A stretch of DNA of 64,000 nt, taken from positions 1-64,000 of the forward strand of contig NZ_JAKZAJ010000001.1 of assembly GCF_023156285.1 (NCBI RefSeq), written 5' to 3'. Below, piece by piece: positions 1 through 64,000 of this stretch; the stretch's first letter is position 1; every line of letters starts with the position of its first letter. The notes below the pieces were generated by a model. The model saw only the letters and a program-made list of their open reading frames with translations, was not told the DNA's origin and did not search any database. Source of the stretch: Marinobacter koreensis (GTDB lineage: Bacteria; Pseudomonadota; Gammaproteobacteria; Pseudomonadales; Oleiphilaceae). A program made the translations under genes and the position numbers.

Positions 1-1005
1 CGCAACGCCGTGCTGGTGTCCAACGACAGCCCGGTACTGCTGGACCACTTCCTGAACGCCGCCATCGAGGTGGACATCGACGCCATCTCCGACGGCACCG
101 ACGTGGTCATTGGCGGCATCATGCAGCACATCGAACAGGCCGGCGTCCACTCCGGTGACTCCGCCTGTTCACTGCCGCCGTACACCCTGTCCCAGCAGGT
201 GCAGGATGAGATGCGCGACGCCGTCAAGAAGATGGCCATCGAGCTGGACGTGGTGGGCCTGATGAACGTGCAGCTGGCCTGGCAGGACGGCGAGATCTAC
301 GTGATCGAGGTGAACCCGCGGGCCTCGCGGACCGTGCCGTTCGTGTCCAAGGCCATCGGTGTCTCCCTGGCGGCCGTGGCGGCCAGGGTGATGTCGGGCA
401 AGACGCTGAAGGAACTGAACTTCACCCAGGAGATCGTACCGACCTACTACGCGGTGAAGGAATCGGTGTTCCCGTTCAACAAGTTCCCGGCGGTGGATCC
501 GATCCTCGGTCCGGAAATGAAGTCTACCGGTGAGGTCATGGGCCTGGGCGACAGTTTTGATGAGGCCTTTGCCAAGGCAGCGTTGGCGGTGGGCGAACGC
601 CTGCCGGAGCAGGGAACAGCCTTTATGTCCGTGCGTGACGTGGACAAGCCGGGTGCAGCCAAGGTGGCCCGCGACCTGGTGGATGCCGGTTTCCGGATCA
701 TCGCCACCACCGGTACTGCCAAGGCCCTGAAAGAGTCGGGGATCGAGGTGGATCCGGTGAACAAGGTCCGCGAAGGGCGTCCCCACATCGTGGATGCCAT
801 CAAGAACGGCAAGGTTCAGCTGATCATCAATACCACCGAAGGCCGCAAGGCGATTTCCGACTCGGCGCAGATTCGCCAGTCGGCCCTGCAGGCCAAGGTA
901 ACCTATACAACGACCCTGGCGGGTGGCGAAGCCTTCTGCCGGGCCATCAAATTTGGCCCGGAGCGTACCGTTCGTCGCCTCCAGGAACTACACGCAGGAA
1001 AGTAA
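1..1005 (+). CDS. carB: Carbamoyl-phosphate synthase large subunit, C-terminal part (cut by window start)
   Basis: The frame is open from base 1 to a TAA at 1003-1005, about 334 residues against roughly 1,070 for the whole protein. CarB makes carbamoyl phosphate from bicarbonate, ATP and glutamine-derived ammonia for pyrimidine and arginine synthesis in the cytoplasm. Visible are the end of the second ATP-grasp half ([18 protein letters not shown] near residue 105, carrying the metal/ATP-binding Glu and Asn) and, from about residue 205, the MGS-like allosteric domain ([17 protein letters not shown]), which in studied homologues binds UMP and ornithine. greA starts 3 bases after the stop, so the two are probably co-transcribed. 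The upstream part, and carA, lie outside the window. Confidence 0.97.
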
Positions 1006-1008
1006 ATC

Positions 1009-1488
1009 ATGGCTGACAGAGTACCGATGACCAAGGCGGGTGAAGCCCGCCTGCGCGAGGAGCTGAAAAAGCTGAAGTCCGACGATCGGCCCAAGGTGAT
1101 TGCGGCTATCGCCGAGGCTCGTGAGCACGGCGATCTCAAAGAGAATGCCGAATACCATGCCGCCCGTGAGCAGCAGGGTTTCATCGAGGGGCGGATCCAG
1201 GAAATCGAGGGTAAGCTGGCGTCGGCTCAGGTGATCGACGTTACTACCATGGAAAATACCGGCAAGGTGATTTTCGGCACCACCGTTCACCTTATCAATG
1301 TGGATACCGACGAAGAAGTTACCTACCAGATCGTGGGCGAGGATGAGGCCGACATCAAGCAGGGTAAGCTGTCTATCTCGTCACCGATTGCCCGTGCCTT
1401 GGTGGGTAAGGATGAAGGCGATGTGGTAGCCATCCGTGTCCCCTCCGGTACTGTCGAGTACGAGATTTCGGAAGTCGAGTACATCTGA
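1009..1488 (+). CDS. greA: Transcription elongation factor GreA
   Basis: GreA rescues backtracked RNA polymerase by stimulating cleavage of the nascent RNA 3' end in the secondary channel. The 159 residues match the usual family length. The N-terminal half is the charged coiled coil, with the acidic tip region [20 protein letters not shown] near residues 40-60, a family signature. The C-terminal half is the FKBP-like domain ending in [11 protein letters not shown]. The ATG at 1009 is preceded by AGGAAA from the end of carB, and a strong terminator follows about 20 bases after the stop. The carB-greA order is common in gammaproteobacteria. Confidence 0.98.
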
Positions 1489-1510
1489 CTCCGGACTGCT
1501 CCGGAATAAA

Positions 1511-1547
1511 AAAGCCGACTCCGTTCGTTCGGAGTCGGCTTTTTTGT
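1511..1547. terminator. Bidirectional intrinsic terminator between greA and yhbY
   Basis: A 12-base perfect stem (AAAGCCGACTCC at 1511-1522 pairing with 1531-1542) is followed by a T-run to 1545 and preceded by an A-run. It can therefore end both the greA transcript (+) and the convergent yhbY transcript (-). Confidence 0.93.
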
Positions 1548-1569
1548 CGGCGGCGCCCTGGGGCGCCGA

Positions 1570-1881
1570 TCAGTGCTTGTGACGCAGCAGGTTGGAGAGC
1601 TTCGGGTTGGGCTTTTTCGCGCGGCGCAGAATCACGGCGATTTTTCCGATGCTCTGCACCAGCTCGGCTCCTGAGGCCTCGCACAGGGCATTGATCGCTT
1701 CCTGACGGACATCGCGATCCGGGCTGGCGATCTTCACCTTGATGAGTTCATGGTCATTCAGGGCCCGCTCCAGTTCTTCCTGGAGTCCCTCGGACAGGCC
1801 CTTGTCACCCACAATGATCACGGGTTTGAGGTTGTGGGCGATCGCCCGGTATTCCCGGCGCTGTTCCGGTGAAAGGCTCAT
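1570..1881 (-). CDS. yhbY: Ribosome-assembly RNA-binding protein YhbY
   Basis: A single CRS1/YhbY (KH-like) RNA-binding domain of 103 residues, the usual size of bacterial YhbY. The family associates with pre-50S ribosomal particles. The sequence opens LSPEQRREYRAIAHNLKPV and contains the GDKGLSEG glycine-rich loop near residues 26-33 that stands in for the KH GxxG motif. The C-terminus is basic (RRAKKPNPKLSNLLRHKH). It is transcribed divergently from rlmE, another 50S maturation gene, across a short AT-rich gap at 1882-2042. The same divergent pairing occurs in E. coli and Pseudomonas. Confidence 0.96.
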   Translation of the reverse strand: MSLSPEQRREYRAIAHNLKPVIIVGDKGLSEGLQEELERALNDHELIKVKIASPDRDVRQEAINALCEASGAELVQSIGKIAVILRRAKKPNPKLSNLLRHKH

Positions 1882-2042
1882 GATGGAATCTCTTTATCGG
1901 TGCAATTAATAAAACGCCGGCAACGTGTTTGCTGGCATAATCGTATAATCGGCGGATTGTAACAGATCCCCGGGTCCCGGAAATGGCTGTTAACCCGTAT
2001 CAGTGGCGGGCGTTGGCCGAACAGGAACAATCGGAGGTGAAT

Positions 2043-2663
2043 TTGGCTCGGTCCAAGTCCAGTGACCGCTGGCTCAAGGAACATTTCGACGACGTCTGGG
2101 TCAAAAAGTCCCAGGAAGACGGCTATCGCTCCCGTGCCAGCTACAAGCTGATAGAGTTGGATGCGAAAGACAAGCTGTTTCGGCCCGGCCAGTTGGTGGT
2201 CGACCTGGGTGCGGCACCCGGAGGCTGGTCCCAGGTCGCCGTGGAGAAGGTTGGTGACAGTGGCGTCGTGATCGCCAGCGATATCCTGCCGATGGATCTC
2301 ATTGCCGGCGTTGACTTTGTGCAGGGCGACTTTACCGAGGATTCGGTCTTCGAGGCGCTGCTGGATCTGCTCGATAATCGCCGGGCCGACGTTGTAATTT
2401 CCGATATGGCGCCCAATATGAGTGGTATGGCTGCAGTCGATATCCCGAAAGCCATGGGTCTGGTTGAGCTTGCGCTCGATATGGCCCAGCGGGTACTGCG
2501 GCCTGGTGGCGTGTTTGTGGCCAAGGTGTTTCAGGGTGAAGGCTTTGATGCCCTTTTGGCAGACATGCGAGGCAGCTTCAAGACGGTTGTCAGCCGAAAA
2601 CCGGATTCATCTCGGGCCCGGTCCCGCGAGGTCTATCTGGTCGGTAAGGGCTTCAAAGGCTGA
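2043..2663 (+). CDS. rlmE: 23S rRNA 2'-O-ribose methyltransferase RlmE (FtsJ/RrmJ)
   Basis: RlmE uses S-adenosylmethionine to methylate the ribose of U2552 in the 50S A-loop. I place the start at the TTG of 2043: a strong Shine-Dalgarno GGAGGTGA lies just before it, and the protein then begins [13 protein letters not shown], as RlmE proteins do. An in-frame ATG at 1983 would add 20 residues unlike the family. The SAM-binding loop is [13 protein letters not shown]. The catalytic residues lie in RASYKL (Lys), SDMAPNMSG (Asp), [10 protein letters not shown] (Lys) and SREVYLVG (Glu), the K-D-K-E set of the family. The length is 206 residues. ftsH follows 125 bases downstream, the conserved rlmE-ftsH order. 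Confidence 0.96.
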
Positions 2664-2788
2664 TCGCAATGCGATGGGTCTGTGGCTGTTACGGATGGGC
2701 CGTTTCTGGTGGACAGGCGTACAATTGGTGTAAGGTGTCGAAAAGGGTGTCTTTGCGAAGGTGTCCTTCAATTCACAGGTGATGATCC

Positions 2789-4732
2789 TTGAACGATATG
2801 GCAAAAAATCTGGTTCTCTGGCTAATCATAGCCGCGGTTCTGCTGATGGTGTTTCAGAATTTCTCTCCCACCACCAGCGGGCAACAAGTCAACTATTCGC
2901 AGTTCGTGCAAATGGTCCAGCAGGGTCAGGTGCAGCGGGTAACCATCGATGGCCTGGATATCCAGGGCACCAAGGGTGATGGATCCCAGTTCCGGACCAT
3001 CCGTCCCCAGGTGGCGGACAACAAGCTGATGGACGATCTGCTGGCGAACAACGTCGAGGTCATCGGTAAAGAACCGGAGCGTCAGAGTCTCTGGACGCAG
3101 CTGCTGGTTGCGGCTTTCCCGATTCTCATCATCATCGCCCTGTTCGTGTTCTTCATGCGACAGATGCAGGGCGGTGGCGGCGGCAAGGGCCCCATGTCGT
3201 TTGGCAAGAGCAAGGCCCGCCTGATGAGTGAAGACCAGATCAAGACCACCTTCGCCGACGTCGCCGGTGTCGACGAAGCGAAGGAAGACGTCAAGGAGCT
3301 GGTGGACTTCCTTCGTGATCCGAGCAAATTCCAGCGCCTTGGTGGTCGTATTCCCAAGGGCGTTCTGATGGTCGGTCCTCCCGGTACCGGTAAGACACTG
3401 CTGGCGAAAGCAATCGCCGGCGAGGCGAAGGTGCCGTTCTTCTCGATCTCGGGTTCCGACTTCGTGGAAATGTTCGTGGGTGTCGGTGCCTCCCGGGTAC
3501 GGGATATGTTCGAGCAGGCCAAGAAGCAGAGCCCCTGCATCATCTTTATCGACGAAATCGATGCCGTCGGTCGTCACCGTGGTGCCGGCATGGGTGGTGG
3601 TCACGATGAGCGTGAGCAGACCCTTAACCAGCTGCTCGTTGAGATGGATGGTTTCGAGGGCAATGAAGGTGTGATCGTGATCGCGGCCACCAACCGTCCG
3701 GACGTTCTGGATCCGGCGCTGCTGCGCCCGGGTCGGTTCGATCGCCAGGTGGTGGTCAGTCTGCCCGATATCATCGGACGCGAGCAGATCCTCAAAGTAC
3801 ACATGAAGAAAGTTCCGCTGGCCGACGGGATCGATCCGGCCGTCATCGCCCGCGGTACCCCCGGGTTCTCGGGTGCCGATCTGGCAAACCTGGTGAACGA
3901 GGCCGCGCTGTTCGCGGCTCGCCGGAACCAGCGTCTGGTGTCCATGGAGGAGCTGGAGCTCGCCAAGGACAAGATCATGATGGGCGCCGAGCGCAAGTCC
4001 ATGGTGATGAGCGAGAAGGAAAAGCGGAATACGGCCTATCACGAGTCCGGTCACGCCATTGTGGGTCGACTGGTGCCAGAGCATGATCCGGTCTACAAGG
4101 TGAGCATCATTCCTCGCGGACGGGCGCTGGGTGTGACCATGTTCCTTCCCGAGGAAGACAAGTACAGTCACTCCAAGCGTTACCTGATCAGTTCGATCTG
4201 CAGCCTGTTCGGTGGTCGGATCGCCGAGGAGCTGACGCTTGGTTTCGAGGGCGTCACCACGGGTGCTTCCAATGATATCGAGCGGGCGACCAGCCTGGCT
4301 CGAAATATGGTGACGCGCTGGGGCCTGTCTGAGAAACTCGGTCCGCTGCAGTATGATACCGACAGTGAAGAGCCGTTCCTCGGGCGTTCCGCTGGTCAGG
4401 CCCATACGGTCTATTCACCCGAGACGGCCCAGCGTATCGATGAGGAAGTCCGGAACATCATTGACGAGTGCTACTCCACTGCGAAGCAGATCCTGATCGA
4501 TAATCGGGAAAAGCTCGACATGATGGCCGAAGCCCTCATGAAGTACGAAACCATCGATCGTTACCAGATCGACGACATCATGGAGGGGCGTGAGCCCCGG
4601 CCCCCGAAAGGGTGGGGTGACAACGGTCCGACTGGCGGTGTTCAGGTCGAAGAGCCGGAGAAAGCGCCCGAGTCCAAGGGGGCTGACGACGGTCGCCAGC
4701 CGGGCGTGGGACGGCCGGCTGGGGAGCACTGA
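2789..4732 (+). CDS. ftsH: ATP-dependent zinc metalloprotease FtsH
   Basis: Membrane-anchored AAA+ protease that degrades unfolded membrane proteins and selected cytoplasmic regulators (LpxC and sigma-32 in E. coli). Two membrane segments (about residues 6-25 and 103-125) flank a periplasmic domain. The AAA module follows, with Walker A GPPGTGKT near 195, Walker B IIFIDEID and the second region of homology ending in RPGRFDR. The zinc protease motif HESGH lies near residue 418. The tail is Pro/Gly/Glu rich and variable. The start may be TTG 2789 (MNDMAKNL, with AGGTGA 6-9 bases upstream) or ATG 2798 (MAKNL). I chose the first because of the ribosome-binding site and because I recall Pseudomonas homologues also beginning MNDMAKNL. 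Confidence 0.98.
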
Positions 4733-4762
4733 CCCACTTCTGACCGTATGGTCGATTGATTG

Positions 4763-4795
4763 CGCCGCCCGGCTTCCGGGCGGCGTTTGTTTTTG
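4763..4795 (+). terminator. Intrinsic terminator after ftsH
   Basis: A nine-base GC stem (CGCCGCCCG at 4763-4771 pairing with 4777-4785, tetraloop-sized gap) is followed by TTTGTTTTT. It sits inside the first codons of the longest folP frame, which argues that folP starts further down, at 4832. Confidence 0.9.
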
Positions 4796-4831
4796 TCTTA
4801 CCTGAAAATATCACTTCGAGATTGGTTCGCT

Positions 4832-5665
4832 ATGGAAATGAATTTTGCCGGGCGGGTGCTGGATTTGTCCCGCTGCCATGTGATGGGAATCCTGAATGTC
4901 ACGCCGGACTCTTTTTCTGACGGTGGAAGATTCAATTCCCCGGAGGCGGCACTGGTTCGGGCCCGGCAAATGGTCGCCGATGGCGCTACTTTCATTGACG
5001 TCGGCGGGGAGTCCACCCGGCCGGGAGCGGCGCCGGTGTCGTTGCAGGAGGAACTGGACCGGGTGTGTCCCGTCGTCGAAGCCATTGCCCGGGAACTGGA
5101 TACGGTGATTTCCGTGGACACCAGTGCGCCGGAAGTCATGGCCGAGACCGCCCGGCTCGGTGCTGGCCTGATCAATGACGTCCGGGCACTGCAGCGTGAA
5201 GGTGCGCCGGAGGCCGCTGCGAGTGCCGATATACCGGTATGCATCATGCACATCCAGGGGGAGCCGGATTCGATGCAGGATCGTCCTGCCTACCGTAACG
5301 TCCGGCGGGAGGTCAGCTCCTTCCTCACCGAGCGCATGCGAGTGGCAGAAGCGGCTGGTGTCCGACCCGAGAACATAGTGCTGGATCCGGGGTTCGGCTT
5401 TGGAAAAACGCTGGAACACAACCTCCAGTTGCTGGCTTCCATGGAACAGTTGCACATCCTCGGGCACCCGCTGCTTATCGGTATCTCCCGCAAATCCATG
5501 CTGGGCCAGATCACCGGGCGAGACGTTGATGAAAGGTTGCCTGCAAGCCTCGCCGCCGCGACAATAGCCGCCATGAAAGGTGCAGGCATTGTGCGTGTTC
5601 ACGACGTGAGGGAAACCGTCGATGCCATCCGGGTGGTGGCCGCGATGAAGGAGGCAGAATTATGA
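4832..5665 (+). CDS. folP: Dihydropteroate synthase
   Basis: Cytoplasmic folate enzyme that joins 6-hydroxymethyl-7,8-dihydropterin diphosphate to p-aminobenzoate; the sulfonamide target. TIM-barrel protein of 277 residues from the ATG at 4832. The longer frame from 4760 would read through the ftsH terminator and is unlikely. Signatures are [14 protein letters not shown] (substrate loop 1), [11 protein letters not shown] (loop 2), [16 protein letters not shown] and the C-terminal [11 protein letters not shown] with the pterin/sulfonamide-site Lys and Arg. The last four bases overlap the glmM start (ATGA at 5662-5665), implying translational coupling. ftsH-folP-glmM is the usual gammaproteobacterial order. 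Confidence 0.97.
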
Positions 5666-7005
5666 GTGACAGGAAGTATTTTGGTACCGACGGCATCCGT
5701 GGCCGGGTTGGGGCGTTTCCCATCACGCCGGAGTTCATGCTGCGCCTTGGCTGGGCGGCTGGCCAGGCGTTCAAAAAGGATGGGCAGCGAAACAGTGTCT
5801 TGATTGGCAAGGACACCCGTTTGTCCGGTTATATGTTCGAGTCTGCCCTCGAGGCGGGTCTCTCCGCGGCCGGTGTGGACGTGAAGCTGCTGGGGCCCAT
5901 GCCAACGCCGGCAATTGCGTACCTCACCCGGACCTTCCGCGCGTCCGCCGGTATCGTCATCAGTGCCTCTCACAATCCCCACGAGGACAACGGTATCAAG
6001 TTCTTTTCTTCGGCCGGGACCAAGCTGGATGACGCCCTGGAGGCCGAAATCGAACGGTGGCTCGATCGCCCGCTACAGGTCTGTGAACCCTCTGAGCTTG
6101 GCAAGGCATCCCGTGTGGATGATGCGCCGGGCCGATATGTCGAGTTCTGTAAAAGCACCGTACCCAACGAGTTCACCATGGACGGCCTGCACATCGTGCT
6201 TGATTGCGCCCACGGCGCGACCTACCACGTAGCGCCGAAGGTGTTCCGGGAGTTGGGGGCCAGGGTGTCCGTGATTGGTGCCGAACCCGACGGGTTGAAT
6301 ATCAACCTCAATGTCGGTTCCACCCACCTGGAGGCACTGAAGCAGGCTGTGCTGGAAAAGAAGGCCGACCTGGGTGTGGCCTTTGACGGTGACGGGGACC
6401 GGGTACTCATGGTGGACCGGGATGGCTCAGAGGTTGATGGTGACGAACTGCTGTACATCATTGCCTCCCAGCGCCATCTCGAAGGCCGGTTGAATGGCGG
6501 AGTGGTTGGCACCCTGATGACCAATCTCGGCGTCGAGCTTGCGCTCAAGGAAATCGGCATTGAATTCGAGCGGGCCAAGGTGGGAGATCGCTATGTGATG
6601 GAGCGGCTCCTGGCGAACAACTGGCTCCTCGGTGGTGAGGGTTCAGGTCATATGGTTATCCGGGACTGCACCTCGACCGGTGACGGGATCGTCTCGGCGC
6701 TTCAGGTCCTGCTGGCCATCGATAAATCCGGAAAACGTCTGGGTGAGCTTCGCCAGGGAATGAGCAAGCTGCCACAGAAAATGGTAAACGTGAGAGTTGC
6801 GGAGCGTTTTGATCCTCTGGCGAGGGCCGAGATCGTCGATGCAATCCGCGAGGCCGAAGCCCGGTTGGGGGATAGTGGCCGGGTGCTGCTCAGGCCGTCC
6901 GGGACCGAACCACTGATTCGGGTGATGGCCGAAGGTCAGGTCGAGTCGGAGATCGTTCGGGTCGTCGAGGAGCTGGCCAGAATCGTTGAGCGCTCCTGCT
7001 CCTGA
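5662..7005 (+). CDS. glmM: Phosphoglucosamine mutase
   Basis: Interconverts glucosamine-6-phosphate and glucosamine-1-phosphate on the way to UDP-GlcNAc for peptidoglycan and lipopolysaccharide. It is an alpha-D-phosphohexomutase of 447 residues, near the usual 445. The phosphoserine loop is [19 protein letters not shown] (active Ser near residue 103). The metal-binding loop is DGDGDR near 245, the sugar-binding loop GGEGSGH near 329, and the phosphate-binding loop [12 protein letters not shown] near 412. The start overlaps the folP stop by four bases. No terminator separates it from tpiA, but a separate promoter is visible there. Confidence 0.98.
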
Positions 7006-7025
7006 TATTTTGTATTTTCAGATGG

Positions 7026-7054
7026 TTGTGTGTGGGCGGGTGCTGCTGTATAGT
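7026..7054 (+). promoter_or_regulatory. Sigma-70 promoter for tpiA-secG-tRNA-Leu
   Basis: TTGTGT at 7026-7031 and TATAGT at 7049-7054 with an exact 17-base spacer; transcription would start near 7061, about 22 bases before the tpiA ATG. Confidence 0.65.
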
Positions 7055-7082
7055 TCGCCCTCCCTCACGTTCGGGAAAGGAT

Positions 7083-7847
7083 ATGCGACGCAAGATCGTA
7101 GCCGGAAACTGGAAGATGAACGGGTCTCAGGACCTTGTCCGCAGCCTGGTTGGTGATGTGAAAGCCCGGTTGAGTGGGCTTGATAATGGTGTCGAGGCTG
7201 TTATTATTCCACCCGCTCTGTATGTTGAGAGTGTTAAGGGGTTGTCTGGCGATTCCCTTGGTGTTGGTGTCCAGAACGTGAGCCAGTGGGCGTCTGGTGC
7301 GTTCACCGGAGAGATTTCCGCTGATATGGCGAAAGATCTGGGCTGTGACTGGGCGCTGGTTGGACATTCCGAGCGCCGTCAGTACTTCGGGGAAACCGAT
7401 GAGCTGGTCTCGGCCAAGGTCGGACGGGTTTTGCAGAGCGGCCTTCAGGTTGTTCTGTGTGTTGGTGAAACCCTTGAAGAGCGCGAGCGCGGCGAAGCGA
7501 AAGCCGTCGTGTCATCCCAGGTGGCCAGTGGGCTTGCTGGTGTGGAAGCGGATCAGTGGTCGAGAGTCGTGGTTGCCTATGAGCCGGTTTGGGCGATAGG
7601 GACCGGAAAGACCGCCACATCGGAAGACGCCCAGAGTATGCATGCCGAAATCCGTCGGGTGCTGGCTGACATGGGTGCGCCGTCGGAGCAGATTTCAGTG
7701 CTTTACGGCGGCAGCGTAAAAGCGGATAATGCGGCCGCGCTTTTCGCCGAGCCAGATGTAGACGGCGGTTTGATCGGTGGCGCATCGTTAATTGCTGAAG
7801 AATTTGTGAGTATTTGCCGGTCGATGCCGGCGAGTGCCAAAGACTAA
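7083..7847 (+). CDS. tpiA: Triosephosphate isomerase
   Basis: Glycolytic/gluconeogenic TIM-barrel enzyme interconverting dihydroxyacetone phosphate and glyceraldehyde-3-phosphate. I use the ATG at 7083 (MRRKIVAGNWKMNG, 254 residues). An upstream in-frame GTG at 7026 would add 19 Cys/Gly-rich residues lying on the promoter. Catalytic residues are Lys in GNWKMNG, His in VGHSERR and Glu in VAYEPVWAIGTGKTAT; the phosphate loop is LYGGSVKADN. GGGAAAGG precedes the ATG. secG begins 18 bases after the stop, the conserved tpiA-secG-tRNA-Leu arrangement. Confidence 0.98.
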   Translation: MRRKIVAGNWKMNGSQDLVRSLVGDVKARLSGLDNGVEAVIIPPALYVESVKGLSGDSLGVGVQNVSQWASGAFTGEISADMAKDLGCDWALVGHSERRQYFGETDELVSAKVGRVLQSGLQVVLCVGETLEERERGEAKAVVSSQVASGLAGVEADQWSRVVVAYEPVWAIGTGKTATSEDAQSMHAEIRRVLADMGAPSEQISVLYGGSVKADNAAALFAEPDVDGGLIGGASLIAEEFVSICRSMPASAKD

Positions 7848-7865
7848 AGTGTCGCGAGAATTGTT

Positions 7866-8270
7866 ATGAGTTGGTTGGAAACACTGGTTGTCGTTGTGCA
7901 CGTGGTGATTGCCATAGCGCTCGTAAGCCTGGTCCTGATCCAGCAGGGTAAAGGTGCAGATGCTGGCGCAGCCTTCGGTGGCGGCGCTTCGCAGACCGTG
8001 TTCGGCAGTCAGGGGAGCGGAAGCTTTCTGACCCGCCTGACCACGATTCTGGCGATCGTGTTTTTTGTGACGAGTTTTTCGTTGGGCGTTTTTGCCAAGC
8101 AGCGCGCTGAAGTTGCCGGTGATGTGGGTGTTCCCGTTGCCGAAGAATCTTCCGCGCCGGCGCCTGCCAAGCAGGATAAGCAGGCCTCGGCGCCGGCTGA
8201 TCAGGCAGACCAGAAGCAGTCCAGCGACACCGAGAGTGGGAAGAGTTCCGATCTTCCGACTCTCGAGTAA
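7866..8270 (+). CDS. secG: Preprotein translocase subunit SecG
   Basis: Small inner-membrane partner of SecYE that aids SecA-driven export. Of 134 residues, two hydrophobic segments (about 4-24 and 55-76) flank the conserved loop QQGKGADAGAAFGGGASQTVFGSQGSGSFL, described here as a Gly/Ala/Gln-rich stretch starting near residue 26. The cytoplasmic tail after about residue 85 is a low-complexity Ala/Pro/Lys/Gln/Ser region, longer than in E. coli (110 residues in all), as seen in related marine species. The tRNA-Leu gene starts 8 bases after the stop, so one transcript probably carries both. Confidence 0.96.
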   Translation: MSWLETLVVVVHVVIAIALVSLVLIQQGKGADAGAAFGGGASQTVFGSQGSGSFLTRLTTILAIVFFVTSFSLGVFAKQRAEVAGDVGVPVAEESSAPAPAKQDKQASAPADQADQKQSSDTESGKSSDLPTLE

Positions 8271-8278
8271 AGAATGAT

Positions 8279-8363
8279 GCCCGGGTGGTGAAACTGGTAG
8301 ACACGCTATCTTGAGGGGGTAGTGGCGCAAGCCGTGCCGGTTCGAGTCCGGCCCCGGGCACCA
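8279..8363 (+). tRNA. tRNA-Leu (anticodon GAG)
   Basis: An 85-base cloverleaf with encoded CCA. The acceptor stem GCCCGGG pairs with CCCGGGC. The anticodon loop is TTGAGGG with GAG as anticodon, the extra arm is long as expected for type II leucine tRNAs, and the T-loop is GGTTCGAGTCC. It lies directly after secG as in other gammaproteobacteria. Confidence 0.97.
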
Positions 8364-8373
8364 TATCAAGAAG

Positions 8374-8405
8374 AAACGGCTTGGATTTTCCAGGCCGTTT
8401 TTTTT
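8374..8405 (+). terminator. Intrinsic terminator after tRNA-Leu
   Basis: A twelve-base stem (AAACGGC-T-TGGA at 8374-8385 pairing with TCCA-G-GCCGTTT) is followed by an unbroken T-run to 8405. It closes the tpiA-secG-tRNA transcript. Confidence 0.88.
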
Positions 8406-8414
8406 GGTCAGTCC

Positions 8415-8443
8415 TTGACCAGTTCCGTCGGCGTCTCTATACT
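8415..8443 (+). promoter_or_regulatory. Near-consensus sigma-70 promoter upstream of the rimP-pnp operon
   Basis: TTGACC (8415-8420), 17-base spacer, TATACT (8438-8443): five of six bases match consensus in each box. Transcription should start near 8450. It is the only strong promoter-like sequence I see before rimP. Confidence 0.75.
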
Positions 8444-8449
8444 CCGGCG

Positions 8450-8576
8450 GATATTGGAGCCGGTGCCGTTAGTGCCCCGGTTTCCTGGCAGGCCAGGTGT
8501 CTGTCAGCAGGAAGTGATTTGGTGTTTTTCTTCCTGTGAGTTCTTGCAACAAAGAGCCCCAATTCAGGGGCTTTTT
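8450..8576 (+). ncRNA. Candidate short terminated transcript: operon leader or small RNA
   Basis: From the start predicted by the promoter at 8415-8443, a transcript of about 125 bases would end at an intrinsic terminator (AGCCCC at 8555-8560 pairing with 8567-8572, then TTTTT). The stretch has no convincing reading frame. It can fold an additional hairpin (CAGGAAG near 8508 with CTTCCTG near 8530). In E. coli the equivalent place holds the metY tRNA and leader terminators read through with NusA; here no tRNA is present. It may be an independent small RNA or a premature-termination leader for rimP-nusA-infB. Confidence 0.45.
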
Positions 8577-8611
8577 GATTAAGGGGCCTGGCGCATCGGG
8601 CCCTGGTGCAT

Positions 8612-8641
8612 AAAAAGGGCTGATCAACAGCCCTTTTTTTG
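8612..8641 (+). terminator. Second intrinsic terminator upstream of rimP
   Basis: An eleven-base perfect stem AAAAAGGGCTG (8612-8622) / CAGCCCTTTTT (8628-8638) with a five-base loop and a T-run. It stands between the only clear promoter and rimP, so the operon must be transcribed through it, or start after it. Confidence 0.85.
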
Positions 8642-8684
8642 TTTGTGGGCCGGTTAAAAATTCCGAAATGGAGATGGCGTTACT

Positions 8685-9146
8685 TTGTCAGCCAAGCTTA
8701 AACAACTGGAAGATCTGCTTCGCCCGGTCGTCGAAGGGTTAGGGTACGAGTTCTGGGGAATTGAATTCCGCTCCCAGGGTCACCATTCCCTGTTGCGAGT
8801 CTTTATCGACGATGAGGAGAACGGCATTGGCATTGATGACTGCGAGAAAGTGAGTCGTCAGATCAGTGGCGTCATGGACGTCGAGGACCCAATCCAGACC
8901 GAATACACGCTGGAAGTATCATCGCCGGGTATGGATCGTCCTCTGTTTCGTCTCGAACAATACGAGGCATTTGCAGGCCATCAGGTGCAGATTCGTCTGC
9001 GCATGGCCTTTGAAGGCCGACGCAAGTTTCAGGGCCTGATCAAGGGTATCGAGGGAGAGGATGTGGTGATCGTTGTCGATGATCACGAATACGTGCTGCC
9101 GTTCGACAGCATTGAGAAGGCGCACATCATTCCCGTTTTTGAGTGA
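8685..9146 (+). CDS. rimP: Ribosome maturation factor RimP
   Basis: RimP binds pre-30S particles and is needed for 30S maturation. The 153-residue protein has the N-terminal alpha/beta domain ([21 protein letters not shown]) and the signature [14 protein letters not shown] before the C-terminal Sm-like beta domain. The start is the TTG at 8685, about 10 bases after GGAGAT; no nearer ATG fits the family's N-terminus ([22 protein letters not shown]). It heads the conserved operon rimP-nusA-infB-rbfA-truB-rpsO-pnp. Confidence 0.95.
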
Positions 9147-9201
9147 TTCGCATTGAACAAGTCTGTAGACGCACAGTTTATTTTGAGGGCAGGGCAATCC
9201 A

Positions 9202-10695
9202 ATGAGTAAAGAGATCTTGCTGGTGGTCGAATCCGTCTCGAACGAGAAGGGTGTCGAGAAGGACGTCATTTTTGAAGCGATCGAGCTGGCGCTCGCTACC
9301 GCTGCAAAGAAGCGCTATGAAGACGAAGAAGCCGACATCCGGGTTGCCATTGATCGCCGGACCGGTGAGTACGAGACGTTCCGCCGGTGGCTGGTTGTCG
9401 ACAACGATCAAGTGCCGGCCCTCGGGACGGAGCTGACGCTTCAGGAAGCGGAAGAAATCGACAAGAACCTGAAGCCGGGCGATCTCTACGAAGAGAAGGT
9501 CGAATCCGTCTCCTTCGGTCGCATTGGTGCCCAGGCAGCAAAACAGATCATTTTCCAGAAGGTCCGGGAAGCCGAACGGTCCAAGATCGTGGACAGCTAC
9601 CGGGATCGCGTTGGTGAGCTGGTGTCCGGCACCGTAAAGAAAGTGACCCGCGACAATGTCATCGTCGATCTGGGCAGCAACGCCGAAGCACTGCTGCCCC
9701 GTGAGAACCTGATTCCCCGTGAAACGTTCCGCATGGGCGACCGGGTGCGTTCCCTGCTGCTGGAGATTCGTACGGACCACCGTGGGCCGCAGCTGATTCT
9801 GAGCCGGACCGCGCCACAAATGCTGGTGGAACTGTTCCGCATCGAGGTTCCCGAGATTGCCGAGGAACTGATCGAAATTCGTGGGGCTGCCCGTGACCCG
9901 GGCTCCCGGGCCAAGATTGCGGTCAAAACCAATGATCGCCGTATCGATCCGGTGGGCGCCTGTGTGGGCATGCGTGGTTCCCGTGTTCAGGCTGTGTCCA
10001 ACGAGCTTGGCGGTGAACGTGTCGATATTGTGCTGTGGGACGACAATCCGGCCCAGCTGGTTATCAACGCCATGGCCCCTGCCGAGGTGGCATCCATCGT
10101 GATCGATGAGGATCGGCACACCATGGACGTGGCCGTGGCCGAGGACAACCTGGCCCAGGCCATTGGTCGTAACGGTCAGAACGTGAGGCTGGCTACCGAA
10201 CTGACGGGCTGGACTCTGAATGTCATGACCGAAGAGGAAGCGGGTGAGCGTCAGGAGCAGGAATACAACCGCCTGCTGGAGCGCTTTACTTCGAACCTGG
10301 ATGTCGACGAGGAGTTCGCCGGCGTTCTGATCGAGGAAGGCTTTACCTCACTGGAGGAAGTCGCCTACGTACCCATGGAGGAGATGCTGGCGATTGAAGG
10401 TTTCGACGAAGAGACCGTGACCGAACTCCGGCGCCGGGCAAAGGATGTCCTGTTGAACCAGGCCATCGCAAGCGAGGAGGCACTTGAGGGTTCCGAGCCG
10501 GAGGATGATCTCCTGGAAATGGACGGTATGGATCGCGCTCTGGCATTCAAATTGGCAGGTATGGGTGTTCGCACCATGGAAGACCTGGCTGAGCAGTCGG
10601 TGGACGACCTGCTCGAGATCGAAGGTATGGATGAAGAGCGTGCCGGTCAGTTGATTATGACGGCGCGTGCCCCCTGGTTTGAAGACCAGGCTTAA
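9202..10695 (+). CDS. nusA: Transcription termination/antitermination protein NusA
   Basis: RNA polymerase-binding factor that modulates pausing, intrinsic and Rho termination, and rRNA antitermination. At 497 residues it has the gammaproteobacterial full length. It comprises an N-terminal polymerase-binding domain (1-130), S1 (about 135-200, [22 protein letters not shown]), KH1 and KH2 ([13 protein letters not shown] and [12 protein letters not shown] carry the GxxG loops), and two acidic C-terminal helix-hairpin-helix repeats (about 365-425 and 440-490, [10 protein letters not shown] and [10 protein letters not shown]). Such AR repeats contact the polymerase alpha subunit or N protein in E. 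coli. In E. coli NusA represses its own operon through leader termination, which fits the terminators seen upstream of rimP. Confidence 0.98.
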
Positions 10696-10713
10696 TTCGG
10701 GAGGAGGACCAGT

Positions 10714-13278
10714 ATGGCTGAAGTGACGGTAAAACAACTGGCCGAGGATGTAGGCGCTCCCGTGGATCGTTTGCTGAAGCAGATCGTTGAAGCAGGACTG
10801 AAAGCCCGCTCCGAAGACGATTCTGTGACCAGCGATGAGAAGCAGCAGTTGCTGACCTATCTGAGAAAAACCCACGGTGAGGCGGATTCAGAACCCCGCA
10901 AGATCACCCTGAAGCGCAAGACCACGACAACTCTCAAGGCCGGTAAGGCCAAGACGGTGAACGTGGAGGTTCGCAAGCGTCGCACGTACATCAAGCGCGC
11001 TGAGTTGCAGCCTGAAGCGGAAGCGCCCAAACCGGAAGAGACGGCTGACGAAGCGGTAATCGCTGAGAGCCCGGCTCCGGCAGCTGAGGAGGCACCGAAG
11101 GTGGCCGCAGAGGCTTCGTCGACGGAGGCCGAGAAGCCTTCCGAGCCTGATGTGGCTGCCAAGACTGAAGCTCCGGCTACCGAAGAGCCGGTCGCCGAGG
11201 CTGCTGAAGCTCCTGTAGAGCCTGCGGTTGCCCCGGAGGACGTGCCCATCCCGCCGCCTGAAAAAGAAGGCAAGGATCGCAAGCCCAAGAAGAAGAAGGA
11301 AAAAGGGCGTGATCGCGGTGAAGAAATCGAAGAGGGCAAGCCGAAGAAGAAGCAGGCTGGTCATCGTGGTCCTCGCAGTCGTCCGGTAGAAGAGCCGGTG
11401 ATTCTGTCGGAGGACGAGGAAGAATCTGCGCCGCGTAAATCGCTGCGTATGAAAAAGAAACCCAAAGAGAAGCGTCATGGCTTCGAGAGGCCGACCAAAC
11501 CAATGGTCAGAGAAGTAGAGATTCCTGAAACGATTACCGTAGGCGATCTTGCACAGCGTATGGCCGTCAAGTCGGCCGACGTTATCAAGACCCTGATGGG
11601 CATGGGCGTGATGGCCACCATCAACCAGGCTCTGGATCAGGAGAGCGCCATTCTGGTGACCGAGGAGCTGGGGCACAAGGCCAAGCCGGTCAGCGAGGAC
11701 GCCTTTGAAGAGGAAGTGCTCAGCGAACTTACCGGCGAATCCGAAGGCCGCGAAAAGATCAAGCGTGCCCCCGTGATCAGCGTCATGGGTCACGTTGACC
11801 ACGGTAAGACCTCTTTGCTGGATTACATTCGCCGCACCAAAGTCGCGTCGGGCGAATCCGGTGGTATCACCCAGCATATCGGTGCCTACCATGTAGAGAC
11901 CGACCACGGCATGGTGTCCTTCCTGGATACCCCGGGCCACGCGGCGTTTACGGCCATGCGTGCGAGGGGTGCTCAGTGTACGGATATCGTTATCCTGGTG
12001 GTGGCCGCTGATGACGGCGTCATGCCGCAGACCAAAGAAGCGGTTGATCATGCTCGCTCTGCGGGCGTGCCGATCGTGGTCGCCATCAACAAGATGGATA
12101 AGGAAGAGGCGGATCCGGACCGGATCAAGAATGAGCTCGCGGGCATGGACGTGATCCCGGAAGACTGGGGTGGAGACACCCAGTTCGTTCCGGTATCGGC
12201 CCATACAGGCCAGGGTATTGATGAGCTGCTCGAAGCGGTATTGCTTCAGGCCGAGATCCTTGAACTGGAAGCGTCCCCGGATGCACCGGCCAAGGGTGTG
12301 GTGGTTGAATCCAGCCTTGAACGTGGTCGTGGCTCCGTCGCCACGGTTCTGGTTCAGAACGGTACCCTGCGTCAGGGCGACATGGTTGTTGCTGGCTCCT
12401 TCTTCGGTAAGGTTCGTGCCATGACCGATGAAGCCGGCAAGCAGGTCAAGGAAGCCGGGCCTTCCATCCCGGTGGAAATCCTGGGTCTGAATGGCACTCC
12501 GGACGCCGGGGATGAATTCTTCGCGGTCGCGGATGAGAAGAAGGCCAAAGAACTGGCCGAATTCCGTCAGACCCGTGAGCGTGAGCAGCGTCTGCAGCGC
12601 CAGCAGGCTGCCAAGCTGGAGAACATGTTCGAGAACATGGGCAAGGACGAGGTCAAGAACCTCAATGTGGTTCTGAAGACCGACGTTCGTGGTTCCCTGG
12701 AGGCCATCACCAAGGCGCTGCTCGATCTGGGCAACGACGAGGTGCAGGTCAAGATCGTGTCCTCCGGTGTCGGTGGTATCGCCGAGACCGACGTCAGTCT
12801 GGCTGCAGCGACCAATGCCGTCATTTTCGGTTTCAACGTTCGTGCCGACTCGGCTGCCAAGCGCCTGGTCGAGCAGGAAGGCCTGGATCTGCGGTACTAC
12901 AGCATCATCTACAACCTGATCGATGACGTGAAAGCTGCCCTGACCGGTATGCTGGCGCCGGAGTTCCGTGAGGACATCGTCGGTATCGCCGAGGTTCGTG
13001 ATACCTTCCGCTCGCCGAAGTTCGGCCAGGTTGCCGGCTGTATGGTGGTCGAAGGCACGGTCTTCCGTAACAAGCCGATTCGGGTACTTCGGGACAACGT
13101 CGTGATCTTTGAAGGTGAGCTGGAGTCCCTGCGCCGCTTCAAGGACGACGTCCAGGAAGTCCGCAACGGCATGGAATGCGGTATCGGTGTTAAGGGATAC
13201 GATGTAAAAGTCGGCGACCAGATCGAGGTCTTCGACCGCGTCAAGGTTGAGCGCAAGCTCGAATCAACGGGGGCCTGA
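10714..13278 (+). CDS. infB: Translation initiation factor IF-2
   Basis: GTPase that brings fMet-tRNA to the 30S subunit and promotes subunit joining. The 854 residues are arranged as an IF2N domain (1-50), a long charged Ala/Pro/Glu and Lys-rich linker (about 90-260), a second IF2N-like domain (about 270-320), the G domain, and beta-barrel domains with the C-terminal fMet-tRNA-binding region. G-motifs are GHVDHGKTS (G1), [10 protein letters not shown] (G3) and [10 protein letters not shown] (G4). Internal starts (IF2-beta type) are known in E. coli but not assessed here. The TGA shares its last base with the rbfA ATG (TGATG), so coupling is likely. Confidence 0.98.
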
Positions 13279-13709
13279 TGGCACGCGAGTTCAGTCGTGT
13301 AGATCGCATTGGCGATCAGATGCAGCGGGAGCTGGCCCAGCTCATCCAGCGGGAAGTCAAAGACCCGCGGGTGGGTATGGTGACGGTCAATGACGTGAAA
13401 GTCAGTCGTGACCTGGGCTATGCCGACATTTACGTGTCGCTGTTGTCGACCGAAGAGTTGACCGAGGAATCCCCGGAAGTGAAGGAATCGCTGGCCGTGC
13501 TGAACAAGGCGGCTGGCTTCCTGCGCGGTCAGGTGGGGCGCGCCATGAAACTCCGCGTGGTTCCCCATCTGCGCTTTCACTTCGATACCCTGTTGGGGCA
13601 GAGTCGGAAAATGGATCGGCTTATTCGTGAAGCGGTGGGCGAAAAGCCGGCCGTGCCACGGGATGACAACGACGATCCGGTATCGGGTAATCCGGAGCGC
13701 GACGCTTGA
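13278..13709 (+). CDS. rbfA: 30S ribosome-binding factor RbfA
   Basis: Cold-associated assembly factor that binds the 16S rRNA 5' region during 30S maturation. The protein is a single KH-type domain of about 115 residues ([46 protein letters not shown]) plus a short acidic/basic tail, 143 residues in total. The start overlaps the infB stop by one base, and the end overlaps the truB TTG start by four bases (TTGA). Confidence 0.97.
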
Positions 13710-14632
13710 GCCGGAGACGTAAGGGACGGGACGTCAATGGCATCCTGGTGATTGATAAGCCCCAGGGTGTTACGTCCAACGGTATTCTGCAGCAGGTCAA
13801 GCGTCTATACGGGGCCGCCAAAGCCGGTCACACAGGCGCCCTGGATCCGCTCGCGACCGGGGTGTTGCCACTGTGCTTTGGCGAGGCGACCAAGTTCTCC
13901 CAGATGATGCTGGACAGCGACAAGGCCTATGTCACCACGGCACGACTGGGTGTCCGTACCGAGACCGGTGACAGTGAGGGCGGGGTCGTCGAAGAAAAAC
14001 CTGTACCTCCACTGACGAAAGAAGCGGTGGAAGAGGTGCTGGACCGGTTTCGCGGTGACATTGCCCAGGTCCCTTCCATGTATTCGGCCCTCAAGCACAA
14101 GGGGCGTCCACTCTACGAATACGCCCGGGAGGGTATCGAAGTGGAGCGCCCTGCAAGGCCGGTGACCATTCATGAACTTACCCTGCTTGAGCTGCGGGAT
14201 CAGGAAATGGATCTCGCGGTCAGTTGCACCAAGGGTACGTATATTCGCTCACTCGTCGAAGACATCGGCGAAGCGCTCGGCTGTGGCGCTCATGTGAGCG
14301 CCCTGCGCCGGACCATGGCATCCGGCTACACCCTGTCGAATGCCCATATTGTCAGTGATCTGGAAGCCATGAGGGAACGAGGCGAAAGTCTCGACGGCCT
14401 GCTTCTTGCACCCGACAGTGCGCTCTCGATGTTTCCGGAAACCCGTCTGGGCGGGTCACCACTGGTGTCGATATTGAACGGCCAACAAGTTAGAATAGAA
14501 GGTCAAGTCGACAAGGGTTTCGTTCGCATTTACGGTGATCGGGGCTTTGTCGGGTTGGCGGAAGCTTTTCCGGACGGCGAGCAAACGGTTCTCGTGCCTC
14601 GTCGGCTGGTAAAAGGCAGCGCCGGACGATAG
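13706..14632 (+). CDS. truB: tRNA pseudouridine(55) synthase TruB
   Basis: Makes pseudouridine-55 in the T-loop of tRNAs and has a chaperone role in tRNA folding. The catalytic Asp is in [17 protein letters not shown] near residue 48. Further family motifs are [18 protein letters not shown]-like ([21 protein letters not shown]) and [10 protein letters not shown]. The C-terminal extension (about 250-308) matches the TruB_C domain of gammaproteobacteria. The likely start is the TTG at 13706 overlapping the rbfA stop, giving [20 protein letters not shown]; 308 residues. Confidence 0.97.
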
Positions 14633-14710
14633 TCAAGGTGCTGTTTAGCCGGGCTGTAGAGATGCGCGGTTCGGCCGGATTTACAAGCATCGCAACCAAT
14701 GAGGTGAAAT

Positions 14711-14980
14711 ATGGCACTTTCTGCCAATGAAAAAGCACAGATCGTTAAGGATTTTCAGCAAGGCGATGGCGATACCGGTTCCCCTGAAGTTCAGGTGGCA
14801 CTGCTGAGCGCCAACATCGACAAGCTGCAGGATCACTTCAAGGCCAACAAGCAGGATCACCATTCCCGCCGTGGCCTGATCCGGATGGTAAACCAGCGTC
14901 GTAAGCTGCTGGACTACCTCAAGCGCAAGAACGCTGACCGTTACCTGGACCTGATCCAGCGTCTGGGCCTGCGTCGCTAA
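14711..14980 (+). CDS. rpsO: 30S ribosomal protein S15
   Basis: Primary-binding small-subunit protein (89 residues, invariant family length) that contacts the central domain of 16S rRNA and bridge B4. The sequence carries the typical [18 protein letters not shown] and LIQRLGLRR motifs. GAGGTGAAAT precedes the ATG. In E. coli S15 represses its own translation via a leader pseudoknot; the 78 bases before this gene are long enough for such a structure but I could not establish one. A terminator-like hairpin follows at 15029. Confidence 0.99.
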
Positions 14981-15028
14981 TCCGGTCTTTACGACCTGGG
15001 GCCTGTTTCCGGTGCGGAAGCAGGCCAT

Positions 15029-15062
15029 CAACCGGCAACCCTCGGGGGCCGGTTGAGCTTTT
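15029..15062 (+). terminator. Hairpin terminator after rpsO
   Basis: CAACCGGC (15029-15036) pairs with GCCGGTTG (15048-15055), then AGCTTTT. The U-tract is short, so partial read-through into pnp is plausible. Confidence 0.6.
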
Positions 15063-15143
15063 CCCCGCACCCTTGAAAATCTGCAGCTGATTTGTCGGTG
15101 ATTTCCAGGGTTCCCTGTCGTAACCGAAAGCCGAAATTGATAG

Positions 15144-15210
15144 CAGGTTGTTGAAAAGCCCCGGCCCGTTTCTGGTGCCATTGTCATCCCAGGGTTTTTG
15201 CAACAGCCTG
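15144..15210 (+). promoter_or_regulatory. Long imperfect hairpin in the pnp leader, candidate RNase III site
   Basis: CAGGTTGTTGAAAAGCCC (15144-15161) is nearly complementary to 15192-15210 (about 17 pairs with one wobble, one bulge and one mismatch) across a 30-base loop. In E. coli the pnp leader carries a long stem cut by RNase III, after which PNPase degrades its own message. This hairpin lies about 110 bases before the pnp start, and the same role is proposed by analogy. The rest of the 342-base rpsO-pnp gap holds the rpsO terminator and no reading frame I can support. Confidence 0.45.
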
Positions 15211-15322
15211 TTAGCTTTCAGACGGGTTGCCTGCCGATATCCCAAGAATCCTGCAGCTCTCAGTGTTTTCCGGATGAACCGGAAAGCACGTTGTTTATTT
15301 GACATATTCGCAGGAGTTTTTC

Positions 15323-17443
15323 GTGGAATTGAAACCTGTTACGAAAACATTTGAGCTGGGCGACAAGACCGTCACCCTTGAGACCGGTCGCATTGCGCGT
15401 CAAGCCACGGGTGCCGTTCTGGTCACCATCGATGACGTATCCGTGCTGGGTACCGTCGTTGGCGCCAAGGAACCGAAGCCGGGCCAGGGCTTTTTCCCGC
15501 TGACCGTTAACTACACCGAGAAGACCTATGCCGTGGGCAAGATCCCGGGTGGCTTCTTCAAGCGCGAAGGTCGTCCTTCTGAGAAGGAAACCCTGACCAG
15601 TCGCCTGATCGACCGCCCGATTCGTCCGCTGTTCCCGAATGGCTACATGAACGAGGTTCAGGTCGTGCTGACGGTAATGTCGGCCAACAAGACCCAGGAC
15701 CCGGATATTGCCGCGATGCTGGCAGCGTCTGCCGCGTTGGCCATTTCCGGTATTCCGTTCGATGGCCCGATCGGTGCGTCACGCGTTGGCTTCACCGATG
15801 AGCGCGGCTACTTCCTCAACCCGACCTTCCAGGAACTCGAGACCTCTCAGCTGGATATGGTTGTGGCCGGTACCGAAGATGCGGTTCTGATGGTTGAGTC
15901 CGAAGCCAAGGGCCTCACCGAGGACCAGATGCTGGGTGCGGTGCTGTTCGCCCACCAGCAGATGCAGACTGCGGTTACCGCTATCAAGGAATTTGCGGCA
16001 GAGCATGGCAAGCCGCGTTGGGAGTGGCAGCCTGAGACGGAAAATACCGAACTGCTGAACCTGATCAAGGGTGAGTTCGCCGGTGCCATCGAGGAAGCCT
16101 ATAGCATCCGTGACAAGATGGCCCGCTACACTCGTCTGGGTGAGATCAAGTCAGCCGCCGTCGAGAAATTTGCCGGTGAAGAGGAAGGCCAGCCTTCCGA
16201 GGAAGAGGTCAAGAAGTACTTCGGCAAGATCGAGAAGACCGTGGTTCGCCAGCAGGTTCTCGATGGCAAGCCGCGTATCGACGGACGTGACCACAAGACC
16301 GTTCGTCCGATCGAGATCGAAGTAGGCGTCCTGCCCAGCACCCACGGTTCTGCCCTGTTTACCCGTGGCGAGACCCAGGCCATTGTGACTGCTACTCTGG
16401 GCACTGCCCGTGACATGCAGATCATCGATGCCCTCGAGGGTGAGCGCAAGGATCCGTTCCTGTTCCACTACAACTTCCCTCCGTATTCGGTCGGTGAAGC
16501 CGGTCGGATGGGCAGCCCGGGTCGTCGCGAGATCGGTCACGGTCGTCTGGCCAAGCGTGGTGTTGCCGCGGTCATGCCGACGATTGAAGAATTCCCCTAC
16601 ACCATCCGTGCGGTTTCCGAGATCACCGAATCCAACGGTTCCAGCTCCATGGCATCGGTGTGTGGTTCCAGCCTGGCGCTGATGGACGCGGGCGTGCCCC
16701 TCAAGGCGCCGGTGGCCGGTATTGCCATGGGCCTGGTCAAGGAAGGCGACAAGTTTGCTGTTCTGACCGACATTCTGGGTGATGAAGATCACCTCGGCGA
16801 TATGGACTTCAAGGTTGCCGGTACCAAAGACGGTGTCACCGCTCTGCAGATGGACATCAAGATCAACGGCATTACCGACGAGATCATGGAACTCGCCCTG
16901 GAGCAGGCCCACGAAGCGCGCCTGCACATTCTGGGTGAGATGAACAAGGTGATCGCCGAGTCGCGTCCGGAACTGTCCTCACGCGCGCCGAGCATTACGA
17001 CCATCAAGATTCATCCGGACAAGATCCGTGACGTCATCGGTAAGGGTGGTTCCACCATTCGCGCCATCTGTGACGAGACCGGAGCCTCCATCGATCTCGA
17101 CGACGATGGCAATGTGAAGATCTATGCCGATAACCAGGAAGCCGCTCAGGCTGCGGTAAACCGCGTCAAGGAAATCACGGCGGAGATCGAGGTCGGCGCT
17201 ATCTACAAGGGTCGCGTTGAGCGCATCGTTGATTTCGGTGCTTTCGTGAACATCCTGCCTGGCAAGGATGGTCTTGTGCACATTTCCCAGATTTCAGATC
17301 GTCGGATCGAGAACGTCATTGACGAGCTCAGCGAAGGTCAGGAAGTGCTGGTGAAAGTGCTGGATGTCGATAACCGTGGTCGCGTCAAGCTGTCCATGAA
17401 GGAAGTCAAGGAAGGCGAGCAGCCGACCGACTTTTCTGAGTGA
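15323..17443 (+). CDS. pnp: Polyribonucleotide nucleotidyltransferase (PNPase)
   Basis: 3'-5' phosphorolytic exoribonuclease of the RNA degradosome. Two RNase PH-like domains (about 5-220 and 305-545) flank an alpha-helical domain, followed by KH ([20 protein letters not shown] near 560) and S1 ([22 protein letters not shown] near 625). Catalytic-site motifs [22 protein letters not shown] and [19 protein letters not shown] are intact. I use the GTG at 15323 because CAGGAG lies 6 bases before it and the protein then starts [13 protein letters not shown] as in relatives; the frame's TTG at 15299 adds 8 residues. The length is 706 residues. Confidence 0.97.
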
Positions 17444-17480
17444 GCCCTGTGGCCGGTCGGTGACCGGCCCTGGCATTGAA

Positions 17481-17508
17481 AAACCCGCCAATTTGGCGGG
17501 TTTTTTCG
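17481..17508. terminator. Bidirectional terminator between pnp and the convergent hydrolase gene
   Basis: AAACCCGCC (17481-17489) pairs with GGCGGGTTT (17495-17503) with flanking A- and T-runs. It ends pnp (+) and the hydrolase (-), whose stop is at 17511. Confidence 0.93.
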
Positions 17509-17510
17509 TT

Positions 17511-18395
17511 TCAGTCTCCGGTCTTTTCGAGAAACTCCAGAAGCGCCTGTTTGTAGGCCGGTATCACAAAAGTTGATGCGTGAGGCGTATCGGTTCGGAG
17601 AAATTCTTTGGGCTCCTTTGCTGCCTGGTAAAGTGCCAGACCGTCATGGAACGGGATAATCCCGTCTCGTACGCTGTGAATGATCATGACCGGCACGGGA
17701 CTTATGTCGCCGATGCGGTCCACCCCTTCATAATCGTCCGGTATGGTCCAGCTCAGGGGGATCTGGAACGGCCAGGTCAGCCAGAAACTGCCCAGCTTCT
17801 CGCGGGCGATGGCCCGGAATCCCGCAAAGGTGCTGTCGAAAATGGCACCTGAGAGGGGCGGCTGTTCGCCCCGCGTTTGCCATTCGCTGGCCAGCGCGAT
17901 GCCAAGCCCGCCGCCAAGGCTTTGCCCGAGGAGAAACAGGGGGCCTTGTTGTGCTGGGGGATAGGTCGCCAGCCACCGCATTCCCACTTCCACGTCGTGC
18001 AATGAACCCTCCAGGTCAGGTGAACCCGTGGATTCTCCGTAACCCCGATAGTCGATCGTAAAAACGTTATAGCCCTCGGGGGGGAGCCAGGCCACGTTGA
18101 AGATGTGGCTGCTGATGTTCTGGGCGTTGCCGTGCAGGTAGTAGATCGTGCCTTTGGGGGCTGACCCTTTGGTCTGGGCCGGAAGCCACCATCCATGCAG
18201 GGTTTCGCCATCGGCGGTGTCGAGATAGATGTCCTGGTAGTCCAGGTTGAGGCGGTCCGGGGTAACGTAGGTGACCTTGTCCGGATAGAAAAATACGCTG
18301 CTGCAGCCGCTTTGACTGATGGCGGCCGCAACCAGTGTGATTGTGATGAGCAGTCGGCGAACGATCAGAAATAGAGATGAAGCCCGGCTTGCCAT
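17511..18395 (-). CDS. Alpha/beta-hydrolase, probable lipoprotein
   Basis: A 294-residue serine hydrolase of the BEM46/YfhR-like group; substrate unknown. The N-terminus has a hydrophobic stretch (about 8-25) ending in ISQSGC, a lipobox-like site with Cys near residue 31, so it is probably a lipid-anchored envelope protein. The fold signatures are YLHGNAQN (oxyanion HGN), the nucleophile elbow GQSLGGG (Ser near 159), the Asp in HSVRDGIIP and the His in DTPHAST near 273, a complete triad. The start overlaps the 3' end of the upstream DUF4105 gene by 31 bases, so they are likely co-translated. Confidence 0.85.
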   Translation of the reverse strand: MASRASSLFLIVRRLLITITLVAAAISQSGCSSVFFYPDKVTYVTPDRLNLDYQDIYLDTADGETLHGWWLPAQTKGSAPKGTIYYLHGNAQNISSHIFNVAWLPPEGYNVFTIDYRGYGESTGSPDLEGSLHDVEVGMRWLATYPPAQQGPLFLLGQSLGGGLGIALASEWQTRGEQPPLSGAIFDSTFAGFRAIAREKLGSFWLTWPFQIPLSWTIPDDYEGVDRIGDISPVPVMIIHSVRDGIIPFHDGLALYQAAKEPKEFLRTDTPHASTFVIPAYKQALLEFLEKTGD

Positions 18396-20233
18396 GTGCT
18401 CTGGTACCTGTCGTAGTGTCTTTCCCGGTTGAACTGGCCATACAGGCTGATGTCCCGGGACACATGCCAGGAGGCACGTGTGTACAGTTCATCCTGCCGG
18501 TGCTGGCTGCTTACAATCCAGGCTTTGGATCGAACGCCGAGCATGGTGCTCAAACGGGTCCCTTGATGGATGAGGCCGAGATCGGCTCCCGGCGCGAAAT
18601 CGTATCCGCGCTTCAGGTCATCATCCACTTCCAGATCTGCGGTGCCCATGGCATAGCCCTGTAGCCAGGGGCCGAGCCGCCAGCTACCGCCGGCGCCGCC
18701 ATCGAGATAGGGCGATAACACCCGCTTGTCGACGGTTTCCGTTCGCCGTGCGCCGACGCCCACCTGCCAGGACAACGGGGAGAAGAACTGGTTGCGGGGG
18801 CTCAGGGATCGGATTTCGACTGCCGTCAGCTGCTCCAGCTGGAGTTCGTCGTTATCAGTGTAAAGACGGGCGTCCAGACGAAGAAACTGGAGCTGCGCGC
18901 CGGGTCGATATCCTTCCGGCGGGTCCAGCAGGTCGTGATAGGCCGGCCGTACCGTCAGTTGGGTAAAATTCCGGTCGTCGAGTCGACCTCCACCCAGGCT
19001 GAGCCGGAAAGTATCGTGGCCCTGGTCGTCCCGGACCTCCGGCTCCGGGGGGCTCGGGATCGGATCGACATCCTGGATCTGGCTGCGGGCTACCAGGAGA
19101 TTGCGCGACAAAGGTGCTGAATAGTCTCTGGGCCACGCTTCCTCGGTGCTCTGATAGCGCACGTAGTCGTAGGTGGCGTCGAGCACGTGGGCCCGCGCCT
19201 CATCGCTGAGGGCCGTCAGTTCGGGACCATCGGGTTTTACATAGCCATTGGCGATAGCGGCGGCAAGCGTCTGCTGATCGTCGGGAAGAGTAGAGACTTC
19301 ATAGCTCACCGTCGTGCTCGCCGATGGCCGGTAATAGACCTGCTTGACCAGATTCTTGTCGACGACCCAGCGGACCGTATCGGACGGAATGGCGTGGGTG
19401 GTCACCTTGTCCAGCAGGTTGGTGCCTGGCCTTGCCACATCAATGAGTGCAAGGAGGCGGTAGGCGCAGTTTTCGTCGAAAAAGTAGTAATCGAAATTCT
19501 TGTCCTCGACTTCCCAGGCGTGGGCAAGAAGGCGGTCTACCTCTTCGTCGGTGAGATTGAGTCGGTATTCCCACAGATCCCGGTTTTCGATGTCTGAGTA
19601 GAGTTTGACCTTTTCATAGTAGGGCTGGACGGTGGTGATCCCCGGATAACCGCCGAAGATGCCCCGATAGGCAAACATCAGCTCGTTGTCCCTTGCGCCG
19701 GCATCGGCGGCGTAGGAAATGGTGTTGGCGAGCAAAAGATTGGTGTGTTCATCATCGCCTGGCGGATCGAGCCGCAGGAAAGTGTGGCCAAACATGGATG
19801 ACGGACTGTTCAGATAGGAGGCCGCGAACACCAGGGTCACGGTTTCTGTGTTCAGCTTTGACCGCCAGGCATCGTACGCGGGACAGGAAACCTTGGTCCG
19901 GGGCAGTTTGAGGGTCTTGCGAAGCCACGCATCCCGGGCCGGAAAACGGCACCGAGCGTGCTTGTCGCCTCCGCCCGGTTTCTGGATGGCAGTCAATGTG
20001 GCTTCGAGCTCCGCCTCTGGCGAATGTTTTCCGTTTTGACTGAGGAAAAACGCGGGATCATCAGCCTGGCTGGTATACCCGTCTCCGAATGTATCAGGCC
20101 TGTAATTGCCAAGGGTAAGCCAGACGGGATCTTTCGACAGTGTTTTCAGGTTGGGGTGTTCGGCGGCCTGGAGTTGAACGCTGAACAAGAGCCACAGCAA
20201 GGCGTGCCCGGTACGACGGAGGGTAGTGCCCAT
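18365..20233 (-). CDS. DUF4105 (Lnb-type N-terminal periplasmic domain) envelope protein
   Basis: A large secreted or outer-membrane-associated protein of unknown function. From the ATG at 20233 it is 622 residues with a signal peptide (MGTTLRRTGHALLWLLFSVQLQA, given as residues 1-23 approximately). A longer start at 20296 would begin inside a hairpin; no clear ribosome-binding site settles it. The central part has the DUF4105 features SSMFGHTFLRLDPP, IFGGYPGITTVQPYYEK and YYFFDENCAYRLLALID, a His/Cys-containing core. The last third (from about residue 400) is rich in alternating short strands (LRLDARLYTDND, RRTETVDKRVLSPYL) and ends in the aromatic WQAGLHLYF, suggesting a small beta-barrel. 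Recognition of the family is fairly sure; the function is not known. Confidence 0.75.
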   Translation of the reverse strand: MGTTLRRTGHALLWLLFSVQLQAAEHPNLKTLSKDPVWLTLGNYRPDTFGDGYTSQADDPAFFLSQNGKHSPEAELEATLTAIQKPGGGDKHARCRFPARDAWLRKTLKLPRTKVSCPAYDAWRSKLNTETVTLVFAASYLNSPSSMFGHTFLRLDPPGDDEHTNLLLANTISYAADAGARDNELMFAYRGIFGGYPGITTVQPYYEKVKLYSDIENRDLWEYRLNLTDEEVDRLLAHAWEVEDKNFDYYFFDENCAYRLLALIDVARPGTNLLDKVTTHAIPSDTVRWVVDKNLVKQVYYRPSASTTVSYEVSTLPDDQQTLAAAIANGYVKPDGPELTALSDEARAHVLDATYDYVRYQSTEEAWPRDYSAPLSRNLLVARSQIQDVDPIPSPPEPEVRDDQGHDTFRLSLGGGRLDDRNFTQLTVRPAYHDLLDPPEGYRPGAQLQFLRLDARLYTDNDELQLEQLTAVEIRSLSPRNQFFSPLSWQVGVGARRTETVDKRVLSPYLDGGAGGSWRLGPWLQGYAMGTADLEVDDDLKRGYDFAPGADLGLIHQGTRLSTMLGVRSKAWIVSSQHRQDELYTRASWHVSRDISLYGQFNRERHYDRYQSTWQAGLHLYF

Positions 20234-20271
20234 GGGAAATGATCTATCCGGCCTGGTAAAGAGAGTGATGA

Positions 20272-20289
20272 GGCGCCATCCATGGCGCC
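20272..20289 (-). terminator. Short perfect-arm hairpin after the DUF3015 gene
   Basis: GGCGCCAT and ATGGCGCC are separated by two bases. On the minus strand it is followed by TCATCACTCTCTTT, not a good U-tract, so it may stabilise mRNA rather than terminate. Its apex (CATGGATG on the minus strand) recalls the apical motif of the repeat elements at 37854 and 49588. Confidence 0.4.
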
Positions 20290-20314
20290 GTGTCATCCCT
20301 GGATGAGAGCGTGA

Positions 20315-20779
20315 TTACGCGGGAACGTACTTGCTCAGGTTCTGGTCCTGCTCCATCAATGCGAGGATAGCGTCCACCGCCTGGTCGGACGTGGTGTCAG
20401 AGCTCGGGAAAATCGTTGCGAAGTTGTCCTGCATTACCTTACGGAAAGTGCCACGGTCGGCTTCGTCAACACCCATCAGAACGGCGAGTGTATCGAGGTT
20501 TTCACCGGAGCCGCGGGACATGTCACGCGCTACCTTGTCGATATTGCTGTTCATGTACATGGCCATGGACTGAACGGCCTCGTTGGTGCGACAGCCCAGG
20601 GTGCCAGTGGTCATGCCGAACGTCTGGTTGCCAAAGGTACCATTGGTGGTGGCGGCCAGAACGTGTGGAGCAATACCGGACTGACCCTTCCAGATCATGG
20701 CGCCAACACCACAGCCTGGCTGGGCGAAGGCCATGGAAGAGGCACCCAGAAGAATTGCACCTGCGATCAGTTTTTTCAT
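20315..20779 (-). CDS. DUF3015 family secreted protein
   Basis: Small periplasmic protein of unknown function, 154 residues from the ATG at 20779. AAGGAG lies 6 bases upstream, and the ATG opens a clear signal peptide (MKKLIAGAILLGASSMAFA, cleavage before QPGCG). The family pattern is visible: CGVGAMIWKGQSG near the mature N-terminus, then NQTFGMTTGTLGC with the second conserved Cys (a probable disulfide), then a helical C-terminal half. It is the first gene of a minus-strand run with DUF4105 and the hydrolase, separated from them by a hairpin, so it may be expressed alone at higher level. A TATACT-type -10 box lies at 20899-20904 on the minus strand, without an evident -35. Confidence 0.82.
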   Translation of the reverse strand: MKKLIAGAILLGASSMAFAQPGCGVGAMIWKGQSGIAPHVLAATTNGTFGNQTFGMTTGTLGCRTNEAVQSMAMYMNSNIDKVARDMSRGSGENLDTLAVLMGVDEADRGTFRKVMQDNFATIFPSSDTTSDQAVDAILALMEQDQNLSKYVPA

Positions 20780-20970
20780 TATCCACTCCTTGTATTGATT
20801 TTGCTGTCGTCGCATTGACCGCCGGGCCAGCTCAAAGGCCGGCCCGGCAGAAACGGCCCTGACGGGATCCTGTGGAGACAGGGAGACCGTTATCTGGAGT
20901 ATAGTTCAAAACTGCGATTAGGAAATGTAGCAGTCGATGACTGGTTGATTTTTTTGGAAAATCGGGAGTA

Positions 20971-21000
20971 AAAAACAGGGCTTCCGGAGAAGCCCTGTTT
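20971..21000 (-). terminator. Intrinsic terminator after livF
   Basis: AACAGGGCTT pairs with AAGCCCTGTT around a CCGGAG loop, and the minus strand continues with TTTTTTAC. It ends the liv transcript. Confidence 0.93.
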
Positions 21001-21024
21001 CATTCAGAGGAGAAAACCAGCGGA

Positions 21025-21726
21025 TCAGCCGCCCAGATAGGCGTTCCGGACGTCCGGATTGGCCAGCAGGTTGGCGCCGGTATCGTGCAGCCGGATCCGC
21101 CCCGTTTCCAGTACATAGCCGCGGTCAGCCAGGCTGAGGGCCTGGTGGGCATTCTGTTCCACCAGGAAGACCGTAATGCCTTCTTCCCTGAGCTGGCCAA
21201 TGATCTCGAAGATCTGCTGGATTACGATCGGCGCCAGTCCCAGCGACGGCTCATCCAGGATGATCATCCGGGGCTTGCTCATCAATGCCCGGCCGATGGC
21301 CAGCATCTGTTGCTCGCCACCCGACATGGTGCCGGCGCGCTGGTGCTCGCGCTCCTTCAGGCGGGGAAAGAGCTCGTAGACGTGGTCCTGGCTCTTCCGG
21401 ATCTCGGCCTTGCTGTTGAAGAAGCCCCCCATATGGAGGTTTTCCTCGACGGTCAGGCCGGAGAACACCCGGCGACCTTCCGGGACAATGGCAATACCCG
21501 ATCGCATGATGCTGGCGGTCGGCGCGTGGGTAATGTCCCGGCCTTCGAGAAACACACTGCCGGAACTTGCCTGCGGCGATCCGCAGACGGTCATCAGCAG
21601 AGTCGTCTTGCCGGCGCCATTGGCGCCGATGAGCGATACGATCTCGCCTTGATTGACCTCAACGGAAACACCGTGCAACGCCTCGATCTTCCCGTAATGG
21701 GTATGAACATTCTCAAGTACTAGCAT
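21025..21726 (-). CDS. livF: Branched-chain amino-acid ABC transporter, ATP-binding protein LivF
   Basis: One of the two ATPases of the Liv importer (leucine, isoleucine, valine; some also alanine). The 233 residues include Walker A GANGAGKTT near 36-44, the signature TMSGGEQQMLAIGRAL, Walker B MIILDEPSLGLAP, and the switch His in FLVEQNAH. Motifs and order identify LivF rather than LivG. It starts 9 bases after the livG stop in the operon livK-livH-livM-livG-livF and is followed by a terminator. Confidence 0.95.
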   Translation of the reverse strand: MLVLENVHTHYGKIEALHGVSVEVNQGEIVSLIGANGAGKTTLLMTVCGSPQASSGSVFLEGRDITHAPTASIMRSGIAIVPEGRRVFSGLTVEENLHMGGFFNSKAEIRKSQDHVYELFPRLKEREHQRAGTMSGGEQQMLAIGRALMSKPRMIILDEPSLGLAPIVIQQIFEIIGQLREEGITVFLVEQNAHQALSLADRGYVLETGRIRLHDTGANLLANPDVRNAYLGG

Positions 21727-21735
21727 GGTTATTCC

Positions 21736-22491
21736 TCAGGCCTCACCCAGATACGCTTTGATCACGTCGTCGTTGTTACGGATCTCTTCCGGTTTGCCGC
21801 TGGCCAGGGGGCGCCCCTGGTTGATGACATTGATCCGGTCGGAGATGTCCATGACAAGACTCATGTCGTGCTCGATCAGCACCACGGACACGTTGTAGTC
21901 CTCTTTCAGGCTGACGATCAGCTGATTGAGGTCTTTCGTTTCCGCCGGGTTGAGGCCTGCGGCGGGCTCATCAAGCATCAGCAGCTTGGGCTCGGTCACC
22001 ATGCAACGGGCGATCTCCAGCCGACGTTGCTGGCCATACGCCAGGTTGCCGGATTCCCGGTTGGCCAGATCGATCAGGCCAACACGCTCCAGCCAGTACC
22101 GTGCCCGTTCCAGGGATTTTTTCTCCCGTTCCCGGTAATCCGGCGTTTTCAGGAGACCCGCGATCAGGTTGGTGTTCAGGTGCCGATGCTGGGCCACCAG
22201 CAGGTTTTCCACCACGGTCATGCTGCTGAACAGCCGCACATGCTGGAAGGTTCTCACCATTCCCAGTCGGGATATTTTGTAGTCGGGTTTGCCCTGGATT
22301 TCCTTGCCCTGAAAAATGATCTTGCCGCCGGTTGGCCGGTAAAACCCGCTCAAGCAGTTGAAGACGGTTGTTTTACCGGCCCCGTTGGGGCCGATGATCG
22401 AGACAATTTCCCGTTCCTGGACATCCAGGGATACCTGGTCCACCGCCAGCAGGCCGCCGAAGCGCATGGACAGATTCTGTACTTCAAGCAT
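21736..22491 (-). CDS. livG: Branched-chain amino-acid ABC transporter, ATP-binding protein LivG
   Basis: The second ATPase of the Liv importer, 251 residues. Walker A is GPNGAGKTT near 34-42, and the LivG-typical insert FQHVRLFSSMTVVENLLVAQH follows. Signature NLAYGQQRRLEIARCM, Walker B LLMLDEPAAGLNP and switch region LIEHDMSLVM are present. It lies 6 bases downstream of livM and 9 bases upstream of livF, so it is part of one transcript. Confidence 0.95.
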   Translation of the reverse strand: MLEVQNLSMRFGGLLAVDQVSLDVQEREIVSIIGPNGAGKTTVFNCLSGFYRPTGGKIIFQGKEIQGKPDYKISRLGMVRTFQHVRLFSSMTVVENLLVAQHRHLNTNLIAGLLKTPDYREREKKSLERARYWLERVGLIDLANRESGNLAYGQQRRLEIARCMVTEPKLLMLDEPAAGLNPAETKDLNQLIVSLKEDYNVSVVLIEHDMSLVMDISDRINVINQGRPLASGKPEEIRNNDDVIKAYLGEA

Positions 22492-22497
22492 CGTCCG

Positions 22498-23769
22498 TTA
22501 CTCCTGCCTGTTCAGTTCGATATGAATGCGGCGCATGGGCATCAGGCCCTGGGGTCGCCAGACCATCATCAGCACCATGGCGGCGCCAAAGATGAGCATC
22601 CGGTATTCGGAGAACTCGCGAGCCAGCTCCGGCAGGATGGTGACCGCAATGGCGGCCAGAATGACCCCGATCTGCGAGCCCATGCCGCCAAGTACGACGA
22701 TGGCCAGAACAATGGCCGATTCCAGGAACACGAACGATTCCGGACTGATGAAGCCCTGCTTGGATGCGAAGACGGTGCCGGAGAAGCCGGCGAAGAATGC
22801 GCCAATGGTAAAGGCGGACAGTTTGACAGCGGTCCGGCTCAGGCCCAGGGAGCGGGCGGCGATTTCATCCTCACGTAGGGCTTCCCAGGCGCGGCCGACC
22901 GGCATCCGCATAAACCGGCGGATCACCATGGCGGTGAACACCGCCAGTACCAGTGCGATCAGGTACAGGAAAATCACCTTGTGCTCACCGGAGTAGGCGA
23001 TGCCGAAGGTATCGTGGAACGAGGTGTTGCCTTCACCCTTGACCCTGCGACCGAACTCCATGCCGAACAGCGTCGGATCGGGGATCCCGCCAATACCGTT
23101 CGGGCCACCGGTCAGAGTGGTCCAGTTGTTCAGGAGAATCCGGATGATCTCACCGAAACCGAGCGTGACGATCGCCAGATAGTCGCCTCGAAGTCGCAGG
23201 ACCGGGAAACCGAGCACCAGGCCGAACAGGGCGGCCAGGCAGGCGCCGACGGGCAAGGCCATCCAGAAGGAGAAATCGGCGTACTGTGCCAGCAGCGCGA
23301 AGGTATAGGCCCCGACCGCATAGAACGCCACATAACCCAGGTCGAGCAGGCCGGCAAGGCCGACAACCACATTCAGGCCCAGCGCCAGCATGATGTAGAT
23401 CAGTACCAGTGTGGCCAGATCCACCGCACCCCGGGATACGAAGAACGGCCAGAATAGCGCCAGTACGACGATGCCGGTAATGATCCAGGACTCAATTTTG
23501 GCACGCTTGTTCTCGGCCATCGGTTCCTTGTGTGCGCGGGCACTCAGGATTGGCAGTTCCCGGATTTTGTCCATCAGTCGTTCGCGGAACAACTGGAATA
23601 CAAAGACCACGATGACGGCAATGAAAATAGCAATCACGGTGGAAGTGTCAGCGCCCGTGAGGGTGACGCTGATGCCCTGGGCCTCGAGATTAAGCCCGAG
23701 GATCGGGTAGGAAATGATCAGTGTGATCAGCGCGCTGAAGAACGCGTGTCGAACATTGTTAGCAGCCAT
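22498..23769 (-). CDS. livM: Branched-chain amino-acid ABC transporter permease LivM
   Basis: Inner-membrane permease partner of LivH. At 423 residues it has the longer N-terminal region usual for gammaproteobacterial LivM/BraE, beginning with a membrane segment near 10-30 and a second near 40-60 before the conserved core. The core includes [50 protein letters not shown] and the ATPase-coupling loop EIAARSLGL. About ten membrane segments can be seen. Its start shares a base with the livH stop (ATGA-type overlap at 23769), implying coupled translation. Confidence 0.94.
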
Positions 23770-24692
23770 CAGATCTTCTCAACCTCCGGTTTGCCGAGCA
23801 GGCCGGTCGGTTTGAACAGCAGAATTAGAATCAACAGGCCGAACGAGACCACGTCCTTGTATTCCCCGCTCAGGTAGCCGGAGGTCAGACTCTCCGCTAC
23901 TCCGAGGACCAGTCCCCCCAGCATGGCGCCGGGAATGCTTCCGATACCCCCGAGAACCGCTGCCGTGAAGGCCTTGAGCCCGGCGATGAAGCCGAAGAGC
24001 GGATCAATGGAGCCGTAGTACATGCCCAGCAGGAGGCCGGCGACCGCAGCAAGCGCTGCGCCAATGACGAAGGTGGCGGAAATGATCCGGTTGGTGTCGA
24101 TGCCCAGCAGGTTTGCCATCCCGAGATCCTGGGAGACGGCGCGACAGGCGCGGCCTGTCCGGGAGCGGGAGATGAACACCGACAGTGCCGTCATGCAGAT
24201 CAGGGTGGTGATGAATATGGTGATCTGCATGTAGGAGATCTGGGCCTGGAAGGTATCCGGAGAGCCGAAGGTAAAGCCACCGTGGATCAGGGCGGGGAAA
24301 CCGATGTTGCGCGATCCCTGGGCGAGGTGAACGTAGTTCTGCAGGAAGATGGACATGCCGATCGCCGAAATCAACGGGATCAGGCGATGTCGACCGCGAA
24401 CCGGACGATAGGCGACCCGCTCAACGGCCCAGCCCATGGCGCTCGATACGATCATGGCGCAGATCAGGGCAACGATGAGGACCAGGGGAAGCCAGGTAAC
24501 ACCGAGCGTTGCCAGCCCGGTAATGGCGATCAGGGCCGTGTAGGCGCCGATCATGTAGATTTCACCATGGGCAAAGTTGATCATGCCGATGATGCCGTAA
24601 ACCATCGTGTAACCGATGGCGATCAGGGCGTAGGTGCTCCCGATCGTCAGCCCATTCACGAGCTGCTGAAAGAAATACAGGAGGTCTTGCAT
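23769..24692 (-). CDS. livH: Branched-chain amino-acid ABC transporter permease LivH
   Basis: Inner-membrane permease, 307 residues from the ATG at 24692 ([19 protein letters not shown]), which matches the BraD/LivH N-terminus. A frame extending to 24725 adds 11 residues without family support. Conserved parts are [21 protein letters not shown] near residue 26, [20 protein letters not shown], the coupling motif [11 protein letters not shown], and [19 protein letters not shown]. It is separated from livK by a terminator hairpin at 24786, as expected where the binding protein is needed in excess. Confidence 0.94.
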
Positions 24693-24785
24693 TGTTTTTG
24701 AACTCCGAAAGCCCGCTCCCTCCACTTCCGTACCGACAGACCGGGTTTTCCGCTCTGGGGGTAGGGGAGAATCGACGGGAACCTA

Positions 24786-24821
24786 GAAAAACACCTTCTC
24801 CCGGATCGCGGTGAGAAGGTG
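24786..24821 (-). terminator. Partial terminator/attenuator between livK and livH
   Basis: On the minus strand CACCTTCTC and GAGAAGGTG (24813-24821 and 24792-24800) form a nine-base stem followed by TTTTTCT. It probably stops most transcripts after livK and lets a fraction continue into livHMGF. Confidence 0.85.
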
Positions 24822-24854
24822 CTCTCATTATTACCGTTAGTTAACGATTTTGGC

Positions 24855-25967
24855 TCATTTTACCGGAGTTTTCGTGCCATCTGAATGCCAACGGTATACG
24901 ACAAAGTCAAAGGACTTCAGATCACCTTTCTTGTCGTACTGAACGGTGCCGATCGGTGTGTCGAAGCTGCCGCTGCGAAGTGCCTCGGCGACGTCAAACG
25001 GATCGGTGGAATCCGCTTTTTCGATGCCATCGGCGATCAGCTGAACCGCTGTGTACGAGGTGAGTACGAAGGGGCCAGTCGGATCTTCGCCAGCATCTTC
25101 GAACGCCTTGACCAGATCCTGGTTCTCGGACTTTTTATCGAAGCTCGGGGGCAGGGTGACCAGCAGGCCTTCGGCCGCATCGCCAGCGATGGTGTTGATG
25201 TCTTTGTTACCGACGCCCTCGGGGCCCATGAACTGGGCGTCAAGACCCGCCTGCTTTGCCTGACGCAGAATCAGACCCAGCTCCGGGTGGTAGCCGCCAT
25301 AGTAGACGTAGTCGACGTCTGCCTGCTTGAGCTTGGAGATCAGCGAAGAGAAATCCTTGGCGCCGGCAGTGATACCTTCGAACATGGCGATATCAACGCC
25401 TTTGTCTTTCAGGGTATCGCGTACCGCGGTGGCGATGCCTTCACCGTACTGCTGTTTGTCGTGAATGATCGCGACCCGCTCCGGATTCTGACTGGCGATG
25501 TAGTTACCGGCAACCGGTCCCTGCATGCTGTCCAGGCCGATGGTCCGGAATACCAGCTCGTAGCCACGGTCAGTGATGTCCGGGTTGGTGGATGCCGGTG
25601 TGATCATCAGCACGCCTTCGTCTTCGTAGATGTCAGAAGCCGGCTGGGTGGAGCTGGAGCAGAGGTGGCCAACCACGAAGCGAACGCCATCGTTCACCAG
25701 GCTGTTGGCAACGGTGACCGCCTGTTTGGGGTCACACACGTCATCGTATTCAACGCCGACGAGCTTCTCGCCCATGACGCCGCCATTTTCGTTGATCCGC
25801 TTGATGGCCATGCGCGCACCAGAAAACTGCATGTCGCCATACTGGGCAACGGGTCCGGTCATCGGGCCGGCAATGCCGATCTGGATTTCTGCGGATGCCT
25901 GGCCAGCGGCCATCAGGGCAACGGAGGCGCTAACAGCGGTTGCGAGTTTCTTAACTGAGATTCTCAT
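24855..25967 (-). CDS. livK: Periplasmic branched-chain amino-acid-binding protein
   Basis: Solute-binding protein that delivers ligand to LivHM. 370 residues with a signal peptide cut after ASA near residue 26 (mature start EIQIGIAGPMTG). The type-I periplasmic fold (Leu/Ile/Val-binding family, Peripla_BP_6) shows in GPMTGPVAQYGDMQFSGARMA, VVGHLCSSSTQPAS with the ligand-contacting Ser/Thr, and YYGGYHPELGLILRQAKQAG. The Cys pair in VEYDDVCDP and GHLCSSS resembles LivJ/BraC. It is first in the operon, with a consensus -35 upstream, and is followed by a terminator. Confidence 0.95.
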   Translation of the reverse strand: MRISVKKLATAVSASVALMAAGQASAEIQIGIAGPMTGPVAQYGDMQFSGARMAIKRINENGGVMGEKLVGVEYDDVCDPKQAVTVANSLVNDGVRFVVGHLCSSSTQPASDIYEDEGVLMITPASTNPDITDRGYELVFRTIGLDSMQGPVAGNYIASQNPERVAIIHDKQQYGEGIATAVRDTLKDKGVDIAMFEGITAGAKDFSSLISKLKQADVDYVYYGGYHPELGLILRQAKQAGLDAQFMGPEGVGNKDINTIAGDAAEGLLVTLPPSFDKKSENQDLVKAFEDAGEDPTGPFVLTSYTAVQLIADGIEKADSTDPFDVAEALRSGSFDTPIGTVQYDKKGDLKSFDFVVYRWHSDGTKTPVK

Positions 25968-26017
25968 TGGGTCAGTCCTGTTTGGTTCAGGGTTATTCTT
26001 GTGTTCTCAGAGCGTTA

Positions 26018-26046
26018 AACAAACACCACGCACCACCCCTTGTCAA
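26018..26046 (-). promoter_or_regulatory. Promoter upstream of livK
   Basis: On the minus strand a perfect TTGACA (26041-26046) is followed after exactly 17 bases by TTTGTT (26018-26023), a poor -10 box. The strong -35 with weak -10 suggests an activated promoter. Confidence 0.5.
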
Positions 26047-26145
26047 GCAGATCGGGCCAGTGTTTGCTCCGGAACAGGGCATTGCACAGCGGCAATGTCA
26101 TTAACACCGAGTAGGGGAGCAAACTGCGTGCCGCTCTGAGTTCCG

Positions 26146-27054
26146 TTATGTGTCTGTCGGTTCGTCCTGATCGGGGAAGACCAGTGTGCGGAAGCTTTCG
26201 TGTTCAAGCAACTGCTCAAAACTCGGATCCACCGAGGCGTCGTCCCGGTAGGCTTCGGAGATGTCGATCGCCTTCTCGAGTGTGCTGACGGCGTCCTCCC
26301 AGCGGCCTATCTCCGCGTAGGCACAGGCCAGCTGATAGTGCGCGTGCCCATTGTCAGGGGCCAGTCGCAGCGCCCGCTGGCACAGGCTGATGGCCCACAG
26401 GGGTTCCTGCATTTCGAGAACCGCGTCGGCTTTGTAGCTGAGAGCCTCGACGTCGTCGGGTCGCATGTCGAGGATGCGGTCGTAGGCGGCGATCTTGTTC
26501 TGCTGGGAGGTTTCCTGGCTTGCTTTAAGCCAGAGCGAATGCACCTCATTGGTGCGCTCGATTTCTTCCTGGTTCTGCTGGATGATGTCCGATTTCTGCT
26601 GCAGCTGCTCCTCGATCGACTTGAGGCGGCTTTCATATTCGACGACAAGCTCGTTCACGCGCTTTTCCGCCACGCTGCCAAGCTGGTTTCGCATGTCCCG
26701 GATCGAGTTCCAGCCAATGACCACGAGTATCGAGGTGGCGCCGGCAATGAGGTAGAAGAAATAGGTGACGGTGTCGGTGGCGTAGGACATGCTCTTGTCC
26801 GCCACGGACAGCTCCTTGTCGACGACCTTCTCGATCAGTTCTGCCCGGGTATTCTGGATTTCCCGGCGCAGGTCTTTGGTTTCCTGAAGCAGGTAACTCT
26901 CCACAAAGGGGGTGTACATGGGCTTGTCCAGATTCTGGATCCGCTTCTGTACGTCCGCGGCGGTGACGCTCTTGTCGGGTGTTGTGGTTTCCTGGGCCTG
27001 CAGGGTGCCGGCCATGCCAAGCAGTACGAAAAGGGCGACGAGATGTCTGGTCAT
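26146..27054 (-). CDS. Membrane-anchored coiled-coil and TPR protein, function unknown
   Basis: 302 residues that I cannot assign to a named gene. The N-terminus is a signal peptide (MTRHLVALFVLLGMAGTLQA). A predicted helical periplasmic region with many charged residues follows, then a single membrane segment near 95-117 (YFFYLIAGATSILVVIGW). Next comes a coiled coil near 135-170 (ESRLKSIEEQLQQKSDIIQQN) and, from about residue 185, TPR-like helices (ALSYKADAVLEMQEPLWAIS; AHYQLACAYAEIGRWEDAV). The layout puts the TPR part on the opposite side of the membrane from the N-terminal region, probably in the cytoplasm. TPRs usually bind other proteins, so a scaffold role is possible. It stands alone between livK and marR. 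Confidence 0.6.
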   Translation of the reverse strand: MTRHLVALFVLLGMAGTLQAQETTTPDKSVTAADVQKRIQNLDKPMYTPFVESYLLQETKDLRREIQNTRAELIEKVVDKELSVADKSMSYATDTVTYFFYLIAGATSILVVIGWNSIRDMRNQLGSVAEKRVNELVVEYESRLKSIEEQLQQKSDIIQQNQEEIERTNEVHSLWLKASQETSQQNKIAAYDRILDMRPDDVEALSYKADAVLEMQEPLWAISLCQRALRLAPDNGHAHYQLACAYAEIGRWEDAVSTLEKAIDISEAYRDDASVDPSFEQLLEHESFRTLVFPDQDEPTDT

Positions 27055-27192
27055 CGGGTTTCGTCCGTTTTTCGGAAAATGAAGAAGGTCATGACCTTAG
27101 CATAGTGGCTACGAGAAGAAACGCCGGTTGGCAGAAGGGGGCGCAGTATACTTTGCCGGTAAAACCCCGTACTTGCATTCCGCGGTGCAAAG

Positions 27193-27211
27193 ACCTCTAA
27201 TAATTAGAGGT
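27193..27211. promoter_or_regulatory. Perfect 19-base palindrome, probable MarR operator
   Basis: ACCTCTAATAATTAGAGGT is fully self-complementary around its centre. It lies 17-50 bases upstream of the two candidate starts of the MarR-family gene, a typical position for autorepression. Its AT-rich middle could overlap a -10 box. Confidence 0.75.
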
Positions 27212-27227
27212 ATAAGCAAGTCAGTCC

Positions 27228-27839
27228 ATGGCAGAGATTACGAAAACGAGGCAGATGCTGATGTCCAGTCCAAAGACTGTGAGTGCCAACTCGTCCCAAG
27301 GCAGTGATCAGGTCGAGAGTACGGACCAGGGCCGGAGTAACGTTGCGAACAACTACGAGCAGGTACTCGTGGCGTTGCGTCGTGTGATCCGGGCGACGGA
27401 TCTTCATTCCAAGCGTCTGAGCAAGCACGCTGGCCTGACTGGCCCACAGTTGCTGATCATGCGCACCATCAGGGATCTGGGCGAGGTGACCATCGGGACC
27501 ATAGCCGACAAGGTGAGCCTGAGCCAGGCGACGGTCACCACCATCCTGGACCGGCTGGAGCATCGCAAACTCGTCTACCGGGTGCGCAGCACCAAGGATA
27601 AGCGCAAGGTGCACGCTCACCTGACGGAGGAGGGATCTGAGATTCTGGCCCGGGCCCCGAATCCGCTGCAGGAAGACTTCATCCAGAAATTCCAGAGCCT
27701 GCATGAATGGGAGCAGACCATGATCCTGGCGTCCCTGCAGCGCGTCGCCAACATGATGGATGCTGACGACATTGATGCGTCACCGGTGCTGACCGTCGGC
27801 TCTGTTCTGAAAGATGACGGCTGGAAGGGGAAAGGCTGA
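27228..27839 (+). CDS. MarR-family transcriptional regulator
   Basis: Winged-helix dimeric regulator. Residues about 45-190 form the MarR domain: LTGPQLLIMRTIRDLGEVTIGTIAD (helix-turn-helix entry), VSLSQATVTTILDRLEHRKLV (recognition helix) and VRSTKDKRKVHAHLTEEG (wing with the conserved Asp-Arg-Arg/Lys pattern). The roughly 40 residues before it are polar and low-complexity. ATG 27228 gives 203 residues but lacks a ribosome-binding site; ATG 27261 has GAGG nine bases upstream and gives 192, and may be the true start. The ligand is unknown. The upstream palindrome suggests self-regulation; the neighbouring TPR or lon-like genes could be targets. Confidence 0.88.
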   Translation: MAEITKTRQMLMSSPKTVSANSSQGSDQVESTDQGRSNVANNYEQVLVALRRVIRATDLHSKRLSKHAGLTGPQLLIMRTIRDLGEVTIGTIADKVSLSQATVTTILDRLEHRKLVYRVRSTKDKRKVHAHLTEEGSEILARAPNPLQEDFIQKFQSLHEWEQTMILASLQRVANMMDADDIDASPVLTVGSVLKDDGWKGKG

Positions 27840-27858
27840 CCCCTGCCTTTCCCCTTCC
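27823..27858. terminator. Bidirectional hairpin spanning the marR stop codon
   Basis: GGAAGGGGAAAGGC (27823-27836) is perfectly complementary to 27845-27858. The marR TGA lies in the loop, and the hairpin reaches to 3 bases before the end of the convergent lon gene. T-runs are absent, so it may act mainly as an mRNA 3'-end barrier for both genes. Confidence 0.6.
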
Positions 27859-27860
27859 AT

Positions 27861-30311
27861 TCAGTGTACCGAGGATTTCGACTTCGGCTTGTTGCCGAAG
27901 CACACCTGGAACACGTCATTGTAGTGCCTGGCGAAATTGACCGTCAGACCTTCCCTCAGATAGTCCGGTAATTCCTCGTAGTCGCCACGGTTGGCTTCCG
28001 GCAGGATCAGATTGTCGATTCGTTGCCGCCGTGCCGCGATGACCTTTTCCCGAATACCGCCCACGGGCAGTACCTGGCCGGTCAGCGTGAGCTCCCCGGT
28101 CATGGCGACGTTCAGCTGCGGTGCTTCCCTGCGGGCAATGGAAAGCAGGGCCGTGGCCATGGTGACGCCGGCGCTTGGCCCATCCTTGGGGGTCGCACCC
28201 TCGGGCACGTGCAGATGCACGAACGATTTGTCGAAGAATGTGGGATCGCCCTTGAACCGCTTCAGATTCGAGGAGACATAGCTGTAGGCGATTTCCGCCG
28301 ACTCCTTCATGACATCCCCGAGCTGGCCGGTCAGTTTGAAGCCGCGCTGGCTGCTGTGGATCCGGGATGCCTCTATGCTAAGGGTGGCGCCGCCCATCGC
28401 GGTCCAGGCGAGACCGGTCACCACGCCAATGCCCTTGAGGGATTTTTCCCGACGGAACGCGGGTTGGCCGAGGTAGTCGGGCAAATCAGCCACGCCGACC
28501 TTCACCGGTTTGTCTGGATGGCCCAGAAGCTTCACGATGCCCTTGCGAATGATCTTGTGCAGGAGCTTTTCCAGGTTTCGGACCCCGGCTTCCCGGGCGT
28601 AGCCCTCGATCACCTGCTTCAGGGCTGCATCCGTGACGTTCAGCTGTTTTTTCAGCAGTCCGGCCCGCTTCAGCAGTCGGGGCATCAGGTGGTGTTTGGC
28701 AATGGCCAGCTTTTCTTCGGTGATGTAGCCGGACAGACGAATAACATCCATCCGGTCCAGCAGTGGCCGGGGAATGGTGTCCAGCTGGTTCGCCGTACAG
28801 ATGAACAGCACCTTGGACAGGTCCATGCGGACATCCAGGTAGTGGTCCAGGAACTCCCGGTTCTGCTCCGGATCCAGGGTCTCGAGCAATGCCGAGGCGG
28901 GATCACCCTGATAGGACGCCCCGATCTTGTCGATTTCATCCAGCATGATCACCGGGTTGGCGACCTTGGAGTCTTTCAGGGCCTGGACAAATTTGCCGGG
29001 CATGGCGCCGATGTAGGTTCTCCGATGGCCCTTGATCTCTGCCTCATCGCGCATGCCGCCGACGCTGAAGCGATAGAATTCGCGGCCGAGCGCATCCGCG
29101 ACCGAGTGGCCGATGGAGGTTTTGCCAACGCCCGGTGGGCCCACCAGTAGCAGTATGGAGCCGCTGACTTCCCCCTTGAACGTGCCTTCGGCCAGGAACT
29201 CGATGATGCGGTCCTTGACGTCGTCAAGGCCATCGTGGTCCCGGTCCAGGATGCGTCGGGCCTCGGCGAGATCAAAGTGGTCCTCGGAGAATTGTCCCCA
29301 CGGAACCTGAGTGATCCAGTCCAGGTAATTGCGGGTCACACCGTACTCCGGCGAGCCCTGCTCCAGTACCTGCAGCTTCTGGAGTTCGTCCCGATAGCGC
29401 TCAAGTACCGGTTCGGGTGGGTCGAGTTTCGCCATGCGTTCCTCGAACCGCTCGGCATCGGCGGTCTTGTCGTCCTTTGCCATACCCAGTTCGCGCTGAA
29501 TCACCTTCAGCTGCTCGCGCAGGAAGAATTCCCGCTGGTGTTTCTGGACTTTTTCATTGACCTCTTCGCTGATCTCGGACTGCAGGCGGGCGACCTCCTG
29601 CTCCTTGCGCATCAGGAGCAACACCTTTTCCATGCGTCTGAGCAGAGGGACGGTATCGAGGACATCCTGCAATTCAGCCCCGGGTGCGCTGGTCATGGAC
29701 GCGCCAAAATCGGCCAGGGGCGAACTGTCATCCGGGCCAAAGCGTGACAGGTACTGCTTCACTTCCTCGCCATAGAGCGGGTTGGTGCGGAGCAACTCCT
29801 TGATGGTGCTGATGATGGCCAGGGTGTACGCCTTGAGCTCGTCGGCGTCCTCCTCCGGCTCGGCGGGATATTCCACTTCCACCAGGTAGGGGGGCTTGCG
29901 CCGGAGCCACTGGACGATCCGGAATCGCTGGAGGCCCTGGGCGATGAACTGGACCTTGCCGCCTTCCTTCTGGGCATGATGAACCCGGACTGCACAGCCG
30001 ATGGTTTCCAGGTCTGCGCTGTCCGGAATGCCCTGTTCGGCGTCGTGTTCCTCAACGTAGCAGATGCCCAGAACGTGGTGGTCGGTTTCGCCCACCCGTT
30101 TGAGGGTTTCGTGCCAGGGGTCCTGATTTACCATCACCGGCTGTACCTGGGCCGGGAAAAAGGGCCGGTTCGACACCGGCAGGACATACATGCGCCTCGG
30201 CATGATCTGCCGGGGCAGGGCGAGGCTTTTACTGTGTTCGTCCTTACCAATGTACTCGGTCACGTCTTCTTCGAATTCCTCAAAGCCGTCTTTGTGGTGC
30301 TCGTCATTCAT
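27861..30311 (-). CDS. Lon-family ATP-dependent protease, AsrA-like
   Basis: 816-residue LonA-type protease. It has an N-terminal substrate domain (about 40-240), a coiled coil, an AAA+ module (Walker [10 protein letters not shown] near 372, Walker [14 protein letters not shown]) and a C-terminal Ser-Lys protease domain ([18 protein letters not shown] holds the catalytic Ser; the Lys lies in [13 protein letters not shown]). It resembles Pseudomonas AsrA more than housekeeping Lon: the acidic N-terminal extension and the [18 protein letters not shown] opening fit that group. AsrA is reported to be linked to the heat-shock/aminoglycoside response. The housekeeping lon normally sits with clpX and is not here. 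A CTTGAAA -35 motif upstream fits heat control. Confidence 0.88.
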
Positions 30312-30392
30312 GCCGTGATGCGTCCATCCTGAAAGTTGTCGTCGGGCGGAGTTGATATTCGTCGTCGCTGGCCCGTGCCATCGTGTTACTAG

Positions 30393-30421
30393 CCTATCTA
30401 GCGGCGATTACGGCTATTTCA
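30393..30421 (-). promoter_or_regulatory. Putative (heat-shock-type) promoter of the lon-like gene
   Basis: On the minus strand CTTGAAA (30415-30421) is followed, 16 bases after the TTGAAA, by TAGATA (30393-30398). CTTGAAA is the sigma-32 -35 element. The -10 does not match CCCCAT, so sigma-70 or mixed use is possible. Confidence 0.45.
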
Positions 30422-30543
30422 AGGATTTGGTTTTACCGTAGGCGCAAGGAGTCTGTCGCCAGTGGCGCTTGATTTTCCGGGCGCCGGCCCCATGAATCAG
30501 TCAGATTCATTCACGCAATGCACTTAACGGTTCGGGTACCCCA

Positions 30544-31407
30544 ATGAGCAATTCGCCGTACGTTTTCGATGCCACCATGGAGAATTTCCAGCAGCAGGTG
30601 ATGGATGCCTCTGCAACAACGCCCATCCTGGTCGATGTCTGGGCGGAATGGTGCGCGCCCTGCAAGCAACTCATGCCGCTGCTCCAGAAGCTGGCGGATG
30701 AGTATGCAGGCGCTTTCATGCTGGCCAAGGTGAATGCCGATGAGCAGCAGCAGTTGACCGCCAGCCTGGGTGTCCGGAGCCTGCCGACCGTGATCCTGGT
30801 GAAGGATGGCCAGGCCGTGGACGGTTTCAACGGCGCGCTGCCCGAGAGCGAGATCCGCAAGGTTCTGGACAAGCATGTTGAAGCACCGAAGGAAGACCCC
30901 TACGACAAAGCTCACCGGATCTGGGAAGAGGGCGATGCGGAAGGTGCCCTGGCGATCCTCTCTGAGATGAACCAGAAAGATCCCGAAAACCTGAAAGTCC
31001 TGATTGATCTGGCCCAGCTGAAGGCGGAAATGGGCGACCTTGAGACCGCAGAGCAGGTACTCGAGAGCCTCCCGCCGGAAGAAAAGATGCAGCACCAGGC
31101 CCGGCAGCTGGCGGCGCGAGTGAAGTTCCTGAAACAGTCGGCGGAGCTGCCTCCGGTCAAGGATCTGGAGATGGCGCTGGAGCAGAATCCGAAGGACCCG
31201 AACGCACTGCACCAATTGGCCTTGCATCGTGTTTTGAGAGAGGAAAACGCGGAAGCCATGGATCTGCTGATTCGGCTGATGCAGGCTGACAGCACCTATA
31301 AGGACGGCGTTGCCAGGACCACCCTGATTGAGCTGTTCGACAAGCTGGGCAACAACAACCCGGACGTTCGGACTTATCGCCGGAAGCTATACACGCTCAT
31401 GCATTGA
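30544..31407 (+). CDS. cnoX: Thioredoxin-TPR chaperedoxin, CnoX (YbbN)-like
   Basis: 287-residue protein with an N-terminal thioredoxin domain (1-110) and a C-terminal TPR-like helical domain (about 115-285), the CnoX architecture. In E. coli CnoX protects proteins during hypochlorite stress and hands them to GroEL. Here the redox site is WCAPC at 36-40, a two-Cys motif (E. coli has lost one Cys), so real disulfide exchange is possible as reported for other CnoX forms. The cis-Pro is in SLPTVILV. TPR-like helices include AHRIWEEGDAEGALAILSEM and LHQLALHRVLREENAEAMDL. It is divergent from the lon-like protease gene, another protein-quality-control factor. Confidence 0.9.
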   Translation: MSNSPYVFDATMENFQQQVMDASATTPILVDVWAEWCAPCKQLMPLLQKLADEYAGAFMLAKVNADEQQQLTASLGVRSLPTVILVKDGQAVDGFNGALPESEIRKVLDKHVEAPKEDPYDKAHRIWEEGDAEGALAILSEMNQKDPENLKVLIDLAQLKAEMGDLETAEQVLESLPPEEKMQHQARQLAARVKFLKQSAELPPVKDLEMALEQNPKDPNALHQLALHRVLREENAEAMDLLIRLMQADSTYKDGVARTTLIELFDKLGNNNPDVRTYRRKLYTLMH

Positions 31408-31417
31408 TCCTGAAAAA

Positions 31418-31447
31418 GGGGTCAGATGAAAACTTTCATCTGACCCC
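31418..31447. repeat. GGGGTCAGATGAA-type palindromic repeat, copy 1
   Basis: GGGGTCAGATGAAA and its exact complement are separated by two bases (14-base arms), followed by GTTCAC nearby. It sits between the convergent cnoX and kamA genes and can serve both as a terminator. The same palindrome with small changes, also followed by GTTCAC, recurs at 48500. Confidence 0.85.
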
Positions 31448-31459
31448 GGGTTCACGCTG

Positions 31460-32824
31460 TTAACCGTTGCCCTTCTTCATCTGCTCGTACTCGTCTTCAA
31501 AGAAGAACTTTTCCTCGCCAAAGGCCGGCTCCAGCTCGTGTAGCCAGGTGGCAGTGTCGCTGTATTTGGCAAAGAACGGCCGCTGAACCCAGTCGGGATT
31601 GCGACCCTGGAGGAAGCGCAGTACGAAGACCTTTTCACCCTTGATCTCCGTGATGCCCTGGATCTCGACCTTGCCGGGGCCGGCGCTCATGGAGGGGCCG
31701 CGGGCGGTGCGGGCCAGGCCGGAAACCTGTTTCATCGCCTCCCGGTAGATGTGATAGGCCTCTGCAAGCGGCACCTCAAAGTAGTTCTTGGCGCCGGTGT
31801 CCCGCTCGACGAACATGTAGTAGGGAATGATGCCCAGCTTCACTTCCTTCTTCCAGAGCTTGGCCCAGGCGTTGGCATCGTCATTTACGTGCTTGATCAG
31901 CGGGCCCTGTGCACGGATTTCGGCCCCGGTCGCGCGGATCCGGCGGATGGCCTCCTCGGCGATGTCCGTGGTGATCTCCTGCCAGTGGTTGTAGTGGGCC
32001 ATGATTGCCACGTGCTTGCCGGCGTCGACCAGTTTTGCGAACAGTTCGATCAGTTCGTCCGCGTCCTTGTCGGTGACAAACCGGTATGGCCAGAAGGTGA
32101 GGGCCTTGGTGCCGATCCGGATGGTCTGGATGTGGTCAAATTCCGGCTCCAGCAGCGGCTCCAGGTATTGGACCAGGTTCTTGGTCTTCATCACCATCGG
32201 ATCGCCACCGGTAACCAGCAGGTCGGTTACCTCGGTGTGTTCTTTCAGGTAGCCGTGCAGCTTCTCTGCCTCGGTGCTGGACATTTTCAGGTCCTTGTCA
32301 CCGACAAACTGCGCCCAGCGGAAACAGAAAGTGCAATAGGAGTGGCAGGTCTGGCCCTGGGCCGGGAAGAACAGCACCGTTTCGCGATACTTGTGTTGCA
32401 CGCCGTCGAGAACTTCGCCGTCCAGTTCCGGCATGTTCATTTCCATCTGGCCGGCCGGGTGCGGGTTCAGCTCGTCCCGGATCTCCTTGGCGACCGCCTG
32501 TATTTCCTTCTTGTCCGCACCGTCCCGGTGAAGTTGTGCCATGCGCTCGAAATGTTCGTCCTTCAGCATGCCCTTCTGGGGAAATACCAGCTGATAGATC
32601 GGGTCGTTCGGTACCTGGTCCCAGTTGATCAGTTCATTGATCACGTACTCATTGACCCGGAAGGGCAGCACGCTGGCTACCACTTTCATTTCGAACAGGG
32701 TGTCTTCGGGGAGGTTCTGGATGATGTCGATCTTGTCGAGTTGGCGGTCTGTGTAGACCTTGAAACGCCGCTCCTCGAATTCCGTGACAGGAATACGGTT
32801 CGGAAACGTGACGATGGAGTTCAT
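31460..32824 (-). CDS. KamA-family radical SAM aminomutase (lysine 2,3-aminomutase-like)
   Basis: Radical S-adenosylmethionine/PLP enzyme of 454 residues from the ATG at 32824, which has GAGGG about 7 bases upstream; the frame extends to 32920 without support. The [4Fe-4S] motif is CHSYCTFC (C-x3-C-x2-C) near residue 165. DLLVTGGDPMVM is the SAM-contacting GGxP-like stretch, and the candidate PLP Lys is in SAGPGKVEI near 390. Family members move an alpha-amino group to the beta position. The partner acetyltransferase ablB, needed for the osmolyte N-epsilon-acetyl-beta-lysine, is absent nearby, so the substrate (lysine, glutamate or other) is open. A promoter and a 21-base GntR-type palindrome lie just upstream. 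Confidence 0.85.
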   Translation of the reverse strand: MNSIVTFPNRIPVTEFEERRFKVYTDRQLDKIDIIQNLPEDTLFEMKVVASVLPFRVNEYVINELINWDQVPNDPIYQLVFPQKGMLKDEHFERMAQLHRDGADKKEIQAVAKEIRDELNPHPAGQMEMNMPELDGEVLDGVQHKYRETVLFFPAQGQTCHSYCTFCFRWAQFVGDKDLKMSSTEAEKLHGYLKEHTEVTDLLVTGGDPMVMKTKNLVQYLEPLLEPEFDHIQTIRIGTKALTFWPYRFVTDKDADELIELFAKLVDAGKHVAIMAHYNHWQEITTDIAEEAIRRIRATGAEIRAQGPLIKHVNDDANAWAKLWKKEVKLGIIPYYMFVERDTGAKNYFEVPLAEAYHIYREAMKQVSGLARTARGPSMSAGPGKVEIQGITEIKGEKVFVLRFLQGRNPDWVQRPFFAKYSDTATWLHELEPAFGEEKFFFEDEYEQMKKGNG

Positions 32825-32856
32825 AGATCGCCCTCTGTCGTGTGTCGGACTGTGGG

Positions 32857-32877
32857 AAAAGTGGTCTGACCACTTTT
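32857..32877. promoter_or_regulatory. 21-base palindromic operator before kamA
   Basis: A perfect palindrome centred on GTGGTCTGACCAC and extended by AAAA/TTTT on each side. It lies downstream of the predicted kamA transcription start, a roadblock position. The TGGTCTGACCA centre is shared with two sites in the glcC-dctP gap and fits FadR/PdhR/GlcC-subfamily operators (TnGTnnnACnA). Confidence 0.75.
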
Positions 32878-32901
32878 CGTTGGTTAAAAATCGGGCAGCG
32901 C

Positions 32902-32930
32902 AGTATACATAAAAGGACATTTATTTTCAG
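32902..32930 (-). promoter_or_regulatory. Promoter of kamA
   Basis: On the minus strand CTGAAA (32925-32930), a 17-base spacer and TATACT (32902-32907). Start expected near 32895, about 20 bases before the palindromic operator. Confidence 0.6.
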
Positions 32931-33479
32931 GTCTAATTAAAAAGTTGGGAATGCTTGGCCCGAGAGGAGGCTGGGGAATCGTTCAACTAGCTGAAAATAA
33001 AGGCTTAAAATTCGCGCAGAAATATTCTCAGGCAGGCGAAGCATTTAGAGTTGCTATGCATTCGGGCGTTTGTTGTGCATTAAGACCTTCGTCTGAGCCT
33101 GGTTGTCTGCTGCTCTGAAAAAGGTCATTCTTGCGTAACTAACCGAAAAGAATGCCGTAAAAACGGCCGATATCGGGCCAAACGGTTGTAGAAGTGACTT
33201 AAAAGGTAGTAAAAATACGAAAATAGCGTTGCGTTGCAACGTACAGTCCGCTGTCCGGGTATTCGGGAGGCCAAAAGCCCGTTACCGTGCGCCGGCCCAG
33301 CAGGAAAACTGTGAAAGCTGTTCTATGCTTGATGGAAGTTCCGGGTACTGAATGGCAGTACCGCTATCAGGCTGATACACCCATAACAACACTCTGCAGG
33401 TTACGCAGTTTATCGACACCGCGCCGTGGCCGCTGATCGTGGCCCGCGCAGCACCTTTTGATGCCAAGGGGAGGGTTTG
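32931..33479. other. Non-coding interval between kamA and aceE
   Basis: About 550 bases with no gene I can support. The left half is more AT-rich than the surroundings. It includes short inverted motifs such as GTTGC-GTTGCAAC near 33229 and an ACGGCCGATATCGGGCC-like stretch near 33163. The end carries GGGGAGGG, the aceE ribosome-binding site. A long, possibly regulated aceE leader is plausible; no clear promoter stands out. Confidence 0.4.
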
Positions 33480-36143
33480 ATGTACCAGGACGATGATCCC
33501 ATTGAAACCAGTGAATGGCTTGATGCGCTCGAGTCTCTGATCGAGAACGAAGGCGTGGACCGGGCCAAATACATTCTGGAGCGACTCTCCGAGCGCGCCA
33601 GCCGCGACGGCACCGAGCTGCCTTATTCCATTACCACGCCCTTCAGGAACACCATTCCGGTGACCCAGGAAAACCGGATGCCGGGTGACCTGTTCATGGA
33701 GCGTCGTATCCGCTCCCTGATCCGCTGGAACGCAATGGCAATGGTTGTCCGGGCGAACAAGCGCCCCGGCGACCTTGGCGGGCACATCTCCACCTTCTCC
33801 TCGGCCGCCACCCTGTACGATGTGGGGTTCAACTATTTCTTCCACGGTGGCGACGAAAAGCGTGAGTCGGATCTGGTGTATTTCCAGGGGCACGCGTCGC
33901 CGGGTATTTACGCCCGCTCTTTCCTCGAAGGACGGTTCACCGAAGAGCAGTTGGACAAATACCGGGAAGAGGTCGACAGCGATGGCCTGTCGTCCTACCC
34001 GCACCCCTGGCTGATGCCGGATTACTGGCAGTTCCCCACGGTATCCATGGGCCTCGGGCCGATTCAGGCCATTTACCAGGCGCATGTCATGAAATACCTG
34101 CACAGCCGGGAACTCATTGACATGGACGGCCGCAAGGTCTGGGCCTTTGTCGGCGACGGTGAGTGCGATGAGCCGGAAACCCTGGGCTCGATCTCCAAGG
34201 CCGGCCGGGAAAACCTCGACAACCTGATTTTTGTGGTCAACTGCAACCTGCAGCGGCTCGATGGCCCTGTTCGTGGCAACGGCAAGATCGTTCAGGAGCT
34301 GGAAGGTGTGTTCCGGGGCGCCGGCTGGAATGTCATCAAGGTCGTCTGGGGCCGGATGTGGGATCCGCTGTTCGAGAAAGACGAAGACGGCATCATGCAG
34401 CGTACCATGGATGAGCTGTGTGACGGGGAACTCCAGAACCTGACGTTCAAGGGCCCGGCCTATACCCGCAAGGAATTCTTCGGACGATACCCCGAGCTGT
34501 CCAAGCTGGTTGAAAACCTGTCTGATGACGACATCAGCAAACTGAACCGGGGTGGCCATGACCCCTATAAAGTCTACGCCGCCTATCACAAGGCCGTGAA
34601 CCAGGCCAATGGCAAGCCCACGGTCATTCTTGCCCACACCATCAAGGGCTATGGCTTCGGTGCGGCCGGCGAGGCGCAGAATACGGCGCACTCCCTGAAG
34701 AAACTTGATATCGACACGCTCAAGGCGTTCCGGGATCGGTTTGGCGTGCCGCTCAAGGACGACGAACTGGAAGAAGTGCCCTATTACCGGCCGGCACCGG
34801 ACAGCCCAGAGCTGGTGTACATGAAAAAACGGCGTCAGGACCTGGGCGGCTTCTATCCCAAACGGATCAAGGATTGCCAGCCCCTGCAGATTCCGGATCT
34901 GGATATCTTCAAGCAGGTCCTGGAAGGTTCTGACGGCCGGGAAATTTCCACGACCATGGCGTTCGTGCGGATCCTCAGTGCCCTGGTGAAGGACAAGCGG
35001 ATCGGCAAGCGGGTTGTTCCCATTGTGCCGGACGAAGCCAGAACCTTCGGTATGGAGGGGATGTTCCGTCAGCTGGGCATCTACACCTCCGAGGGGCAGA
35101 AGTACGTGCCCCAGGATCGTGACCAGATCATGTATTACCGGGAGGACAAGAAAGGTCAGATCCTGCAGGAAGGCATCAACGAAGACGGCGCCATGGCGAC
35201 CTGGATGGCGGCTGCGACCTCCTACAGCACCAACAACTTCCCGCTGATTCCGTTCTATGTGTTCTACTCCATGTTCGGTTTCCAGCGTGTCGGCGACCTG
35301 GCATGGGCTTCGGGTGATATGCAGGCCCGGGGCTTCCTGATCGGCGGTACGGCCGGGCGGACCACCCTGAACGGCGAGGGCCTCCAGCATCAGGACGGCC
35401 ACAGCCACGTGCTGGCCAATACCATTCCGAACTGCAAGGCCTACGACCCGGCCTACGCCTATGAGATGGCGGTGGTCATTCGCCACGGTATGAAGGAGAT
35501 GTTCGAGGATAATCAGAACGTCTACTACTACCTGACCATCGAGAACGAGAACTACGAGCAACCCGCCATGCCGAAAGACTGTGAAGACGGCATCATCAAG
35601 GGGATGTATCAGTTCGAGTCGGTTGAAACCAAAGGCCGGAAGAAAACGCCGAGGGTTCAGTTGCTGGGCTCTGGCGCCATCCTCAACGAAGTCCGTGCGG
35701 CGGCCCAGCTGCTCAAGGACGATTGGGGAGTGGCTTCCGACGTGTGGAGTGTCACCAGCTACAACGAGCTGGCCCGGGACGGTCAGCATGTGGAGCGCTG
35801 GAATCACCTGCACCCGGACGACAAACCGAAAAAGCCCTACGTGACCCAGATGCTCGAGAAGCAGCAGGGGCCGGTGGTTTCGTCCACCGATTACATCAAG
35901 CTGCATTCCGAGCAATTGCGTGCCTTCATTCCCAAGACCTTCATGACGCTGGGCACGGACGGTTTCGGACGAAGCGATACCCGGGAGAAGTTGCGTAACT
36001 TCTTCGAGGTGGATCGTTACTACGTCACAGTCACCGCTCTGGCGGCACTGGCAAAAGATGGCGAGATCAAGCAGGACCAGGTTCTCGAGGCCATGCGCAA
36101 GTACGGAATCGATCGCAACAAAACGAACCCGGTGCAGAGCTAA
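33480..36143 (+). CDS. aceE: Pyruvate dehydrogenase E1 component (homodimeric type)
   Basis: Thiamine-diphosphate enzyme that decarboxylates pyruvate and acetylates the E2 lipoyl groups. 887 residues from the ATG at 33480, just after GGGGAGGG (a preceding in-frame TTG adds one residue). The ThDP motif spans GDGECDEPETLGSI to FVVNCNLQR (about 225-260). HTIKGYGFG, the active-site-proximal PDEARTFGMEGMFRQ (E1 middle domain) and the ThDP-activating Glu region in QEGINEDGAMATWMAA match E. coli AceE. aceF follows after 10 bases. No lpd (E3) or pdhR is present in the window. Confidence 0.98.
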   Translation: MYQDDDPIETSEWLDALESLIENEGVDRAKYILERLSERASRDGTELPYSITTPFRNTIPVTQENRMPGDLFMERRIRSLIRWNAMAMVVRANKRPGDLGGHISTFSSAATLYDVGFNYFFHGGDEKRESDLVYFQGHASPGIYARSFLEGRFTEEQLDKYREEVDSDGLSSYPHPWLMPDYWQFPTVSMGLGPIQAIYQAHVMKYLHSRELIDMDGRKVWAFVGDGECDEPETLGSISKAGRENLDNLIFVVNCNLQRLDGPVRGNGKIVQELEGVFRGAGWNVIKVVWGRMWDPLFEKDEDGIMQRTMDELCDGELQNLTFKGPAYTRKEFFGRYPELSKLVENLSDDDISKLNRGGHDPYKVYAAYHKAVNQANGKPTVILAHTIKGYGFGAAGEAQNTAHSLKKLDIDTLKAFRDRFGVPLKDDELEEVPYYRPAPDSPELVYMKKRRQDLGGFYPKRIKDCQPLQIPDLDIFKQVLEGSDGREISTTMAFVRILSALVKDKRIGKRVVPIVPDEARTFGMEGMFRQLGIYTSEGQKYVPQDRDQIMYYREDKKGQILQEGINEDGAMATWMAAATSYSTNNFPLIPFYVFYSMFGFQRVGDLAWASGDMQARGFLIGGTAGRTTLNGEGLQHQDGHSHVLANTIPNCKAYDPAYAYEMAVVIRHGMKEMFEDNQNVYYYLTIENENYEQPAMPKDCEDGIIKGMYQFESVETKGRKKTPRVQLLGSGAILNEVRAAAQLLKDDWGVASDVWSVTSYNELARDGQHVERWNHLHPDDKPKKPYVTQMLEKQQGPVVSSTDYIKLHSEQLRAFIPKTFMTLGTDGFGRSDTREKLRNFFEVDRYYVTVTALAALAKDGEIKQDQVLEAMRKYGIDRNKTNPVQS

Positions 36144-36153
36144 GGAGACCGCC

Positions 36154-37806
36154 ATGAGTGAACAGGAAATCAAGGTTCCCGATCTCGGCGGTGCAGACGA
36201 GGTCGAGGTTATTGAGGTCATCGTCAGTGCGGGCGATTCCGTTGAGGTAGAGGATCCGATCCTTACCGTGGAGTCCGACAAGGCCTCCGTCGAGCTGCCG
36301 GCACCGGTTGCCGGCAAGATCACCAAGGTAACGGTCAAGGTCGGTGACAAGGTCAAGGAAGGAGACGTTGTTGGCATGATCGAGGCGTCCGATGAGTCGG
36401 GTGGATCCGACGACCAGGAGGAGCCTCAGCAGGAGGAAAAAGAGGAGTCATCGGACGAGTCGTCAGAAACGGAGGCCGAAGACAAACAGTCGGCGCCGAA
36501 GAAGAAGCCCGGTGGCACTCGCAAGGAGACCGTGAAGGTTCCCTCGCTGGATGGCTTCGACAATGTGCCGGTGATCGAGATCAACGTGTCCGAAGGGGAT
36601 ACCGTCGAGGCGGAGGACGGGCTGGTCACCGTAGAGTCTGACAAGGCCACCATGGAAGTGCCGTCACCCTATGCCGGCAAGATCGAAAAGATTCTCGTGA
36701 AAGAGGGTGACAAGCTTTCCGAGGGCGACGACCTGCTCGAAATGACCGTCCAGGACGAGGGCGGTGACGAGGAGGAAGCGCCCTCCGAGTCGGCTCCGAA
36801 GAAAGAGTCAAAATCCGAAGACAGCTCGAAAGCGCAGACTGAGAAATCGGAGGCGCCGCAGCCACAGGGTTCGACCTACGAGCCGCCCAGCCCCGGCACC
36901 AAAGTCCACGCCGGCCCGGCAGTGCGCAAGCTGGCCCGGGAACTGGGAGCGGATCTGACCCGGGTGAAGGGCAGTGGTCCCAAGGGGCGGATTCTCAAGG
37001 ACGACGTGCACGCCTATGTGAAGAGTCAGCTCCAGCAGGCGCAGCAGGGTGGTGGCGTTGCCACCGGCTCGGGCATCCCCGGTGTGAAGCTGCCGGACTT
37101 CAGTCAGTTCGGTGAGGTGGAGCGCGAGTCGATGTCCCGCATGATGGCGGCTACCGCTACCAACATGCAGCGCAGCTGGCTGAACGTGCCTCACGTCACC
37201 CAGTTCGATGAAGCCGACATTACCGAGATGGAGAGCTTCCGCAAGGCGCAGAAGACGGCGGGCGAGAAGAAGGGCGTCAAGATGACGCCGCTTCCTTTCC
37301 TGCTGAAGGCCTGTGCGGCAGCGCTGGCAGAACTTCCCCAGTTCAACGTGTCGCTGGACATGGAGCGCAAGGAAGTGGTGCGCAAGAAGTACATCCACAT
37401 CGGTATCGCGGTGGATACGCCCCACGGTCTGATGGTGCCGGTGATCCGGGATGTCGATCAGAAGGGTCTCTGGGATCTGGCAGCGGAGAGTGCCGAGCTC
37501 GCACAGAAGGCCCGGGACAAGCAGCTCAAGCCTGCCGAAATGCAGGGCGCCTGCTTTACGATCACCAGCCTCGGCGGTATTGGCGGTACGGCGTTCACGC
37601 CGATCGTGAATACGCCGGAGGTGGCGATCCTGGGTGTGTCCAAGGCGGCCATGAAGCCGGTCTGGGACGGGGGCGACTTCCAGCCACGGCTGATGTTGCC
37701 GTTGTCGCTGTCCTACGATCACCGGGCGGTGAATGGTGCCGATGCGGCCCGGTTTACCAATCTGCTGACTCAGCTGCTGGGGGATATTCGGACTCTGCTG
37801 CTTTAA
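36154..37806 (+). CDS. aceF: Dihydrolipoyllysine acetyltransferase (pyruvate dehydrogenase E2)
   Basis: Core of the pyruvate dehydrogenase complex, transferring acetyl from lipoyl to CoA. 550 residues from the ATG at 36154, 7 bases after AAGGAG. It has two lipoyl domains (about 3-75 with VESDKASVELP, and 123-196 with VESDKATMEVP, Lys being the lipoylation site), each followed by a flexible acidic/Ser/Glu linker. A peripheral subunit-binding domain follows (about 250-285, AGPAVRKLARELGADL), then the catalytic domain ending in SYDHRAVNGADAARF. The catalytic His is present; Asn replaces the Asp of the HRxxDG consensus, as also seen in some Pseudomonas E2s. E. coli has three lipoyl domains. Confidence 0.97.
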   Translation: MSEQEIKVPDLGGADEVEVIEVIVSAGDSVEVEDPILTVESDKASVELPAPVAGKITKVTVKVGDKVKEGDVVGMIEASDESGGSDDQEEPQQEEKEESSDESSETEAEDKQSAPKKKPGGTRKETVKVPSLDGFDNVPVIEINVSEGDTVEAEDGLVTVESDKATMEVPSPYAGKIEKILVKEGDKLSEGDDLLEMTVQDEGGDEEEAPSESAPKKESKSEDSSKAQTEKSEAPQPQGSTYEPPSPGTKVHAGPAVRKLARELGADLTRVKGSGPKGRILKDDVHAYVKSQLQQAQQGGGVATGSGIPGVKLPDFSQFGEVERESMSRMMAATATNMQRSWLNVPHVTQFDEADITEMESFRKAQKTAGEKKGVKMTPLPFLLKACAAALAELPQFNVSLDMERKEVVRKKYIHIGIAVDTPHGLMVPVIRDVDQKGLWDLAAESAELAQKARDKQLKPAEMQGACFTITSLGGIGGTAFTPIVNTPEVAILGVSKAAMKPVWDGGDFQPRLMLPLSLSYDHRAVNGADAARFTNLLTQLLGDIRTLLL

Positions 37807-37853
37807 CAGTAGTCGCTGAACCCGTTCCCAGCCTTTGAGTTGTGGGGCGTCGA

Positions 37854-37955
37854 GAGGCGGGGCATGCAATTCAGGACACGCTACGAGCACATCCATGTGC
37901 GCTTGTTTCGGGCCGTCCATGGCCCTCAACAGTCCTGAATTGCATGCCCCGCCTC
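37854..37955 (+). repeat. Structured intergenic element, copy 1 (54-base core inside perfect 24-base inverted arms)
   Basis: The left arm 37854-37877 and right arm 37932-37955 are perfectly complementary over 24 bases. They enclose a 54-base core (37878-37931). The core, read on the opposite strand, aligns without gaps to the core of the element at 49588-49695 (41 of 54 identical), although the arms of the two elements share no sequence. The core folds into a main hairpin with apex CATGGACG and a second around GCACATGGATGTGC, making a three-way junction on the arms. It sits between aceF and the next plus-strand gene, and there is no reading frame in it. See copy 2. Confidence 0.85.
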
Positions 37956-38046
37956 GCTCCGTTCTGACGTCGGTTGAGCCAATGCCTCTCGATGCGGTGG
38001 AACGCACTATCAGCCTCATGGAGTTATCCGACACCTTGAGGCCATC

Positions 38047-39300
38047 ATGAAACCCGCAGAAATTCTTTCCCAGCCGCTCACGCTCCCCAGCGGCTCTGTT
38101 ATTCCCAATCGCTTTGCCAAGTCCGCCATGAGCGAGACGCTCGGCACGATCGACAATCACCCCACCAGGTCGCTGGTAAAGCTTTACCGGGCCTGGGCCG
38201 AGGGTGGTACCGGCCTGTCGATCACTGGCAATGTCATGATCGATCGCAGGCATATTGGTGAGCCGCAGAACGTGGTAGTGGAAGACGAGCGGGATCTGAC
38301 CCTGCTGACAGCCTGGGCAGAGGCAGGGAAGGCCGATGGTGGTCAGATCTGGATGCAGCTGAATCATCCGGGCAAGCAGAGCCCGCGGATGCTGAATCGG
38401 GATCCGGTCTCTCCTTCCACGATCCCCTTCCGAAAGGAGCTGCAGGGCATGTTTGCGACGCCCCGTGAACTCACTCCGGCGGAAATCGAAGACATCGTCC
38501 AGCGCTTTGCCCAGAGTGCTGCGGTGGCTCAGAAGGCCGGGTTTGACGGGGTTCAGATTCATGGGGCCCACGGCTACCTGGTGAGTCAGTTTCTGTCGCC
38601 GCACCACAATCAGCGAACGGATGAATGGGGTGGTTCCGCCGAGAAGCGTCGCCGGTTTGTGCTGGCGGTCTATCGGGCCATCCGGGAAGCCTGTGGGCCC
38701 GATTTTAATGTGGGAATCAAGCTGAATTCCGCGGACTTCCAGCGTGGCGGGTTCACCGAGGAGGAGTCGCTGGCGGTCATTGATTCGCTGGCATCGGAAG
38801 GCATCGATCTGGTGGAAATTTCCGGAGGTAACTACGAGAACCCGGCGATGGCGAAAGGCGATCACTCGGGCAAGATGAAAGAGAGTACCCGCGCAAGGGA
38901 GGCGTATTTTCTGGCATTCGCGGAGCAGGTTCGGGCTCGTGTGGCTGTGCCGTTGATGGTGACGGGCGGATTCCGCACGGCAGAGGGGATGGCAGAGGCG
39001 CTGGAGTCAGGTGCGACCGATCTGGTCGGGCTGGCGCGGCCACTGGTGGTGGAGCCTGATCTGCCGCTTCGTATTCTTGGTGGGGAGCCGGCTGTCAGTG
39101 CCGTCCGGCCAATCAGGACCGGCATCCGCATGGTCGATGATCTGGCCTTGATGGAAGTCAGTTGGTATGCGCGTCAGATTGGTCGAATGGCCAAGGGCAA
39201 GAAGCCCAGGAAACACGATCGCGGTGTGTTGTCGCTGGTGGAGGTGCTTGGCGTGATGGCTACCCGGGGAATGCGGACCCGTCTGAGGGCCGGTGAGTAG
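38047..39300 (+). CDS. NADH:flavin oxidoreductase, Old Yellow Enzyme-like
   Basis: FMN-dependent TIM-barrel oxidoreductase of 417 residues; GAGG lies 6 bases before the ATG. Motifs are NRFAKSAMSETLG near the N-terminus, QLNHPGKQS, the catalytic HGAHGYLVSQFLSPHHNQRTDEWGGS region split here as HGAHGYL and NQRTDEWGG near 175-200, GIKLNSADFQRGG, and the FMN-phosphate loops VTGGFRT and DLVGLARPLV. It lacks the C-terminal iron-sulfur/FAD domains of 2,4-dienoyl-CoA reductase. Members reduce activated alkenes such as enones; the natural substrate is unknown. It stands alone between the repeat element and the porin. Confidence 0.88.
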   Translation: MKPAEILSQPLTLPSGSVIPNRFAKSAMSETLGTIDNHPTRSLVKLYRAWAEGGTGLSITGNVMIDRRHIGEPQNVVVEDERDLTLLTAWAEAGKADGGQIWMQLNHPGKQSPRMLNRDPVSPSTIPFRKELQGMFATPRELTPAEIEDIVQRFAQSAAVAQKAGFDGVQIHGAHGYLVSQFLSPHHNQRTDEWGGSAEKRRRFVLAVYRAIREACGPDFNVGIKLNSADFQRGGFTEEESLAVIDSLASEGIDLVEISGGNYENPAMAKGDHSGKMKESTRAREAYFLAFAEQVRARVAVPLMVTGGFRTAEGMAEALESGATDLVGLARPLVVEPDLPLRILGGEPAVSAVRPIRTGIRMVDDLALMEVSWYARQIGRMAKGKKPRKHDRGVLSLVEVLGVMATRGMRTRLRAGE

Positions 39301-39305
39301 GCCAT

Positions 39306-39334
39306 AAAAGCAAACACCCCGGCCGGAGCCGGGG
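39306..39334 (-). terminator. Intrinsic terminator after the porin gene
   Basis: CCCCGGC and GCCGGGG (39317-39323, 39328-39334) form the stem; on the minus strand GTGTTTGCTTTT follows. It also lies just after the plus-strand oxidoreductase stop, but the T-rich tail favours the minus strand. Confidence 0.8.
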
Positions 39335-39365
39335 TATCTGCTGAGTTAACTTCTAAAAGGAAGGA

Positions 39366-40484
39366 TTAGAAGTTGTACTGCGTTGCGAACATCAGACGGT
39401 TAGCGTCGTCGCTCTGGCCGCCTTGGGTCTCTTGTTTATAGTAGCCGTATTCAACGCCCATCATGACGTTCTCTACCGGAGTCCACTGGTAGTTCACGAA
39501 AGCGTTCTGGCGCGTTTCAATGGTAGTGGCAGCCAGATCGTTCACATCCAGCTTGTCCATGCCGTAGGTGGCGTTGATGGTGCGGCCGCCGCCGAGGCTG
39601 ATGGAGGTGCCAACCGTGCCGCCGACGCCGGACAGGTTCTTCAGGTCGCCGTTTGTATCGATATAGGCATCTGCGCCACCAGAGCGGTACAGATAGCCAT
39701 TGGCGCCGTCGGTGTAGTTGATTGCGCCACGGACGCTAATCATGTCAGACACGGCCATGCTTGCAGCGCCGAATACGGCGTAGGCCATAGTTGAATCGTC
39801 GTTGCCTTGGCCATCATCGTAGGCGTTCTGCTTAACCAGTGCCGCAACAGAGTATCCAAGACCACCAGCTTTGTCCTCGAGGCGAGCGGTCAGAGCGGGC
39901 AAGCCGTTTTTCTTAACGGCATTGGCAGCAGTACCTGCCAGTGAGCCTTTCGGGTCCTCAATAGCCAGGGAAAGAGGGCCGGAGGTGTAACGCAGCTGGG
40001 CGGTACGTGAACCGTAACCCGCTACGCCTACCACGCCGTCGAAGTCCAGCGTTGAGGTTGAGCCGACGAAGCTGTTGTAGTTGGACCAGGTCTGGCCAGC
40101 CAGAACACCCTTGTAGGTACCGTAGGCGTGACGAAGGCGAAGAGCTCCGCCAGAGTAGTCAGCACCCATGAAGTCGCCTTCGATATTAACCATGACGCCG
40201 CTGGCGTGGGTGGCTTTTACACCAATCCGGCTTTGAGAAGCCGCGGCACCGAAGTGGCCGTTGACATCGTTGCTATCATTGATAGTCGGGAAGTTACCGC
40301 CCCGGTGGCCGGAGTTAGCGACATTCTCGTCGATGTCGTAGCTCATGTTCAGGCGAGCATAACCGTAAACACTCGCATCAACGTCACCGGCGCTGAAGTT
40401 AAAGGCATGGGCCTGAGTGGCCATACCAAACACAGCTGCTGCTGCCGTCGCACGAATTGCAATTCTCAGTTTGTTGCTTTGCAT
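39366..40484 (-). CDS. Outer-membrane porin
   Basis: 372 residues from the ATG at 40484 (GGAG six bases upstream). The signal peptide is cleaved after AHA near residue 27. The mature protein is built of alternating beta-strand-like segments: it opens VDASVYGYARLNMSYDI, contains GALRLRHAYGTYKGVLAGQTW like general porins, and ends in the C-terminal Phe signature NRLMFATQYNF. It is expected to be a trimeric 16-stranded barrel allowing passive diffusion of small solutes. Substrate preference cannot be read from sequence. A short AT-rich region separates it from the divergent exonuclease gene. Confidence 0.9.
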   Translation of the reverse strand: MQSNKLRIAIRATAAAAVFGMATQAHAFNFSAGDVDASVYGYARLNMSYDIDENVANSGHRGGNFPTINDSNDVNGHFGAAASQSRIGVKATHASGVMVNIEGDFMGADYSGGALRLRHAYGTYKGVLAGQTWSNYNSFVGSTSTLDFDGVVGVAGYGSRTAQLRYTSGPLSLAIEDPKGSLAGTAANAVKKNGLPALTARLEDKAGGLGYSVAALVKQNAYDDGQGNDDSTMAYAVFGAASMAVSDMISVRGAINYTDGANGYLYRSGGADAYIDTNGDLKNLSGVGGTVGTSISLGGGRTINATYGMDKLDVNDLAATTIETRQNAFVNYQWTPVENVMMGVEYGYYKQETQGGQSDDANRLMFATQYNF

Positions 40485-40644
40485 TGTTGTCTCCACACAC
40501 TTTTTGTTGTTGGACCCAGAAACAAGGTAGTTACGAATCTGTGACAATTCAAATAAAATTGCAGTTTATTTAGACCAATGTCTATAGGCAGATTTCGTTG
40601 TTATACAGACATCTGCAGTTGACCTTGCAACGTAATCCTGTCTT

Positions 40645-42096
40645 ATGACCTCCAAAAGTACATGCCTCAACGATTTCCTCTTTGCTTTTCTGGATATTGA
40701 GACTACGGGCGGTAACTCCGCCCGCGATCGCATTACCGAAATTGGTATCCGTTTCTGGAAGGCCGGGACGGTGGTTCGGGAGTGGCAGACGCTGATCAAT
40801 CCGGAGACCCGGATTTCCCCGTTTATCGAGCAGCTTACCGGCATCAACAATGCGATGGTGGCGCAGGCCCCGGTGTTTGCGGAGATCGCCGACGAATTGG
40901 AAGAGCAACTTCGGGGATGTGTGTTCGTCGCCCACAATGCGCGATTCGACTACGGCTTTATCAAGTCTGAGTTCCGGCGACTGTCGCGTCCGTTTTCAGC
41001 GCGGGTACTGTGCACCGTCAAGCTGTCCCGGCGACTGTATCCCCAGCATCGCCGTCACAACATGGACGCCCTGATTGCCCGGCACGGCCTGGCGAAAGTT
41101 CAGCGCCACCGGGCCATGGGTGATGTCGCGGCGATGCTGGCGTTTTTCGAGCACAGTCTGGCGGAGCATGGTGAGGAAAAGCTGGAGCAGGCGATCGGAG
41201 CGTTGCTGCAAAAGCCAAGTGTGCCATCGCACCTGCCCCCGGAGATCATGAAGGATTTGCCATCCGTTCCTGGTGTTTACCGGTTCTATGGAGAGAACGA
41301 TGTGCTGCTCTATGTCGGCAAAAGCACCAACATTGCTCAGCGAGTCGCCTCTCATTTTTCCGGAGACCATCAGTCGAGCCGTGGCGTCCGGATGTCCGAG
41401 AGTCTTCGCCGTGTTGAGTGGACAGAGACCGCCGGTGAGCTGGGCGCACTTTTGCTGGAACTGAAACAGATCAAGTCACTGAAGCCGCTGTTCAATCGAC
41501 GCTCCCGGGCCGCCAAGAGTCTGGTCAGCATCGAGCTGGTGGCCAATCCGCAGGGTTATCTGCAAGCCCGTCTGGTACGGGAGATCGATCCCGGGCGGCT
41601 GGGTGACTATTACGGGCTGTTCCGCAGCAAGCGGGACGCGGAGCGGGCGCTCAGTGGTATCGCTGCCAAAAACGATCTGTGTAACCGCTTGCTCGGGCTG
41701 GAGCCGGCTCATGAGGGGCCCTGTTTCCAGCGCGCGCTGGGCCGTTGCCAGGGCGCCTGCGAAGGGCTTGAGGATATCACCCGGTACAATCTGAGGATGC
41801 AGATCGCATTCCATGGCCTGCGGTTGAGAACCTGGCCCTGGGATGGTCCGGTCGGCGTCATCGAACATAACCCCCGACGCGAGCGCACGGACATCCTGGT
41901 GGTGTACAACTGGATTCATGTGGGGACGGTGCACGACGAAAACGAACTGCATGATCTTTCCCTGGGTGGCCGGCCGGTGACCTTCGATCTCGACTCCTAC
42001 AAACTCCTCGTCAAAACACTGATGGGACAGGGAGCCTCTTCTCAATACATTGTCGAATTGTCGAAAACAGGTATCCCGGATGTGATGATGCCCTGA
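40645..42096 (+). CDS. DnaQ-like 3'-5' exonuclease fused to a UvrC-type GIY-YIG nuclease
   Basis: 483-residue two-nuclease protein. Residues about 10-175 are a DEDDh exonuclease domain: FAFLDIETTGG (ExoI, Asp/Glu), FVAHNARFDYGF (ExoII) and the HRAMGDVAAMLAF (ExoIII, catalytic His and Asp). Residues about 205-290 are a UvrC N-terminal GIY-YIG domain: LPSVPGVYRFYG, VLLYVGKSTNIAQRVASHF, and the Glu in ALLLELKQIKSLKPLFNRR. A C-terminal region with GPCFQRALGRCQGACEG resembles the Cys-containing segment of UvrC/Cho. Related fusions occur in several bacteria, and Cho incises 3' of lesions in E. coli. A DNA-repair role is inferred. It is single-gene, divergent from the porin. Confidence 0.88.
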   Translation: MTSKSTCLNDFLFAFLDIETTGGNSARDRITEIGIRFWKAGTVVREWQTLINPETRISPFIEQLTGINNAMVAQAPVFAEIADELEEQLRGCVFVAHNARFDYGFIKSEFRRLSRPFSARVLCTVKLSRRLYPQHRRHNMDALIARHGLAKVQRHRAMGDVAAMLAFFEHSLAEHGEEKLEQAIGALLQKPSVPSHLPPEIMKDLPSVPGVYRFYGENDVLLYVGKSTNIAQRVASHFSGDHQSSRGVRMSESLRRVEWTETAGELGALLLELKQIKSLKPLFNRRSRAAKSLVSIELVANPQGYLQARLVREIDPGRLGDYYGLFRSKRDAERALSGIAAKNDLCNRLLGLEPAHEGPCFQRALGRCQGACEGLEDITRYNLRMQIAFHGLRLRTWPWDGPVGVIEHNPRRERTDILVVYNWIHVGTVHDENELHDLSLGGRPVTFDLDSYKLLVKTLMGQGASSQYIVELSKTGIPDVMMP

Positions 42097-42189
42097 CTGG
42101 CGTATCATGAATCTGTCCGCACTCCTACCTAGTGCGACTTTTTGGCGTCGCCTGCTATGTTTAAGTCTGAAATTCGTTGAGAGAGATCT

Positions 42190-43404
42190 ATGAATAAAGA
42201 GCCCGTTAACCGCGAACTGTTTGATGAAGTCATGGTGCCCAACTACGCCCCCGGCAAGATCATCCCGGTGCGTGGAGAAGGCTCACGGATCTGGGATCAG
42301 GACGGTCGGGAGTTCGTGGATCTCCAGGGCGGTATCGCCGTGACCTGCCTGGGTCACTCCCATCCCGGACTGCTTGGAGCACTTCAGGAGCAGGCGGAGA
42401 AAATCTGGCATCTGTCGAATGTCATGACCAACGAGCCGGCGCTGCGACTGGCCAAGACCCTGTGCGATCAGACCTTCGCCGAGCGGGTGTTTTTCGCGAA
42501 TTCCGGCGGTGAAGCCAATGAGGCTGCTTTCAAGCTGGCCCGTCGCTATGCCTGGGAACACTTCGGCCCCGAGAAGAACGAAATCATTTCGTTCAAGAAC
42601 GCGTTTCACGGCCGGACACTGTTCACGGTCAGCGTTGGCGGCCAGCCCAAATACCTGGAAGGGTTCGAGCCGGCGCCAGGTGGTATACACCATGCCGATT
42701 ACAACGATCTGGATTCGGTGAAGGCGCTCATTTCCAAAGAGAAAACCTGTGCGGTTGTCGTCGAGCCGATCCAGGGCGAGGGTGGCGTTCTGCCCGGTAA
42801 TCCCGAGTTCCTCGAAGGGCTCCGGGCCCTGTGTGACGAACACGATGCCCTGCTCGTATTCGACGAAGTGCAGACCGGTGTCGGCCGCACTGGCCACCTT
42901 TACGCCTACGAAATGTATGGCGTGATTCCGGACATCCTCTCCACAGCCAAAGGGCTGGGCGGCGGCTTCCCGGTGGCAGCAATGCTGACCACGGAAAAAG
43001 TGGCCGCCAGCCTCGGTGTTGGTACCCATGGCAGCACCTATGGCGGCAACGCACTGGCGTGTGCCGTGGCCCAGAAAGTCATCGATACCGTGAGCCAGCC
43101 GGAAATCCTGAAAGGGGTGAAGGCGCGTTCCGAGAAGCTTCGCAAGGGCATGATGGATATTGGCGAGCGTTATGGCGTTTTCAGCGAGGTGCGCGGTGCA
43201 GGTCTGTTGCTGGGCTGCGTCCTGACCGAGCAATGGCAGGGCAAGGCCAAGGACTTCCTGAACGCCGGTCTTGATGAGGGTGTGATGGTGTTGGTGGCCG
43301 GGGCCAATGTTGTGCGTCTGGCACCGTCACTGATTATTCCGGAACAGGATATCGATGAAGCGCTGGGGCGTTTTGAAGCGGCCGTTAAAAAACTGACGGC
43401 CTGA
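42190..43404 (+). CDS. aruC: Succinylornithine aminotransferase (acetylornithine aminotransferase family)
   Basis: Class-III PLP aminotransferase of 404 residues. In the arginine succinyltransferase pathway it converts N2-succinylornithine to succinylglutamate semialdehyde, and the same enzyme often serves arginine biosynthesis (ArgD). PLP-binding features are [28 protein letters not shown] and the Schiff-base Lys in [15 protein letters not shown] near 255. GAGAGA precedes the ATG. Sequence alone cannot separate AstC from ArgD, but it heads the run aruF-aruG-astD-astB, as in Pseudomonas aruCFGDB. Spacing to aruF is 23 bases. Confidence 0.92.
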
Positions 43405-43427
43405 GTCGAAAACGGGAAGGACGTGGT

Positions 43428-44444
43428 ATGTGGCTAGTCCGTCCGGCCAGGCCGGATGATCTCGATCAGATCCTGGACATCGCCGGCGAACAGGGCGCGC
43501 GGTTGTCCTCAACGCTGCCCAAACAGCGCGAGGCGATGGCCCGTAAAATCGAGCACTCGTGCAGATCTTTCGAGGGGCAGGCTACTGAGGATGCCCCCGC
43601 CCGGTTCCTGTTTGTACTGGAAGAAATCGATTCCGGGAACATCATGGGAACGGCCGGTATCGACGCCCGGGCGGGTAACGGTCAGCCTTTCTACAACTAT
43701 CGCCGGGATGCCCTGATCCATGCCTCCCATGAACTGGGGGTTTCCCGCCGGGTCGAGGTGCTGTATCCCAGCCACGGCCTGACCGATCAGAGCCTCCTTT
43801 GCGGGCTTACAATCAAACCCGAGTTGCAGGGCACGGATGCGTTTGAGTTGCTCTCGCGCTCGCGAATCCTGTTTATGGCCGAGCACCGTGGGTGGTTCCA
43901 TGCACGCACCGTGGTGGAGATTCAGGGTGTGCAGGACGACGATGGCCACGTGCCATTCTGGGACAGTCTGGGCCGGCATTTCTTCAACATGGATTTCCAG
44001 ACCGCGGATCAATATTCGGGCATCCTGAGCAAAACCTTCATCGCCGAGCTGATGCCGCCCAATCCGATCTATGTGACGTTGCTCAGCCCTGCTGCGCAGG
44101 CGGCTCTCGGGCAACCTCATACCCTGACGGTCCCGAATCTGGAGCTGCTCCAGCGTGAAGGTTTCCAGGCCGGCTGTTACCTAGATATTTTCGACGCCGG
44201 ACCGGTGCTCGAGGCCCGTACAGACAGTCTGCGGACACTGGTCACCAGTCACCGGAAAGACCTGCATGGGAGCCATGACGAGTCCGGGGAGACCTGCCTG
44301 ATTTCAGCAGGTGAGGGCCGCGAATTCCGGTGCACTCTGACCACCGTCACAGAGAGCCTTGAGGAGACCCTGAAAGTGCCGGTGCAAACCTGGCAGCGGC
44401 TCAACCGGAGTGCCGGAGACACGGTGAGGATCGCGCCGTTATGA
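43428..44444 (+). CDS. aruF: Arginine/ornithine N-succinyltransferase, first subunit (AruF-like)
   Basis: Transfers succinyl from succinyl-CoA to the alpha-amino group of arginine (and ornithine in Pseudomonas), the first step of the pathway. 338 residues of the AstA fold (GNAT-like): WLVRPARPDDLDQILDIA at the N-terminus, FYNYRRDALIHASHELGVS and RVEVLYPSHGLTDQSLLCGL in the middle, FIAELMPPNPIYVTLL near 205. It is paralogous to the next gene (aruG); together they should form the two-subunit enzyme of pseudomonads, whereas E. coli has one AstA. AAGGA lies just before the ATG. Confidence 0.93.
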   Translation: MWLVRPARPDDLDQILDIAGEQGARLSSTLPKQREAMARKIEHSCRSFEGQATEDAPARFLFVLEEIDSGNIMGTAGIDARAGNGQPFYNYRRDALIHASHELGVSRRVEVLYPSHGLTDQSLLCGLTIKPELQGTDAFELLSRSRILFMAEHRGWFHARTVVEIQGVQDDDGHVPFWDSLGRHFFNMDFQTADQYSGILSKTFIAELMPPNPIYVTLLSPAAQAALGQPHTLTVPNLELLQREGFQAGCYLDIFDAGPVLEARTDSLRTLVTSHRKDLHGSHDESGETCLISAGEGREFRCTLTTVTESLEETLKVPVQTWQRLNRSAGDTVRIAPL

Positions 44445-44472
44445 ACCGAACAACGACGAGAGAGAACTGGCC

Positions 44473-45600
44473 ATGCTGCTGATACGCCCGCTGCAGGACA
44501 AGGATCTCGATGATCTTTACACCATGGCACTGAACGCCGGAAAAGGCCTGACGACCCTGCCGGCCGATCGTGAACTTCTGGCCCGCAAGATCGACCATGC
44601 CCGCGAGACCTTCAGCCAGCGTTGTGCGCCGGAGGCGGGCCTGTACCTGTTTGCTCTGGAAGATACTGAATCCGGCCGGGCGGTGGGTATCAGCGGCATC
44701 CAGGCCCGGGTTGGCCTGGACGAGGTGTTTTACAACTATCGCCTGAGCCTGACGGTGAACGCCTCCCGGGAGCTGGACGTGCATGTGCGGACGCCCACGC
44801 TGCACCTGTCCAACGACATGACCGACACCAGCGAAATCTGCTCTCTGCTGCTCTCGGACGACTACAAAGGCGGCGGGAACGGGCTGTTGCTGTCCCGCTG
44901 CCGGTTCATGTACCTGGATGAGTTCCGCAAACACTTTTCTGAAAAGGTATTTGCGGAGATGCGCGGCGTCTCGGATGAGGCCGGGCGGAGTCCGCTGTGG
45001 GATGCACTGGGCTGCAAGTTCTTCGACATGCCGTTCAGTGAGGCGGATACCCTGTCCGGGCTCGGGAACAAGTCGTTTATTGCCGAGTTGATGCCCAAAT
45101 ACCCGATTTATCTCCCCATGCTGCCGGACTCCGCGAGGTCCGTGATTGGCCGGGTTCACCAGAACACGGCTCCGGCGCTGAAAATGTTGCAGGCCGAGGG
45201 TTTCAACTTCAACGGACTGGTGGATATTTTTGACGGCGGCCCGGTGGTCGAGGCTTTCATCCATAATATCCGCACGGTCCGTGAGAGCATCAACCGGTAC
45301 GTTCTTGTAACCCATAAGTCCATGGATCTGGATGTGCCTCCCGCTGAGCGGGTCATGGTGTCGAATCGGGCGTTCCGGGACTTCCGGGTGACAACCTTGC
45401 CTGCCAGTTGCATCGGGCCGGACACCGTGAGTCTGCCGGAAGATGTCGCCCGGGCGCTGCAGGTCGAATCCGGCGACTCGGTGCGCCTGGCACCCTTGAA
45501 AGAAGGAAGCGTCCGGCCCACCCATGGTGGTGGGGCCAATGGTATGTCGGATCTGTCTGGACGGGGCAGGCCACATCGCAGTCACTCTTCGTGGGATTAA
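44473..45600 (+). CDS. aruG: Arginine N-succinyltransferase, second subunit (AruG/AstA-like)
   Basis: Partner of aruF. 375 residues with the AstA hallmarks LIRPLQDKDLDDLYTMA, GISGIQARVGLDEVFYNYR, LHLSNDMTDTSEICSLLL, MPFSEADTLSGLGNKSFIAELMPKYPIY (given in parts; about residues 185-220) and FDGGPVVEA. The C-terminal about 30 residues (Gly/His/Arg/Ser-rich, GGGANGMSDLSGRGRPHRSHS) extend beyond the usual end and look disordered. It is closer to E. coli AstA than aruF is and keeps the catalytic-domain motifs. It starts 28 bases after aruF. Confidence 0.93.
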   Translation: MLLIRPLQDKDLDDLYTMALNAGKGLTTLPADRELLARKIDHARETFSQRCAPEAGLYLFALEDTESGRAVGISGIQARVGLDEVFYNYRLSLTVNASRELDVHVRTPTLHLSNDMTDTSEICSLLLSDDYKGGGNGLLLSRCRFMYLDEFRKHFSEKVFAEMRGVSDEAGRSPLWDALGCKFFDMPFSEADTLSGLGNKSFIAELMPKYPIYLPMLPDSARSVIGRVHQNTAPALKMLQAEGFNFNGLVDIFDGGPVVEAFIHNIRTVRESINRYVLVTHKSMDLDVPPAERVMVSNRAFRDFRVTTLPASCIGPDTVSLPEDVARALQVESGDSVRLAPLKEGSVRPTHGGGANGMSDLSGRGRPHRSHSSWD

Positions 45601-45631
45601 TCAGTCCCTGATGTATTTTTAGGACCAATAG

Positions 45632-47122
<1,491 letters not shown>

Positions 47123-47139
47123 ATAACGGACGACGCATC

Positions 47140-48480
47140 ATGAGCCAACATGCAGTAGAAGCGAACTTCGACGGATTGGTCGGGCCCACCCACAATTATG
47201 CGGGCCTGTCCTGGGGAAATGTGGCTTCAAAGTCGAACGTGCATGCGGTATCCAACCCCAGAGAGGCCGCGCTGCAGGGTCTTGCGAAAATGAAGCGTCT
47301 GGCGGACCGTGGCTACGTACAGGGCGTACTTCCGCCCCATGAGCGTCCACACATTCCAACCCTGCGTTCCCTCGGATTCACCGGATCCGACGCCGAAGTG
47401 TTGGGAAAGGCCGCCAGAGAGGCGCCCGCCGTCCTGGCCGCAGTCTCTTCCGCCTCTGCCATGTGGACGGCCAACGCTGCTACCGTCTCGCCCAGTGCCG
47501 ACACGTCGGATCATCGGGTCCACTTCACACCGGCGAACCTGAGTGCCAAGTTCCACCGTTCCATCGAACACCCGGTGACGGGCCGGATGCTCAAGGCGAT
47601 CTTTACCGATGAAGGCTACTTTGCCCATCATCCTGCCTTGCCGTCGGTCAGCCACTTCGGCGACGAGGGTGCGGCCAACCATACCCGCCTGTGCGCAGGT
47701 TATGGCGATGCCGGCGTAGAGCTTTTTGTCTACGGGCAGGCGGCTTTCAATGATCAGGCCCCGGCACCCCGGACATACCCGGCGCGCCAGACCCTGGAAG
47801 CATCGCAGGCCATTGCCCGCCTTCACGGACTGAAAGACGCACACTGCGTATTTGCCCAGCAGAATCCGGATGCCATCGATGCGGGCGTCTTTCACAACGA
47901 CGTCATTGCGGTGGGCAACGGCAATACCCTGTTCTATCACGAGATGGCGTTCCTGGAGGAAGACCGCGTTCTGGCCGATATCCGGTCAAGGCTGACGGGG
48001 ACGGATCTACAGCCCGTGCGGGTATCGAGCGCCGACGTTCCGATCGGGGACGCAGTGGCGTCCTACCTGTTCAACAGTCAGCTCCTCAATGCCCCGGACG
48101 GCATGCTTCTGGCGGTTCCGGGCGAGTGCCGGGAAGTGGCTTCTGTCAGTCGTTACCTGGATGCCCTGGTGGCGGAAGACGGCCCGATCACGGCTGTTGA
48201 GGTGTTCGACGTCAAGCAGTCCATGCGCAATGGCGGCGGCCCTGCCTGCTTGCGCCTGAGGGTGGTACTGACCGACGACGAATTGCAGGCGCTGAACCGG
48301 GGCGTGATCCTGACCGATGACCTCTACGAGCGGCTGACCACCTGGGTGAAAGCCCATTACCGTGATCAGTTGTCACAGGAGGATCTGGGCGATCCCATGC
48401 TGCTCGACGAAGTGCGTAAGGCCCTGGATGAATTAACGGGCATTCTGGGCGTTGGCTCGATTTACGACTTCCAATTATAA
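47140..48480 (+). CDS. astB: N-succinylarginine dihydrolase
   Basis: Hydrolyses N-succinylarginine to N-succinylornithine with release of two ammonia and CO2, the second step of the pathway. 446 residues, usual length. Amidinotransferase-like pentein fold motifs are [45 protein letters not shown] (His/Asp of the active site, near 245-270) and [16 protein letters not shown] with the catalytic Cys. It is last in the plus-strand aru run and is followed by a palindromic repeat against the convergent astE. Confidence 0.97.
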
Positions 48481-48499
48481 GCGACCATTTCCAGAAGCC

Positions 48500-48529
48500 G
48501 GGATCAGATGAACGCCTTCATCTGACCCC
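48500..48529. repeat. GGGGTCAGATGAA-type palindromic repeat, copy 2
   Basis: GGGATCAGATGAA and TTCATCTGACCCC are separated by four bases; one pair is imperfect. The palindrome includes the last codons and TGA of the minus-strand astE (48518-48520). It lies 20 bases after astB and, like copy 1, is followed by GTTCAC on the plus strand. Confidence 0.8.
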
Positions 48530-49561
48530 AAGTTCACGGATCATCAGACCAACGCGCTGACCGACCGGCACCTCCCGGTTCGGGAACACAATGGCCTCGG
48601 GTACGGCGCCAACCCGATAATGCCGTGACCCATCCTCCCATATCAGCGTGCCGGGCTCATACTCCGTGAAATTGGCAACATCATCGGGGATGTGAAACAG
48701 GAAGCCCTCACCGGTGTTCAGAATCTCGTGGACTACCTCGAAGACAGTCAATGGAGGCTGCCCGGCGGCCGAAACGGGTGGCGGATCACCCCGGAAGCGA
48801 CGGCGTAACGCGTCCCGGATGCCGGCAAAACGGGTCAGGTCGTTCTGACCAAAGGGTCGAACCTTGCCCAGCTCAATCGTGAAACTCTCCGCACCCAGTT
48901 CCGATGAGGTGAACGACGAAAACGTCGTTCCGGCCCTGTGCTGGAGCAATAGTGTCTCTACGCCTGCTTCCAGCAGGAATTCACACTGGGTCTCCGGTAT
49001 CTGGCGGCCTTCCACAAAAGGATAGAGCGCAAACTTCTCCCGATGGGACGGACGGATGGCGGTATGCAGATCGTAGTGGTTGAGCGCCAATGCGGTATGC
49101 CGATGGGCAAACTCACGGCACAACGTTTCAATCTGAGAGGCCCGGGCTGCCTCGGGCAATCCACTGTACTCGTCCCGGCCATGCGCACCCGCGAACAGCC
49201 GGTTCATGTTCACATCAATGAATCGCTCGCCGGCCACCATGGCGGGCGGATTGCCCATGACCAGCAGCAACGGGCAGGCCACCTGCCAGTCGCCCGCAAG
49301 AATCTCGCTGATCAGCCCGTCCAGCACTTCAATGGGCGCTGTCTCGTTGCCATGGACTCCCACGGAAACAATCAGGGCCTCGCCGTTGGGGTTCTGGTGC
49401 GTGGCTGCGGGTGTTATCTCCAGAATGCCCACATGCGGACGGGTGACCGTGGTTCCGTCAGGGAGTCGGGCCATTGTTGGGTCAGGAGATTCTGAGGCGT
49501 TGGCCAGCGTGTGATCCAGCCAGCTATCCGAGGAATCAAAAAGTACAGAGGATGCATTCAT
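48518..49561 (-). CDS. astE: Succinylglutamate desuccinylase
   Basis: Zinc carboxypeptidase-like enzyme that splits N-succinylglutamate into glutamate and succinate, the last step of the pathway. 347 residues. Zinc ligands are in VGVHGNETAPIEV (His, Glu near 90) and the downstream His in LNHYDLHTAIRPS; the catalytic Glu is probably in FTIELGKVRPFG. Unlike in Pseudomonas, where aruE follows aruB, it is here on the opposite strand, convergent to astB and downstream of the arginine-type ABC importer. The final residues (GVR) are encoded in a palindromic repeat. Confidence 0.94.
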   Translation of the reverse strand: MNASSVLFDSSDSWLDHTLANASESPDPTMARLPDGTTVTRPHVGILEITPAATHQNPNGEALIVSVGVHGNETAPIEVLDGLISEILAGDWQVACPLLLVMGNPPAMVAGERFIDVNMNRLFAGAHGRDEYSGLPEAARASQIETLCREFAHRHTALALNHYDLHTAIRPSHREKFALYPFVEGRQIPETQCEFLLEAGVETLLLQHRAGTTFSSFTSSELGAESFTIELGKVRPFGQNDLTRFAGIRDALRRRFRGDPPPVSAAGQPPLTVFEVVHEILNTGEGFLFHIPDDVANFTEYEPGTLIWEDGSRHYRVGAVPEAIVFPNREVPVGQRVGLMIRELGVR

Positions 49562-49587
49562 CGCGAAATCCCCAAAAAAGGTCTGGG

Positions 49588-49695
49588 GTCAGGCGAAGAA
49601 CCTCCCTCCGGGAATGTGCGAAGCCATGGACGGCTTCGCTCAAGCGCACATGGACGTGCTTGTAGCGTTTCCCGGAGGGAGGTTCTTCGCCTGAC
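49588..49695 (-). repeat. Structured intergenic element, copy 2 (54-base core inside perfect 27-base inverted arms)
   Basis: Arms 49588-49614 and 49669-49695 are perfectly complementary over 27 bases; the core 49615-49668 is 54 bases. In the core's first 28 bases, the stem GCGAAGCC/GGCTTCGC caps on CATGGACG. Compared with copy 1, three of its pairs have changed on both sides (A-T for G-C twice, G-C for T-A once) so that pairing is kept. The second hairpin is around GCACATGGACGTGC. On the minus strand the arm is followed at a few bases by TTTTTT. It lies between aotM and astE, both minus, hence in the same orientation relative to transcription as copy 1. Confidence 0.85.
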
Positions 49696-49724
49696 CATGC
49701 ACCAGAGGCTGGTCATTCGTGAAT

Positions 49725-50447
49725 TCAGGACCCAACCGGCCGCTGGTGCTTCAACAAATGATTTTCCAATTTGCGGAACGCAAACACCAGAATGAAGGTC
49801 AGTGTCAGATAGATCAGCGCCACAAAAATGAACGCATCGAACGGCGCATAAAACCGGGAGTAGATGTTCCGGGCGGCACCTGTGAGATCCACGATTGTCA
49901 CTACGCTGGCAATCGCACTGGAGTGCAGCATGAAGATGACCTCATTCGAGTAAGCCTGTACCGCACGACGCGCCGCACTGGGCAGAATGAGCCGACGCAT
50001 CCGCATCCACCAGTTCATACCGTAGGCCTTCGCCGCCTCAATTTCACCGGCGGGTGTCGACACAATGGCACCCCGGATGATTTCCGTGGTGTAGGCACAG
50101 GTATTCAGGGCAAACGCCAGCAGGGCCGGGTAGAAGGGCTCCCGGAAGATTTCCCACCAGAAGGTGTCCTGGATGCCGGGGATCTGGGCAATGCCGTAAT
50201 AGATGATGTACAGCTGGATCAGCAGCGGTGTGCCCCGGAACAGGTAGGTGTAGACCCAAACCGGACCGGAGATGAACGGGTTCTTCATGGTCCGCAGGAT
50301 CGCCAGCGGGACGGCGCACATCAGGCCGATGATCAGAGACAGGAATACCAGCTGGATGGTGTTCACCAGCCCGTTCCAGTATTCCATCATGGTCATCGCG
50401 GTGAAAATGTCGTTCTGGTTCAGCCATTGCGCGATAAAGTCAGGCAT
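49725..50447 (-). CDS. aotM: Arginine/basic amino-acid ABC transporter permease (HisM/AotM-like)
   Basis: Inner-membrane permease of 240 residues from the ATG at 50447, which has AGGGTG upstream and overlaps the aotQ stop by 8 bases; the frame extends to 50471 without support. It resembles HisM: EYWNGLVNTIQLVFLSLIIGL, FISGPVWVYTYLFRGTPLLIQLYIIYYG, and the ATPase-coupling EAA loop EIEAAKAYGMNWWMRMRRLILP. About five membrane segments. With AotQ it forms the heterodimeric channel. Substrate assignment to arginine/ornithine rests on the aru neighbourhood. Confidence 0.88.
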   Translation of the reverse strand: MPDFIAQWLNQNDIFTAMTMMEYWNGLVNTIQLVFLSLIIGLMCAVPLAILRTMKNPFISGPVWVYTYLFRGTPLLIQLYIIYYGIAQIPGIQDTFWWEIFREPFYPALLAFALNTCAYTTEIIRGAIVSTPAGEIEAAKAYGMNWWMRMRRLILPSAARRAVQAYSNEVIFMLHSSAIASVVTIVDLTGAARNIYSRFYAPFDAFIFVALIYLTLTFILVFAFRKLENHLLKHQRPVGS

Positions 50448-51153
50448 TTTGCGCACCCTGAGCCACGCCAACGTTGGCGCGTTTATTCAGCCACTTGATG
50501 AACAGTTCGGAGCCGGCCGTCAGCAGCAGATAGACCGACGCGACGGGCATAAAGAAGTGGAACGGCATGCGTTCTGCCTTGGCGGCCTCCTCGGCCACAC
50601 GAACCATGTCAGTCAGACCGATGATGGACACCAGCGCGGTGGACTTCAGCAGCACCTGCCAGTTGTTACCGAGCCCGGGCAGCGCATGGCGCAGCATCTG
50701 GGGCACCATGATCCGCCGGAAGGTGTGCCAGCGGGTAAAGCCATAGGCACGGGCGGCTTCAATCTGCCCCGTATCCACGGCGAGAAAGGCGCCCCGGAAG
50801 GTTTCGGCCATATAGGCACCGAAGATCAGGCCAATCGTCACAACGCCGGAAATGAATGGATCGAACTGGAAGAAAAAGTCGATCTGGTAATGGTCGTACA
50901 GGAAATCGGACAGAGAATTAACCATCACCTGGCCGCCGTAATAGAACAGCAGCATCATGACCAGATCCGGAACGCCCCGGATGACGGTGGTGTAGAACGT
51001 CGCGATGCCGTAGGCAATCCGGTTCCCGGATAACTTGGATGAGGCACCGAGCAGCCCCAGAAACAGCGAAAGGGCAAGGGAGAGGAAGGCCAGTTCGACG
51101 GTAACAACCGCACCGTCCAGAAGTTCGGGGCCATAGCCTTTGAGGTCGAACAT
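50440..51153 (-). CDS. aotQ: Arginine/basic amino-acid ABC transporter permease (HisQ/AotQ-like)
   Basis: 237-residue inner-membrane permease with the HisQ-type opening LLDGAVVTVELAFLSLALSLFLG, TTVIRGVPDLVMMLLFYYGGQ and EAA loop QIEAARAYGFTRWHTFRRIMVP. It pairs with AotM, whose start it overlaps. A nine-base hairpin separates it from the upstream binding-protein gene. Confidence 0.88.
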   Translation of the reverse strand: MFDLKGYGPELLDGAVVTVELAFLSLALSLFLGLLGASSKLSGNRIAYGIATFYTTVIRGVPDLVMMLLFYYGGQVMVNSLSDFLYDHYQIDFFFQFDPFISGVVTIGLIFGAYMAETFRGAFLAVDTGQIEAARAYGFTRWHTFRRIMVPQMLRHALPGLGNNWQVLLKSTALVSIIGLTDMVRVAEEAAKAERMPFHFFMPVASVYLLLTAGSELFIKWLNKRANVGVAQGAQNA

Positions 51154-51171
51154 GGGGTAATCCGGTCATGA

Positions 51172-51194
51172 GGGGCGGTCGGGAAGACCGCCCC
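51172..51194 (-). other. Hairpin between aotJ and aotQ, probable mRNA stabiliser
   Basis: GGGGCGGTC (51172-51180) and GACCGCCCC (51186-51194) form a nine-base GC stem with no T-run. Such stems after a binding-protein gene usually protect the upstream message and raise binding-protein yield. Confidence 0.65.
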
Positions 51195-51201
51195 ACGCAG
51201 T

Positions 51202-51957
51202 TTACATCTTGATGTCGTAGCTGAAGTATTTCTTCATGATGGCATCGTAGGTGCCGTCGTTCTTCAGTTTCTTCAGGGCTGCGTTGACCTTGGCGGCGAG
51301 GTCCTTGTCACGCTTGCGCATGGCAACGCCAACGCCTTGACCGAGCTTGACCGGCTTGCCCACTTCCTTGAAGGCATCCTTGGTCAGGATGGTCTGCTCA
51401 CCCACCGGGTAGTCTACGAAGATCACGTCCAGACGCTGGCCTTCCAGGTCCAGAACCATGTCGTCAGCAGTAGTGTAGCGCTTGATGGTAGCGATGCCGC
51501 CGAATTCATTGGTGGCGTAGGTGTCCATGGTGGTGCCCCGCTGGACGCCGATCACCTTGCCTTTCATGTCCTCTTTGCTGGTGACGTCAGCATTGAAGTC
51601 CTTGCGTGCGAACCAGCCGCCCGGGGTGTTGTAGTACGGCTCGGAGAAATTGACGCGCTCGGCCCGTTCCGGGGTAATGGACATGGACGAGAAGATGGCG
51701 TCGAATTTGCGGGCCAGGAGGCCGGGAATCATGCCGTCCCAGGACTGGATCACGAACTCGCAGTCGGCCTTCATTTCCTTACACATGGCTTTGGCCAGTT
51801 CAACTTCGAAACCGGTCAGGTTTCCGTTTTCGTCCTTGTACTCGAACGGCTCGTAAGGCACGTCGAATGCCAGGCGGATTTCTTTCCAGTCTTTGGCCTG
51901 CACAGAGCCGGCAACCAGCGCCAGCATGCAACTTGCTGCAATAATCAGTTTCTTCAT
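51202..51957 (-). CDS. aotJ: Periplasmic arginine/lysine/ornithine-type binding protein (AotJ/ArgT-like)
   Basis: Type-II periplasmic binding protein of 251 residues, signal peptide cleaved after VQA near residue 21. SBP_bac_3 hallmarks are YEPFEYKDENGNLTGFEVELAKAMC, WDGMIPGLLARKFDAIFSSMSITPERAE and FVDYPVGEQTI; a Cys pair (MCKEMKADC) resembles the disulfide of ArgT/HisJ. It delivers basic amino acids to AotQM. The genes run aotP-aotJ-aotQ-aotM with the ATPase first, unlike Pseudomonas (aotJQMOP). Confidence 0.88.
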   Translation of the reverse strand: MKKLIIAASCMLALVAGSVQAKDWKEIRLAFDVPYEPFEYKDENGNLTGFEVELAKAMCKEMKADCEFVIQSWDGMIPGLLARKFDAIFSSMSITPERAERVNFSEPYYNTPGGWFARKDFNADVTSKEDMKGKVIGVQRGTTMDTYATNEFGGIATIKRYTTADDMVLDLEGQRLDVIFVDYPVGEQTILTKDAFKEVGKPVKLGQGVGVAMRKRDKDLAAKVNAALKKLKNDGTYDAIMKKYFSYDIKM

Positions 51958-52042
51958 GTGTCACTTCTCCAGTTGTTTGCCTTGTGGGCTTATAGTTTTT
52001 TGGATGTTTTGATCCAACACGGGTTCAAGATAGCACCGGTGT

Positions 52043-52813
52043 TCAGAAGTTGGGAGCCAGGAACTGTTTCATGCGCTCCGAGTCCGGGTGGTCGAACACC
52101 TTTTCCGGTGTACCCTGTTCCTCGATCACGCCCTGATGCAAAAACAGGACCTGACTGGACACATCCCTTGCAAACGCCATTTCGTGCGTCACCACGATCA
52201 TGGTGCGGCCTTCCTCGGCCAGGCTCTGCATAACCCGGAGCACTTCGCCAACCAGCTCCGGATCCAATGCCGAGGTCGGTTCGTCGAACAGCATGACTTC
52301 CGGCTCCATTGCCAGCGCACGGGCAATGGCCGCGCGCTGCTGCTGACCACCCGACATCTGGGCAGGGTAGTAATCCTTACGCTCGTAGATGCCCACTTTC
52401 TGGAGATAGGCTTCGGCCCGTTCGATCGCTTCCTTTTTGGGTACCTTGAGCACATGCACCGGTGCCTCGATGATGTTCTCGAGCACGGTCATGTGGGACC
52501 AGAGATTGAAGCTCTGGAAGACCATGGAAAGCTTGGACCGGATCTGCTCCACCTGCTTGTTGTCGGCGGGAATGCGCTCGCCCTTGCGGTTGTTGGTGAA
52601 CCGGATTGGGTCACCGTGCACGATAATGTCGCCGGAGGTGGGGGTTTCCAGAAGGTTGATGCAGCGTAGAAAGGTGCTCTTGCCAGAGCCGGAACTTCCA
52701 ATCAGGGATACCACATCGCCCTTTCGGGTCTCCAGTGACACACCCTTGAGAACTTCAAGCTGATCAAAGGTTTTGGTGATGTCCCTGCAGATCAAGGGCG
52801 CTTGGTCCGCCAT
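52043..52813 (-). CDS. aotP: Amino-acid ABC transporter ATP-binding protein (HisP/AotP-like)
   Basis: 256-residue ATPase of the basic amino-acid importer. Walker [14 protein letters not shown] near 37-49, HisP-type [22 protein letters not shown] insert, signature [16 protein letters not shown], Walker [16 protein letters not shown] and switch [10 protein letters not shown] are all intact. It is first in the transporter operon, 36 bases upstream of which the convergently unrelated glcC gene ends on the same strand, so read-through from glcC is possible. Confidence 0.92.
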
Positions 52814-52848
52814 GGGTAACTCCTGAGCTTTGGATAAAGGCGCATGTT

Positions 52849-53625
52849 TTACGGGCTGTGGCGCCGGAAATCAATACCTGATTGATCCGGTGCAATCGCC
52901 CCGGGGATATGGGACGCCCGAATGACCTTGTCCCCCTGTTGCTCCATGTCCTTGAGCATATCGCTGACGAAACGGACGTGGGCCATCGCCACTTTGCGGG
53001 CAGACGCTGGCTTGGCCGAGATCACGGCGTCATAGAGCTGGCGATGCTGGCGAACGATCGTCTTGCGCATCTCCTCCCTCGGGTTGAGATTGGAAACAGC
53101 GGCCTGGACGGTCAGCAGCATCATGTTTTTCAGACCGTTCAGCACGTGGACCAGGATCGGATTGTGCGAGGCTTCGACAATGGCCAGATGGAAGCCGTGA
53201 TCGGGCTTGGCATTGCTGAGAGGGTCGGTGTCCTCCAGGGCCCTGAAGGCCTTGGTAATCCGATGACGATCCAGGCTGGTCGCCCGCTGGGCGGCCAGGA
53301 AGGCCGCCTGTCCCTCCAGCTGTTCACGCACTTCAAGAAGGTCATAGAGGGTTCTTGGATGGCCTTCGAAAAGGTGCATCAGAGGCCCCTGTTCATCAAG
53401 GTCTTCGGCGCCGGCGACCAGGGATGCTACGAATGACCCCTTGCCATGGCGGGTTTCGATGACGCCTCGTCCCTGTAGTTCGTGCAGGGCTTCCCGGATG
53501 ATGGCCCGGGACACCCGCAAGCGGCTCGCCAGTTGCCGCTCAGACGGTATTTTCTGGCCCGGAGCCAGGCCGCCATCGAGGATCAGACGCTCCAATCGGT
53601 ATGAGATTTCCTGGGATATTGCCAT
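52849..53625 (-). CDS. glcC: GntR/FadR-subfamily regulator, GlcC-like
   Basis: 258 residues: N-terminal winged helix ([48 protein letters not shown], about residues 20-70, read in parts) and a C-terminal FCD effector domain (about 85-225; metal-ligand candidates in [14 protein letters not shown] and [10 protein letters not shown]). [21 protein letters not shown] closely matches E. coli GlcC. GlcC responds to glycolate/acetate and controls the glc operon. Here the gene is divergent from a TRAP-glcGDEF cluster, and two TGGTCTGACCA palindromes in the gap are its likely sites. PdhR/LldR relatives cannot be fully excluded. Confidence 0.85.
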
Positions 53626-53646
53626 GCCCTTGCCTTTGATGATCGT

Positions 53647-53659
53647 CTGGTCTGACCAG
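53647..53659. promoter_or_regulatory. GntR-type operator O1 in the glcC-dctP gap
   Basis: CTGGTCTGACCAG, a perfect 13-base palindrome, 22 bases upstream of the glcC start; suited to autoregulation of glcC. Confidence 0.75.
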
Positions 53660-53762
53660 TCGAGGGTGCTGTGACGGTAAATAAAGCCTCAAGGCTTTGT
53701 GCCCCCGAGCCCCGTAAATATGGCTGATTTCGCATTATTCGTCCATTTTCCATACAGGAAAA

Positions 53763-53777
53763 ACTGGTCTGACCAGT
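53763..53777. promoter_or_regulatory. GntR-type operator O2 in the glcC-dctP gap
   Basis: ACTGGTCTGACCAGT, a perfect 15-base palindrome containing the same 13 bases as O1, about 115 bases upstream of dctP and 116 bases from O1 centre to centre. Confidence 0.75.
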
Positions 53778-53829
53778 GCGATATCGGCTGGACTAAAACC
53801 AGATTGCCTACGAATATCTTTTTTGTAAT

Positions 53830-53850
53830 GTCGGCCTTTGCCGACGTTTT
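53830..53850 (+). promoter_or_regulatory. Terminator-like leader hairpin before dctP
   Basis: GTCGGC (53830-53835) pairs with GCCGAC (53840-53845), followed by GTTTT; it lies about 45 bases before the dctP ATG. It is either a weak attenuator or a 5' stabilising stem. Confidence 0.4.
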
Positions 53851-53891
53851 AACCTGACGCTGATAAAAACAACGCCAACGGAGACGTCTCG

Positions 53892-55031
53892 ATGTTATCG
53901 ATAAAAAAGACGCGTAAGCACGATGACACAGGTGAGTCCTCACCTCGTCGTCAATTTCTCAAGACTGCCGCTGTGGGCGCCGCTTTCGCAGGCGCGATGA
54001 TGATGGGAGCCGGACAGGCTCAGGCCGCAACCACCTGGAAAATCCAGTCTGTCTGGGATGCCGGGACGGTTGGCTACAACCTGTTCGAGGAATGGTGCAA
54101 CAGCATCAAGGAAAAATCCGGCGGAGAACTGGTCTTCAAGCCGTATCCGGCCAAGTCGGTTGCCGCGGATAACAACGCCCTGTTTGATGCCGTTCGCAAC
54201 GGCGTACTGCAAGGCATGAACCCCTTTACCCTGTACTGGTCCGGCAAGATCCCGGCATCGGTATTCCTGTCTTCCTATCCGGCCGGTCCGGATCAGCCCA
54301 GCCAGTGGGACACCATGTTCTACTCCCTGGGTATGCTTGAGAAGACCCGTGAAATCTACAAGAAGTATGGCCTGTTCTACGTCGGCCCGATCCAGCACGA
54401 CGCCAACATCATTCACTCCAAGAAGCCGGTTAACAGCCTGGCGGACCTGAAGGGTATGAAGATCCGTGTCCCGGGCGGCATGGTGGCCGAGGTGTTCCAG
54501 CAGTTCGGTGTGTCCACCGTCAGTCTGCCGGGGTCCGACATTTTCCCGGCTCTGGAGAAAGGCACCATCGACGCGGCTGACTACGTCGGCCCGGCCGTGA
54601 ACTACGAGCTCGGTTTCTCCCAGGTCACCGACTACATCCTGTTGGGACCGCCAGGGGTAATGTCCATCTACCAGCCGGTAGACCTGATGGACCTGACAGT
54701 AAACCTGCGCGCCTGGAACGCCCTCGACCCGAAACTGCAGAAGCTGGTTGAGGACGAGGTACGGATCTACTCGCAGAAGCACTACCTCACGATTCAGAAG
54801 CGCAACGTTGAAGCGATGGAGAAGTTCAAGGCTGACGGCGACCAGGTGACCCGTCTGAGCCAGGAAGATCTTCGTGAGTTCCGTCGCGCGGCCATCCCTG
54901 TCTGGCTCCGTTGGGCCAACAAGGATGAGGACGCCAAGGAAATCTTCGAAATGCAGCTCAAGTACATGATGAACCCGCTGGTGGGCTACATCGATCAGGC
55001 TGAGCTGGATGAAGCGAAGAAAGAAATGTAA
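53892..55031 (+). CDS. TRAP transporter substrate-binding protein with Tat signal
   Basis: DctP-family periplasmic binding protein of 379 residues for a tripartite ATP-independent (ion-driven) importer. It has a twin-arginine signal (SPRRQFLK, Arg-Arg at 19-20, then an Ala/Gly/Met-rich h-region, cleavage near AQA at about 46). The mature part (WKIQSVWDAGTVGYNLFEEW; MKIRVPGGMVAEVFQQFGVS; ALEKGTIDAADYVGP) resembles binding proteins for 2-oxo and 2-hydroxy acids, with a conserved Arg in KIRVPGG for the carboxylate. CGGAG precedes the ATG. Neighbouring glc genes make glycolate or a related alpha-hydroxy acid the best guess. Confidence 0.9.
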   Translation: MLSIKKTRKHDDTGESSPRRQFLKTAAVGAAFAGAMMMGAGQAQAATTWKIQSVWDAGTVGYNLFEEWCNSIKEKSGGELVFKPYPAKSVAADNNALFDAVRNGVLQGMNPFTLYWSGKIPASVFLSSYPAGPDQPSQWDTMFYSLGMLEKTREIYKKYGLFYVGPIQHDANIIHSKKPVNSLADLKGMKIRVPGGMVAEVFQQFGVSTVSLPGSDIFPALEKGTIDAADYVGPAVNYELGFSQVTDYILLGPPGVMSIYQPVDLMDLTVNLRAWNALDPKLQKLVEDEVRIYSQKHYLTIQKRNVEAMEKFKADGDQVTRLSQEDLREFRRAAIPVWLRWANKDEDAKEIFEMQLKYMMNPLVGYIDQAELDEAKKEM

Positions 55032-55058
55032 ACGCTGACTTTCAACAATAAACGATCA

Positions 55059-55109
55059 CGGGGAAGGGCAGGGAGTGCCTTGGGTTCAAGGTGCTTCCTC
55101 CCTTCCCCG
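55059..55109 (+). other. Long stem-loop between the TRAP binding-protein and membrane genes
   Basis: CGGGGAAGGG (55059-55068) pairs with CCCTTCCCCG (55100-55109), with further inner pairs including CCTTG/CAAGG. There is no T-run, so it probably guards the upstream message and sets excess binding protein, as with the aotJ-aotQ hairpin. Confidence 0.7.
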
Positions 55110-55133
55110 CGTTGTGACTGAGGTGGTAACACT

Positions 55134-55844
55134 ATGTCTGAGTTAAGTGGTTTCGGCTTCGTGCTGCCCCACTGGTTCTATTGGGGCTGGCTGGCTGTAA
55201 TGCCCTTGATCATGATGGCCTGGGATCGCTGGTCCAGTAAGCGGGGCACCCAGGCCATCGACAAGAACGCGCTGGCCAATGAAAAGCTTCAGGAAATCGA
55301 AGCTGAGATGTCGAAAACAATCGAGTCGGACTATGAAAACCGGTTCACCCGCGTGATCGACTGGATCAGTGACAAATCCGGCATCTTCATTTCCTTCTGG
55401 ACAGTGAACGCCGTGGTTTTCTACTTCTTCGAAGTGGTCATGCGCTATCTGTTCAACATGCCGACCATCTGGGTGCACGAAGCGAGCTTCCTGCTGTTCG
55501 GTATGCAATACCTGCTGGCGGGTGCGTTTGCCCTGCTGCACGGGGCCCATGTGCGTGTGGATGTAATCTATAACCTGCTGCCCGTCCGTGGTCGAATCGG
55601 AATGGACATCTTCACGTCGATGTTTTTCTTCATGTTCTCCCTCGGACTGGCGATCACATCCTGGACGTTCTTCCAGAATTCCTACTCGATGGACGAGCGG
55701 ACCGTTGAAACCTGGCAGATACAGTACTGGCCGGTGAAAGCCATGATGCTGTTGGGCGCCATCCTGATCACCCTGGCGGGCCTGTCCAAACTGATTAAGG
55801 ACATTGCCCTGTTCGTCAAGCTTGGCCGGGAGCAGCAAGCATGA
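55134..55844 (+). CDS. TRAP transporter small permease subunit (DctQ-like)
   Basis: Inner-membrane Q subunit, 236 residues. The usual four-helix DctQ core lies at about 85-230 (FISFWTVNAVVFYFFEVVMRYLF; EASFLLFGMQYLLAGAFALLHGAHVRVDVIYNLL; the final helix MMLLGAILITLAGL). It is preceded by an unusual N-terminal segment with a membrane helix near 10-28 (HWFYWGWLAVMPLIMM) and a charged linker. It overlaps the M-subunit start by four bases. Confidence 0.88.
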   Translation: MSELSGFGFVLPHWFYWGWLAVMPLIMMAWDRWSSKRGTQAIDKNALANEKLQEIEAEMSKTIESDYENRFTRVIDWISDKSGIFISFWTVNAVVFYFFEVVMRYLFNMPTIWVHEASFLLFGMQYLLAGAFALLHGAHVRVDVIYNLLPVRGRIGMDIFTSMFFFMFSLGLAITSWTFFQNSYSMDERTVETWQIQYWPVKAMMLLGAILITLAGLSKLIKDIALFVKLGREQQA

Positions 55845-57382
55845 GTTCCACGACTGTAAACAATGCCGGTGCCGGCAACCTGCGGGGCAAGCTGGGCACC
55901 TGGTTGATGATCATCGCCACGGTGGCCCTGGCCTTCGTGATGTTTGTCGAGATCGTCAATATCCTTTTCTACGATCCGTTCAGTGACGACAAATTCCTGT
56001 TCAAGCTGGCCGGTAGTCTGTCAGACGTCAAAATCGGGACGCTGACCTACCTGATGTTCGGGTCGCTGCTGGTGGCGCTGATGATGGGCTTGCCGCTGGC
56101 CTTCGTAACCGGCGGCCTGGGCGTCGCCTTTATCTATCTGGTGGGGGATTCACTGATGTTGAACATCATCCCCAGCCGGATCTTCCCGATGATGACCAAC
56201 TCGGATCTGGCGGCCATACCGCTGTTCATCTTCATGGCCTCCATGCTCGAACGGGCAGGGCTGATCGAAGAGATGTTCAATGTGGTCTACAAATGGATGG
56301 GCGGCGTTGGCGGTGGCCTGGCCATTGCGACCATCGTGGCCTCCACCATTCTGGCCGCCATGGTCGGTGTTATCGGTGCGGCGGTGGTTACCATGGGCAT
56401 CATCGCACTGCCGGCGATGCTCAAGCGCGGGTACGACCACAAGATTGCCCTGGGTTCGATCATGGCTGGCGGTACGCTGGGCATCCTGATTCCGCCGTCG
56501 ATCCTTGCCATCCTGTACGCGGTTGTGGCGCAGCAATCCGTGGGTGAGCTGTACCTTGGTTCGGTGATTCCCGGCCTGATCCTCTCGGGCCTGTATGTGT
56601 CTTACGTCTGGCTCCGTGCCAAGCTTAACCCGGAACTGGGGCCGCCGATTCCCGAAGAGGATCGTATTGGGCTGAAGGACAAGCTGTTACTGCTGAAAGA
56701 CCTGATTGCGCCACTCATTCTGGTGTTCCTGGTATTGGGCCTGCTGTTCGGTGGTATTGCTACGCCGGTGGAAGCGGCCGGTATCGGTTCCTTCGGGGCG
56801 ATCCTGGTGGCCATGAAGCACAAGGTGTTTACCATTGCTACCCTGCGCGATGCGTCGGTAACCACCGCCAAGGCATCCGCGATGGTGCTCTGGATCATGT
56901 TCGGTGCGTCCGTGTTCGTCGGGTTCTACATTCTTCAGGGTGGTCAGGACTTCATCACCGAGTCCATTCTGGGAACGGGCATGCATGCTTACGGCATTCT
57001 GTTCCTGTTGATGGTGCTTCTGGTGGTTCTGGGTATGTTCCTGGACTGGGTCGGCATTCTCCTGCTGGCTGTGCCCATCTTCATTCCCATCGTCCAGGCG
57101 CTGGAATTCCCGGGGCTGTTCGGATTCCCGGCGGTGGCCGGTGAGGACGTGGTGCTGTGGTTTGGTGTGCTTTACCTGGTAAACATGCAGATGTCTTTCC
57201 TGAGTCCGCCGTTCGGTTACGCACTGTTCTACATTCGCGGTGTATGCCCGCCGGAAATCACCATGGGAACCATCTTCAAGTCTTCCCTGGTGTTCCTGGC
57301 GATCCAGGCGTTCGGCCTCTTCATCTGCATCCTGATTCCGGGTGTGGTGACCTGGTTGCCGAATCTCGTATATGGCCACTAA
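55841..57382 (+). CDS. TRAP transporter large permease subunit (DctM-like)
   Basis: Main transmembrane channel subunit, 513 residues with an N-terminal extension ahead of the usual DctM start (first helix near 19-40, then the core from about 65). Core motifs are MMGLPLAFVTGGLGVAFIYL, IPLFIFMASMLERAGLIEEMF, GSIMAGGTLGILIPPSILAILYAVVAQQSVG (in parts) and FLSPPFGYALFYIRG near the C-terminus. About 14 membrane segments. The ATG overlaps the dctQ stop. Transport is expected to be driven by the sodium or proton gradient. Confidence 0.92.
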   Translation: MSSTTVNNAGAGNLRGKLGTWLMIIATVALAFVMFVEIVNILFYDPFSDDKFLFKLAGSLSDVKIGTLTYLMFGSLLVALMMGLPLAFVTGGLGVAFIYLVGDSLMLNIIPSRIFPMMTNSDLAAIPLFIFMASMLERAGLIEEMFNVVYKWMGGVGGGLAIATIVASTILAAMVGVIGAAVVTMGIIALPAMLKRGYDHKIALGSIMAGGTLGILIPPSILAILYAVVAQQSVGELYLGSVIPGLILSGLYVSYVWLRAKLNPELGPPIPEEDRIGLKDKLLLLKDLIAPLILVFLVLGLLFGGIATPVEAAGIGSFGAILVAMKHKVFTIATLRDASVTTAKASAMVLWIMFGASVFVGFYILQGGQDFITESILGTGMHAYGILFLLMVLLVVLGMFLDWVGILLLAVPIFIPIVQALEFPGLFGFPAVAGEDVVLWFGVLYLVNMQMSFLSPPFGYALFYIRGVCPPEITMGTIFKSSLVFLAIQAFGLFICILIPGVVTWLPNLVYGH

Positions 57383-57400
57383 AAAGAGGGGTAACAGAGT

Positions 57401-57826
57401 ATGTTGACGATTAACCGGCTTGATCTGGCCGAAGCCAGAATCCTCATTGAGGGAGCCGCGCAAAAGGCTCGTGAAATCGGGGTGCCGATGTGCATCGCGG
57501 TGGTTGACGAGTCTGGTAACCTGATCGCATTCGAGCGTATGGACGGTGGCAAGATCACCAGCGTGACCATCGCCCAGGACAAGGCGTTCACCGCTGCGGC
57601 GGCCAAGAAGGCGACCCACGAGTACAACAAGGTGAATACGCCCGGCAGCCTGGCTTTCGGTATCCATACCGAAGTGGGCGGGCGCATCAGTTCCGTGGGT
57701 GGTGGCTTGCCGGTGATCGTCGATGGCGAGGTGGTCGGAGGCATCGGTATCAGCTCCGGCACCCCGCAGCAGGATATGGACTGCGCGCAGGCGGGACTCG
57801 ATTATTTCGAAACCAAACGTCAGTAA
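57401..57826 (+). CDS. glcG: GlcG/HbpS family protein
   Basis: 141-residue protein of the DUF336 (GlcG/HbpS) family. GlcG is encoded in glc operons but its role is unknown; HbpS of Streptomyces binds haem. The sequence has AQKAREIGVPMCIAVVDESGNLIAFERMDG, AFTAAAAKKATHEY and the Gly-rich GGRISSVGGGLPVIVDGEVVGGIGISSG typical of the family. It lies 18 bases after dctM and before glcD, tying the transporter to glycolate oxidation. No signal peptide is seen. Confidence 0.88.
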   Translation: MLTINRLDLAEARILIEGAAQKAREIGVPMCIAVVDESGNLIAFERMDGGKITSVTIAQDKAFTAAAAKKATHEYNKVNTPGSLAFGIHTEVGGRISSVGGGLPVIVDGEVVGGIGISSGTPQQDMDCAQAGLDYFETKRQ

Positions 57827-57845
57827 GCGCTGTCTGAACTGAACA

Positions 57846-57890
57846 GGCGGGCCTTCGGGCCCGCCCCGGTTAGTCCCGCGGGCGCGGGAC
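57846..57890 (+). other. Tandem GC hairpins between glcG and glcD
   Basis: GGCGGGCC-TTCG-GGCCCGCC (57846-57865) and GTCCCGC/GCGGGAC (57873-57890). No T-run follows either, so they are more likely mRNA-processing or stability elements than terminators. Confidence 0.65.
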
Positions 57891-57917
57891 CGACGATATC
57901 CAGAATCAGAGATTGTT

Positions 57918-59390
57918 ATGACTACCAAGCCGAAAGCCAGCAAAGCGCAGCTGGCGGAGCAATTCCGGTCTTTCATCGATCCGGAATACGTCATCACCGA
58001 TGACGAAACCCTCAAACCCTATGAGTGCGATGGCCTCGCGATGTATCGGGAAATGCCGATGCTCGTGGTGCTGCCGGAGACCGTGGAGCAGGTGCAGCGG
58101 GTCATGCGTATCTGCCATGAAAACGATGTCCCGGTGGTCGCCCGCGGTGCCGGCACCGGACTCTGTGCCGGCGCCATGCCGCACAAAGAGGGGGTGGTGC
58201 TCTCGCTGGCCAAGTTTAACCGGATTCTCAACATCGACCCGCTGGGTCGAACGGCACGGCTCCAGCCCGGCGTCCGGAATCTGGCGATCAGTGAGGAAAC
58301 GGCCCAGTTCGGGCTTTATTACGGTCCGGATCCTTCGTCCCAGATCGCCTGCACTATCGGTGGCAATGTGGCGGAGAATTCCGGCGGCGTACACTGCCTC
58401 AAATACGGCCTGACGGTGCACAATCTCCTGAGTGTCGAAATGGTGACGGCCGAGGGAGAGCTGATCACCGTAGGCAGCGATGGCCTGGATAGCTGCGGCA
58501 TGGACCTGCTGGCCCTGGTGACCGGGTCCGAAGGGCTGCTCGGTGTGGTGACGGAAGTGAAGGTCAAACTCCTGCCGAAGCCGGAAGTGGCGCAGGTGAT
58601 CATGGCCGGGTTCGACAGTGTGGAAAAGGGCGGCGATGCCGTCGGTGGGATTATCTCCCATGGCATCATTCCCGGTGGTCTGGAGATGATGGACGGCCAC
58701 GCGATTGTCGCCGCCGACGACTTTGCACAGGCGGGCTATCCGCGCGAGGCCAAGGCGCTGTTGCTGTGTGAAGTGGACGGTACCGAAGAAGAGGTCCACG
58801 AGCACATCGCCGAGGCGGAGGAACTGTTCCGCAAACTCGGAGCGACCTCTATCCGCACCTCCCAGAGTGAAGAGGAGCGGGCGCTGTTGTGGAAAGGGCG
58901 CAAGTCCGCGTTCCCGGCAGTGGGCCGGATCTCGCCGGACTACTACTGCATGGATGGCACCATCCCCCGCCGTCACCTGGCCCGAGTCCTGCTCGAGATG
59001 GAAAAGATGTCCGAGGAGTATGGGCTGCGTGTGGCCAACGTGTTCCACGCGGGCGATGGCAACCTGCACCCGCTGATCCTGTTCGATGCGAACGTACCGG
59101 GCGAGTTCGAGACCACCGAGGCCTTCGGCAGCCGCATTCTCGAGCTGTGTGTTGAAGTGGGTGGCTGTATCACCGGAGAGCATGGGGTCGGGGTTGAAAA
59201 GATCCGGCAGATGGCGGTGCAGTTCAACGACGAAGAACTGCAGCAGTTCCACGACGTCAAAGCCGCATTCGATCCGACCGGTATCCTGAACCCGGGCAAG
59301 GGGGTTCCCACCCTGAAGTTTTGTCAGGAATACCGCTCCATCGAACACAAGCAACACAAGCATGAACAAACGGATGCCGCCCATGGCTGA
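57918..59390 (+). CDS. glcD: Glycolate oxidase subunit GlcD
   Basis: FAD-binding (VAO/PCMH-type) catalytic subunit oxidising glycolate, and often D-lactate, to glyoxylate. 490 residues. The FAD domain (about 55-235) contains VPVVARGAGTGLCAGAMPH and SQIACTIGGNVAENSGGVHC; the C-terminal cap/oxidase domain carries NVFHAGDGNLHPLILFD (substrate-site His) and ITGEHGVGVEK. It starts the glcDEF set: the stop overlaps the glcE start. Electrons pass via GlcF to the quinone pool. Confidence 0.96.
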   Translation: MTTKPKASKAQLAEQFRSFIDPEYVITDDETLKPYECDGLAMYREMPMLVVLPETVEQVQRVMRICHENDVPVVARGAGTGLCAGAMPHKEGVVLSLAKFNRILNIDPLGRTARLQPGVRNLAISEETAQFGLYYGPDPSSQIACTIGGNVAENSGGVHCLKYGLTVHNLLSVEMVTAEGELITVGSDGLDSCGMDLLALVTGSEGLLGVVTEVKVKLLPKPEVAQVIMAGFDSVEKGGDAVGGIISHGIIPGGLEMMDGHAIVAADDFAQAGYPREAKALLLCEVDGTEEEVHEHIAEAEELFRKLGATSIRTSQSEEERALLWKGRKSAFPAVGRISPDYYCMDGTIPRRHLARVLLEMEKMSEEYGLRVANVFHAGDGNLHPLILFDANVPGEFETTEAFGSRILELCVEVGGCITGEHGVGVEKIRQMAVQFNDEELQQFHDVKAAFDPTGILNPGKGVPTLKFCQEYRSIEHKQHKHEQTDAAHG

Positions 59391-60450
59391 TATGACCCAA
59401 CAGTTACAGGAGCAGGTGCTCCAGGCCCGCAGCAACGGGCAGAAACTCAATATCGTCGGTGGCGGTACCAAGGCCTTCATGGGGCGCGCCGCCGATTCGG
59501 ATGCCGGTGCCCTCAGCGTTGCCGAGCACACCGGCATCGTTGAATACCATCCGGTGGAGCTGGTGCTCACCGTTCGGGCCGGAACGCCCATCAAGGACAT
59601 TGAAGCGGCGCTGGCCGAAGAAGGGCAGTGCCTGCACTTCGAGCCGCCCCGTTTCGGCTCCGCCTCAACCATTGGCGGCACACTGGCCTGCAACCTTTCA
59701 GGCCCCGCACGCCCCTGGAGCGGCTCCGTCCGGGACCAGGTGCTGGGTGTCCGGCTTCTCAACGGCAAGGGTGAACATCTTCGTTTCGGCGGCCAGGTCA
59801 TGAAAAACGTGGCAGGCTACGACGTCTCCCGGCTCCAGGCAGGTGCCATGGGCACGCTGGGTGTCATCACGGAAGTCAGCCTGAAGGTGATGCCAAAGCC
59901 GGCAGCCACCATGACGTTGATCCAGGATATGGCCATGGACGAGGTCATCGACTACATGAACCGGCGTGCAGGTGAGCCCAAGCCGATCACCGGTGCGTGT
60001 TGGCTGGATGGCAAGGTATATCTGCGCCTTTCTGGCGCCCGATCCGCCGTCGAAGCGACCGCGGAAAAATGGTCTGGAGACGTCATGGAGAATGGCGACG
60101 ATTTCTGGCAGCAGGTGCGTGACCTGCAGCATGATTTCTTCGCCGGAAACGATGTCCCGCTGTGGCGCTTTTCGGTGGATTCCACCGCGGCAACACTGAA
60201 CATGGAAGGCAACTGGTTCATTGATTGGGCGGGCTCTCAGCGCTGGTATCGCGGTGAAGCGACCCTGAGTGACCTGGAACCGCTGGCAAAGGCCGCCGGT
60301 GGCCAGGTCAGCCTGTTCCGTGGTGGTGACCGGAGCGGTGAGGTCATGCACTCGCAGCCCGAGGCGCTGAAAGCCATCCAGCGCCGTGTGAAAAACTCGT
60401 TTGATCCCGACGGCATTTTCAATCCGGGCCGTCTTTATAGCTGGTTGTAA
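59383..60450 (+). CDS. glcE: Glycolate oxidase FAD-binding subunit GlcE
   Basis: Second flavoprotein subunit of the membrane-associated complex, 355 residues from the ATG at 59383, which overlaps the glcD stop (start codon 59383, glcD TGA 59388-59390). Upstream ATGs at 59362 and 59374 are possible but none has a clear ribosome-binding site. Motifs are LNIVGGGTKAFMGRAA, SASTIGGTLACNLSGPARPWSGSVRD, LRFGGQVMKNVAGYDVSRL and the C-terminal DPDGIFNPGRLY, shared with GlcD-type enzymes. Stop and glcF start are 3 bases apart. Confidence 0.95.
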   Translation: MADMTQQLQEQVLQARSNGQKLNIVGGGTKAFMGRAADSDAGALSVAEHTGIVEYHPVELVLTVRAGTPIKDIEAALAEEGQCLHFEPPRFGSASTIGGTLACNLSGPARPWSGSVRDQVLGVRLLNGKGEHLRFGGQVMKNVAGYDVSRLQAGAMGTLGVITEVSLKVMPKPAATMTLIQDMAMDEVIDYMNRRAGEPKPITGACWLDGKVYLRLSGARSAVEATAEKWSGDVMENGDDFWQQVRDLQHDFFAGNDVPLWRFSVDSTAATLNMEGNWFIDWAGSQRWYRGEATLSDLEPLAKAAGGQVSLFRGGDRSGEVMHSQPEALKAIQRRVKNSFDPDGIFNPGRLYSWL

Positions 60451-60452
60451 TT

Positions 60453-61661
60453 ATGCAAACGAATCTGGTTCAACAATTTGCCAATACTCCGGAAGGTCAG
60501 GAAGCCGAATCCATTCTGCGTGCCTGTGTGCACTGCGGTTTCTGCACGGCGACCTGCCCGACCTACCAGGAGCTGAATGACGAACGGGATGGGCCCCGTG
60601 GCCGGATCTATCTGATGAAGATGTTTCTGGAAGGAGAGGAAGTCACGGAGAAAACCCGGGACCACCTGGACCGCTGCCTGACCTGCCGGAGTTGTGAGAC
60701 CACCTGTCCCTCGGGTGTCCAGTACGGTCGCCTGGTGGACATCAGCCGTGCCCTGGTCGAGAAAGAAGTGCCCCGCGAGCCGAAAGACAAGTGGATGCGC
60801 TGGGCCCTGGCCCGCGTACTCCCCAATCGGCAGCTGTTCGGCTTGCTGCTGCGCCTTGGGCAGGTGTTCCGTCCGGTACTGCCGGGAGCACTGAAAACCA
60901 AGGTTCCGCCCCGGAAAACCGCCAGTCCCTGGCCGGCAGCCAGCCACAATCGGGTGGTGCTTGCCCTGGCCGGCTGTGTCCAGCCTTCGGCAACGCCGAA
61001 CACCAATGCGGCAGCGGCGCGGGTTCTGGACAAACTGGGCATCACCATGGTCGAGGCGCCGGATGCCGGCTGCTGTGGGGCGGTGAACTATCACCTCTCC
61101 GAACACGAGAAAGGTCTGGAGCGGATGCGCCAGAACATCGATGCCTGGTGGCCGGCGATCGAGGCCGGTGCCGAAGCCATCATCATGACAGCGTCGGGCT
61201 GCGGCGCCATGGTGCAGGACTACGGTCACCTGCTCAAGGACGATCCGGTTTATGCCGCCAAGGCCCGGAAGGTCAGCGAGCTGTGCATCGATCTTGGCGC
61301 GTTCCTGCTGAAACAGGACCTGGAAAAGCTCAAGCTTGACCAGAGCCCCGGAAAAGTGGCTTTCCACTGCCCCTGTACCCTGCAACACGCCATGAAACAG
61401 ACCGGTGTGGTGGAACAGGTGCTGGCCAAGGCGGGCGTGGATCTGGCGCAAACCAAAGACAAGCATCTGTGCTGTGGCTCTGCCGGCACCTACTCGGTCT
61501 TGCAGCCGGAGCTCAGCCAGAAGCTCCTGGATAACAAGATCAAGGCGCTGACCGTGGATAATCCCGACCGCATCGTTACCGCCAATATCGGCTGTCAGAT
61601 GCATCTGGAGACAAAATCTCCGGTGTCGGTCCAGCACTGGATCGAGTTGCTCGATCATTAG
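60453..61661 (+). CDS. glcF: Glycolate oxidase iron-sulfur subunit GlcF
   Basis: 402-residue electron-transfer subunit. Two [4Fe-4S] ferredoxin motifs, CVHCGFCTATCP near 25-36 and CLTCRSCETTCP near 75-86, are followed by two CCG domains (DAGCCGAVNYH near 205 and HLCCGSAGTYS near 345) with further Cys ligands, as in heterodisulfide-reductase-like subunits. It completes the GlcDEF complex and ends the glycolate operon before a GC-rich hairpin. Confidence 0.96.
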   Translation: MQTNLVQQFANTPEGQEAESILRACVHCGFCTATCPTYQELNDERDGPRGRIYLMKMFLEGEEVTEKTRDHLDRCLTCRSCETTCPSGVQYGRLVDISRALVEKEVPREPKDKWMRWALARVLPNRQLFGLLLRLGQVFRPVLPGALKTKVPPRKTASPWPAASHNRVVLALAGCVQPSATPNTNAAAARVLDKLGITMVEAPDAGCCGAVNYHLSEHEKGLERMRQNIDAWWPAIEAGAEAIIMTASGCGAMVQDYGHLLKDDPVYAAKARKVSELCIDLGAFLLKQDLEKLKLDQSPGKVAFHCPCTLQHAMKQTGVVEQVLAKAGVDLAQTKDKHLCCGSAGTYSVLQPELSQKLLDNKIKALTVDNPDRIVTANIGCQMHLETKSPVSVQHWIELLDH

Positions 61662-61686
61662 TTCTTCCGGCTGACCCCGGAGATCC

Positions 61687-61716
61687 GGGGGCGGGTGGGT
61701 TAAACCCTCCGCCCCC
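61687..61716 (+). terminator. Terminator-like hairpin after glcF
   Basis: GGGGGCGG-GT-GGGT pairs with ACCC-T-CCGCCCCC, then ACTTTCCCTTCT. The stem is strong but the T-tract is interrupted. Confidence 0.65.
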
Positions 61717-61776
61717 ACTTTCCCTTCTATACCGGGTATACTGCCCGCTTCATTTCAAAACCACAGGATGTGGATC

Positions 61777-62217
61777 ATGATGCCAAGGACTCTGGCCGTT
61801 GCCTGTTGCTGTCTGTTTATCAGCCTTCCCGCCCACAGCGAAATCTATCGGTGGATCGACGCCCGTGGATCGGTGCATTTTTCCGACGAACCTCCGACGC
61901 GACTGCCCCATCAAACCCTGAACGTGAGGGCGCCTTCGACGGTGCCAATGTCGGAAAACCTCGGCCAGTCAAAGCGGGTCACGCAGACTCACCAGGAAGT
62001 CTCGGATATGTTGTCTTCCTCGGATCGGCCGCGGAAACCAGGTGCTGCGGCACAGAAGAAAGAACAGCAGGCCCGGCAGTGCGCCCGTTACCAGGAAAAG
62101 CTTGCCGGCATCCAGTCCCGTCTTCGGGCCGGCTACAAAAATGACCGGGGGAATAGCCTCCGGCAGCAACGGCGCAAGATCAGTAATGCCTACAGCCGGG
62201 AATGTATCCTGCGCTAG
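61777..62217 (+). CDS. DUF4124 domain secreted protein
   Basis: 146 residues from the ATG at 61777 (AGGA eight bases upstream; 61768 and 61780 are also in-frame ATGs). The signal peptide MPRTLAVACCCLFISLPAHS is followed directly by the DUF4124 motif EIYRWIDARGSVHFSDEPP, a short domain found at the N-terminus of many periplasmic proteins in proteobacteria. The rest is basic and polar with a possible coiled stretch (KKEQQARQCARYQEKLAGIQ) and two Cys. The function is unknown. Its TAG overlaps the stop codon of the convergent LysE-type gene. Confidence 0.82.
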   Translation: MMPRTLAVACCCLFISLPAHSEIYRWIDARGSVHFSDEPPTRLPHQTLNVRAPSTVPMSENLGQSKRVTQTHQEVSDMLSSSDRPRKPGAAAQKKEQQARQCARYQEKLAGIQSRLRAGYKNDRGNSLRQQRRKISNAYSRECILR

Positions 62218-62837
62218 GCGGTTCGCTTGAAACTCGCCAATGCCATGGCGGCGGTCACGAACAGGCCGCCGAACACCCGATTCATCTGTTGCTGTCGCCG
62301 GGGCGTGGTCATGAAGCGGAAAAGCTGACTGGCCAGCAGGGCATACCCGACCATGACCAGGCAGTCCACCAGTATCAGGGTTGTACCCATGGTGAGCAGT
62401 TGGGGCCCATGCGGTGCGTCGGCGACCAGGAACTGGGGAAACAGGGCCACCAGGAATACCGTGGCTTTCGGATTCGTGAGATTGACCAGAGCGGCGTTCC
62501 AGAACTGTTTACGGTGGCTCAGGGGCGCCTGTTCGTCCTTGGTCGTGGTCATAGGCGGTTCCCGCCACTTCTGGATGCCCAGCCAGATCAGGTAGATGAC
62601 GCCGATCCATTTGATAACGGTGAGCGCGATGGTGGAGGTTGACACCAGAGCTCCCAGGCCGGCGCCGACCAGCAGGATCTGGGTGCCGTAGCCGAGCTGC
62701 AGACCCATGATGGCGGGCAAAGATCGCCGGACGCCATACCTGAGACCGTTGCTCATGGTGTTGACGGCCCCTGCACCGGGGGACACGCTGATCAGTATCG
62801 AAGCGAGTAGAAAGGTCAGCCAGAGAGTGAGTGTCAT
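62214..62837 (-). CDS. LysE/RhtB-family amino-acid exporter
   Basis: 207-residue inner-membrane exporter from the ATG at 62837; the frame reaches 62900 but the family starts at MTLTLWLTFLLASILISVSPG. Six hydrophobic segments are present. SPGAGAVNTMSNGLRYGVR is the conserved first loop, and LVNLTNPKATVFLVALFPQF the second signature. RhtB-type proteins export homoserine, threonine or other small amino acids; the substrate is not determinable here. The stop overlaps that of the DUF4124 gene on the other strand. Confidence 0.9.
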   Translation of the reverse strand: MTLTLWLTFLLASILISVSPGAGAVNTMSNGLRYGVRRSLPAIMGLQLGYGTQILLVGAGLGALVSTSTIALTVIKWIGVIYLIWLGIQKWREPPMTTTKDEQAPLSHRKQFWNAALVNLTNPKATVFLVALFPQFLVADAPHGPQLLTMGTTLILVDCLVMVGYALLASQLFRFMTTPRRQQQMNRVFGGLFVTAAMALASFKRTA

Positions 62838-62913
62838 TCCGTACGCTCTTGTGTTGTTCCGGGATGGTATAATCCCCATTGTTAGATAGTAATCTACCAA
62901 TGGAGTTACGATT

Positions 62914-63069
62914 ATGGCCAGAAAACGGGCAAAAGCAACGCAGCACAGCGCTGTTCAGCGCGAACTCAGGACACCGAAGTACCAGATGCGGGTTGTCGAA
63001 GACAAGAGCCGGTACAAGCGTAGCCGGGACAAGGCGGTGCGGATGGAGGATTTTCGCAAGGCCGCGTGA
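62914..63069 (+). CDS. arfA: Short basic ORF, ArfA-like alternative ribosome-rescue factor
   Basis: ATG at 62914 with GGAG eight bases upstream opens 51 codons to a TGA at 63067. The product is very basic (MARKRAKATQHS start). Its segment ELRTPKYQMRVVEDKSRYKR resembles ArfA's P-(F/Y)-x-x-R-V core followed by a Lys-rich stretch, though the GKGSY motif is not evident. ArfA brings RF2 to ribosomes stalled without a stop codon when tmRNA is short. Strong support comes from a 15-base hairpin (63042-63095) over the last codons and the stop, the device by which E. coli arfA mRNA is cut and made non-stop. A TATAAT box lies at 62867-62872. The identity is inferred. Confidence 0.6.
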   Translation: MARKRAKATQHSAVQRELRTPKYQMRVVEDKSRYKRSRDKAVRMEDFRKAA

Positions 63070-63095
63070 GCGTGGTTTTACGAAAATCTTCCATC
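63042..63095 (+). promoter_or_regulatory. Hairpin enclosing the arfA-like stop codon
   Basis: GATGGAGGATTTTCG (63042-63056) pairs with CGAAAATCTTCCATC (63081-63095): 14 Watson-Crick pairs and one G-U. The TGA at 63067-63069 is in the loop. No T-run follows, which favours an RNase III target over a simple terminator. Confidence 0.7.
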
Positions 63096-63115
63096 ACCCG
63101 ATAAACTCTCGATCC

Positions 63116-63505
63116 ATGACCGATTCTGTGAAACCCGGCAGTGCCTCTTCGCTTAAAGGCGGCACCGGCATTACCCGTATACTCAATTCCACCCGATACT
63201 CAATGATGGGTCTCAAAGCGGCCTTTCTGAACGAGGCCGCTTTCCGTCAACTGGTGTACATCAATGTTGTCCTCCAGCCCATCGCCCTCTGGCTGGATGT
63301 GACGCGGGTGGAGCGCGCGATTCTCATGCTGGTGCCGCTGTTGTCGCTGGCGATCGAACTGCTGAACACCGCCATTGAGAACGTTGTGGATCGGGTATCG
63401 CTGGACCTGCACCCGCTATCAAAGAAGGCCAAGGACATGGGCAGTGCCGCCCAGTTTGTTGGGCTGGTCATGATTTCCGTGGCCTGGCTGGTGATCCTGG
63501 TCTGA
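63116..63505 (+). CDS. dgkA: Diacylglycerol kinase (prokaryotic type)
   Basis: Small inner-membrane enzyme that phosphorylates diacylglycerol, recycling it from membrane-derived glucan and LPS metabolism. 129 residues from the ATG at 63116. Three membrane segments (about 50-67, 72-88, 113-129) and the catalytic signature IELLNTAIENVVDRVSLDLHPLSKKAKDMGSAAQ, read as ELLNTAIENVVDR and KKAKDMGSAAQF, match DgkA. The N-terminal 28 residues include the polar GGTGITRILNSTRYS, normal for the family. It starts 21 bases after the arfA hairpin. Confidence 0.95.
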   Translation: MTDSVKPGSASSLKGGTGITRILNSTRYSMMGLKAAFLNEAAFRQLVYINVVLQPIALWLDVTRVERAILMLVPLLSLAIELLNTAIENVVDRVSLDLHPLSKKAKDMGSAAQFVGLVMISVAWLVILV

Positions 63506-63557
63506 CCGGCCGCCGTAATACCTAGCTTACAAACTTTTCTTCTCTTCGGAGACGTCT

Positions 63558-64000
63558 GTGCCACACGTGCAACTTGCCCTCCTGTTGGGAATGACCGTCG
63601 CCCTTGGGCCGCTCGCGCTCGATGCTTACCTGCCGGCGTTCCCGGATATTGCCGATAGTCTCGGTGTCGGCCATGGGGACGTGGGCCTGACCCTGAGCGC
63701 ATACGTGGCCTCCCTCGGGCTGGCGCAGCTGGTGGGTGGCCCCCTGTCTGATCGATACGGTAGACGGGTGATCCTTCTGTGCGGGCTGGCTATTTTTGCA
63801 GTTGGCGCATTGATGGTTGCCCAGGCTGACAGCCTGGCCCACATGATGATGTGGCGCCTGATCCAGGGGGTTGGCGGTGCCTTTTGTGCGGTCTCCGTGC
63901 CGGCCATTGTCCGTGATCAGTCCAGTGGTGCGGACTCGGCCCGGTTATTTGCGTTGATCGGGCTGATCATGTTCGTCGCGCCCGCCCTGGCGCCCACGAT
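63558..64000 (+). CDS. MFS transporter, Bcr/CflA drug-resistance type (cut by window end)
   Basis: An open frame from GTG 63558 (GGAG upstream) to the window end, 147 residues without stop. It begins LALLLGMTVALGPLALDAYLPAFPDIA, typical of Bcr/CflA transporters (LxLDxYLPAxP). The MFS loop-2/3 motif is GPLSDRYGRRVILL near 70-83, followed by MMMWRLIQGVGGAF with the conserved Arg. About four of the expected twelve membrane segments are present. Such proteins export drugs, sulfonamides or small peptides by proton antiport; the specific substrate is unknown. Confidence 0.88.
   Translation, partial: MPHVQLALLLGMTVALGPLALDAYLPAFPDIADSLGVGHGDVGLTLSAYVASLGLAQLVGGPLSDRYGRRVILLCGLAIFAVGALMVAQADSLAHMMMWRLIQGVGGAFCAVSVPAIVRDQSSGADSARLFALIGLIMFVAPALAPT

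Follow-up and report, generated by a model that had tools for sequence, protein, structure and literature searches.

Dispersed structured elements with a free-sequence stem and a conserved two-hairpin core in Marinobacter koreensis and its relatives

Integron attC sites are recognised as a folded single strand, and the sequence of their stem can vary; their conserved boxes lie at the base of the stem, and the tip varies. In MITEs and in Pseudomonas R0/R2-type repeats, the inverted repeats are identical and the core is variable (PMC2718517). At the RNA level, ANGGAN is the recognition motif of RsmA/RsmN (PMC3791407), and a single CsrA dimer bridges sites that are 10-63 nt apart (PMC4066749).

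Within a window of 64,000 nucleotides of Marinobacter koreensis –the whole stretch of DNA that was analysed– we found two members of an interspersed family of structured elements. The unit is a stem of ~28 bp and largely free sequence, capped by a conserved two-hairpin core of ~54 nt. Dispersed repeats are normally recognised by their alike ends. Here the ends are unrelated and pairing alone is kept, and thus such families can escape repeat finders. As far as could be found, the family was previously unnamed: in open-licence papers, we found no description of such elements.

Two elements in the window and their family

A sequence-only reading had described copy 1 as exactly complementary 24-base arms around a 54-base core, and copy 2 as a core of equal length, 41/54 identical to the first, between perfect but unrelated arms. 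Both descriptions were confirmed on the sequence (Table 1). The arms of copy 2 pair perfectly over 27 bp (49588-49614 with 49669-49695), and the stem reaches 28 bp when 49587/49696 is counted. The two cores lie on opposite strands, and their identity is seen once they are oriented alike. Against 200 dinucleotide shuffles, both copies fold much better (z -10.3 to -11.9). Copy 1 sits between aceF, where it follows a terminator-like hairpin, and a flavin oxidoreductase-like gene, and copy 2 is flanked by an AstE-like gene and by one for an ABC-transporter permease (all neighbours named from their translations, without a family search).

Table 1. Coordinates of the two elements in the window
Feature	Position	Strand	Remark
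Copy 1, left arm	37854-37877		24 bp, exact complement of 37932-37955
Copy 1, core	37878-37931	-	54 nt; GGA (folded) strand antisense to aceF and the next gene
Copy 1, first-hairpin hexaloop	37915-37920	-	AUGGAC (GGA strand)
Copy 1, second-hairpin hexaloop	37891-37896	-	AUGGAU (GGA strand)
Copy 1, right arm	37932-37955		
Copy 2, arm	49587-49614		28 bp with 49669-49696
Copy 2, core	49615-49668	+	54 nt; GGA strand antisense to both adjoining genes
Copy 2, first-hairpin hexaloop	49626-49631	+	AUGGAC
Copy 2, second-hairpin loop	49650-49655	+	AUGGAC
Copy 2, other arm	49669-49696		

The window also holds a ribosomal S15 leader (14646-14767, RF00114), its sole Rfam match, and a different palindromic intergenic repeat at 31418-31447, GGGGTCAGA...TCTGACCCC, which occurs at L135, L209, L257, and L407 as well. 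A REP-like repeat with GTAGGTCGGATTAGCGAAG or its core was seen at L211 and L378, and is not present in the window.

The sequence-only reading had proposed to search this genome and its relatives with a covariance model, and took a lack of further copies, or arms common to the copies, as speaking against its interpretation. Further copies are many and their arms are unrelated: the model found 58 copies in this Marinobacter genome (G000) and from 3 to at least 108 in 24 congeners, most of which hold tens to more than 100. The pattern of the two loop motifs alone occurs at 46 places in the genome, and the reversed control pattern at none. Across the order, 145/391 genomes, from 63 of the 142 genera sampled, gave matches at E<=1e-5; copies from different species are partly orthologous, and thus element counts are not counts of independent events. 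The copies were intergenic in all cases examined, and viral contigs, plasmids, and phages gave no matches. No Rfam family reached the gathering threshold at either window element; the best sub-threshold matches were microRNA-type hairpins, and no CsrA-sRNA family was among them.

Some copies are larger than those in the window. L413 (G000 C3:~71044), two further copies in G000 (C3:50072 and C1:381876), and L428 (G003) contain a nested stretch of ~80 bases with small hairpins of its own, inside core hairpin 1 and at a roughly equal position; it is either a second element or an expanded form of the core. L425 (G008) is another expanded form, with extra hairpins inserted in core hairpin 2. Other copies form close pairs (<400 bp apart), whose GGA strands point away from each other in 15/15 cases, with unrelated arms and non-conserved spacers. 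Three of these pairs are in G000 (C1:536605/536813, C5:48157/48339, and C5:294754/294933) and 12 in the relative G018.

A stem kept by pairing and a selected strand

To describe the stem we used 337 distinct copies from many species, collected by a pattern that demanded TCC in both loops; copies found by the covariance model lean towards that model. The stem has a sharp end, with Watson-Crick pairing of 0.82 at pair 27, 0.73 at pair 28, 0.42 at pair 29, and 0.20 at pair 30. Pairs 1-11, on the core side, and G17-G18 are partly conserved, and the remainder is nearly free.

Pairing itself is strongly maintained. In 45 copies, 97.0% of the cells were paired against 70.4% after shuffling, with 336 double-change cells against 79 and a covariation score of 0.70 against 0.18 (<=0.15 when slid); 21/22 stem pairs changed on both sides. 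Among non-orthologous copies, arm likeness was barely above that of column-shuffled arms, the slight excess lying solely in the extreme tail. Together with the mismatch asymmetry given below, the paired cells and the two-sided changes support the earlier suggestion that the arms evolve under pairing only. Its observation that ends differ between copies while pairing is kept also stands, and the shared terminal inverted repeats of a MITE are absent.

Stem mismatches are strongly asymmetric: 231 A·C and 19 G·T in the orientation of the alignment, that is, 231 G·U versus 19 A·C on the complementary (GGA) strand. Since the stem tolerates G·U and not A·C, the GGA strand is the folded, selected molecule. 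The direction of mismatches in related pairs was 41 versus 5, with the GGA strand tolerating G·U, which arose 23 times from G-C pairs and 18 times from A-T pairs. A C-to-T bias (deamination) as the sole source of the G·U excess was rejected, because both mutational routes contribute and are tolerated on one strand only. Thus, the strand reading ANGGAN in both hairpin loops is under selection. The folded molecule is most likely RNA, although the asymmetry by itself is compatible with a single strand of folded DNA as well.

Long-lived sites, replaced arms, and scars

Site orthology rests mainly on a single species pair, G000 and its ~95%-identical Marinobacter relative G018, where 42/55 copies are common in site and orientation. 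The 39 usable orthologous pairs fall into 18 with essentially unchanged arms and 21 with arms that are different but paired again. In the intact group the changes were few, 21 one-sided versus 4 compensated (counted before one shifted pair joined the group). In the replaced group, the double changes comprised 84 transitions and 130 transversions, and this share of transitions (39%) resembles that between unrelated copies (41%) and not that of the flanks (1716 transitions to 994 transversions). We therefore reject, for the 21 sites, that gradual compensatory change alone altered the arms; the 18 intact sites, with their dominance of one-sided changes, also speak against it.

The replaced stretch extends ~30-50 bp past the stem, and beyond it the identity of the flanks in most cases returns to 90-97% (left) and 80-85% (right). 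Pairs in which 22-26 of 38 outer-arm positions agree are intermediate, with arms that may be homologous; against the distribution of unrelated copies, 14/38 stand no higher than the 95th percentile and 20 no higher than the 99th. Copy 2 of the window is an intermediate case when compared to G018, with 7/27 pairs changed, all of them compensated.

Cores at the replaced-arm sites resembled each other more closely than permutation would predict (7.4 vs. 15.0, p=0.0005), which disfavours random independent insertion at shared sites. The sites are long-lived and keep their core; their arms either persist or give way to another pair that is again self-complementary. We saw no donor of the new arms within G000 or G018. 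Upstream of eno, the orientation of the element is opposite between Marinobacter species (L422, L448, and L450 versus L426 and L444).

Elements missing from G000 leave several kinds of scar. At L401, the outer arm halves remain fused in an element-free relative. This arrangement (GGAGCATGGCGGGG-CCCGCCATGCTCC) suggested an insertion into pre-existing palindromes, a candidate that we rejected, since several outgroups carry the element there (G001, G002, G004, G006, G008, G012, and G013); thus, L401 is a deletion scar. Scars of similar appearance were found in G009 (L429) and G008 (L442). In G001 (L423), a fragment of one element lies next to a complete element, which suggests renewal at the same site. 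Finally, the comparisons yielded no securely dated insertion; some, between occupied and empty sites, displayed 6-11 bp repeats (CGCGCA..) at the element ends, which may be target duplications or deletion repeats.

The core as a putative CsrA/RsmA docking site

On the GGA strand, 129/134 model-found copies presented a C[ANGGAN]G hexaloop in both core hairpins, with the two ANGGAN sites spaced 23-25 nt apart. The first loop position is always A, the second can be any base, the closing pair is C-G, and GGA is nearly constant; 5/134 copies lack two sites. The core combines ANGGAN in hairpin loops with two sites whose spacing lies within the 10-63 nt range expected of CsrA/RsmA-binding RNA, and it looks like a docking site for a CsrA/RsmA dimer. 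A csrA gene is present in this genome. Across the order, the association of csrA with the elements is weak: a match was missing in 2/145 element-positive versus 16/246 element-negative genomes (p=0.02, kinship ignored). Moreover, G261, a one-contig genome, has at least 10 elements and no CsrA match, which argues against a strict need for csrA.

Element orientation relative to genes is unbiased. Of 92 sites, 32 have the GGA strand sense to both flanking genes and 29, like the two window copies, antisense to both; the others are convergent (17) or divergent (14). We found no promoter-like (-10) enrichment near the elements, and T-runs of >=4 within 12 nt were seen at none of the GGA strands and 7% of the other strands. 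Thus, an element RNA would rely on read-through or antisense transcription, which makes the role of a classic sponge sRNA less likely and would be compatible with a selfish RNA or with folded ssDNA.

We consider it probable that this is a dispersed family of structured elements in which a free-sequence stem carries a two-hairpin core whose selected ANGGAN strand would dock CsrA/RsmA. The folded molecule would be an RNA arising from read-through or antisense transcription, and the stem a sequence-independent clamp that presents the two hairpins at a spacing of 23-25 nt, close enough for a single CsrA dimer to bridge both. In this reading each copy would serve CsrA as a small docking site or a decoy, or would be a selfish RNA exploiting the protein. 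More tentatively, and with considerable doubt on our side, the elements could be RNA repeats, mobile or renewing themselves, in which the CsrA-docking head is kept and a fresh, perfectly self-complementary 28-bp stem is built at each copying or renewal; the head would then hold the sequence identity, and the stem would inherit pairing only.

The elements might instead be mobile DNA moved in trans; a transposase or integrase would then recognise the GGA strand, folded as ssDNA, and single copies would be the solo ends of a two-ended unit. The same mutual arrangement in 15/15 close pairs (12 in G018, 3 in G000) and the end repeats of 6-11 bp at some sites would fit, and folded ssDNA would give an equal preference of G-T over A-C. 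We find it rather unlikely, since the ends are not common to copies, within-genome arms match no donor, the spacers of close pairs are not conserved, there is no strand bias along contigs, and outgroups show the site loss at L401 to be a deletion. No Y1 transposase match (PF01797, Y1_Tnp) was found in G000 or in several further high-copy genomes, whereas G003 has 22 and yet 6 element copies; an association with Y1/RAYT was thus rejected. A 1.2-kb gene lying within the inverted pair C2:446120/447518 was a transposase candidate that we set aside, since its sequence looks like an MFS-type transporter. 

The origin of the arms could also lie in the flanks, if insertion or later renewal used neighbouring DNA as the template for an inverted arm (by hairpin-primed synthesis, for instance), to give perfect arms at each event. 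Arms that are perfect yet unlike those of other copies point in this direction, as do the 21/39 orthologous sites where both arms are new and paired, with a share of transitions near that of unrelated copies and unlike that of the flanks. But the stem has a set length of about 28 bp and retains some conservation at positions 1-11 and 17-18, so the arms are not free copies of the flank. The sequence-only reading had raised such copying at insertion, and had pointed to an element-free aceF gap as the place to look for a pre-existing arm; these gaps contain neither arm, and the arm sequence left without an element at L401 is a deletion scar by its outgroups. Thus, that proposal was not borne out, and we regard flank copying in general as improbable. 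Least probable is that the elements are ordinary bidirectional terminators or 3' UTR stabilisers with convergent similarity. Their hairpins are long and GC-rich, and the aceF copy lies behind a terminator-like hairpin, but the succession that marks an intrinsic terminator (G+C hairpin, then T-run, sense to the gene) is not seen given the T-run counts above, 14/92 sites are divergent with unbiased orientation, and the unpaired core and loops are conserved.

If the CsrA reading is true, marine bacteria could have dozens of long-lived loci that buffer a global post-transcriptional regulator, and the range of 3 to >100 copies among congeners would be a natural experiment. How arms come to be replaced wholesale at fixed sites is a clear question of mechanism, and closely related strains offer the means to answer it.

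Compared to known systems, the elements share with the CsrA-sequestering sRNAs of the CsrB/RsmY/RsmZ type several stable hairpins per RNA that carry ANGGAN hexaloops at a spacing suited to a dimer. Unlike them, they have two main sites, dozens of dispersed copies, and a 28-bp clamp stem of free sequence, and they present neither a promoter or terminator signature of their own nor an Rfam match. REP/BIME/REPIN repeats with RAYT (Y1) transposases are also short, palindromic, and intergenic, of high copy number and often in inverted pairs, but in our elements each copy has a stem of its own under a common apical core; there is no shared palindrome sequence, this genome has no Y1 genes –RAYT included–, and across genomes such genes do not follow the copy number of the element. 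Unlike integron attC sites, the elements keep the tip and vary the base, and no cassette array was seen. With MITEs and Pseudomonas R0/R2-type repeats (PMC2718517) they share an intergenic location, a size of ~100 bp, and a stem with an inner core; their arms are variable and their core is conserved, which is the reverse of those families.

What the first reader, a model, noticed from the sequence alone, without database searches (positions are those of the whole stretch)
49588..49695. Copy 2 shows compensatory base changes and a repeated apical motif, evidence for selected structure
In the first 28 core bases, pairs i:(29-i) hold in both copies. Positions 8:21 and 7:22 are G-C in copy 1 and A-T in copy 2, and 4:25 is T-A versus G-C: three two-sided substitutions. 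Eleven of the 13 core differences fall in this stem. Both internal hairpins of both copies end in CATGGAYG, so a protein or RNA partner may read that apex. Both elements lie between co-directional genes, in the same orientation relative to transcription, after the last gene of an aceEF or transporter operon. They may act as an RNA three-way junction or a DNA cruciform.
Basis: partly seen in the sequence, partly recalled or inferred. Interest (0 to 1): 0.82.

Follow-up and report, generated by a model that had tools for sequence, protein, structure and literature searches.

The report
Dispersed hairpin repeat with GGA loops
Marinobacter chromosomes carry dozens of copies of a small folded element with two 'GGA' loops on a long stem whose sequence keeps changing while its pairing stays nearly perfect; it belongs to a known but unexplained RNA family, and the pattern of change says that one strand of it must fold, whichever way the neighbouring genes run.

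Summary
The compensatory changes and repeated apical motif are real. The two window copies belong to a dispersed family: 57 copies in this Marinobacter genome, 79 in M. santoriniensis, and a lower bound near 100 in some relatives. It is the Marinobacter branch of the function-unknown RNA motif TwoAYGGAY (Rfam RF01731).

In 135 copies the stem is 96% Watson-Crick (98.8% with G-U). Between orthologues it diverges at the synonymous rate (0.225 against 0.217), yet 179 changed pairs changed on both sides and 57 on one. Transversion-type swaps are as frequent as at neutral sites, so the arms probably copy one another (template switching).

Selection is still visible. Leftover mismatches are G·T, not A·C, on the AYGGAY strand (73:7; second set 31:4), in copies sense and antisense to genes alike. 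Both loops are ANGGAY: A, G, G, A nearly frozen, N and Y drifting at about the neutral rate, the CsrA/RsmA signature.

Best reading: a strand-specific structured RNA, probably bound by CsrA/Rsm, carried as an old dispersed repeat. Transcription and binding are untested.

The parts
49588..49695 (+). Copy 2, whole element: outer stem plus core, AYGGAY strand is +; lies between a transporter permease gene (49725-50471, -) and an astE-like gene (48518-49561, -)
   Evidence: R1 covariance hit 49593-49690 + at 105.1 bits; sequence; ORFs
49588..49614 (+). Copy 2 outer stem, 5' arm (27 nt, fully complementary to 49669-49695)
   Evidence: orthologues vary in sequence but stay paired
49615..49668 (+). 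Copy 2 conserved 54-nt core with two hairpins
49626..49631 (+). Copy 2 apical loop 1, ATGGAC (hairpin 1, 49618-49639)
49650..49655 (+). Copy 2 apical loop 2, ATGGAC inside ACATGGACGT (hairpin 2, about 49641-49662)
49669..49695 (+). Copy 2 outer stem, 3' arm (27 nt)
37856..37953 (-). Copy 1, AYGGAY strand is -; lies between aceF (ends 37806, +) and an NADH:flavin-oxidoreductase-like gene (38047-39300, +); stem extends about 2 bp further on each side
   Evidence: R1 hit 98.6 bits; sequence; ORFs
37915..37920 (-). Copy 1 apical loop 1, ATGGAC on the - strand
37891..37896 (-). Copy 1 apical loop 2, ATGGAT on the - strand

Best explanation
The element is a copy of the Marinobacter branch of the TwoAYGGAY structured RNA, carried as an old, chromosomal, dispersed repeat. 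Shown: the AYGGAY strand folds into a long outer stem (about 22-30 bp) carrying two hairpins with ANGGAY loops; that fold and those loops are maintained in copies of either orientation to neighbouring genes. Inferred: the working molecule is the single-stranded AYGGAY strand, most likely RNA, and the two ANGGA loops are read by the translational regulator CsrA/RsmA, which is a dimer with two GGA-hairpin sites; each transcribed copy would be a small ligand or decoy for it. Inferred from the substitution pattern: the two stem arms are kept complementary mainly by template-switch copying of one arm from the other during replication, which also can flip the core between the arms; selection then removes mismatches that the folded strand does not tolerate (A.C more than G.U). 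Steps not shown: that the strand is transcribed at most copies, that CsrA binds, and what the binding changes.
For: Family: 27 blastn matches and 57 covariance-model matches in this genome, 79 in G018. RF01731 matches 11 of these copies at 35.9-41.7 bits in the own genome and exceeds its cut-off of 43 in 6 of 58 relatives, with none in 14 control genomes. Strand-specific selection: outer-stem mismatches read on the AYGGAY strand are G.T 73, A.C 7, other 30 of 2970 pairs; G.T:A.C is 24:0 in copies sense to both genes and 28:3 in copies antisense to both; a set of 107 Marinobacter copies found by an exact core pattern and paired without a covariance model gives 31:4, p=3.5e-6 (it includes some M. 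santoriniensis copies, so it is not wholly independent). One-sided differences between orthologues are WC-GT 36, WC-AC 5, of both C>T and A>G kinds. Loops: in 51 and 50 orthologous pairs the positions A,N,G,G,A,Y changed 0,15,1,0,0,8 (loop 1) and 0,11,0,0,0,13 (loop 2), equal in sense and antisense copies, against 0.217 divergence at 4-fold sites. Loop 2 reads ACANGGAYGU, the Rsm/Csr hairpin consensus (own knowledge); ANGGA is given as the CsrA motif in PMC9788540, and PMC4333381 matched the CsrA motif model to both TwoAYGGAY loops. One csrA gene is present. Arm copying: per-site arm divergence 0.225 equals the 4-fold value; 179 two-sided against 57 one-sided changes; 100 of 171 WC-WC swaps are transversion-type (59%; 54% at 4-fold sites), changes are clustered (p=0.008) and overdispersed (mean 4.1, variance 17). 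PMC8604942 lists arm homogenisation and spacer inversion as products of template switching; one clean core inversion with conserved flanks and arms is seen (G000 C2:442945 against G018 C21:61941).
Against: Orientation to genes is random and no promoter-like signal precedes the element, so it is unclear what would transcribe the AYGGAY strand of antisense copies; a protein that reads one strand as single-stranded DNA would predict the same asymmetry. In another genus (g182) loop 2 of several copies reads ACGAC, without GGA. A CsrA site is inferred from sequence only. Eight of the nine apparent inversions have more diverged arms or flanks and could be independent events. Overdispersed arm change was uncorrelated with local divergence, so element replacement could contribute at some loci.
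Confidence: 0.5

Rival explanations
1. DNA-level element: the AYGGAY strand acts as a single-stranded DNA hairpin recognised by a nuclease, transposase or other protein; the family is a non-autonomous mobile element or its old copies, and RNA plays no part.
For: High copy number, intergenic, orientation random to genes, head-to-head pairs 15 of 15 in two genomes, no promoter. Strand asymmetry is independent of transcription direction, which single-stranded DNA recognition predicts directly. A weakly conserved C-rich stretch lies at a fixed distance 3' of the stem.
Against: 51 of 56 copies in this genome sit at the same locus in G018 and the presence/absence differences look like deletions with remnants, not insertions. 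Copies with near-identical cores share no arm similarity (0.45-0.48 against 0.40-0.43 at random), so arms are not carried along in copying. The Y1 (HUH) transposase family is absent from G000 and G018 and does not track copy number. ANGGA with a free second base is an RNA-protein signature. G.T is only modestly better than A.C in DNA.
Confidence: 0.27
2. Ordinary 3'-end element: a terminator, RNA-stabilising or processing hairpin in the untranslated ends of genes.
For: Both window copies follow co-directional genes; among co-directional copies the median distance to the upstream stop is 40 bp.
Against: Sense and antisense copies are equal (44:44) and 18 copies lie between divergent genes. No T-rich tract follows (T 0.14-0.20 in the first 30 bases). 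A hairpin acting in the mRNA would show A.C excess on the AYGGAY strand in antisense copies; it shows 28:3 the other way.
Confidence: 0.06
3. No function: relics of a repeat whose arms stay complementary only because template switching repairs them.
For: Arm divergence equals the 4-fold rate and the swap spectrum equals the neutral spectrum.
Against: Strand-symmetric mutation and repair predict G.T equal to A.C; observed 73:7 and 31:4. Loop positions A,G,G,A changed once in about 400 site comparisons where about 88 are expected at the 4-fold rate.
Confidence: 0.07

Closest known systems
TwoAYGGAY RNA motif (Rfam RF01731; Weinberg et al. 2010, PMC2864571)
   Same: Two hairpins with AYGGAY loops, a tandem G.A pair in hairpin 1 of many copies, a poorly conserved outer stem, same strand; the model finds the same copies.
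   Different: Window copies themselves give no RF01731 match up to E=10 and no copy in this genome reaches the curated cut-off. I found no earlier description of it as a high-copy repeat in Marinobacter (few papers mention it).
CsrA/RsmA-binding RNAs (CsrB, RsmY/Z)
   Same: ANGGA in hairpin loops with a free N; the CsrA link was proposed from motif matching in PMC4333381.
   Different: Those are single independent genes with promoters and terminators and many sites; this is a two-site element in dozens of copies without a visible promoter. Binding untested.
REP/REPIN repeats with RAYT (Y1) transposases
   Same: Abundant intergenic hairpin repeats, sometimes in inverted pairs, strand-specific structure.
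   Different: No Y1 transposase in this genome; the element is larger, branched, and its stem sequence is not conserved between copies.
Template-switch (quasipalindrome) evolution of hairpins (PMC8794818, PMC8604942)
   Same: Perfect arms, coupled multi-base changes, spacer inversion.
   Different: Here it is seen over dozens of paralogous loci with a neutral yardstick beside them, together with residual strand-specific selection.

Membership tests
TwoAYGGAY (RF01731) | Two hairpins with AYGGAY-type loops | tested here: met
   ANGGAY in both loops in nearly all 135 copies
TwoAYGGAY (RF01731) | Match over Rfam's curated score | tested here: inconclusive
   Not met by the window copies or any copy of this genome (best 41.7, cut-off 43); met by copies of the same family in 6 of 58 relatives, most of them in the same genus
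TwoAYGGAY (RF01731) | Homology of window copies to copies that RF01731 detects | tested here: met
   One covariance model finds both sets at 62.9-108 bits
CsrA/RsmA-binding RNA | ANGGA in exposed loops, kept by selection | tested here: met
CsrA/RsmA-binding RNA | Own promoter or established transcript | tested here: not met
   No promoter-like signal upstream; transcripts themselves not testable here
CsrA/RsmA-binding RNA | Binds CsrA | not testable with these tools
   csrA is present in the genome
REP/REPIN-RAYT | Y1 (RAYT) transposase in the genome | tested here: not met
   0 matches to PF01797 in G000, G018 and several other high-copy genomes
REP/REPIN-RAYT | Stem sequence shared between copies | tested here: not met
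Intrinsic terminator | T-run after the stem, oriented with the upstream gene | tested here: not met

The most novel reading that the evidence does not exclude
A genome-wide set of dozens of two-site CsrA/Rsm decoys, built as a dispersed repeat in both orientations, whose long stems are rewritten continually by template switching yet filtered on one strand for foldability, and whose cores can flip.
Probability: 0.3. Interest if true: 0.82.

Novelty: new variant of a known kind. Interest (0 to 1): 0.62.

Why it matters
TwoAYGGAY has had no assigned function since 2010. Here it is a repeat with dozens of copies per genome, which makes it testable by ordinary RNA-seq and CsrA binding. It also supplies a natural experiment on an open question, how long RNA stems stay paired while their sequence turns over: many loci, neutral sites alongside, and a strand test (G.T against A.C) that separates repair of palindromes from selection on a folded strand. 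It cautions that two-sided changes alone, the usual proof of a selected RNA structure, can come from template switching.

Tried and rejected
Terminator or mRNA-sense element: rejected by random orientation and no T-run. I first expected all copies to be antisense to the upstream gene, from the head-to-head pairs; the 135-copy table refuted that. RAYT/Y1 transposition: not supported. Arms copied along with the core, or taken from other copies: not seen. Deamination as the cause of the G.T excess: A>G changes contribute as well as C>T. Ungapped counting of arm changes inflated some pairs through register errors; the covariance alignment replaced it. Recent insertion with an empty site: most differences look like deletions; one locus (G018 C5:180520) is ambiguous, with a single arm joined at a short near-direct repeat. 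Rfam hits of the element region to Yersinia sRNAs and microRNAs are below cut-off and ignored. The core was not found in plasmid or phage collections.

Full report
WHAT WAS CLAIMED AND WHAT HOLDS. The finding says that copy 2 (49588-49695) shares with copy 1 (about 37.86-37.95 kb) a core with three compensatory changes and a repeated CATGGAYG apex. Recomputed: 13 core differences, 11 in the first stem, two-sided changes at 4:25, 7:22 and 8:21. Pairs 5:24 and 6:23 are a tandem G.A in copy 1, not Watson-Crick pairs, and 3:26 does not pair in copy 2. Tandem G.A pairs are reported for TwoAYGGAY (PMC4333381).

A DISPERSED FAMILY. blastn finds 27 matches in this genome. A covariance model built from 35 copies finds 57 matches above E=0.01 in this genome (one is the weak reverse-strand match of a copy, so 56 distinct places) and 79 in G018. 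The core is 52-58 nt; the outer stem is 22-36 bp and differs between copies. Relatives of the same genus carry 2 to at least 107 copies; about 100 is the ceiling of that search, so the high counts are lower bounds. A pattern scan named the hosts: all listed matches are Marinobacter, and the contig lengths of G018 equal those of M. santoriniensis NKSG1. The core is not in the plasmid or phage collections.

IDENTITY. RF01731 (TwoAYGGAY) finds 11 of these places in this genome below its cut-off, copies over the cut-off in 6 of 58 relatives, and 14 of 369 genomes sampled from the class. The window copies themselves give no RF01731 match up to E=10; they are linked through the family model. I therefore call this a Marinobacter branch of TwoAYGGAY, not a plain member by score. 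Weinberg et al. listed TwoAYGGAY as a probable RNA, probably not cis-regulatory.

COVARIATION. In 35 copies: outer stem 99.3% paired, 21 of 22 pairs with two-sided changes, covariation score 0.593 against 0.149 shuffled and at most 0.143 when slid. These copies were collected partly through their inverted repeats, which favours pairing. At the orthologous locus of copy 2 in 10 genomes the outer stem is 99.5% paired with 18 of 22 pairs changing on both sides; at copy 1 in 12 genomes, 98.1% and 10 of 22.

ORIENTATION. With a simple codon-usage gene caller, the AYGGAY strand relative to the two flanking genes is (+,+) 44, (-,-) 44, (+,-) 22, (-,+) 18 in 128 copies, with 7 more overlapping predicted genes. 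Copies from other Marinobacter genomes give 29, 25, 25, 25. Orientation at a given locus is usually kept: copies 1 and 2 keep theirs in the orthologues read. Closely spaced pairs are always head-to-head, 15 of 15.

WHICH STRAND FOLDS. A mutation in a stem gives G.T on one strand and A.C on the other; without selection the two are equal. Read on the AYGGAY strand the stems hold G.T 73 and A.C 7. The excess is the same whether that strand is sense (24:0) or antisense (28:3) to the genes. A second set, anchored at the core and paired without a covariance model, gives 31:4. Fixed one-sided differences between orthologues give 36:5. So the folded strand is the AYGGAY strand itself, independent of neighbouring transcription. 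This fits an RNA, since G-U pairs well in RNA, but single-stranded DNA recognised on one strand is not excluded.

LOOPS. Among orthologous pairs of this genome and G018, loop positions A,N,G,G,A,Y changed 0,15,1,0,0,8 and 0,11,0,0,0,13. N and Y change at about the 4-fold rate (0.217); the rest are nearly frozen. This is the ANGGA pattern of CsrA/RsmA sites (PMC4333381). The genome has one csrA.

HOW THE STEM EVOLVES. Stem sites diverge at 0.225 per site against 0.217 at 4-fold sites of flanking genes; 179 pairs changed on both sides and 57 on one. If change went stepwise through G-U, swaps would be transition-type; 100 of 171 are transversion-type, like neutral sites. Changes are clustered and overdispersed and do not follow local divergence. 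Template switching between arms predicts coupled changes at the neutral rate and occasional inversion of the spacer (PMC8604942 and PMC8794818). Nine of 51 orthologous pairs have the core in opposite orientation; one is clean, another nearly so, and the others have diverged arms or flanks. Presence/absence differences look mostly like deletions with remnants.

WHAT IT IS NOT. No T-run, no promoter-like signal, no match between copy number and Y1 transposase, no sharing of arms between copies with near-identical cores.

CONCLUSION. Shown: a dispersed, old, strand-specific structured element with two ANGGA loops under strong selection. Inferred: RNA, CsrA/Rsm as partner, template switching as the arm-keeping process. 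Not shown: transcription, binding, effect on the cell.

Noticed in passing
L224 (G000 C3:50132-50215), L225 (C3:70981-71064), L226 (C1:381925-382008); also L052 and L053: Three copies in this genome carry a 99-100% identical 84-nt insert in the apical loop of hairpin 2, and two relatives carry a similar insert at the copy-2 locus; no Rfam match. It looks like a nested small element with a fixed insertion point.
   Followed up: partly
G000 and G018 pairs such as L172:1701-2009; also G215, G325, G419: Elements within 150 bp of each other are always head-to-head (15 of 15 in Marinobacter; 4 of 4 such pairs seen in another genus).
   Followed up: partly
L153 (G018 C5:166438-166538): A chimeric copy: 3' half and flank identical to the G000 orthologue, 5' arm and flank different, only 17 of 22 pairs formed; looks like recombination within the core.
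   Followed up: no
L025 (G000 C2:160585): Deletion between a head-to-head pair left a fused palindrome made of the two second hairpins.
   Followed up: no
L345, L348, L349 (other gammaproteobacterial genera): The same architecture with unrelated sequence; several copies have loop 2 as ACGAC, without GGA.
   Followed up: partly
window 14646-14767 (+): Rfam S15 ribosomal leader (RF00114, 43 bits).
   Followed up: no
window 49576-49600: A short CCCC...GGGG inverted repeat beside the start of the astE-like gene partly recurs in orthologues; it might cover the ribosome-binding site.
   Followed up: no
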